Assembly (NCBI GenBank): GCA_021163105.1
Contig: JAGGXJ010000061.1
Location: forward strand, 1-32,950
DNA: 32,950 bases
Direction of reading: 5' to 3'
Source: Syntrophobacterales bacterium
GTDB lineage: Bacteria; Desulfobacterota; Syntrophia; Syntrophales; UBA2210
The first letter of the stretch is position 1; the number at the start of each line of letters is the position of its first letter. Below are positions 1 through 32,950 of this stretch, piece by piece. The position numbers and the translations under genes are program-made. The notes below the pieces were generated by a model that saw only the letters and a list, made by a program, of their open reading frames with translations, was not told the origin of the DNA and ran no database searches.

Positions 1-122
1 GCTGTTGATTCACTATCACGGTTATCAAAATATATGCTTAATTCGTATTGAACATGCCCCTACACTGGTATTGTTACATCGTTGACTGAATTCTGCCCCT
101 TCCTTTCAGATTAAATGAATGA

Positions 123-425
123 AGCTATCAGGCAATTGCGACCCTGAAAGAGGGTCTGGAGAATGCCCTGCAGTATCTGTCTTATTCCTCATTTGATCAC
201 CGGAAGATCAGTTCCACCAATGTACTTGAACGACTGAACAAAGAATTTAAACGAAGGACAAAACCGATGGAGATAGTAGCCGGTGAACATGCCTGCTACC
301 GTCTCCTGGTTTTTATATCTTTGAAGATGGAATTACATTGGAGAGCAAACTCTGTAGGAAAAGTGCATAACAACCTGCCATTCTTCAAAGATTTGGCATA
401 TAAGAAATTTACACATAAAAGTTGA
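123..425 (+). pseudogene. IS256-family (mutator) transposase, C-terminal remnant
   Basis: The frame is open from just after a stop at 120-122 to the TGA at 423-425 and encodes about 100 residues with no proper start. It contains the run SSTNVLERLNKEFKRRTKP followed by a conserved W about 45 residues later, which is the C-terminal signature of IS256/MULE-like DDE transposases. Full family members have about 400 residues, so roughly three quarters of the gene is missing. Bases 1-122 show no transposase coding in any frame, so the deletion junction is probably near 120. The stop codon lies in AAAAGTTGACAGTACC (417-432), which resembles an IS256-type terminal inverted repeat; 432 may be the right end of the old element (inference). 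It cannot make an active transposase. Bases 426-535 hold nothing recognisable. Confidence 0.8.
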
Positions 426-535
426 CAGTACCAATAGAATGTTTCATCCCGCATTCAATGATCTGCTCCGAGCAACTTACGTGAAGATTTGTATTTGTAC
501 TTCAGGGATAAGTCGGGCGACTTTTTCCATGTGTT

Positions 536-1087
536 TTATGATGACGTAAGAATGTAGTCCAGAACCTCATTAAGGTTTTGAAACAGCTTGAAGTCGTTTC
601 CGGCATGCGCCCTGTTCCAGGGAAACAACAAACCGGTGCCCAGAGCTCCGCTTTCTACTGCCTTTTTAAGCGTCCGAGGCAGATCATCTACGACGATGTC
701 AGCATCAGGAAAGAGGACGGTCTTGTCGTGAGAGATGTGCAGTTCATCATAGGGGAGTCTGTGCCTCGCAAGCCACCGTTCGGTCTGCTGAGTCGTTTCG
801 AGCATACGGTGACTGGCAATGATGACATGAAAACCATGTTCTTTCAGTGCCAACAGGAAGTTTTGTGATTCCGGGTAGGGTAGGTATTGATCACTGTCCT
901 GATTATGATGAATTGTGTTGATCACGGCAATAAAATCTTCCAACGAACAGTATCCCTCCCAAATGTTGAAAGTGTTCCACTTGTCAGGCGTTGGACAATT
1001 ATCATTGATCTTTTTCACCTCCAGATATAAGGCATCGCTGAATTGCCAAAGGGTATTGTCTATATCAATTACTGCTGTCTTACTCAT
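536..1087 (-). CDS. HAD-superfamily 5'(3')-deoxyribonucleotidase-like phosphatase (NT5C type)
   Basis: The 183-residue protein begins MSKTAVIDIDNTLW; DIDNT (Asp8/Asp10) is HAD motif I, supplying the nucleophile and acid/base. Motif II is IIASHR near residue 95, and the Lys plus acidic pair of motifs III/IV are in HDKTVLF and IVVDDLP (about 120-140). Length and motifs fit the cytosolic/mitochondrial 5'-nucleotidase type C family, which removes phosphate from (deoxy)nucleoside monophosphates; the true substrate is unknown. I start at the ATG at 1087 because GGAGGTGA lies directly upstream (about 1097-1104) with good spacing; a GTG 18 bases further up falls inside that ribosome site. The gene stands alone, divergent from recG, next to an IS remnant. 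Confidence 0.85.
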   Translation of the reverse strand: MSKTAVIDIDNTLWQFSDALYLEVKKINDNCPTPDKWNTFNIWEGYCSLEDFIAVINTIHHNQDSDQYLPYPESQNFLLALKEHGFHVIIASHRMLETTQQTERWLARHRLPYDELHISHDKTVLFPDADIVVDDLPRTLKKAVESGALGTGLLFPWNRAHAGNDFKLFQNLNEVLDYILTSS

Positions 1088-1489
1088 TGTTAATCTCACC
1101 TCCACACTGATTAGATATTATCTTGAACACAAAATATCGTTGCCGTCAAGGGTTGGTAAACTAATAAAATTCATCTTCTCCTCCCCTGAAGGGAATAATT
1201 CTTTTTCATGCTATATTCTCATTCCTTTATTTTAAATTAATCCTTCATTCTTTAGCAATTCTTTACCGATCCTCTCGGAAACTCAATACTGGTAAGAATG
1301 TTGACAGGTTCGAATTTTGCCGTCCCGATCATTTTATCCTCTCTGTGTAATAAGATAATTCTGTTCAGCCAATAATTAACTTTTCAAATCTTTATACTGA
1401 ATATCATTGACAAATTGAGTCAAAAATGTTTCTAATCTCTCCGAGAGTTCATTCTCGTCCGACCTCTCTGTAAAATAGAGGCGATATTG
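1088..1489. other. Divergent intergenic region between the HAD phosphatase gene and recG
   Basis: About 400 A+T-rich bases with no credible gene on either strand. A TTGACA at 1301-1306 has no convincing -10 partner. A GGTTCGAAT string at 1306-1314 mimics a tRNA T-loop, but its flanks do not pair. The best promoter candidate is listed separately at 1407-1436. Confidence 0.6.
1407..1436 (+). promoter_or_regulatory. Candidate sigma70 promoter of recG
   Basis: TTGACA at 1407-1412 and TCTAAT at 1431-1436 are separated by 18 bases, placing a transcription start near 1443 and a leader of about 45 bases before the recG ATG. This is a pattern match only. Confidence 0.4.
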
Positions 1490-3973
1490 ATGGAAGATGT
1501 CCTGAACATTCTGAATAAAATTGAAACTCCTTTGATTTTTCTGTCGAAGAATTCCTACAAAAATCTTCCGGTTGTCAGAGATCTTGAACGGACCATGTCA
1601 GGGTTTTTTGATGAGTTGAAAACCGCTTTTTTATCTAACTTCGGAGAGAATTCCACGACAAAGATTCCTGAAAACGTTATACGGGAGTTTCATAAAACAT
1701 TTCAGGGGTTTGATTCACTTTCCATATCCGACAAGAAAAAACGCATCGATAACGCGTTTGTCTACATAAAGGAGTTGAAAAGTAGCTGCTCCAGCCAGTC
1801 ACGACAACATTCGACGATTTCGGTCAAAACGCCGGATAATTCAGCAGTTCAACCCGAAAAGAGTCTGAATGAATCCTTCAGGAAACTCTCAGCAGATGTG
1901 CAGTACATAAAGGGTGTCGGCCCGAAGGTGGCCGCGCTGTTGGGCAGGAAAGGGTTGCGAAATGTGGAGGATATGCTCTACTTTCTGCCGAGGAGATATG
2001 AAGACAGGAGGCACATAAAGAGTATATCCTCAGTGGGTATCGGTGTCCGCGAGACGGTGATAGGCACTATAATGGACGTAAGGATACAGAGGTACAGAAA
2101 CAGGCGTGTGCTTGAAGTGACCATCGATGATGGAACTGGTCTGCTTACTGCAAAGTGGTTTCAGGGAAATTTCTCGTATCTTGGAAAGAAATTCAAACCT
2201 GGGGAAAAGGTTATTCTGACGGGGGAAGTCAAGATATATCTCCTGGAAAAGGATATGCTGCACCCGGATTATGAGATACTGGATGAAAATGATGATGAAC
2301 TGTTGCATTTCAAGAGAATTGTGCCCGTCTATTCCGAAACGGAGGGACTCCATCAGAAATATATAAGAAAGATAATGATGAGGGTTGTCAATGATTATTC
2401 CTCCTGTATCTCCAGTCCTCTCCCGGACGAAGTATGCAGGAGAAACAACCTTGTTGATATAGATTATGCCATAAGAAATGTACATTTCCCCGACAACGAT
2501 CAGGATATCGAGGCGCTAAATGACCTCAGATCACCGGCACGCAGGAGACTTGTGTTTGATGAACTTTTCTTCTTTGAACTTGGAATGGCGCTCAAGAGAA
2601 AGGGTCATATCTTTGAACCGGGAATTTCTTTCGCTACGGGCGGCGCCCTGGTGAAAAAGTTCTACGATATTCTTCCGTTTGAGCTTACAGGGGCTCAAAA
2701 GAGGGTCATAGGCGAGATAGAAGCGGATATGTCAAGGGCCTTCCCGATGAACAGGCTTCTCCAGGGAGATGTCGGGAGTGGTAAAACGGTTGTTTCAATG
2801 GCGGCGATGGTTGCCGCGTGTGAGTCGGGTTACCAGGCAGCCATCATGGCGCCAACCGAGATACTGGCGGAGCAGCATTTCAATAATATCAGGGAATGGG
2901 CGGACAGGCTTGGAATAAAAGCGGCTATCCTTACCGGAAGCATGAAGGCGGCTGAACGTAAGAGAGTCATCAAGGGGATCGAATCAGGCGATACAGGTAT
3001 CGTTGTAGGAACGCACGCGATAATACAGGAAGGGGTTGATTTCAAGAACCTCGGGTTTGTCGTTGTGGACGAGCAGCATCGCTTCGGTGTTATACAGAGG
3101 GCTGCTCTCCGGGGGAAGGGGATAAATCCGGATGTTCTCGTCATGACTGCCACTCCGATTCCACGGACCCTCGCCATGACCGTGTATGGTGATCTGGATA
3201 TATCTGTGATTGACGAGATGCCACCCGGGAAGAAACCCATAAAGACAAAGGTTTTCTATGAAAAGGGTCGCGACAAGGTATACGATATAATACGCAGGGA
3301 GACGGGCAAGGGCAATCAGGCCTTCATAGTATATCCACTGGTTGAGGAATCGGAGGCACTTGACCTGAAAGACGCTACCGGTATGGCCGCGCACCTCAGA
3401 GAGGATATTTTCCCGGATCTTCGCGTAGGGTTGATCCATGGAAGAATGAAGGGGTCCGAAAAGGAAGCGGTGATGGCCGATTTCCAGAATGGCGCTCTGG
3501 ATATACTTGTCGCCACCACTGTGATAGAGGTTGGGATAGATATTCCCACGGCTTCACTGATGGTTGTGGAGCACGCGGAGAGATTCGGTCTTTCTCAGCT
3601 GCACCAGTTAAGGGGAAGGGTTGGAAGAAGCGGTCTGGAGTCTTACTGCGCGCTGATCGCGCAGCACAAGGGCAGTATGGACGCGAGGAAAAGATTGCGT
3701 GTGATGGAGCAGACAAATGACGGGTTCAAGATTGCCGAGGAGGACCTCCTGATCCGCGGTCCCGGCGAGTTCATGGGAACGAAACAGTCAGGGCTCCCCG
3801 ATTTCAGGATCGGGAGCATATTAAGAGACGCCAATACGTTGAACGAGGCGAGGAGGGAGGCGTTTTTGCTGGTTGATAAAGACCCCGACCTTGAAAAGCC
3901 CGAACACACAGCATTAAGAGAAGTGCTTATGAAAAGGTGGGAAACCCGGCTGGAAATCGCGAAAACGGGGTAG
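1490..3973 (+). CDS. recG: ATP-dependent DNA helicase RecG
   Basis: RecG is the double-stranded DNA translocase that regresses stalled replication forks and processes branched recombination intermediates. The 827-residue protein carries a wedge/OB region (about 130-270, with the helix-hairpin-helix-like KGVGPKVAALLGRKG), Walker A GDVGSGKTVV (about 424-433), a DEQH box (about 526), TATPIPRTLA (about 553), VIEVGIDIPTA and QLHQLRGRVGRSG (about 705-717). E. coli RecG has about 690 residues; the extra length is mostly a charged N-terminal extension of about 125 residues, as in some other bacterial RecGs. I choose the ATG at 1490 rather than the TTG at 1487; AGAGG at 1477-1481 is a suitable ribosome site. 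It appears to be transcribed alone: about 260 bases with two repeats separate it from hom. Confidence 0.97.
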   Translation: MEDVLNILNKIETPLIFLSKNSYKNLPVVRDLERTMSGFFDELKTAFLSNFGENSTTKIPENVIREFHKTFQGFDSLSISDKKKRIDNAFVYIKELKSSCSSQSRQHSTISVKTPDNSAVQPEKSLNESFRKLSADVQYIKGVGPKVAALLGRKGLRNVEDMLYFLPRRYEDRRHIKSISSVGIGVRETVIGTIMDVRIQRYRNRRVLEVTIDDGTGLLTAKWFQGNFSYLGKKFKPGEKVILTGEVKIYLLEKDMLHPDYEILDENDDELLHFKRIVPVYSETEGLHQKYIRKIMMRVVNDYSSCISSPLPDEVCRRNNLVDIDYAIRNVHFPDNDQDIEALNDLRSPARRRLVFDELFFFELGMALKRKGHIFEPGISFATGGALVKKFYDILPFELTGAQKRVIGEIEADMSRAFPMNRLLQGDVGSGKTVVSMAAMVAACESGYQAAIMAPTEILAEQHFNNIREWADRLGIKAAILTGSMKAAERKRVIKGIESGDTGIVVGTHAIIQEGVDFKNLGFVVVDEQHRFGVIQRAALRGKGINPDVLVMTATPIPRTLAMTVYGDLDISVIDEMPPGKKPIKTKVFYEKGRDKVYDIIRRETGKGNQAFIVYPLVEESEALDLKDATGMAAHLREDIFPDLRVGLIHGRMKGSEKEAVMADFQNGALDILVATTVIEVGIDIPTASLMVVEHAERFGLSQLHQLRGRVGRSGLESYCALIAQHKGSMDARKRLRVMEQTNDGFKIAEEDLLIRGPGEFMGTKQSGLPDFRIGSILRDANTLNEARREAFLLVDKDPDLEKPEHTALREVLMKRWETRLEIAKTG

Positions 3974-4055
3974 GGCCGGAACTTTAACCTTGAAACTTTT
4001 ATCTAACTGTTATAGCAGTCTGCTATCAAATCTTGACGGAACCACAAAAAGTTGA

Positions 4056-4098
4056 ATTTCCCCTCCCTTGGTGGGAGGGGATTAAGGGGAGGGGAAAT
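4056..4098. repeat. C/G-rich intergenic repeat with two mutually exclusive stems
   Basis: CCCCTCCC (4060-4067) pairs perfectly with GGGAGGGG (4073-4080) around a 5-base loop. The wider ATTTCCCCTCCC (4056-4067) also pairs perfectly over 12 bases with GGGAGGGGAAAT (4087-4098). Both stems use the same left arm, so only one can form at a time. It lies in the hom leader directly before a second repeat. It most likely belongs to a dispersed repeat family, not an attenuator. Confidence 0.6.
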
Positions 4099-4122
4099 GT
4101 AAGTAAAAAAACGTTTTATTCA

Positions 4123-4201
4123 CCCTCACCCCATCCCTCTCCCTTCCCCGACTGCATCGGGATCTTCGACAAGGGAGAGGGAGTATTTTTGACTTTTTAC
4201 G
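4123..4201 (-). repeat. 79-bp intergenic palindromic repeat, copy A
   Basis: Nearly identical, in opposite orientation, to 15881-15958. The central 49 bases (4135-4183) match exactly, and the flanks differ by a few substitutions and one indel. The outer stem is CCCTCTCCCTT (4135-4145) with AAGGGAGAGGG (4171-4181), 11 bp perfect; an inner stem is CCCGA/TCGGG (4147-4151 and 4157-4161). It ends about 30 bases before the hom start. Confidence 0.88.
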
Positions 4202-4234
4202 GGTGCATCAATATTACTTTTGGCTGGAGGAGTT

Positions 4235-5551
4235 GTGGAAGATATATTTGTAGGTTTGATCGGTTTCGGAACTATCGGCACAGGTGTTATCAAGCTGCTG
4301 CGGGAAAACGAGGAATTGATCCGGAAACGTCTGGGCGCGAGATTTGTTATCAAAAAAATAGCGGATGTCGATATTGAAACCACGAGACCGGTAACGGTTG
4401 AAAGAGAGATACTCACAACGGACGTGAATGATATCCTGACAGACCCGGAGATCTCCATCGTTGTGGAACTGGTGGGAGGTTACACCCACGCTAAAACGTT
4501 CGTACTGGAAGCGATACATGGCGGGAAACATGTGGTTACCGCGAACAAAGCACTCATTGCCACTTATGGGAACGAGATATTCGATGCCGCCGATGACGAA
4601 AAGGTTAATATTGGCTTTGAGGCAAGCGTAGGGGGAACGATTCCTATCATAAAGACATTGAAGGAAAGCCTTGCGGGTAATAATATTGAGTCTGTCTTCG
4701 GCATCATGAATGGGACATGCAATTACATACTAACGAGAATGACTAAAGACGGCAAGGACTTCGCCTCGGCGCTGAAAGACGCGCAGGATCTCGGATTTGC
4801 CGAGGCAGATCCAACATTCGACATTGAAGCTGTAGATACCGCGCATAAGCTGGCGATAATCCTGTCCCTGTCTTACGGCAAACGCGTGGTGTTGGATGAT
4901 ATCTACAGAGAGGGAATATCAGAGATAAGCTGGCAGGACATAGAATTCGCAGGGGAACTTGGGTACACCATCAAACTTCTCGCCATCGCGATCAGGAGGG
5001 GAGATACCATAGAGGCGCGGATACATCCGACCATGATACCCTTTGACCACATACTGGCCAGTGTTAACGGAAATTTCAATGCATTTCATCTGATAGGCGA
5101 TGCCTCTGATTCTGTATTCCTGTATGGCCAGGGAGCCGGTATGATGCCGACAGCGAGCGCGGTAGTGGGGGACATGATAGATATCTCGAGGGATATTATG
5201 GCGGGAATATGGAGAAGGGTTCCGCTTCGTTCCTATAAAAAAGATCGGATCGAAGACATAAACCTGCTCGAGATGGATGATGTCTCAACAAACTATTATT
5301 TCCGATTTTCAGCAGTTGACCGCCCGGGGGTACTCTCCGCGATATCGGGGATTCTGGGATCCTACAACATAGGCATATCCTCCGTTATCCAGAAGGAAAT
5401 AAAACTTGACAGGGACGCGGTGCCGCTTGTCATCACAACGTATAAGGCAAGGGAAAAAGATGTTCAAATGGCGCTGGAAGAAATAGACAAGCTTGATATT
5501 GTATTCGGAAAAACAACATTAATCAGGATCGAGGATGACGCGCTGAGATGA
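4235..5551 (+). CDS. hom: Homoserine dehydrogenase with C-terminal ACT domain
   Basis: Catalyses NAD(P)H-dependent reduction of aspartate semialdehyde to homoserine, the branch point to threonine and methionine. The protein has about 438 residues. The Rossmann motif GFGTIGTG is at 10-17, the substrate-domain signature NGTCNYIL is near 158, and AEADPTFDIEAVDTAHK carries the conserved catalytic-region acids and Lys (about 204). An ACT regulatory domain (about 355-430, DRPGVLSAISGILGSYNIGI) suggests feedback inhibition by threonine, as in other monofunctional Hom enzymes. I start at GTG 4235, preceded by GGAGG (4226-4230); a TTG at 4220 would add five residues but has no ribosome site. The stop overlaps the next start (ATGA), implying translational coupling. 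Confidence 0.96.
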   Translation: MEDIFVGLIGFGTIGTGVIKLLRENEELIRKRLGARFVIKKIADVDIETTRPVTVEREILTTDVNDILTDPEISIVVELVGGYTHAKTFVLEAIHGGKHVVTANKALIATYGNEIFDAADDEKVNIGFEASVGGTIPIIKTLKESLAGNNIESVFGIMNGTCNYILTRMTKDGKDFASALKDAQDLGFAEADPTFDIEAVDTAHKLAIILSLSYGKRVVLDDIYREGISEISWQDIEFAGELGYTIKLLAIAIRRGDTIEARIHPTMIPFDHILASVNGNFNAFHLIGDASDSVFLYGQGAGMMPTASAVVGDMIDISRDIMAGIWRRVPLRSYKKDRIEDINLLEMDDVSTNYYFRFSAVDRPGVLSAISGILGSYNIGISSVIQKEIKLDRDAVPLVITTYKAREKDVQMALEEIDKLDIVFGKTTLIRIEDDALR

Positions 5552-6783
5552 AATATATCGTTTTGCTGGGTGATGGAATGGCGGACTATCCTATTCCCGG
5601 GCTGGGAGGGAAAAGCCCCCTTGAATTCGCTGATACACCCAATATGGACATAATGGCCGCGAGAGGTACTGTAGGACTGATCGATACTATTCCCGCCGGA
5701 TTTACACCCGGAAGTGATGTGGCGAACCTGTCCGTACTGGGATATGATCCAAAAGAGTGCCATACCGGACGCGCGCCCCTGGAAGCGGCTAACATGGGCG
5801 TGAATCTGGGGTCCGATGATGTGGCTTTTCGCTGTAATCTTGTAACCTTCGGTTCAGCAGGGGGTGAAACCATGATGGAAGACTTCACCTCCGGCCATAT
5901 AACCTCCGATGAAGCATCTTTGATTATAGACAGTCTCAACAAAGAACTCGCTTCGCCGGTCATTGATTTTCATCCCGGCGTCGGATATAGGCACCTGATG
6001 GTTTACAAAGACGGTCCTGTCTCGCTGGAGACAACGCCCCCTCACGATATTATTGGAGGGCCGATTGCCGGCTGGCTTCCAAAAGGGAGGGGTTCGGGGG
6101 AAATCAGCAGTCTTATGGAGCGGTCGCGCAACATATTAAAAGATCATCCAGTGAACCTCGCGCGCGCGTCGAAGGGCAAAAAAACCGCCGATTCAATCTG
6201 GTTGTGGGGAGAGGGGAGGGCGCCCGAACTTGACCCCATAACCACCAGATATGACATAAAAGGTGGTATGATATCGGCTGTTGATCTCCTGAAGGGGATT
6301 GGAATCTACGCGGGCCTTGAGATTCTTCATGTTGATGGTGCCACCGGCTATACAGATACAAACTACAGGGGAAAGGCTCAGGAGGCTCTTGAGTATCTCA
6401 GGGACGGTGATTTTGTATTTATCCATGTAGAGGCACCCGATGAAATGGGACATGAGGGTGACATAAAGGGAAAAATTAAAGCCATAGAGGATTTTGATGA
6501 AAAGGTGGTGGGAACGGTGCTGTCCGGAATAAACACCTTAGGGGACTTCAGGATTATTGCGCTGAGCGACCACCCGACACCGATAAGCCTGAAGACACAT
6601 GTGTCGGATCCGAGTCCCTTTGCTGTGCTGTCTTCTATTGATGGAGAGAATGTTGTGACAGGTGCCGCTTTCAACGAAATGTCAGCTAAAAATGCAGGCA
6701 TTATAGCTTCTCCCGGTTATTTGTTAATGGATTACTTTATGGGAAACTGGAGAAAATTTATTGAAGAAAAAGGGCGAGTTTAG
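5548..6783 (+). CDS. ApgM-like alkaline-phosphatase-superfamily enzyme, proposed homoserine kinase (ThrB2 type)
   Basis: The 411-residue protein resembles archaeal-type cofactor-independent phosphoglycerate mutase. Metal ligands are seen in VLLGDGMADYP (Asp9), APDEMGHEGD (about 300) and ALSDHPTP (about 335); the expected phosphorylated Ser is Ser56 in GSDVANLSVLGYDP. Usual annotation is 2,3-bisphosphoglycerate-independent phosphoglycerate mutase. However, a subgroup of this family (the TIGRFAM model 'proposed homoserine kinase') sits next to hom in bacteria that lack classical ThrB. The 4-base overlap with hom here, together with the absence of a GHMP-type thrB in the window, makes conversion of homoserine to O-phosphohomoserine the better guess. 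The family is certain; the reaction is inference. Confidence 0.88.
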   Translation: MKYIVLLGDGMADYPIPGLGGKSPLEFADTPNMDIMAARGTVGLIDTIPAGFTPGSDVANLSVLGYDPKECHTGRAPLEAANMGVNLGSDDVAFRCNLVTFGSAGGETMMEDFTSGHITSDEASLIIDSLNKELASPVIDFHPGVGYRHLMVYKDGPVSLETTPPHDIIGGPIAGWLPKGRGSGEISSLMERSRNILKDHPVNLARASKGKKTADSIWLWGEGRAPELDPITTRYDIKGGMISAVDLLKGIGIYAGLEILHVDGATGYTDTNYRGKAQEALEYLRDGDFVFIHVEAPDEMGHEGDIKGKIKAIEDFDEKVVGTVLSGINTLGDFRIIALSDHPTPISLKTHVSDPSPFAVLSSIDGENVVTGAAFNEMSAKNAGIIASPGYLLMDYFMGNWRKFIEEKGRV

Positions 6784-7180
6784 AATAAGAGTGATATATG
6801 CCGATACAGACGCGATGGGCATAGTTTATCACGCCAACTACATGAAGTGGTTCGAGATAGGCCGTGTGGAACTCATGCGCGAGCTCGGCGTTGTTTATTC
6901 GGAGCTTGAAGCAAAGGGATATAATCTACCGGTGATAGAAATGGGCTGCCACTATTTTTCGCCTGCAAGATACGATGAGATAGTAGTAATCGAGACAGAA
7001 ATAACCACTATCAGGCGGGCCAGTGTAAGGTTTGATTATGTCATACACGATGAAAAAAAAGAGAGGGTTCTTGCCGAAGGATTTACGCTTCATCCCTTTA
7101 CAAACAATGAGGGAAAGATAGTAAGAGCGCCGCGTTATGTAACGAATAAGGTAAACGAAAGAATAAAAGGAGATCTTTAA
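6761..7180 (+). CDS. YbgC/FadM-type acyl-CoA thioesterase (4HBT hot-dog fold)
   Basis: The 139-residue single-domain protein contains DTDAMGIVYHANYMKW; Asp17 in this motif aligns with the catalytic Asp of 4-hydroxybenzoyl-CoA thioesterase-type enzymes. It probably hydrolyses an acyl-CoA, but chain length cannot be told. The start is TTG 6761, preceded by GGAGA (6749-6753) seven bases upstream, so the gene overlaps the end of the preceding one by 23 bases. A GTG at 6791 is possible but would remove the first beta strand. The stop overlaps the ATG of the next gene by one base. YbgC is often linked to Tol-Pal genes; here it neighbours a TPR protein instead. Confidence 0.9.
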   Translation: MKKKGEFRIRVIYADTDAMGIVYHANYMKWFEIGRVELMRELGVVYSELEAKGYNLPVIEMGCHYFSPARYDEIVVIETEITTIRRASVRFDYVIHDEKKERVLAEGFTLHPFTNNEGKIVRAPRYVTNKVNERIKGDL

Positions 7181-7869
7181 TGGTGGATAATTTAACGAAG
7201 AAAGAACTGAAACAACCGGATGAGTTCCATACTATTGGATGGAAGGCCATGCAATACATATCCGAGCACAGGAGCAAATTTTACACAGCCGGGGCGGTGG
7301 CGCTTACTATCATTATTTTGTTAGGGGGATGGTATTTTTATCATTTGAACTATGAGGACAGGGCCGAACAGATGTATTCATCGGCGTATAACTCATATTC
7401 TCTGCCCGGCAACTCCGGTGATATGAAGAACGCGTATCTGAACGCCGTGGAGATATACACGGATCTGGTAAAAAAATATCCTGACAGCCGCGCGGCCACG
7501 CTTTCTTTCTATAATATGGGAAACATTTATTTTAACATCGGCGAAACAGAAAAATCCATTGAGGCCTATAAAACATTCCTGAAAGAATCCGGGAAAAACA
7601 ATATCCTTACCGCTCTTGCCTACTATGGGCTGGGTTACTGCTACGAAAAGAATAAGGATTATGATAATGCATTGAAATCATTTGAAAACTCCGACAAAAG
7701 CATAAAAGGAACGCGATTCGAATCTATAAATTACGCCAATATGGCAAGGATATATGAAAAGATGAGCAAACCGAAAGAGGCTTTGGATTTTTACCGTAAG
7801 GCTGAGGAAAAGGCGAGTGACCCGCTCATGAAGATGCTGGTGAAAAGCAGAATATCTGCTCTTAGTTAA
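7180..7869 (+). CDS. Membrane-anchored tetratricopeptide-repeat protein
   Basis: 229 residues: a charged cytoplasmic N-terminus of about 33 residues, one transmembrane helix (about 35-55, AVALTIIILLGGWYFY), then TPR-type helical repeats to the end (motifs such as YNMGNIYFNIGETEKSIEAY and YYGLGYCYEKNKDYDNALK). The arrangement recalls YfgM/DUF2133-like inner-membrane proteins with a periplasmic TPR domain, which act as chaperone or scaffold partners. No closer identity is claimed. The start overlaps the thioesterase stop, so translation is probably coupled; iorA follows after 21 bases. Confidence 0.8.
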   Translation: MVDNLTKKELKQPDEFHTIGWKAMQYISEHRSKFYTAGAVALTIIILLGGWYFYHLNYEDRAEQMYSSAYNSYSLPGNSGDMKNAYLNAVEIYTDLVKKYPDSRAATLSFYNMGNIYFNIGETEKSIEAYKTFLKESGKNNILTALAYYGLGYCYEKNKDYDNALKSFENSDKSIKGTRFESINYANMARIYEKMSKPKEALDFYRKAEEKASDPLMKMLVKSRISALS

Positions 7870-7890
7870 TTAGAAAGGTTACACAACAAT

Positions 7891-9687
7891 ATGAAACAAT
7901 TGATGTCAGGAAATGAGGCGATAGCGAGGGGGGCATATGAGCATGGTATTACCTTTGCTTCCGCCTATCCGGGAACCCCGAGCACCGAAATACTGGAGGA
8001 GTTTTCCAGGTATGACGGTGTTTACGCCGAGTGGACTCCGAATGAGAAGGTGGCCCTTGAGGTTGGGATAGGGGCGGCGCTGGGTGGAGCACGGGCTCTT
8101 GTTGTAATGAAACAGGTGGGGGTTAATGTTGCCGCCGATCCTCTCTTTACCTTGAGCTACACCGGCACGGAGGGGGGACTGGTTATTGTCAGCGCGGACG
8201 ATCCCTCCCTGCACAGTTCTCAGAATGAACAGGACAGCAGAAACTATGCAAAAGCCGCTAAGATTCCGATGCTGGAACCCGCGGACAGTGCTGAAGCAAA
8301 GGAATTCATAAAGATCGCCTTCAGGATGAGTGAAGAATTTGATACGCCCGTCTTTCTCAGAAGTACCACAAGGATTTCACATTCCAAATCTATTGTTACA
8401 CTGGAAGACCGGGAAATCCATGAAGAAAACAGGGGTGTCCGGTATAATCCGTCAAAGTATGTGATGGTTCCCGCCATGGCAAGACAACGAAGGATAGTCG
8501 TAGAAAAGAAAATGGAAAGGCTTTCGAAGTTCGCGGAGACCTTTCCCGAAAACAGAATGGAGATAAATGATACAAAGATAGGAATCATAACAGCGGGGAT
8601 GCCTTACAACTACACTAAAGACGTGTTTCCCGGGTATTCCTATCTTAAGCTTGGCATGGTTCATCCTCTTCCTCACGATCTGATCAGGGAATTTGCCTCA
8701 AAAGTGGAGAGGTTATACGTTGTTGAAGAACTTGACCCATTTATCGAAGAACAGATAAAAGCAATGGGTATCGATGTCATCGGCAGAGAAGTCTTTCCCT
8801 ATACAGGGGAATTTGATCCCGGTGTAGTGGAAACAGCCATTACGGGCAACGAAGCGGCAGTTGTCAACCTTCCGGATCTATCGCTGCCGCAGAGGCCCCC
8901 GAATCTCTGTCCCGGTTGCCCGCACAGGGGACTATTCTATGTCCTGGGAAAATTAAAGGTATTTGTGGCAGGTGATATAGGGTGCTATACTCTCGCCTTC
9001 ATGAAACCCCTTGAAGGCATGCACTCTACAATCTGCATGGGGGCCAGCGTGGGAATGGCTCATGGAATGGACAAGGTCATTGGAGGAAAGGAAAAGGTGG
9101 TGGGAGTAATTGGTGATTCCACCTTTATCCACTCCGGCATCACACCTCTGCTGAACATGGCCTATAACAAGAGTAATTCGGTTATTATCATATGCGACAA
9201 CAGGACAACCGCCATGACCGGGATGCAGGAAAATCCCGCAACCGGTTTTACCCTCCATGGCAAAGAAACCAAAGCGCTCGATTTTGTCAAATTAGCAGAG
9301 GCACTTGGCATGGATAACGTCAGGGTGGTTGACCCATTTGATATGAAGAACACGAGAAGCGTAATAAAGGAGGAGCTGTCAACGGAAGGACCTTCGCTGG
9401 TTATATCAAGTGCGCCGTGCGCCCTGCTTGCAGTGAAACAAAAACTACCGGGCAAAACACCCTTAAGGGTTAATCCGGATAAGTGTACCGGCTGCAAGGC
9501 GTGCCTTGGACTGGGATGTCCTCCGATCTCATGGAAAAGGTTTGAGGATATGGACATAAAAATAGAGAAGAAGACAAAGAAACAGGAAGGAATAGCCTTC
9601 ATAGATTCTTCTCTCTGTAATGGGTGCACCCTGTGTCAGCAGTTATGCAGCGCCGGAGCCATAGAGGAGGTCGTGGAAGATGAATGA
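7891..9687 (+). CDS. iorA: Indolepyruvate ferredoxin oxidoreductase, alpha subunit
   Basis: IorA with IorB oxidatively decarboxylates aryl-pyruvates (transamination products of Trp, Phe, Tyr) to aryl-acetyl-CoA using ferredoxin, or runs in reverse under reducing conditions. The 598-residue protein has the N-terminal pyrimidine domain (GNEAIARGAYEHGITF, YPGTPSTEI), a C-terminal TPP domain with NLCPGCPHRG and GDSTFIHSG (about 407), and a two-cluster ferredoxin tail: CTGCKACLGLGC (about 531) and CNGCTLCQQLC (about 575). Length is normal for the family. The ATG at 7891 has GAAAGGT upstream. The last eight bases overlap iorB, as expected for subunits made in fixed ratio. It marks an anaerobic metabolism. 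Confidence 0.96.
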   Translation: MKQLMSGNEAIARGAYEHGITFASAYPGTPSTEILEEFSRYDGVYAEWTPNEKVALEVGIGAALGGARALVVMKQVGVNVAADPLFTLSYTGTEGGLVIVSADDPSLHSSQNEQDSRNYAKAAKIPMLEPADSAEAKEFIKIAFRMSEEFDTPVFLRSTTRISHSKSIVTLEDREIHEENRGVRYNPSKYVMVPAMARQRRIVVEKKMERLSKFAETFPENRMEINDTKIGIITAGMPYNYTKDVFPGYSYLKLGMVHPLPHDLIREFASKVERLYVVEELDPFIEEQIKAMGIDVIGREVFPYTGEFDPGVVETAITGNEAAVVNLPDLSLPQRPPNLCPGCPHRGLFYVLGKLKVFVAGDIGCYTLAFMKPLEGMHSTICMGASVGMAHGMDKVIGGKEKVVGVIGDSTFIHSGITPLLNMAYNKSNSVIIICDNRTTAMTGMQENPATGFTLHGKETKALDFVKLAEALGMDNVRVVDPFDMKNTRSVIKEELSTEGPSLVISSAPCALLAVKQKLPGKTPLRVNPDKCTGCKACLGLGCPPISWKRFEDMDIKIEKKTKKQEGIAFIDSSLCNGCTLCQQLCSAGAIEEVVEDE

Positions 9688-10258
9688 ATCTGTGAGGAGC
9701 GTATTGCTGGTTGGCGTTGGCGGACAGGGAACAATAATGGCGAGCGACATACTTTCCGCCGTCATGATTAACGCGGGTTTTGATGTAAAAAAAAGTGAAG
9801 TGCATGGGATGGCCCAGAGGGGGGGGAGCGTAAGCAGTCATGTAAGATTCGGCCCTAAGGTCTATTCCCCTCTTGCAGGGAAGGGAGACGTCAGTATCCT
9901 GGTTTCTTTTGAGAAGTTGGAGACCCTGAGATATCTTGAATACCTGAAACCCGATGGTAAAGTAATCATAAATAATGAAGAGATATATCCTCCATCGGTA
10001 AATCTCGGAGAAGCGCTATATCCCGGTGATGCAATAGATTTCATAAAGAATCACTTTAAAGATGTAAAGGTTGTGGATGCAACTGCTATGGCCCTCCGGT
10101 CGGGAGACAAAAGGATGGCCAACACCGTTATCCTGGGGGTGTTGTCTTCCTGTCTGGATATAGAAGTAGACATATGGGAAGATGTTCTGAAAGAGAGCTT
10201 CCCCTCGAAAATACTGGAGGGAAATATAAACGCTTTCAGTCTGGGGAGGGGAGTATAG
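9680..10258 (+). CDS. iorB: Indolepyruvate ferredoxin oxidoreductase, beta subunit
   Basis: The 192-residue protein belongs to the pyruvate/ketoisovalerate oxidoreductase gamma-type family. VGVGGQGTIMASDIL opens the domain and SEVHGMAQRGGSVSSHVR is the conserved loop contacting the partner and cofactor. It forms the heterodimeric IOR enzyme with IorA. Its ATG lies within the end of iorA (ATGAATGA), with GGAGGTCGTGG upstream inside the iorA reading frame. The next gene starts six bases after its stop. Confidence 0.95.
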   Translation: MNESVRSVLLVGVGGQGTIMASDILSAVMINAGFDVKKSEVHGMAQRGGSVSSHVRFGPKVYSPLAGKGDVSILVSFEKLETLRYLEYLKPDGKVIINNEEIYPPSVNLGEALYPGDAIDFIKNHFKDVKVVDATAMALRSGDKRMANTVILGVLSSCLDIEVDIWEDVLKESFPSKILEGNINAFSLGRGV

Positions 10259-10264
10259 GCGAAG

Positions 10265-11191
10265 ATGCGAAAGATTGCCGGAGGATTGTTCCTTTTCTTT
10301 TTCGCGTTCGTTCTATTGTTTCCCTGCTATGTCCGGGGAGATAACCTGCGCGACTGTGAAAAGCAGCTCGAATTTGCGGAGAGCCTTTTTGAACAGGCTG
10401 ATTTCTACAGGGCGATAGGCGAATATAAGCGATTGATATTTCTATGCCCAGATGCGACGACGTTGTGTGAGAAGGCATATTTCAAGACAGGAGTCAGTTA
10501 TTTCAGAGCAAAGAAGTGGCAGAGCGCGATAGAAGCGTTTGACACGTTTCTCGTCAATTTCCCTGGCAGCCGGATGGCCGGAGAGGCAATGTATCTCAAG
10601 GGCATGAGTGAAAAGAATCTCTCATTGCACGATGAAGCACTTGTCACCTTCGGACATATCATAGAAACTGAAACTGGTGAGTACAAGGCGAGAGCAATCT
10701 ATCAGAGCGCCCTCGTTCTCGTGGATATGGAGAGATGGGAAAGGGCAGGGGAGATGTTTTCGCGTATCCCGAACGAAAGCAGGCTCTACGACTCCGCGGG
10801 CGTTTTCTCGGCAGGCCTTGAGAATATCGGCAATATTCCCCATAAATCCCCCGCTGTTGCCGGAACACTGGCCGCGATTGTTCCCGGCGCCGGTCACCTG
10901 TACACACAGAGACGAAGAGATGCCCTTGTCGCTTTTCTCCTGAACGGCGCCTTTATCTGGAGCGCAATCGAACTGTTTGACGATGAAAAGTATGTCACCG
11001 GCGGCATTGTCACCTTTTTTGAGCTGGGATGGTACACCGGTAATATATACAGCGCCGTCAGCAGCGCTCACAAATTTAACAAAAGAACCAAAAAAGACTT
11101 TCTACAGGGACTCAGGGACAGGACCAACCTTTCATATCTGCATGACCATGACAACGCATGCGATTATCTTATACTGAGCTTGAAGTTCTAA
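10265..11191 (+). CDS. Exported TPR protein with C-terminal hydrophobic domain
   Basis: 308 residues, function unknown. The N-terminal signal peptide is clear (GGLFLFFFAFVLLFPCYVRG, cleavage near 25). Residues about 30-170 form TPR-like repeats (FYRAIGEYKRLIFLCP, WQSAIEAFDTFLVNFPGSRM, ERAGEMFSRIP) similar to Bam/YbgF-type TPR proteins. The last third (about 195-275) has Gly-rich hydrophobic stretches, GTLAAIVPGAGHLYTQRRRDA then FLLNGAFIWSAIELF, that look like short membrane or membrane-surface helices. It sits seven bases before a YidD-domain gene that also has an export signal, which suggests the two act together at the envelope. Three Cys occur in the mature N-terminal part. It could be part of an envelope assembly complex; nothing firmer can be said. 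Confidence 0.75.
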   Translation: MRKIAGGLFLFFFAFVLLFPCYVRGDNLRDCEKQLEFAESLFEQADFYRAIGEYKRLIFLCPDATTLCEKAYFKTGVSYFRAKKWQSAIEAFDTFLVNFPGSRMAGEAMYLKGMSEKNLSLHDEALVTFGHIIETETGEYKARAIYQSALVLVDMERWERAGEMFSRIPNESRLYDSAGVFSAGLENIGNIPHKSPAVAGTLAAIVPGAGHLYTQRRRDALVAFLLNGAFIWSAIELFDDEKYVTGGIVTFFELGWYTGNIYSAVSSAHKFNKRTKKDFLQGLRDRTNLSYLHDHDNACDYLILSLKF

Positions 11192-11198
11192 TTATAAC

Positions 11199-11663
11199 AT
11201 GTTAAAATACAAACTAAATCTCGCCATGGTTCTTGTGTGGCTCATTATGGGAACATCCGTTGGATTCGGAGCCGACGATTCCTTCACGCCGTGGGGATTC
11301 GATAGCCGGCCTGTATCGACAACTCCTTCACACGCCATGGCGGATTCGAGTGCGTGTCAAAAAGATATTTCCCCGTCATCCCGTGTAGTTATGGGTGCTC
11401 TTAATTTCTTCTCAGAATATATATCAAGGGTGGATGGTGACAGGTGCCCCATGTATCCCACATGTGCTTCATACAGCCGTAAGGTGATAAAAAAGCACGG
11501 ATTTTTTGTGGGCATAGTCATGACGGCGGACAGGCTTATCCACGAAGGCAATGAAATGGATTATGCCCCTCTTGTAAAAACAGGAAAGAGTGTAAGGTAT
11601 TATGACCCGGTAAGCTGGAATGATTACTGGTGGTATGACAGAAAAGAAAATCTTGACAAATAA
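11199..11663 (+). CDS. YidD-domain protein with N-terminal export signal
   Basis: The 154-residue protein ends in a recognisable YidD domain (about 64-140): GDRCPMYPTCASYSRKVIKKHG is the family's Cys-containing signature, followed by the usual R-x4-GNE/P region. Classical YidD has 70-90 residues, sits on the cytoplasmic face of the inner membrane beside YidC and assists membrane-protein insertion. This one has about 60 extra N-terminal residues beginning with a hydrophobic signal (LNLAMVLVWLIMGTSVGFGA, likely cleavage after FGA), so the domain would be on the periplasmic side or anchored there. It is also not beside yidC, rpmH or rnpA. A separate function in the envelope with the TPR protein just upstream is therefore likely (inference). 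No strong ribosome site is visible, so coupling to the upstream gene is probable. Confidence 0.82.
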   Translation: MLKYKLNLAMVLVWLIMGTSVGFGADDSFTPWGFDSRPVSTTPSHAMADSSACQKDISPSSRVVMGALNFFSEYISRVDGDRCPMYPTCASYSRKVIKKHGFFVGIVMTADRLIHEGNEMDYAPLVKTGKSVRYYDPVSWNDYWWYDRKENLDK

Positions 11664-11689
11664 TACATGGTTAATAGATTAGAAACGTT

Positions 11690-12601
11690 ATGGCGGAAGA
11701 TTATTACAAAACACTTGGAATAAATAAGAACGCATCCGGCGATGTTATAAAAAAGGCCTACAGGAAACTTGCGCTCAAATATCACCCCGACAAAAATCCA
11801 GGGAATAAAGGGGCCGAGAAAAATTTCAAGAAGATAAGCGAGGCATACGCCGTCCTTAGTAACCCTGAGAAGCGCAAACAATACGACAGTTTTGGATCAC
11901 AAGAGGCATTCAGCCGCAGTTTTTCCCAAGAAGACATATTCAGAGGGTTCGACCTGAACGAGATACTGAAAGGGCTTGGCGGTTTCAGGGGACAAAGACG
12001 ATCATCACACATGAACGAGGACATCTTCTCCCAACTTTTTGGAAATCAGCAACAGTATAACCGGCAAGTTCCCAGGAAAGGGAGAGATCTCGAATACAAT
12101 CTTTCCATAAGCCTCGAGGAGACATATTCCGGCGCGGAAAAAAGGATATCTTTTCAAACAGAGGATGGTGGATTGAATGAAATAACCATGAAAATCCCCA
12201 AGGGCATTGATACCGGCAAAAAGCTCAGACTTGCCGGAAAAGGCCTCCCTGGTCTTAACGGCGGCCCGGCCGGAGATCTGTTTATAAACATCACTGTTAC
12301 CCCTCATCCTGTTTTCACAAGGGACGGGGATGACATATATATCCAGAAAGTGATTACCTTTTCTCAGGCAGTATTGGGAACTACCATAGATGTCAAAACG
12401 CTTGAAGGAGAAACAAAAAGAATCAAAGTACCGGCAAATACCCAGAATAACACCAGAATAAGAATGAAAGGGTTTGGTGTCCCGCATTTCAAAAAGACTG
12501 GAAAGGGAAGCCAGTACGTCAGAATTACTGTTGATATTCCCAAAAAACTCACAAAGAAACAGCGTGAGATCGTCAAACAACTTTCTGAAGAAGGTCTCTA
12601 A
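11690..12601 (+). CDS. DnaJ-type co-chaperone (type B, CbpA-like)
   Basis: 303 residues. The J domain is at 4-70 with the HPD motif at 32-34 (YHPDKNP), which stimulates DnaK ATPase. A short linker containing [11 protein letters not shown] follows instead of a zinc-finger region, then two C-terminal beta domains (about 108-300) that bind substrate. There are no CxxCxGxG repeats, so this is a type II/CbpA protein, not DnaJ itself. It is the last gene of the plus-strand block. Its link with the exported TPR/YidD pair is by position only. Confidence 0.92.
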
Positions 12602-12631
12602 TATCTCTGAGATATACCTGCAATTTTTTTT
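12601..12631 (+). terminator. Weak candidate terminator after the DnaJ-type gene
   Basis: ATATCTC (12601-12607) and GAGATAT (12609-12615) are complementary around one base (about a 5-bp stem with a 5-base loop in practice). A run of eight T begins at 12624, eight bases after the stem. The spacing is longer than ideal. Confidence 0.35.
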
Positions 12632-12633
12632 CA

Positions 12634-12652
12634 ACCGTGAATCGATAACCGT
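12634..12652. repeat. Short intergenic repeat ACCGTGAA type, copy 1
   Basis: ACCGTGAATCGATAACCGT matches 17 of 19 bases with 25400-25418. Both copies follow a T-run. A shorter relative is at 16631-16648. Confidence 0.5.
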
Positions 12653-12928
12653 TCCCGACAACCAGTACGTATAGCTTTATTCTTTTGATTCAGTCTCCGA
12701 TTAACGCATTTCCTCCTTGATTGATGGGTGGTGGGGGGGGGTACAAATGGGATACAAATCAGAATTGGAGAATACCGATTTTTCCTTAATTGTAAACGTC
12801 TGATAAGATATGTTATGTAAACTTTACCTGAGATTCGCTTCTGGCACACAGGTTTCAAATATGATAATGTAAAAGCACTTAATATCGGTGCATTCGTAAA
12901 AAGTGGGATTTGGTGCCCTCTCTTTCAA

Positions 12929-12958
12929 CGGTTTATCCCGACTTGTCGGGATAAACCG
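12929..12958. repeat. 30-base near-perfect palindrome upstream of mlaE
   Basis: A 14-base arm (12929-12942) is the exact reverse complement of 12945-12958, with TT in the centre. The core is ATCCCGA-CTTG-TCGGGAT. It ends 28 bases before the mlaE ATG, so in RNA it would form a very stable hairpin in the leader. The same heptamer arms occur in other intergenic repeats of this window. Confidence 0.85.
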
Positions 12959-12986
12959 TAAACTGTTACCATCGGGTGGGTTTTCT

Positions 12987-14123
12987 ATGAAGCATCCGGA
13001 TCAGAACTATACGATACGGGTTGAAGGTGAAAAAAGGCAAAGCGTCACATTGCATCTGTCCGGTGATCTTGTAACAGAAAATATAGATCGCCCGATGGCC
13101 GAGATCAAATCCGTTCTTGATGATTACACCCCTTCACAACTTACGATTGATCTTTCGGGTATTGATACTCTGGACAGCGCGGGCGCCATGGCCCTCGCAA
13201 AAACGGAAGATGACGCGACCACGAGATCAATCCCCCTCAAAATTGTTAATATGACCCCGAGGATGAAAAATATGATGGGTCTTCTCAATCGTAAGGCGCT
13301 TGCGGAGAATTATCTGGATCATGAACCGAACCCCGGAACACTCGATAGGATGACAAATGTATTTCTGGATATCTATAACGATTTCAACAGGGTAATGATC
13401 TTTGTCGGAGAACTTCTGAGCGCGATGCTTTACTCCATTCTCCATCCCCTTTCCATAAGATGGGGCGATTCCCTTCTCTATATAAAGCGGGCCGGCGTCG
13501 ATGGACTTCCCATCCTGGGGCTTATAAGCTTTCTTATAGGCCTTATTATAGCCTTCATGTCCTCTCTGCAGTTGAAACAATTCGGCGCAAACATATATGT
13601 GGCCTCCTTCCTGGCCATCGCGGTGGTCAGAGAACTTGGCCCCATTATGACCGCGATACTCGTCGCCGGACGGTCCGGATCCGCTTTCGCGGCGGAGATA
13701 GGAACCATGAAGGTAAATGAGGAGATCGATGCCCTTGTCGTCATGGGATTTGATCCCGTAAGATTTATAGCCGTGCCGAAGGTTATTGCCGCTATGGTAG
13801 CGGTGCCGCTCCTTACATTATACGCCGATCTGTTCGGTGTTCTGGGAGGGCTTGTTGTAGGGGTAACCGGACTGGACCTGACACCGTATACCTACATACA
13901 GCAGACAATCAAAAGTATAGCCACTTTTGATATAATCTCCGGCATTGTAAAGGCGCTGGTGTTTGCGGTACTTATCAGCGGCATCAGTTGCCAGAGGGGA
14001 TTTGAAACAGGTGAAGGCGCGGAAGCTGTTGGAATATCAGCTACTTCTGCTGTAGTCTCGTCAATATTCCTGATCATAGTAGCGGATTCCATTTTTGCCA
14101 TTGTTATACATTACATCAGATGA
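12987..14123 (+). CDS. mlaE: MlaE-family lipid ABC transporter permease with N-terminal STAS domain
   Basis: The 378-residue protein has two parts. Residues about 1-105 form a STAS domain (LTIDLSGIDTLDSAGAMAL), the equivalent of separate MlaB in E. coli. Residues about 125-378 are an MlaE permease with five or so membrane helices and the family signature ELGPIMTAILVAGRSGSAFA. MlaFEDB moves phospholipid across the periplasm to keep outer-membrane asymmetry; fused STAS-MlaE proteins are common outside the enterics. I start at ATG 12987 because upstream in-frame codons back to GTG 12903 would translate the palindrome; GGGTGGG at 12974-12980 is a weak ribosome site. mlaF and mlaD follow. Confidence 0.93.
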   Translation: MKHPDQNYTIRVEGEKRQSVTLHLSGDLVTENIDRPMAEIKSVLDDYTPSQLTIDLSGIDTLDSAGAMALAKTEDDATTRSIPLKIVNMTPRMKNMMGLLNRKALAENYLDHEPNPGTLDRMTNVFLDIYNDFNRVMIFVGELLSAMLYSILHPLSIRWGDSLLYIKRAGVDGLPILGLISFLIGLIIAFMSSLQLKQFGANIYVASFLAIAVVRELGPIMTAILVAGRSGSAFAAEIGTMKVNEEIDALVVMGFDPVRFIAVPKVIAAMVAVPLLTLYADLFGVLGGLVVGVTGLDLTPYTYIQQTIKSIATFDIISGIVKALVFAVLISGISCQRGFETGEGAEAVGISATSAVVSSIFLIIVADSIFAIVIHYIR

Positions 14124-14136
14124 GGATAAACCCGGA

Positions 14137-14919
14137 ATGACACCTGTTGTCACTGTAAAAAATCTTACGGCACGTTACGGCGAAAATATCGTTTTTGAAG
14201 GCGTAAGTTTTGATATCTTCAAAGGGGAAATCTTTGCCATAGTGGGAGGAAACGGGTGCGGAAAGACAACCATCTTCAAATGCATGACAGGCCTTTTGAA
14301 ACCATCAGGCGGCAAAATCCTGGTGAGTGGAATCGACCCGGCAACAGAAGATGAAGATAAGCTTAAAACCCTCAGAAAGGAAACCGGCGTACTCTTTCAG
14401 TCAAGCGCCCTCTTCGGTTCCATGACCCTGTACGATAATATGGCGCTTGTCCTCAAGGAATATACAACTCTCCCCTCCCCTGTTATTGATATGATAATCA
14501 AGACAAAACTCGGCATGGTGAGGCTTGCCGGCTGCGAAAATCTTCTGCCCTCCGAATTATCCGGTGGGATGAAAAAGCGTGCCGGTATCGCAAGGGCGAT
14601 GGTCATGGACCCCATGGTACTTTTTCTTGATGAGCCTTCGGCCGGTCTGGACCCCATCACATCCGAAGAGTTTGATATGCTGGTAAAAAATATAAACACC
14701 GGTATGGGAACAACCATGATAATCATAACTCATCAACTGGAATCCATTTTCAATATAGCGCACAGGGTGATTATGTTAGACAAGGACGCAAAGGGAATAA
14801 TCGCGGAGGGCGATCCCCGTGAATTGAGAAAAAATTCAAAAGATCCGAGAGTTACGGCATTTTTAGGAGGCGGGATTACCCGGCATTCTGCCGGACATGA
14901 ACAAGCTGAAGCCGATTGA
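14137..14919 (+). CDS. mlaF: MlaF-type ABC transporter ATP-binding protein
   Basis: The 260-residue ATPase powers the MlaE permease. Walker A GGNGCGKTT is at 37-45, the ABC signature is LSGGMKKRAGIARA, Walker B is MVLFLDEPSAGLDP, and the H-loop is IITHQLE. The Met/Lys-rich signature variant (LSGGMKKR) is typical of MlaF/TGD3-like ATPases. I use ATG 14137, with GAGGA (14122-14126) upstream, giving a 13-base gap from mlaE; a TTG at 14095 would overlap mlaE by 29 bases and adds a non-conserved leader. Confidence 0.94.
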   Translation: MTPVVTVKNLTARYGENIVFEGVSFDIFKGEIFAIVGGNGCGKTTIFKCMTGLLKPSGGKILVSGIDPATEDEDKLKTLRKETGVLFQSSALFGSMTLYDNMALVLKEYTTLPSPVIDMIIKTKLGMVRLAGCENLLPSELSGGMKKRAGIARAMVMDPMVLFLDEPSAGLDPITSEEFDMLVKNINTGMGTTMIIITHQLESIFNIAHRVIMLDKDAKGIIAEGDPRELRKNSKDPRVTAFLGGGITRHSAGHEQAEAD

Positions 14920-14929
14920 GAGGTGTAAT

Positions 14930-15853
14930 GTGCATAGAAAAACATCAAAACTTATGATAGGACTTTTTGTGACCGTCGGAATCCTGATAGGCGCCGGCGC
15001 CATTGTATGGGTGAGCGCGTCTAAATATTTCAGTGGAGGCGCTCACTACGTCTCCTACTTCAATGAATCCGTGCAAGGGCTTAAGATGAATTCCGCTGTC
15101 AGATACAGGGGTGTTGATGTCGGTATAGTAGAAGATATCAGGGTTGCCCCCGATAATAAACTCGTTGAAGTGGTGATGAAAATAGACCTTAAGGGAGACT
15201 TGGAGCAGGATGTCATAACCCAGCTGAAAGCCGTCGGCATAACCGGTCTGGTTATCGTAGAGATGGATCGCAGAAAACCCTCAGATTCTTTTATCGATAT
15301 AGATTTTCCCGCCGGATATCCTGTAATTCCCTCGCGTCCTTCCGAGATGAAGGCGCTTCTTACGGGAATTGATGGCATTATTGAAAAGATAAAACTGATT
15401 GATTTCGTGGCTATATCCGATCAGTTGAAATTTGTTATCGACGCAACCGGAAATCTTCTAGCTGACAAGAGAATAGACAGCATCATCACCACCCTTGAAT
15501 CCACGGCCGGCAATCTCGACACTATTTCGTCAAAATTTGAGGATCTGTGCGCGGAAGACGGAGCTTCAAATTTCCTGGAGGAAGCAAGGATGACATTTGT
15601 CGAGGCCAGACAGGTCATAGCCGAAATAAGGAGTGATATGGATTCTCTGAACCTTGCGGAAACTGCCGGAAAAACTGATAAGCTTATAGAAAATATGGGG
15701 AAACAATTCCGGTTAACGGCAATGGAGATCCAGGATACCAGCGAAAATCTCCGTCGCGTGTCAGAAACACTGGAGAAACTTATGGAGAGACTAAGCATGC
15801 GGCCATCAGACCTGATAAACAGTAAACCGCTGCCTCCGAAGAAGACAGAATGA
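14930..15853 (+). CDS. mlaD: MlaD-type MCE-domain substrate-binding protein
   Basis: The 307-residue protein has an N-terminal anchor helix (about 8-28, LMIGLFVTVGILIGAGAIVW), one MCE domain (about 33-115, SVQGLKMNSAVRYRGVDVGIVEDI), and a long helical C-terminal part (about 140-290). MCE proteins form hexameric rings or tubes in the periplasm through which lipids pass. E. coli MlaD has 183 residues; the long helical tail suggests a tunnel-like extension as in other MCE proteins (inference). I prefer GTG 14930, since GAGAGG (14918-14923) sits six bases before it; the ATG at 14897 overlaps mlaF by 23 bases and lacks a site. Confidence 0.9.
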   Translation: MHRKTSKLMIGLFVTVGILIGAGAIVWVSASKYFSGGAHYVSYFNESVQGLKMNSAVRYRGVDVGIVEDIRVAPDNKLVEVVMKIDLKGDLEQDVITQLKAVGITGLVIVEMDRRKPSDSFIDIDFPAGYPVIPSRPSEMKALLTGIDGIIEKIKLIDFVAISDQLKFVIDATGNLLADKRIDSIITTLESTAGNLDTISSKFEDLCAEDGASNFLEEARMTFVEARQVIAEIRSDMDSLNLAETAGKTDKLIENMGKQFRLTAMEIQDTSENLRRVSETLEKLMERLSMRPSDLINSKPLPPKKTE

Positions 15854-15880
15854 CATTTCAATTATTAGTTTTGATGGACT

Positions 15881-15958
15881 CGTAAAAAATCAAAAAACTC
15901 CCTCTCCCTTGTCGAAGATCCCGATGCAGTCGGGGAAGGGAGAGGGCTGGGGTGAGGG
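15881..15958 (+). repeat. 78-bp intergenic palindromic repeat, copy B
   Basis: Inverted partner of 4123-4201; the 49-base core (15898-15946) is identical. The outer stem is CCCTCTCCCTT (15900-15910) with AAGGGAGAGGG (15936-15946). It lies between mlaD and the lipoprotein gene and ends 41 bases before the lipoprotein start, a position much like that of copy A before hom. Confidence 0.88.
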
Positions 15959-15999
15959 CGATAAGAACGAATTCACCAGAAAGAAAAGGGATAAAAGAT

Positions 16000-16626
16000 A
16001 TGAAACGCCTTTTTGTGATCATAATTGCGGCTTCCTTTATTTTTGTGCTGTCCGGGTGTATTGGCGGAGGAGACCCCACTCCCATGACAGAACAGTATAT
16101 CATTGAGTACACTCCCCCTGTATATAATAACCTTTCCCATATGGATGAGTCGATAAAGATAGAAAGATTTTCCATGTCCAGGAATCTGAACTGCCGTTCA
16201 ATGTTCTATAAACCGGCCCCATTCAAACGTGAAGAATACAATTACCACCGATGGAGAATAAATCCCGGAGATATGGTAACCGATTGTCTCCTGCGTGACC
16301 TCAGGGCCTCAGGTCTGTTCCACGCGGTATTTTCCTGTCACAATTACGAAAATGCAAGGTTTCTGATGGAAGGCCATGTCGAAGAATTTATCGGGTTGTA
16401 TGAACAGAATCCGGGGAAAGCTCTTCTTAAACTGAATATCACGCTTCTGGATATGGAGGCTGAGAATGCGACAAACCGCGTGATATTTCAGAAAAACTAT
16501 AAAATCTCCGAAACACTCGAAAGCCGGACACCTGAGGGACTGACCCGGGGTATGAGCAGTGCCATGTACTCTCTTTCGAAACAGATAATGAGAGATATCC
16601 ATGATTCTGTTGGTCTTGACCGCTAA
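16000..16626 (+). CDS. Lipoprotein of an MCE/ABC lipid transport system (PqiC/ABC auxiliary lipoprotein-like)
   Basis: The 208-residue protein has a type II signal peptide with lipobox LSGC (Cys20). The mature part fits the ABC-type transport auxiliary lipoprotein family (PqiC/YmbA-like): Y-x-I-E-Y near the start, IERFSMSRNLNCRSMFYK, a Tyr/Trp-rich region and an alternating beta/alpha C-terminus with DVxDS-like TPEGLTRGMSSAMYSLSKQI. Such proteins probably sit on the outer membrane and receive lipid from MCE assemblies. The start is ATG 16000 with AAAAGGG (15984-15990). The in-frame extension to 15952 would read into the repeat and is rejected. No MlaC gene is seen, so this lipoprotein may supply the outer-membrane end. 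Confidence 0.8.
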   Translation: MKRLFVIIIAASFIFVLSGCIGGGDPTPMTEQYIIEYTPPVYNNLSHMDESIKIERFSMSRNLNCRSMFYKPAPFKREEYNYHRWRINPGDMVTDCLLRDLRASGLFHAVFSCHNYENARFLMEGHVEEFIGLYEQNPGKALLKLNITLLDMEAENATNRVIFQKNYKISETLESRTPEGLTRGMSSAMYSLSKQIMRDIHDSVGLDR

Positions 16627-16630
16627 CAGC

Positions 16631-16648
16631 TTTTTAACCGTGAACGGT
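16631..16648. repeat. Short intergenic repeat ACCGTGAA type, shortened copy
   Basis: TTTTTAACCGTGAACGGT: five T then ACCGTGAA, as in the two longer copies, here closing into ACCGT/ACGGT. It lies between two convergent genes. Confidence 0.35.
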
Positions 16649-16678
16649 GACTCCGAGCAGTTACTTTTCTTCTATTCC

Positions 16679-17614
16679 TCACCATGCCATATCCCTTAAC
16701 AGCGGGAGCATAAGTTCCAGCGCGTGCCACCCTTCCTGTATAGTCTCGTCCGCCCGGTTGAATTCGAGGAGACCTATATGAGCCAGCCTGGGGGATATCA
16801 GCAGATCTGGAGGATCTCCAGCGAGTCTCTGACGCGTTATACGATCCTGCATTATGTCTGTGGATGTTGCCATTACCTCGAAAATCGAAGGGTTACGATC
16901 CGCGTTAGCCGATACAAACCCCGCCGGAATGAAAGACTTGCCCTTCTCTATTGTGCTGTTCAAGTAGGATGTCAACTGTTCACGCAACTTTCCCGTTGTC
17001 TCTTTCTTTTCAGGTACAGGTTTTTGTCGTGAGTTTTTCCGGGCTTTGCGTTTTCCAATAAGACCGGAATTTAGATTAACCGCTATGACAATATCAGCGC
17101 CCATGGCCCTGCACAATGATACGGGCACCGGATTTACCAGACCTCCGTCCACAAGCCACTGCCCCCCCTGCTTAAAAGGCGCGAATATGCCCGGCATTGA
17201 TATGCTCGCGCGCACGGCATTCATCAAAGATCCTTTCTTGAGCCATATTTCACGTCCCGACATCAGGTCTGTCGCGACCGCGGCGAAAGGCATGGAAAGA
17301 TTTTCGATGTCTGGATCCGCAAAGTTTTTTCTGAAGAAATTTATGATCTTTTCTCCCTCAATAAAACCGGACCGGGGGAACATTATATCCATAAATCCGA
17401 TAACATCAGACCAGGAGAGATCTCGCACCCATTCATCCAACTGATCCAGCGTGCCGGCGGCCAGCGCTCCGCCGACAACCGACCCTATCGATGTTCCGCA
17501 CACAATGTCTATGGGGATCCCTTCCTCCCGCAGACCCTGTATCACGCCGATGTGAGACCACCCGCGAGCCGAGCCGCTGCCAAGCGCCAGACCTATTTTT
17601 CTTGTTTTTGTCAT
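16679..17614 (-). CDS. Patatin-like phospholipase (RssA/NTE family)
   Basis: The 311-residue protein has the oxyanion-hole motif GSGSARGW (12-19), the nucleophile elbow GTSIG with Ser42, and the dyad Asp156 in DGGLVNPVP. It is a Ser-Asp lipid acyl hydrolase, probably cytoplasmic or membrane-associated, as no signal peptide is present. A basic insertion near 175-205 (RKARKNSRQKPVPEKKE) separates the core from the C-terminal region. I start at ATG 17614, which has AAAGGAG eight bases upstream; a longer frame to 17689 would translate a REP repeat. It faces the mla operon tail-to-tail, so a joint role in phospholipid handling is possible. Confidence 0.92.
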   Translation of the reverse strand: MTKTRKIGLALGSGSARGWSHIGVIQGLREEGIPIDIVCGTSIGSVVGGALAAGTLDQLDEWVRDLSWSDVIGFMDIMFPRSGFIEGEKIINFFRKNFADPDIENLSMPFAAVATDLMSGREIWLKKGSLMNAVRASISMPGIFAPFKQGGQWLVDGGLVNPVPVSLCRAMGADIVIAVNLNSGLIGKRKARKNSRQKPVPEKKETTGKLREQLTSYLNSTIEKGKSFIPAGFVSANADRNPSIFEVMATSTDIMQDRITRQRLAGDPPDLLISPRLAHIGLLEFNRADETIQEGWHALELMLPLLRDMAW

Positions 17615-17656
17615 GCCAGAAACTCCTTTCCCTTTACGCGATTGCAGACGGCATAC

Positions 17657-17689
17657 TGTAGGTTGGGTTGAGCTTGCGAAACCCAACAA
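17657..17689 (+). repeat. REP-like repeat R1
   Basis: TGTAGGTTGGGTTGAG, a short variable loop, then CGAAACCCAACA. The arms GTTGGGTT/AACCCAAC pair. It lies just upstream of the patatin-like gene start. Confidence 0.85.
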
Positions 17690-17762
17690 GATCTAATACG
17701 AAAGCCTGACATTGATAAAATACCCGGTTGTCCCCTGTCCTTCTTACACGGTTACAGTATAA

Positions 17763-17793
17763 TGTAGGTTGGGTTGAGGAACGAAACCCAACA
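17763..17793 (+). repeat. REP-like repeat R2
   Basis: Same sequence family as R1 with loop GAAC. It is placed 11 bases beyond the 3' end of the RAYT relic (which ends at 17804 on the minus strand). Confidence 0.85.
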
Positions 17794-17803
17794 GAACAGA
17801 AAA

Positions 17804-18303
17804 TTACTCGTTACCAACCATTGTTTCAAACTCCATTTTGATCCCCGCTCCCCATTTTTGGTCATACACTCCGTCACGCACATACCGGTGAAAACTTGAA
17901 TATTCCCAATCCTTTGGGTCATTCACATATCCGTGTCTTACCAGATTATAGTGAATGTACTCGACATGTCGAATAAAATCTTGTTCATCACGAATCAGGT
18001 GTTCCCAAAAACGACGCTGCCAAACGTTTTGTTCCTTCTTTTTCAATCTGGATGAAACATTTTGTTGGGTTTCACTTTGCTCAACCCAACCTACCGGTTT
18101 TTGACATTTTCTACTGAAATTACTGGAAATAACTCTTGATCAAGCGCCATCGCATGGAAAAATCAGAATCACCCTGCGGTAGCGTCCAGATACAATGCAG
18201 ATGATCGGGCATGACAACCATAGCATCAATTTTAAACGGATGCCTCATGAGGGTCTTACGAAAAACCTTTCTTAATTGGAACGTGGGAATGAGGGGGTGA
18301 TAA
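17804..18303 (-). pseudogene. REP-associated tyrosine transposase (RAYT, Y1_Tnp), truncated and frameshifted
   Basis: Two fragments join into one RAYT. Upstream fragment (18291-18120): HPFKIDAMVVMPDHLHCIW with the DHLHC (HUH-type) motif, then RWRLIKSYF. Downstream fragment (to 17804): WQRRFWEHLIRDEQDF, VEYIHYNLVRHGYV and YSSFHRYVR, with the Tyr-containing helix. The first 30-40 residues of the family, including the first beta strand, are missing and are replaced by repeat R4. A near-duplication of about 10 bases around 18116-18125 (TTCCAGTAA/TTTCAGTAG in minus sense) causes a frameshift and stops. Beyond it the frame is open through repeat R3, which lies inside the gene. It cannot encode an active protein. 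RAYTs are thought to mobilise REP elements. Confidence 0.88.
18063..18093 (-). repeat. REP-like repeat R3, inside the RAYT relic
   Basis: Reverse orientation to R1, R2 and R4 on the plus strand: TGTTGGGTTTC, loop, GCTCAACCCAACCTA. Read with the RAYT it is in frame, encoding GWVEQSETQQ. Confidence 0.85.
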
Positions 18304-18334
18304 TGTAGGTTGGGTTGAGGTACGAAACCCAACA
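18304..18334 (+). repeat. REP-like repeat R4
   Basis: TGTAGGTTGGGTTGAGG, TACG, AAACCCAACA. It replaces the 5' end of the RAYT relic and ends 7 bases before the stop codon of the UPF0280 gene. Confidence 0.85.
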
Positions 18335-18340
18335 AAAGCC

Positions 18341-19063
18341 TTACGCCAGTTCAATGTCTCCCCGTATTCCCAGTTTATCACCCATAATGACTACAACACC
18401 CATGACCCCTTCTATGCGTAGCCCGAAGTCGAGTGCTTTTTCTATGTCCCCTGCCCTCTTTACACGATTGCAGATAGCGGTTGCCGCGGCATCGGCCAGG
18501 GTCGCCGATTCTGATGTGACACATACCGCGTCCGCCCTGCCGAAGCTCAGTGAGTGTCCGACTGTTCCTGAAGAGGTGCAAACACCGGCAGGGGCTCCCC
18601 CGCACTTTATTCTTACAGAAACCTTATAACTGAGAGGAGAATTTCCGGCGAAGATTCCGACAGTGGCGTCCTTATTCATGAGTTTCAGGAATATATCCCC
18701 CCCGTTTTCTATTATGACATTGTCTGAATGCTTCATAAGGTCCAGACCGACATTCCGGGCGATCGCCCCCGCGACGGAGGCCATAGGGCCGACACCACAG
18801 CGGCTGGATGCCTCTGTCATTTCTCTTATTATAGCCGGCGCGAATTCATTCGCTTCAACCGGCGTCATGGAATTTATGAATTGGGAATTGTGTCTGATGT
18901 ATTCTTCTATGAATTCTCGATGCCTGCGCACGGACTGGATTGCCGCGTCTTCACAATCAGTGTCCGTGCCTATATAGAGGTCTGTTTCCTGTATCTTTAC
19001 CTGAAATGATACAAGGTCCCCTTTCGAAATCCTGTTTCTATAGGTTCGCTCGTAGTATTCCAT
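18341..19063 (-). CDS. UPF0280 family protein (ApbE-like fold)
   Basis: The 240-residue protein matches the UPF0280 family known from archaea and deltaproteobacteria: MTPVEANEFAPAIIREM, GVGPMASVAGAIA, ENGGDIFL and CTSSGTVGHSLSFGRADAV are in the expected order. The family shares its fold with the flavin transferase ApbE, but its function is not established. No signal peptide or membrane helix. The ATG at 19063 has GGA six bases upstream. It starts 14 bases after the dnaE stop and is therefore probably co-transcribed with dnaE. Confidence 0.9.
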   Translation of the reverse strand: MEYYERTYRNRISKGDLVSFQVKIQETDLYIGTDTDCEDAAIQSVRRHREFIEEYIRHNSQFINSMTPVEANEFAPAIIREMTEASSRCGVGPMASVAGAIARNVGLDLMKHSDNVIIENGGDIFLKLMNKDATVGIFAGNSPLSYKVSVRIKCGGAPAGVCTSSGTVGHSLSFGRADAVCVTSESATLADAAATAICNRVKRAGDIEKALDFGLRIEGVMGVVVIMGDKLGIRGDIELA

Positions 19064-19077
19064 TTTCGTCCGTATAC

Positions 19078-22000
19078 CTATATGAACCGCGTCGCACCCG
19101 GGCCCAGGAGATTATCGGCCTCTTTTTTGATGTCTTCTGAGATCTTAACCCTTGAGCCTTCACCAAGCGAGATAATGGTTTCTGCATTATTTAATGATTG
19201 TAAATGTATATATCCCGGGTAGTTGCCCTTTTGTCTATCGAGTATTGCTTTAAGCGTTTCCAATGTCTCTTTGTCCGTTTTTTGAGTATCTATTGTAAAA
19301 TGCACAGAGGAAAAAGGTGTTTTCATCGCCTCCTCAACAGTGGTGATTTCAGAGGCCACGATTTTTGCCCCCTCCCCCTCATCGCCAATATCAAGCCGTC
19401 CTTTTATATAAAGCGGTTCTTCGCTGTTTATTATGAACATGGTATCCTTGTATAGCTCCGCGAAGACAACAACTGTGATAAAACCCTTCAGGTCTTCAAT
19501 GGTTACATAGGCCATCGTATCTTTTCTCTTTGTTGTAGTCTCCTTTACATTGCTCATAACCCCCGCGATCGCCACGGAGCTGCCATCCTGTTTTCCGGAC
19601 AATGTCAGAGAATTACTATCCACGATAGTATTAAGGCTATCTGCGTATTTCAGGAGAGGATGACCAGTTATATAAAAGCCCAGCATCTCCTTTTCATAAG
19701 ACAGCAGAACATCGTGGTCCCATTCCGGAACATCGGGAAGATGAGGCTGTGTTGTGTCCTCAACCCCGGATTGATCAAAGAGGCTGATCTGGCCACTCAG
19801 GCGATCCTTGTTTTTCTTCTGTGCGGCGAGTGCGATATCTTCATAACCTTCCATCAAACGGCATCTGTTTTTCTCCAAGGAATCGAACGCGCCGCATTTG
19901 ATCAGACTTTCTATGACCTTCTTATTTATCTTGTGCATATCTACCCTGTCACAAAAATCATGGAACGAAGTGAATCCTCCACCTGATATCCTGGCAAGTA
20001 TTATGGAATCAACAGCGCCATTGCCTACATTTTTTACAGCGGACAGGCCGAATCTGATATTATCCCCGGCAACACTGAAGTCGGTGAATGATTCATTTAT
20101 GTCCGGGGGCAACACGTTGATCCCCATATCTCTGCAGCTGCTGATATATTTTATAATATTGTCCCGGTTGGTTTTTTCGCTGGTGAGCAGCGCCGTCATA
20201 AATTCTACTGGATAATGGGCCTTTAGATACGCGGTCTGGAAGGAGATCATTGTGTAGGCGGTACTGTGGGATTTGTTGAATCCATAACCGGCAAATGTTT
20301 CCATATGTTCCCATATTTTTTTTGCTTTGGCCTCCGGAATCTTGTTTTTCTTTGCGCCAGCAAGGAACTTGGGGCTTTCCTTTTCCATCGCGGAGGCCTT
20401 CTTTTTACTCATTGCCCTCCGCAGATTGTCCGCGTCCGCCATGCTGTAACCGCCGATCGCGCTGGCGATCTGCATTACCTGTTCCTGATAAATGGTGATG
20501 CCGTAAGTCTCTTTCAGTATAGCTTCAAGGCGCTGATCTTCGTAAACAATCTTCTTTTTACCCTGTTTTTGTGCTATGAAATCGGGAATCATAGTCATTG
20601 GCCCCGGCCGATAGAGGGAGATCAGAGCGATAATATCCTCAATACAGTCCGGCTTTATACTGACGAGCAAATCCTTCATACCGGCGCTCTCAAGCTGAAA
20701 GACACCGTCTGTCTGTCCTTTTGTGAGCAGTTCATATGTCTCTTCGTCGTCAAGGGAAACAGCTTCAATTGAAAAGTCTTCCTTTCCCCTCCCCTCCCTG
20801 ATAAATTTCGAGGCATCCCTGATAACTGTGAGTGTTCTGAGACCCAGGAAATCAAACTTTGTAAGACCGACACTCTGCAGATCATTCATTGAATACTGCG
20901 TCACGATATCGTCGTTGTTCGGGCTTTTGTACAGGGGAACCCTCTCCACAAGCGGTATGTCGGAGATGACAACTCCGGCCGCGTGTGTGGAAGCGTGGCG
21001 GTTCAGGCCTTCAAGAGACTGGGACAGGTCGAGAAGCCTTTTGACTTTTTCATTTTTTCTTTGCTCCGCGGCGAGACGCGGCTCATCCTTTATCGCCTGT
21101 TTGAGCGTGATTCCCGGTGTGTTGGGTATCATCTTTGCGATCGTGTCCACTTCCCCGTAGGGCATACTGAGCGCCCTGCCGACATCCCTTACAACCGCTT
21201 TTGCCTGCATTTTCCCGAATGTGATAATCTGTGAAACCTGGTCGACCCCATACTTTTCTGTCACATACCGAATAATCTCATCTCTACCCTCCATACAGAA
21301 ATCTATATCTATGTCGGGCATGCTTCTTCTACTGGGATTCAGAAACCTTTCGAAAAAGAGACCATATCGGATGGGGTCTACGTTAGTGATACCGAGTGCG
21401 TAGGCTACAAGACTACCAGCAGCAGAGCCTCTTCCCGGGCCTACCGGTATATTCATTTTCTTTGAATAGTTTACAAAATCAGAGACAATAAGAAAATATC
21501 CCGGAAATTCCATTGAATTAATTATCTCAAGTTCTGACTCCAGCCTTTTTCTATATATCTTTCCTGTATCATCGGCGCTGTCACCCCCCTCCCCCACAAT
21601 AGTGGGCATCAGGCGCTCCAGTCCTTCCCGGGCCAGCTGGGCAAGATACTCTTCCTGAGAAAGTCCTTTCTCGGTCTCGTAATTGGGAAGGAAAAAGAGA
21701 TGTCCCAAGTCCAGTGTCAGATTACACTTTTCGGCGATTTCCAGTGTATTCGCGATAGCTTCCGGACAATAATCGAATTGCTCCTTCATCTCATCGGGAG
21801 ATTTCAGGTAGAATTCATCCGTCTTGAAGCGCATCCTTTTCTCGTCTTCCATCGTCGTTCCGGTCTGTATGCACAGGAGAACCTCATGCGCCTGCGCGTC
21901 TTTACGATTCAGGTAGTGACAATCATTGGTCGCAACCATTGGGACAGAAAGCTTCGCGCCTATTTCGACAAGTTGTTTGTTAACCTGCTTTTGCTCTTTG

Positions 22001-22533
22001 AGTCCATTTTCCATGATCTCAAGGTAGAAATTGCCCTCTCCGAATATCTCGCGGTATTCCATGGCCGCTTTTTCTGCGGCAGCATTGTCTCCGGCAAGCA
22101 GGAGATGGGGTATCTCACCGTTGAGACACGCGCTCATGCAGATAAGTCCCTCGCTGTGAAGGGCCAGCAACTCTTTGTCTACGCGTGGTTTATAGTAGAA
22201 TCCTTCAAGGTATCCGGCTGATGTAAGTTTCATCAGGTTCTTGTATCCACGCGTATTCTTAGCGAGGACAACAAGGTGGCGGGTTCCTCCGCTCCTGTCG
22301 AACCGGCTTCCCGAAGCAACATAAAGTTCGCATCCTATAATGGGCTTTATACCCGCCTTGTAGGCTTTCTGGTAAAAGTCTATGGCCCCGAACATGTTGC
22401 CATGATCGGTCATGGCAATGGAGGACATCTTGTACTCTTTCGCCTTTGAGAAGAGGTTCTCGAGACGTATCGCGCCATCGAGAAGACTGTACTGGGTGTG
22501 CACGTGGAGATGAACAAAATCGGAATATTTCAT
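19078..22533 (-). CDS. dnaE: DNA polymerase III alpha subunit
   Basis: The 1151-residue catalytic subunit of the replicative polymerase begins with the PHP domain (VHLHVHTQYSLLDGA at 7-21; TDHGNMFG). The catalytic acids are in PDIDIDF (about 404-410), with PVGPGRGSAAGSLVAYALGI just before. A helix-hairpin-helix region (IKCGAFDSL) and an OB domain (about 970-1060, VAIAGVMSNVKETTTKRKDTMAYVTIEDL) follow. Length matches standard DnaE, not the shorter ImuC/DnaE2. I start at ATG 22533, with AAAGGT upstream; the GTG at 22557 would place the ribosome site inside the coding region. Confidence 0.97.
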   Translation of the reverse strand: MKYSDFVHLHVHTQYSLLDGAIRLENLFSKAKEYKMSSIAMTDHGNMFGAIDFYQKAYKAGIKPIIGCELYVASGSRFDRSGGTRHLVVLAKNTRGYKNLMKLTSAGYLEGFYYKPRVDKELLALHSEGLICMSACLNGEIPHLLLAGDNAAAEKAAMEYREIFGEGNFYLEIMENGLKEQKQVNKQLVEIGAKLSVPMVATNDCHYLNRKDAQAHEVLLCIQTGTTMEDEKRMRFKTDEFYLKSPDEMKEQFDYCPEAIANTLEIAEKCNLTLDLGHLFFLPNYETEKGLSQEEYLAQLAREGLERLMPTIVGEGGDSADDTGKIYRKRLESELEIINSMEFPGYFLIVSDFVNYSKKMNIPVGPGRGSAAGSLVAYALGITNVDPIRYGLFFERFLNPSRRSMPDIDIDFCMEGRDEIIRYVTEKYGVDQVSQIITFGKMQAKAVVRDVGRALSMPYGEVDTIAKMIPNTPGITLKQAIKDEPRLAAEQRKNEKVKRLLDLSQSLEGLNRHASTHAAGVVISDIPLVERVPLYKSPNNDDIVTQYSMNDLQSVGLTKFDFLGLRTLTVIRDASKFIREGRGKEDFSIEAVSLDDEETYELLTKGQTDGVFQLESAGMKDLLVSIKPDCIEDIIALISLYRPGPMTMIPDFIAQKQGKKKIVYEDQRLEAILKETYGITIYQEQVMQIASAIGGYSMADADNLRRAMSKKKASAMEKESPKFLAGAKKNKIPEAKAKKIWEHMETFAGYGFNKSHSTAYTMISFQTAYLKAHYPVEFMTALLTSEKTNRDNIIKYISSCRDMGINVLPPDINESFTDFSVAGDNIRFGLSAVKNVGNGAVDSIILARISGGGFTSFHDFCDRVDMHKINKKVIESLIKCGAFDSLEKNRCRLMEGYEDIALAAQKKNKDRLSGQISLFDQSGVEDTTQPHLPDVPEWDHDVLLSYEKEMLGFYITGHPLLKYADSLNTIVDSNSLTLSGKQDGSSVAIAGVMSNVKETTTKRKDTMAYVTIEDLKGFITVVVFAELYKDTMFIINSEEPLYIKGRLDIGDEGEGAKIVASEITTVEEAMKTPFSSVHFTIDTQKTDKETLETLKAILDRQKGNYPGYIHLQSLNNAETIISLGEGSRVKISEDIKKEADNLLGPGATRFI

Positions 22534-22625
22534 TATATAAACCTTTGATAACGACACAAGTTAGTTAGTAGCTCCGCCTTATCGGGGTCATTCCCGCGGA
22601 GAGACTGCATCACAATTCCTTTTTT

Positions 22626-22716
22626 TGTCATTTCGAGCAAAGCGAGAAATCCTAATGCTTAATAAATTTCACATGTTAAGATTCCTCATCCCGATAAATC
22701 GGGATTCGGAATGACA
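22626..22716. repeat. 91-bp intergenic repeat with terminal inverted ends and hairpin core
   Basis: It begins TGTCATTTCGAG and ends ATTCGGAATGACA, so the termini TGTCATT/AATGACA are inverted repeats. Inside are TTTCGAGCAAAGCGAGAAA (22631-22649) and the hairpin ATCCCGA-TAAA-TCGGGAT (22688-22705). The layout is MITE/REP-like. A second partial unit, GTCATTCCCGCG, lies at 22587-22598. The region between guaB and dnaE (22534-22802) has no gene. Confidence 0.7.
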
Positions 22717-22802
22717 CTTTACCCTATTACGACACAGTTTCTGGGCCGAGAATGACAAGTTACTTGAAAGCCTTAAGCCTGAACCCTTTTGGTAACTACA
22801 AC

Positions 22803-24302
<1,500 letters not shown>

Positions 24303-24812
24303 TCAAGGTTGCTCTTGAGTCTTTAACCTGATTAGCGATTTTCCTATATAGTGATTTAGCCCGTTAAGGGACACAAAATAGGCGTCTTTGTCTTCATCAT
24401 ATTTGATAAATTCCGCAATCTGATAATAGGCCGATCGCGAGAATCTCGCTTCAAACTTCCTGTCCTTTATGTCGCAGTAAAGTACATTGTCCATGCCCAC
24501 GCGCAGGGTTGAAGGGTCCAGCTTTTCCGAGGTAAAATCGTTGAGAAGAATCTCGATGAATTCCTTTTCGTGATTTTCCCTGTTGCCTTTACCGACTGTC
24601 TTCACCACGAAAGGAGTGTCTTCAACCTCTATAAAGCACTTGTCACCTTCGAATTCTATCAGGTATTTTCCTTCTTCGTCTCTCTTCAGGCTTTCAAAAA
24701 AGAGCTTGAGAATATCTTCCCTGAACATCACAGTCCCGTTGTAATACCAGACGCCATCCTTGTCTATCCTGATAGGCAGGGATGGTATTTCATTTTCCGG
24801 GTTCATAGTCAT
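24303..24812 (-). CDS. DUF1285 family protein
   Basis: 169 residues (167 if the second Met is used). The opening LPIRIDKDGVWYYNG-x5-REDILKLF and IEVEDTPFVV match DUF1285, a small soluble domain family of unknown function with two subdomains. The C-terminal half repeats a similar pattern (LRVGMDNVLYCDIK). There is no signal peptide and no catalytic motif I can name. No strong ribosome site is visible, and the gene begins 8 bases after the dtd stop, so translation is probably coupled to dtd. It may serve as a ligand-binding protein; this is a guess. Confidence 0.82.
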   Translation of the reverse strand: MTMNPENEIPSLPIRIDKDGVWYYNGTVMFREDILKLFFESLKRDEEGKYLIEFEGDKCFIEVEDTPFVVKTVGKGNRENHEKEFIEILLNDFTSEKLDPSTLRVGMDNVLYCDIKDRKFEARFSRSAYYQIAEFIKYDEDKDAYFVSLNGLNHYIGKSLIRLKTQEQP

Positions 24813-24820
24813 ATCGCTGT

Positions 24821-25267
24821 CTATCTTTTTGTACTGTTCAGAATCATTGTTACCGGACCGTTATTCACGAGATCTATCTTCATCATAGCCTGGAACTGCC
24901 CGGTAGCCACTTTCTCTACATGCCTGCGTGCTCTCCCGATAAAATATTCATAGAGCTCACTGGCCTGTTCGGGCCCGGCAGCGTCAACAAACGATGGCCG
25001 TCTTCCCTTCCGGCAATTGGCAAGAAGGGTAAACTGAGATACCACAAGCATTTCACCCGATATGTCCAGCAGGGAGAGGTTCATCTTTTCGTTTGAATCT
25101 TCAAATATCCGGAGATTGATTATCTTATCTGAGAGATAATCTGCGTCCTTTTCTCCATCCCCCTCAGCAACACCGAGAAACACCACAACGCCTTTCCCTA
25201 TCTCCCCGACCGTATGACCATCAACGGAAACTCCGGAAGAATCAACCCTTTGAACAACGGCTATCAT
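24821..25267 (-). CDS. dtd: D-aminoacyl-tRNA deacylase
   Basis: The 148-residue enzyme removes D-amino acids (and Gly mischarged on tRNA-Ala) from tRNA. Both active-site motifs are present: SQFTLLA (residues 77-83) and the cross-subunit NGPVTM near 137, as required in the homodimer. Length is typical. It is the first gene of the minus-strand group dtd-DUF1285-guaB. Its ATG at 25267 has GGAG-like GAGCAAACC upstream, which is weak. Confidence 0.95.
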   Translation of the reverse strand: MIAVVQRVDSSGVSVDGHTVGEIGKGVVVFLGVAEGDGEKDADYLSDKIINLRIFEDSNEKMNLSLLDISGEMLVVSQFTLLANCRKGRRPSFVDAAGPEQASELYEYFIGRARRHVEKVATGQFQAMMKIDLVNNGPVTMILNSTKR

Positions 25268-25399
25268 GGCTGGTTTGCTCCTAAATCACGGCAATCTCTT
25301 AATAATCAATAAAGACGTACCGATAACCTGCAAGATTCCCCCGAATTCCTAAATCTTCAAAAGAGAATCCCAGAATTCTCCTCTACCTTCTGTTTTTTT

Positions 25400-25418
25400 A
25401 CCGTGAACCGATAACTGT
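25400..25418. repeat. Short intergenic repeat ACCGTGAA type, copy 2
   Basis: ACCGTGAACCGATAACTGT, preceded by seven T and followed by another ACCGTGA at 25421. It matches 17 of 19 bases of 12634-12652. The rest of 25268-25435 shows nothing else. Confidence 0.5.
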
Positions 25419-25435
25419 AAACCGTGATATGAATC

Positions 25436-26308
25436 TTACATTCCGTTCAGTCTTCTGAGCGCGAGCATAAGCGCCTGTGTTCCCATTCTGCCGTGTCCCT
25501 GCCCCTTCACAGCGATATAAAGCTGTCTGACCAAAGACAATCCCGGCAGGGACAGGTCAGATGCCGCTGCTTCTTCCAGGGCTATCCCCATATCCTTGAT
25601 GAAATGCTCCACAAAAAAACCGGGGTTGTAGTCATCGCGTACAATTTTGGGTCCCAGATTGTTTATCAGCCAGGAACTGGCGGAACCTTTCCCTATTACA
25701 TCTATTACCGATTGTTCATCGAGTCCCAGCCGCGAAGCATATAGAAGAGATTCACAAACTCCGATCATGGTACCCGCGACAAGAATCTGGTTGCACACCT
25801 TTGTATGCTGCCCGGCGCCGGGTCCACCCATGTAGGCTATCTCTTTTCCCATCAACTTTAAAAGGGGCAACACTTTTTTGAAAACATTTTTGTCTCCCCC
25901 CACCATAATGGCGAGAGTGGCTGCCTTTGCTCCTGAGTCACCGCCCGAAACCGGGGCGTCAAGACTTGCAATTCCATGCTCCGAGGTCTTCTCGGCTATT
26001 TTAAGGGCCAGTTGCGGTTTGCTTGTTGTCATGTCCACAACCGTATGGCACATACCTCCGGCAGAGACTATCCCCTCCTCGCCAAAATATACCTCTTCTA
26101 CGTCCCTCGGATGACCGACTATCGTGAAAACTATCTCCGCGTTACGGGCGACTTCGGCCGGAGAGACGCACCAGCGCCCGCCCTCTTTCACAAGGTCTTC
26201 CGCCTTCTCTCGTGTTCTGTTATACAGGAAGAGATCATGCCCTCCGTCCCGGATGTGTCCTGCCATTGAAAAGCCCATGACGCCCGTGCCTATCCACCCG
26301 ATTTTCAT
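25436..26308 (-). CDS. NAD(P)-dependent beta-hydroxyacid dehydrogenase (3-hydroxyisobutyrate dehydrogenase / tartronate semialdehyde reductase family)
   Basis: The 290-residue protein has the Rossmann motif GWIGTGVMG at the start, the family substrate loop DAPVSGGDSGAK (about 118-129) and the catalytic Lys in GQHTKVCNQ (near 170). Family members reduce or oxidise 3-hydroxyisobutyrate, tartronate semialdehyde, L-serine-like or succinic semialdehyde substrates; the sequence does not decide among them. GGGGAG lies before the ATG at 26308. It is downstream of the TRAP genes on the same strand, but a 245-base gap with a hairpin separates them, so it may have its own promoter. Acting on the compound taken up by the TRAP system is a reasonable inference. 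Confidence 0.88.
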   Translation of the reverse strand: MKIGWIGTGVMGFSMAGHIRDGGHDLFLYNRTREKAEDLVKEGGRWCVSPAEVARNAEIVFTIVGHPRDVEEVYFGEEGIVSAGGMCHTVVDMTTSKPQLALKIAEKTSEHGIASLDAPVSGGDSGAKAATLAIMVGGDKNVFKKVLPLLKLMGKEIAYMGGPGAGQHTKVCNQILVAGTMIGVCESLLYASRLGLDEQSVIDVIGKGSASSWLINNLGPKIVRDDYNPGFFVEHFIKDMGIALEEAAASDLSLPGLSLVRQLYIAVKGQGHGRMGTQALMLALRRLNGM

Positions 26309-26553
26309 AGCCTTATCTCCCCTTTAAACAGTAAAATGCTTTCCTCTGAATTTTTCACTGATGTATCAGATGAGAGGGAAAACATCAATCTATTTTAAGA
26401 TTCAGACTCCACCGACTGAAATAAGATATAAATATTTGGTGTGATGGCAAACAGGGGTAAGCGAAATATAAAAACTTCACGCAATTCCGTACAAGCGGAA
26501 TTTTCGCTATTACTCCAACAGTTGCGGGGAATATTCGACGAAAATTTACGGAT
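26309..26553. other. Spacer between the TRAP genes and the dehydrogenase gene
   Basis: No gene. It contains a hairpin (26483-26502, listed separately) and a small palindrome CTGATGTATCAG (26358-26369), about 50 bases upstream of the dehydrogenase ATG, that could be an operator. Confidence 0.4.
26483..26502 (-). terminator. Hairpin downstream of dctM, possible terminator
   Basis: AATTCCG (26483-26489), a six-base loop and CGGAATT (26496-26502) pair perfectly. On the minus strand five T occur eight bases after the stem. It lies about 50 bases beyond the dctM stop. The distance of the T-run makes it a weak intrinsic terminator, or only an RNA-stabilising hairpin. Confidence 0.4.
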
Positions 26554-27898
26554 TCAGTGAGTGGGACCGATCATCCGTTCTGGAAGCCAGGTAATGATCT
26601 CCGGAAAGATCGTACAGATCAAAAGGGTGAACATTATAATAAAGACAAAGGGAAGCACCCCTTTTATGATATCCGCCATAGTCAGACCCAATTCTGGTGG
26701 CGCGCTGCCTTTCAGAACAAAGATGGACATTGCCATGGGCGGTGTCTGAAATGCCATCTGCAGGTTGATGCATATCATCATACCCGCCCACAAAGGGTTG
26801 AATCCCAGGGTTGCAAGGATCGGGGAAAAAATGGGTACAATAATAAAAACGATTCCTATCCATTCAATGAACATACCCAGCAGGAAAACGATAAGCATGA
26901 TCATAGCAAAGGAGGCCCATCTTCCTCCGGGAACAGCAAGAATCATTCTGGAAACAACTTCCCCGGAACCGGCGCTCATGAATATTCCTACAAAGGCATA
27001 GCACATTGCGGCAATCAATACCACAAAGGCGCTGACTCGAAGAGTTTCAATAGAAGCGCGGGCTATCAAGTCCCAGCTGAATTTACGGTAGGCCATCGAC
27101 AGCAGGATGGCGGCAAGACAGCCAACCGCCGCGGCCTCGGTGGGAGGGGCAATTCCAGAAAAAATAGTTCCCAGAACAGCCATGATTAACAATACCGGAG
27201 GTATCAAGGATTTCATCAGTTTGATTAATTTCTTTGTCGTAAGAGGAGTCCTTTGCTCCACGGGAAGAGCCGGGCCCAGATCAGGATTGATATAGCAGCG
27301 TAAAAGCACATAAGACACATAAAGACCTGACAGGATCAAACCCGGGAAAACCGCCCCCATGAACATCTGGCCTATGGAGATGCCGGCCTGGGGTCCGTAA
27401 ACTACCAGCATGATGCTTGGCGGAATGAGGATGCCAAGGGTGCCTGACGCAACAATAGTTCCGGCAGCCAGGGGCTTGTCATACCCACGGGTAAGCATCG
27501 GGCCTAGGGCAATCAGGGTAAGAATGGTCACTGAAGCTGCTATGACGCCCAGACAGGCGGCCAGAATCGTTCCGAATACAATGGTGACTACTGCAAGCCC
27601 CCCTTCAGCCCCCCAGAGTGTCATAAAGACTTTCGTATAACTCCTTTGTTATACCGGAATGTTGCAGCACTACCCCCATAAAAGTAAACAGGGGTACCGC
27701 CAGGTAGGGATAATTCAGGGAAAGAGCGTAAATCCGGCTGTAAAGAATGTGATATGTGGTCGTGGGGCCGAAAATCAGCAGGCCCACTATAAAGGCTACG
27801 CTTCCTATGACAAAAGCAATAGGAAAACCGGTCATGACAAGTGTTAATACGCCTCCCAGCATTAGAAAGGCTACAACTTCAGCGCTTAATTCAATCAA
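26554..27898 (-). pseudogene. dctM: TRAP transporter large permease (DctM), frameshifted in a G-run
   Basis: Two overlapping frames together give one complete DctM of about 445 residues. The first (27898-27605) has MTGFPIAFVIGSVAF and AVPLFTFMGVVLQHSGI and stops right after DTLGG. The second (from about 27615 to 26554) continues directly with AEGGLAVVTIVFGTILAA, then MLTRGYDKPLAAGTI, GILIPPSIMLVVYG and APPTEAAAVG. The break lies in the minus-strand run CTGGGGGGCTGA: one extra G would restore the frame. It is either a real loss-of-function deletion, a sequencing or assembly error, or a +1 shift made by the ribosome. The start is TTG 27898 after AGAGG, overlapping dctQ by 8 bases. Twelve or so membrane helices are expected from the joined protein. 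Confidence 0.88.
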
Positions 27899-28409
27899 TT
27901 TCTTTGCCTCTTATCAGAAAGTATAGATCACGTATAAATCTCGCTGTTCCCTGAAGGATCAAGAGAAAAAGGCCTATCGCGAAAACAGTACGGTATGGGG
28001 CAGCCGGAGGGTACCAGAAACTGTTGAACATGACCTCATGGATTCTCCATGCTCTCAAAGCCCAGTCAACTGAAAGTTTAAACATCATGATTATCAGAGG
28101 GAAAAACAGAAAGATGGAACAGATAACATCCATCAGCGCCCTCTTTTTCCTGGAAAGAGAACCGTATATCAAATCCACTCTGGTATGGGAGTCGTACAGA
28201 TAGTTATAGGACGCACCCAGCATATAGACGATACCGCCTGACATGCACATGGAATCGTAGGCCCAGATGGTGGGCGCATTGAAAAAATGCCGGGCAATTG
28301 CCTCGTATGAACCGACTAAAACGAGGAGAAAAGCAAACCATTTTCCAAGTGATCCTGATGTTTCACTCAACCAGTCAATGATTTTTAGTGTTTTTGTTAA
28401 AATGGCCAT
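27891..28409 (-). CDS. dctQ: TRAP transporter small permease (DctQ)
   Basis: The 172-residue protein has four membrane helices (about 20-45, 53-70, 90-112, 137-160) and the DctQ-type segments EAIARHFFNAPTIWAYD and DSHTRVDLIYG. It pairs with DctM in the sodium-driven permease complex, which accepts substrate from DctP. AGGAG precedes the ATG at 28409, and it starts 20 bases after the dctP stop. Confidence 0.93.
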   Translation of the reverse strand: MAILTKTLKIIDWLSETSGSLGKWFAFLLVLVGSYEAIARHFFNAPTIWAYDSMCMSGGIVYMLGASYNYLYDSHTRVDLIYGSLSRKKRALMDVICSIFLFFPLIIMMFKLSVDWALRAWRIHEVMFNSFWYPPAAPYRTVFAIGLFLLILQGTARFIRDLYFLIRGKEID

Positions 28410-28429
28410 GCTTTTCTCCTCAAACCAAT

Positions 28430-29476
28430 CTATTTGATTGCGTTGTATGCCTCACCAAAGTTTTTCATTGAATTATAGATCTCACCGAAAATCGGAGATT
28501 CTGATTTCGATTTTTCTTCATAGAATTTGTTGGCTTCGGCAGTCAATGCAACTTCTATGTCTTTAGGCACCTTAAAAACTTCGTTGCCCGCTTTTCTGAA
28601 TTTATCCACTGCCTTTACCGATTCGTAAACCAGGTACTCATGCTGGGCCTGGGTCCATTTGTCGATCAGACCCTGGACTACAACCTTGAGGTCCGCCGGT
28701 AGAGCAGCCCAGGCTTTTTTGTTGACGAAGAAAACCTGTGGGTCACTGGGCGCACGGATGGGGGAAAGATAAACATAGTGAGCAACTTCGTTGAAGTGCA
28801 TATTCCAGTTGGATGCCAGAGTTGAATATTCAAATGCGTCAATAGTTCCCCTCTGCATGGCTTCATAGAGCTCACCGCCGGGAATAATAACCGTTGCCGC
28901 TCCCATTCTCTTGAGGATTTCACCACCATCACCCATACATCGTGCTTTCAGCCCTTTGATATCCTTGAGAGATTCAAGTTTGACCTTGGAATGAAAGAAT
29001 ACCTCTTCCGGCAGGGGTGATAGCGCGCCTGGAAAGGTTAATACATTGTATCCTTTCATCATTTTGTTCATAAGCGCGGCGCCTCCGCCGTAATCGAACC
29101 AGGTTCTCAATGCCTCGCCTGGGAGACCACCCGGCCGGGAGCTGATCAGGCCGGCCGCCGGCCATTTATCCAGATTGTACATTGGACAAGTGTAGCACAT
29201 CTGGAGAACATTCCGGTCGACAGCATCTAATTCCTTGTAAACCGGAACAATAGATCCGCCCACAAAGGGTTTTACAGTCAGTCGGCCATCGGTTGCCGCG
29301 GTAATGGCATCACATAGTTTGTTATGGTAAATCTGGGACGGATCTGAAGCGGGACCATGTCCTGATGATTTCCAGATAATCTTCTTGGCAATGCTTTGTC
29401 CCGGCAACATTACCATCAGCACTGCAACCACCATGATAACCAGTAAAATTCCTACATTCTTTTTGCGAATTTTCAT
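28430..29476 (-). CDS. dctP: TRAP transporter substrate-binding protein (DctP)
   Basis: The 348-residue periplasmic binding protein has a signal peptide (about 1-30; hydrophobic core VGILLVIMVVAVLMVML, cleavage after SIA). The mature part follows the DctP fold: IIWKSSGHGPASDP, then GGELYEAMQRGTIDAFEYS near 215-235, where the conserved Arg of the binding pocket would be expected (the nearby KARCMGDGGE supplies one). The ligand is probably a carboxylic or keto acid. AGGAGGG is placed ideally before the ATG at 29476. A 78-base gap separates it from the hydrolase gene upstream, with no second operator seen. Confidence 0.95.
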   Translation of the reverse strand: MKIRKKNVGILLVIMVVAVLMVMLPGQSIAKKIIWKSSGHGPASDPSQIYHNKLCDAITAATDGRLTVKPFVGGSIVPVYKELDAVDRNVLQMCYTCPMYNLDKWPAAGLISSRPGGLPGEALRTWFDYGGGAALMNKMMKGYNVLTFPGALSPLPEEVFFHSKVKLESLKDIKGLKARCMGDGGEILKRMGAATVIIPGGELYEAMQRGTIDAFEYSTLASNWNMHFNEVAHYVYLSPIRAPSDPQVFFVNKKAWAALPADLKVVVQGLIDKWTQAQHEYLVYESVKAVDKFRKAGNEVFKVPKDIEVALTAEANKFYEEKSKSESPIFGEIYNSMKNFGEAYNAIK

Positions 29477-29554
29477 TCTTTCACCCTCCTTTTACAGGTT
29501 AATATGCCATATCGACGTGCCCGTCTGCACGACACACTGGCACTTTGAGAACAA

Positions 29555-30385
29555 CTAACTTATGAACAGAGCACTCCCTGTTCCGTTAATCTGGTAACAA
29601 TTATTGTCTCTTGCCAGACGATCCAAAGCCTCCTTTCCAGTGCAATGGGAAGCACCTATGATTTTGATGCTTTCTTTTTTCAGGTAATCCATAGACAAAT
29701 CAATGCTGTTCCCCTGAGCTTCCATCAGGTGAGTGCCTCCGAGAACAGCATAAAGCGGCTTTTTAAGTAATTCGACAGCGGCATCCAGCATATTCTTCAT
29801 ACCTGGATGGGAACATCCCAGCAGAACAACCAGACCTCGGGGTGTGTCAACGGCAATCGCTACTTCATCTTCAAAGAGATCCTGTTGGAATGCTCCATCC
29901 TTAAAAATCTTGAACCTCGTATTTATCGTCTCATCGTCATGAATCCTTGGAAACCCGGAAAGAATATAGACACCGGGGAAAATTTCCTTGAGCCGCTCGT
30001 GAACAAATTGGTGGTCAATTCCCTTGCTTGACAAAAAGGCTTCATCGAAATTGTTGCCCAAGAATTCACAGGTATTGTTGCTGACTCCGTACTTCTCATC
30101 AAAAAACCCCTGCCCTGTGAACAGCGTGAAATGGTTTGTTTCTTCCGTCAACGACCTAAAACCACCGGAGTGATCATAATGGCCATGACTCAAAACTACG
30201 CAATCAAGGTGACCAAGATCGATGTTAAGCTGACGGGCATTGCTGAGAAACGCCGCGGACTGGCCGACATCAAAAAGCATTCTATAATCATCCTTTTCTA
30301 TAAAAAAGGACAGTCCGTGTTCATACAGCAACCCCTTATGCTCTCCCAGGGTATCCTCTATCAGTGTTGTGATTTTCAATTGCAT
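29555..30385 (-). CDS. Metallo-beta-lactamase-fold hydrolase (RFAP-synthase-like branch)
   Basis: The 276-residue protein has the metal site SHGHYDHSGG (His67, His69, Asp71, His72), a further His in LLGCSHPGM and another in GASHCTG. The opening ITTLIEDTLGE-x6-EHGLSFFIE and the order of motifs match MBL proteins often annotated as 7,8-dihydropterin-6-yl-methyl-aminobenzene-ribofuranose 5'-phosphate synthase, after the methanogen enzyme. That role is unlikely here. A lactone or ester hydrolase acting on the imported compound is possible (inference). The start is ATG 30385 after GGAGGA; an in-frame TTG 15 bases up overlaps that site. It lies 22 bases after the regulator gene. Confidence 0.87.
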   Translation of the reverse strand: MQLKITTLIEDTLGEHKGLLYEHGLSFFIEKDDYRMLFDVGQSAAFLSNARQLNIDLGHLDCVVLSHGHYDHSGGFRSLTEETNHFTLFTGQGFFDEKYGVSNNTCEFLGNNFDEAFLSSKGIDHQFVHERLKEIFPGVYILSGFPRIHDDETINTRFKIFKDGAFQQDLFEDEVAIAVDTPRGLVVLLGCSHPGMKNMLDAAVELLKKPLYAVLGGTHLMEAQGNSIDLSMDYLKKESIKIIGASHCTGKEALDRLARDNNCYQINGTGSALFIS

Positions 30386-30407
30386 GATTCCTCCGTACAA
30401 CTGTTCA

Positions 30408-31109
30408 TTATGGTAAACTGCTCATATGTGTCCGGATATCGGAAAGCGCATTTTCAAGATGACGAGTCATAGCTTTTTCAGCTCCGTTCTTATCTCCGTT
30501 TTTTATGGCCTCAAGAACAGCCCTATGTTCATGAACGGTTTTTTCAATTCGTCCGGGTGTATGAAGGCTGGATATCCAGCCGTTGGGCAGTGATGTGGTC
30601 ACGGATTTCATTAGAACATACAAGGTTGAATTTTTCGTGGATTTTGCAAGCCACCGGTGAAATTTTCGATCAGATTTGATGATTTCTGTGTTGTTTTTGC
30701 TCCCGGCATACAAGTCAAACTGGTCTAAAGCCTCTTCCATCTTCCGGATATCTTCGGTATTGGCCTTTTCCGCGGCAAACGCGGCCGCCTTGGGTTCAAC
30801 GATCAGGCGAACCTCAAAATGATCCAGAATGTGCTGTTCATTGAATTTCAGCCAGTTGACAAAGGGCTGGAAATTTTGAGAGTCGAAATCTGTTATAAAG
30901 ATTCCTTTTCCCTGCTTGACCACGACGTAGCCTGTTGCCTCAAGGATCCTGATGGCTTCTCGGACTGATGATCGGCTGACCTGTAACTGCCGTGATAATT
31001 CATTCTCTGAATAAAATTTATCCCCGGGTTTAAAGTTTTTTTCGGCGACCTTCTTTTTGATTGCGTTGATAACGCTATCGGATAGTCTTATCTTTTTGAT
31101 TGGCTTCAC
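30408..31109 (-). CDS. GntR-family regulator, FadR subfamily (FCD domain)
   Basis: 233 residues. The winged helix is at about 10-75 (ENELSRQLQVSRSSVREAIRILEATGYV, then KQGKGIFI). The FCD ligand domain (about 95-225) shows the usual metal-binding pattern: E-x-R in FEVRLIVEP, FHRWLA, EHRAVLEAI and RHLENAL. Such regulators usually repress their own operon until an organic acid binds. The start is GTG 31109; the ribosome site (AAGGGA) is weak. It heads the operon, with the MBL hydrolase and TRAP genes following, and the region upstream has a strong promoter with a matching operator. Confidence 0.94.
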   Translation of the reverse strand: MKPIKKIRLSDSVINAIKKKVAEKNFKPGDKFYSENELSRQLQVSRSSVREAIRILEATGYVVVKQGKGIFITDFDSQNFQPFVNWLKFNEQHILDHFEVRLIVEPKAAAFAAEKANTEDIRKMEEALDQFDLYAGSKNNTEIIKSDRKFHRWLAKSTKNSTLYVLMKSVTTSLPNGWISSLHTPGRIEKTVHEHRAVLEAIKNGDKNGAEKAMTRHLENALSDIRTHMSSLP

Positions 31110-31158
31110 TGGACAATATCCCTTCGGCCTTTAAAGATACTCGCTGTCTGGTTGTCTG

Positions 31159-31171
31159 CTTGTAGGACAAG
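31159..31171 (-). promoter_or_regulatory. Candidate GntR/FadR-type operator
   Basis: CTTGT-AGG-ACAAG is a perfect 5+5 inverted repeat and contains TTGTAGGACAA, which fits the T-N-G-T-N3-A-C-N-A half-site rule of FadR/FCD-type regulators. It is positioned 4 bases beyond the -10 element of the minus-strand promoter, over the expected transcription start, where bound regulator would block RNA polymerase. Confidence 0.65.
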
Positions 31172-31175
31172 TGAT

Positions 31176-31204
31176 TTTATATTATACTTATCACTGTTCG
31201 TCAA
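31176..31204 (-). promoter_or_regulatory. Sigma70-type promoter of the GntR-MBL-TRAP operon
   Basis: On the minus strand TTGACG (31204-31199) and TATAAA (31181-31176) are separated by exactly 17 bases. The predicted start is near 31169, inside the operator, giving a leader of about 60 bases. Confidence 0.65.
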
Positions 31205-31269
31205 GGATTATTTTGCGTTCTGTCAGTCTAATGCTTAAGGGAAAATCGAGATGAGCCGGGAAGATTATC

Positions 31270-31296
31270 TTGATTTTGGAAAGAGCTTAATATAGT
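31270..31296 (+). promoter_or_regulatory. Candidate promoter of the radical SAM gene, leaderless type
   Basis: TTGATT (31270-31275) and TATAGT (31291-31296) are 15 bases apart. Transcription would begin at about 31303-31306, at or just before the ATG at 31306. No ribosome site lies close to that ATG, which agrees with a leaderless message. Confidence 0.4.
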
Positions 31297-31305
31297 CAAA
31301 TCATT

Positions 31306-32658
31306 ATGCGAAGAAGGGTTCTCCTGATAAATCCATGGATACATGATTTTGCGGCCTATGACCTCTGGGTCAAACCGGCTGGTCTCTTGTATCTTGCTTC
31401 TACTCTGAAAAAAAATGGATATGATGTGAACCTGATAGATTGTCTGGATCCTTTTCACCCCGGCATGGAAAGAGAAAGCCGGACAAGGACCCCAAAGAGG
31501 CTTTCATCAGGACGGGGCGGTTTCTTTAAAGAAAGCATTCCAAAACCGGAGGCATTGAAGAATTTCCCGAGAAGATACGGTCGGTACGGTATAACCCCCC
31601 GCATGTTCGAAGATGAATTGCTGCGCGCGAAGAAACCGGATGCAATATTTGTAACATCGATGATGACCTACTGGTACCCGGGTGTCTTCGAAGCCATAGA
31701 TATTCTCCGGCGCGTAATTCCCAAAGTACCGATTGTTCTGGGAGGAAACTATGCCACCCTCTGCGGTGATCACGCGGCAAGACACTCCGGCGCCGACATT
31801 GTGGTGAAAGGAGAAGGGGAAAAAGCCCTTGCAGAAATCTTAAAGGATCGCTTTAATGATGACCTGCAATTCCTCCCGGATGAAGACGATCTTGATTCGT
31901 ATCCCCTCCCCGCTTTCGAGCTTTTCACTCACATGGATCATATTCCCATAATGACCTCGAGGGGGTGTCCCTTCAGGTGTTCCTACTGCGCGTCGCATCT
32001 CTTGAACGATGGACTCAGAACCAGAGATCCCATAAGGGTTGTTGACGAAATAGAGTTCTGGAATAGGAAGTTCGGTGTGAGAAACTTCCCTTTCTATGAC
32101 GATGCCCTCCTCGTCGACCGGGAAAGGCATGCGATACCCATGCTGGAGGAAATACTGAGAAGGGGGCTGGATTGTGTCTTCCACTGCCCCAATGGTCTTC
32201 ATCTGAGAGAGATAGATGCACCTCTGAGCAAATTGATGTTCAGGGCCGGCTTCAAGACAATACGTTTCGGTTTTGAGACTGCGAGCGCGCGTAGACAGAC
32301 CGACACCGGAGGAAAAATAACCAGTGAGGAAACAAAGGACGCGGTCGCTTATCTGCTGGAAGCCGGCTACAGTGGAAAAGATATAGGAATGTACATCCTG
32401 TGCGGACTCCCGGATCAGAGCGCCTCCGAAGTGCGAGACAGCATAGATTTTGTCAGATCGTGCGGGGCCAGGCCAGTCATCGCGGAATTCTCACCCATAC
32501 CCGGCACACCGATATGGAAAGAAGCGGTGCAAGCATCCCCTTATGACATAGAAAAAGAACCTCTCTACCACAACAACACACTTCTGCCCTGCCGCGGAAA
32601 GGAATTTACCTATGAGATGTACCAGAAATTAAAGAATCTGGCGCGGAGACCAACTTGA
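31306..32658 (+). CDS. B12-binding-domain radical SAM protein
   Basis: 450 residues. The N-terminal cobalamin-binding-like domain (about 1-170) has VLLINPWIHDFAAYD, the hydrophobic strand IFVTSMMTYWYPGV and VLGGNYATLCGDHA. The radical SAM core follows with SRGCPFRCSYCAS (CxxxCxxC near 221-228) for the 4Fe-4S cluster and SAM, GFETAS and a C-terminal GLPDQSASEV. No DxHxxG motif is obvious in the first domain, so cobalamin may be bound base-on or not at all. Family members carry out methylations, ring contractions and other steps; the substrate here cannot be told. The gene is alone, divergent from the GntR operon, with nothing recognisable after it. Confidence 0.9.
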   Translation: MRRRVLLINPWIHDFAAYDLWVKPAGLLYLASTLKKNGYDVNLIDCLDPFHPGMERESRTRTPKRLSSGRGGFFKESIPKPEALKNFPRRYGRYGITPRMFEDELLRAKKPDAIFVTSMMTYWYPGVFEAIDILRRVIPKVPIVLGGNYATLCGDHAARHSGADIVVKGEGEKALAEILKDRFNDDLQFLPDEDDLDSYPLPAFELFTHMDHIPIMTSRGCPFRCSYCASHLLNDGLRTRDPIRVVDEIEFWNRKFGVRNFPFYDDALLVDRERHAIPMLEEILRRGLDCVFHCPNGLHLREIDAPLSKLMFRAGFKTIRFGFETASARRQTDTGGKITSEETKDAVAYLLEAGYSGKDIGMYILCGLPDQSASEVRDSIDFVRSCGARPVIAEFSPIPGTPIWKEAVQASPYDIEKEPLYHNNTLLPCRGKEFTYEMYQKLKNLARRPT

Positions 32659-32843
32659 CGGGTTAGCTAAACTTCAAAAGTGCACTACCCACTCCCATAC
32701 CTTCGGTGGTGGCCGTATCCACCGCGAGAAAAGTCTCAGATTGAAGAAATCTTGTTGTTACTTGATAAAATCGGGTACAAATAAGCGGATCGTTGTTGAT
32801 ACAAGGCAAGCACAATTAATGTTGTTTAATTCGTTCTAAAAAT
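32659..32843. other. Downstream spacer with a possible short ORF
   Basis: A 34-codon frame from GTG 32680 to TAA 32782-32784 ends QIEEILLLLDKIGYK and could be the tail of a decayed gene; another frame over the same bases is also open. No family is recognised and neither is called as a gene. Confidence 0.3.
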
Positions 32844-32862
32844 CCACGTCCTATGGGCGTGG
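32844..32862. repeat. Strong hairpin resembling an IS200/IS605-type element end
   Basis: CCACGTCC (32844-32851), loop TAT, GGGCGTGG (32855-32862): eight pairs with one G-T wobble. A second small palindrome, GTCAGA-G-TCTGAC (32862-32874), follows at once. Subterminal hairpins of this shape mark ends of IS200/IS605 elements and IS1341-type tnpB elements. No transposase or TnpB frame is visible in the 88 bases that remain, so the identity is uncertain. Confidence 0.35.
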
Positions 32863-32950
32863 TCAGAGTCTGACGGCTTTGCCTGAAGAGTGCTCACTGT
32901 GCTACTCCTACAATCGAGTTGTTCCCGCAACTTCGAGAAAGGAGCGGCAA

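Follow-up and report, generated by a model that had tools for sequence, protein, structure and literature searches.

YidD, present in most bacteria, is normally a small protein that aids inner-membrane assembly from the cytoplasmic side. The E. coli protein is cited as a membrane protein insertion efficiency factor (Yu et al. 2011, cited in PMC8082313). At SecYEG, PpiD and YfgM form a periplasmic chaperone pair (PMC8082313; structure 8zht). We found no description of an exported or periplasmic YidD in the open-access literature. Here, we describe a YidD relative with a putative gained export signal that travels with one membrane-anchored helper, a combination that suggests a hitherto undescribed machine of two proteins acting on the outer side of the inner membrane.

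The two genes are neighbors in a 32,950-nucleotide stretch of DNA from a Syntrophales genome, referred to here as the window. Between iorB (9680-10258) and a DnaJ-type gene (11690-12601), its forward strand carries the gene for a TPR protein (308 amino acids) and then the gene for a YidD-domain protein, with a spacer of 7 bases (11192-11198) between the two. A first-pass annotation of the window had described this gap behind an exported TPR protein whose C-terminal domain is hydrophobic, and a DnaJ-type gene directly after the YidD-domain gene; we found these open reading frames where it had placed them. The features of the pair are listed in Table 1.

Table 1. Features of the TPR protein gene and the exported yidD gene, numbered from the first nucleotide of the window.
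Feature	Position	Strand	Basis
Partner gene, encoding an exported TPR protein whose C-terminal membrane domain is conserved	10265..11191	+	Open reading frame; TPR_6
TPR protein N-terminus, signal-peptide-like, approximately residues 1-25	10265..10339	+	Charge and signal-peptide-like rule in relatives
TPR region, residues 28-186, predicted periplasmic	10346..10822	+	Pfam TPR matches; AlphaFold helices
TPR protein C-terminal domain, residues 194-308	10844..11188	+	A6 alignment; charge pattern; AlphaFold
Exported YidD paralogue, 154 amino acids	11199..11663	+	PF01809, TIGR00278
Exported YidD signal-peptide-like N-terminus, residues 1-25, predicted cut after FGA	11199..11273	+	Sequence; relatives; orientation
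Exported YidD linker, residues 26-61	11274..11381	+	A1/A3 alignments
YidD domain core with C83-x5-C89	11382..11540	+	HMM match
Exported YidD C-terminal extension, Y-D-P-V then N-D-[FY]-W-W-Y	11541..11660	+	Alignments A1/A4

The second protein of the pair matched PF01809 (YidD) over residues 62 to 114 with 43.9 bits (cut-off, 27) and TIGR00278 with 50.2 bits (cut-off, 40). Besides these matches above curated cut-offs, it shares with YidD the C-x5-C motif, the preceding helix, and the YDPV motif. It differs by having an export signal and a linker, twice the length, and an NDFWWY tail, and by the usual loss of the third cysteine. Its gene lies outside the rpmH-rnpA-yidC cluster, between the TPR gene and dnaJ, and is paired with the TPR/membrane protein while a classical copy coexists. 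We set this protein apart from ordinary YidDs because it lacks three defining features of that family for which it was tested. An ordinary YidD is short and cytoplasmic, has no export signal, and carries its domain at the N-terminus, whereas the motif cysteine of the window protein is residue 83; the median position is 78 in exported relatives versus 29 in classical YidDs. An ordinary YidD also has three conserved cysteines, whereas the window protein keeps C83 and C89 and has the third replaced.

The N-terminus of the 154-residue protein, MLKYKLNLAMVLVWLIMGTSVGFGA/DD, resembles a cleavable signal peptide. Between the predicted cut and the start of the YidD HMM match are ~36 residues, in line with the first-pass description of a YidD signature behind a signal peptide and about 35 further residues. 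We scored signal peptides with a simple home-made rule, different from SignalP, in 69 exported YidDs, 30 classical YidDs, and 56 relatives of the TPR protein. By this rule, 62 of the 69 exported forms and none of the 30 classical ones had a signal-peptide-like start whose end lay 30 or more residues ahead of the C-x5-C motif, which argues that the layout is not a chance effect of start codon choice. The N-terminal flank of the hydrophobic stretch was more positively charged than the C-terminal flank in 66 of 69 exported YidDs, predicting an N-in/C-out orientation. Together, the signal-like N-termini and the charge bias predict, as the first-pass annotation had, that the YidD domain lies on the far side of the membrane. 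A hydrophobic N-terminus could instead act as a membrane anchor with the YidD domain in the cytoplasm, making this an ordinary YidD with an additional anchor; three of the 69 members, which have no clear cleavage motif or hydrophobic stretch under our rule, would suit such an arrangement. However, the charge bias points the other way, the hydrophobic regions are short (median, 15) and mostly followed by small-x-small motifs, and a classical yidD is already in the genome. We consider the anchor reading very unlikely. With export as the preferred reading, current databases give the label "insertion efficiency factor" to a protein that probably has no contact with YidC at its cytoplasmic face.

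Conservation within the exported forms was uneven. C83, P87, C89, Y92, G101, G105, and R112 were invariant across all 69, and the YDPV motif was common to classical and exported proteins, whereas NDFWWY, which follows YDPV, was found in the exported form only. Of the 30 classical YidDs, 29 keep the third cysteine; most exported relatives have another residue there, as does the window protein (E116, beside H115). In the linker, an F-x-P-W-x-F motif was common among close relatives, and W32 was invariant in alignment A3. Several loci (L101, L102, L104, and L109 to L112) have L-L-R-[GA]-P or M-[KR]-G-P in place of the F-x-P-W of the mature N-terminus, and the same lineages have a diverged TPR partner. 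The AlphaFold model of the exported YidD was of moderate quality (pLDDT, 77), and we found no solved relative in the PDB by sequence or by fold.

These residue patterns bear on whether the exported protein still takes part in protein insertion. The fold may have been reused, as a disulfide-stabilized periplasmic scaffold or as a subunit with which the TPR protein binds lipid or peptidoglycan. The loss of the third cysteine from most exported forms beside two invariant ones fits such a reuse, as does a tail that the classical forms lack, and the periplasm offers no ribosome. Yet the core YidD positions, the helix before the cysteines, and YDPV have been kept, and some exported members retain the third cysteine. 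We regard reuse outside protein insertion as possible but doubtful.

We next turn to the distribution of the two forms. In a tree of the domain, a single branch (SH-aLRT, 96) separated every exported form from the classical ones; many other forks of this tree, built on a short domain, were unresolved. The genome that contains the window (2.01 Mb; 97.5% complete) holds one further YidD, a classical protein of 72 amino acids encoded directly beside rnpA/rpmH. A classical copy elsewhere in the genome, whose absence had been named beforehand as grounds for abandoning the first-pass reading, is therefore present, and this check does not refute that reading. Nearly every genome of the window's order has a classical yidD, and by our own reading of the search results, 46 of the 49 genomes that carry an exported YidD also gave a strong classical match (the exceptions are G051, G070, and G072), so that the predicted coexistence extends beyond this genome. 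Exported YidD was found in 49 of the order's 149 genomes. A scan of public genomes yielded 80 named exported-YidD loci in Desulfobacterota, Nitrospirota, Nitrospinota, and Pseudomonadota (Gammaproteobacteria and Magnetococcales); the closer alignment, A3, was used, the sequences in A1 (36 rows) being too divergent for such a scan, and this count under-represents very distant relatives. We concluded that the exported form is a family and not a local oddity.

In 64 of the 80 named loci, the TPR partner was the immediate same-strand neighbor of the exported YidD (median gap, -4 bases). It lay upstream of the exported YidD in 31 loci, mostly from Syntrophales, and downstream in 33, from Desulfobacterales, Nitrospirota, and Nitrospinota. 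That adjacency is kept in both gene orders speaks against the plain inheritance of a single operon. When searched with a profile built from only the C-terminal domain of the partner, 48 of the 149 genomes of the window's order contained the family. Of these 149, 46 had both families, 3 and 2 had a single one, and 98 had neither (Fisher test, 2.8e-32, uncorrected for shared ancestry). Repeated pairing with the same TPR family had been anticipated, and it was borne out both by adjacency and by the presence of both proteins in 46 of the 51 genomes with either. Gains and losses were also concordant in several families: the only genome of family f14 with either protein (G100) has both, and families f13, f5, f1, f17, and f18 are mixed, yet exported YidD and partner agree within them.

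Separation of the two genes did not usually mean loss of one. For exported YidDs standing alone, the partner was encoded elsewhere in 8 of 13 genomes (a strong match or nearly so), and one further genome of the 13 had a weak partner match at a contig end; in a fourteenth genome that was searched, that of L124, the locus is merely cut by a contig end. Family f16 has nothing in the slot between iorB-TPR and dnaJ, its exported YidD having moved to another place in the genome. At the other extreme, a single open reading frame (L113 in genome G046, 4644-5321, reverse strand) fuses a YidD domain, scoring 76 bits against TIGR00278 and with the third cysteine kept, to the partner's C-terminal membrane domain; it is a single case and lies at a contig end. 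A group of exported YidDs without an adjacent partner (L076, L083, L087 to L091, L093, L094, and L096) lies in unrelated neighborhoods, and the genomes of this group mostly keep the partner elsewhere.

Within Syntrophales, the pair sits in a conserved iorA-iorB-TPR-YidD-dnaJ run, and adjacency could then reflect functionally meaningless hitchhiking in an ior operon. In other families, however, the pair is found with neither ior nor dnaJ, and it occurs reversed, apart, and fused; loci outside the ior context already refute the hitchhiking reading, which we find scarcely credible. The first-pass annotation had counted DnaJ as part of the unit. This did not hold: a DnaJ gene was adjacent in only 22 of the 80 loci, and DnaJ and ior neighbors were confined mainly to one lineage, which has the iorAB context as well. 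DnaJ and the ior genes were rejected as members of the module because they are lineage specific. Judged from the sequences, the exported YidD paralogue and the TPR/membrane protein very probably form a conserved, mobile envelope module, whose two proteins probably interact and which coexists with classical YidD. An exported paralogue with an obligate-looking partner makes the role of the YidD fold approachable in another, independent system.

The partner has an N-terminal hydrophobic stretch, TPRs (PF13174 TPR_6, 45.9 bits), and a conserved hydrophobic C-terminal domain; this last third of the protein is better conserved than the repeats. By the home-made rule, 52 of 56 partner relatives had a signal-peptide-like start, and in 54 of 56 the N-terminal flank was the more positive one. 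In the AlphaFold model (mean pLDDT, 89.7), a TPR solenoid predicted with confidence is accompanied by two long helices and a C-terminal beta-hairpin; most of the helices in residues 28 to 186 score above 90. Attempts to give the partner a curated name were unsuccessful: the candidates were generic TPR families, below cut-off for the window protein, and no specific NCBIfam family was shown. In sequence and fold, its TPR region is similar to BamD and YbgF (CpoB), and its fold resembles the BamD, YbgF, and YfgM TPR folds in the PDB. The partner differs from BamD and YbgF in having the additional C-terminal membrane domain, and the window protein scored below the curated cut-offs for both families (44.9 versus 81.4 bits for BamD; 46.5 versus 90.1 bits for YbgF/CpoB).

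This C-terminal domain has a K-S-P..AG...PG.GH.Y motif (PGxGHxY), two or three membrane segments, and a positively charged tail. Its hydrophobic segments contain acidic residues, of which E253 is nearly invariant, and in alignment A6 the invariant positions of the domain are K5, P7, A10, P18, G19, G21, Y24, D30, N38, E64, G66, Y68, G70, and N83. A PGxGxxY-type hydrophobic motif is common to this domain and to DUF5683, DUF6677, and TM2, which matched weakly in 23, 20, and 7 of 26 members, respectively. The window partner stays below the gathering scores (18.5 versus 24.3 bits for DUF6677; 13.8 versus 26.7 bits for DUF5683), and the domain differs from all three by distinct conserved residues such as E253, Y257, and N272. 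The loop charges run positive, negative, positive. In a model of the topology, they more likely fit three crossings, with the TPR region periplasmic and the tail cytoplasmic, which requires a short, weakly hydrophobic first segment to span the membrane; less likely, they fit two crossings in the opposite arrangement, which is incompatible with the signal. The partner looks like an inner-membrane protein and not a lipoprotein. Its last residue is F in 51 of 56 relatives and Y in 4 of 56, and the C-terminal beta-hairpin ends in F. We rejected this residue as an outer-membrane beta-barrel signal because only one hairpin, and no barrel, is predicted after the membrane helices.

Some neighborhoods of the pair include envelope machines. 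Genuine type II secretion (T2SS) operons surround or flank 14 of the 80 loci, in several arrangements; none of the 14 is in the window's genus, and two of them (L167 and L185) have an exported YidD without a listed partner. In Magnetococcales (L192, 145-6797), the order is gspD-gspE-gspF-[TPR]-[exported YidD]-gspG, followed by an M1 peptidase gene. In Desulfobacterales, the pair follows gspC-D-E, and locus L189 reads gspN-C-D-E-[YidD-TPR]. GspC, D, E, F, G, and N at the loci checked pass curated cut-offs. We estimated from operon and genome size that such linkage should occur at ~0.6% per locus. The observed linkage is far above chance, even with shared ancestry leaving a handful of independent cases, and in these lineages it offers a concrete, testable phenotype. 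In about 11 further loci, mostly from Desulfobacterales, hflC/hflK are divergently adjacent to the exported yidD (e.g., L174, 3470-6243).

The pilotins of related machines include TPR proteins such as PilF. Since the pair can lie inside a T2SS operon, and since PilF is among the fold matches of the partner, the pair might be a dedicated T2SS accessory (for example, in secretin or pseudopilus assembly) that moved off the operon in Syntrophales. However, among the 149 genomes of the window's order, GspG was found in 27 of the 49 with exported YidD and in 64 of the 100 without (p = 0.37, no association), and the pair occurs without GspG in near-complete genomes, G012 among them. We therefore rejected dependence of the pair on T2SS in this order; T2SS is at most one client. 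The inner-membrane, non-lipoprotein appearance of the partner also speaks against a dedicated accessory, which we judge improbable. The two window proteins matched YidD or TPR families only and none of the Gsp families. The pair has T2SS genes as neighbors in some loci, is no known Gsp component, and shows no genome-level co-occurrence with the system in the window's order.

An assembly module would account for the pairing, co-occurrence, and fusion, the export signals, the separate tree branch, the envelope-machine neighbors (T2SS and HflK/HflC), and the BamD/YbgF/YfgM-like TPR fold. Sec would export the YidD paralogue, leaving its domain on the periplasmic side, where the usual YidD amphipathic helix and the TPR partner could hold it in place; the mature N-terminal motif is perhaps a docking peptide for the TPR groove. 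The partner would have its TPR region in the periplasm and its C-terminal domain embedded in the inner membrane. The pair would then act at the periplasmic face of that membrane on envelope proteins as they emerge from the Sec/YidC machinery and might, for some lineages, also serve type II secretion parts. We infer the periplasmic location, physical contact, and inner-membrane topology of the pair; its assembly function and clients are guesses from family relations and neighbors. From the fold, the family, and the neighbors, the pair could plausibly, if tentatively, be a periplasmic-face assembly or quality-control factor of the inner membrane, in the manner of PpiD-YfgM. The latter is a working analogy only: both pairs combine an inner-membrane-anchored TPR protein with a periplasmic partner, and the TPR folds are similar (TM-score, 0.74 by target length), whereas the window pair has no PpiD or parvulin domain and its TPR protein has a multi-pass C-terminal domain. 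We advance with considerable reserve the fuller proposal, that a duplicated YidD was exported and joined with a TPR/multi-pass partner in a membrane-protein assembly complex at the periplasmic face, distinct from the cytoplasmic-face YidC-YidD and serving envelope machines such as T2SS in several phyla.

Other envelope genes lie near the pair in the window. A TPR_21 protein (7180-7869; PF09976, above cut-off) has one N-terminal membrane segment in a YfgM-like layout and recurs upstream of iorA at 18 of the 80 exported-YidD loci; it is possibly a third envelope chaperone in the neighborhood. Just downstream (12903-15853) is a phospholipid transport cluster encoding an MlaE permease with an N-terminal STAS-like region, an MlaF-like ATPase, and an MlaD-like MCE protein.
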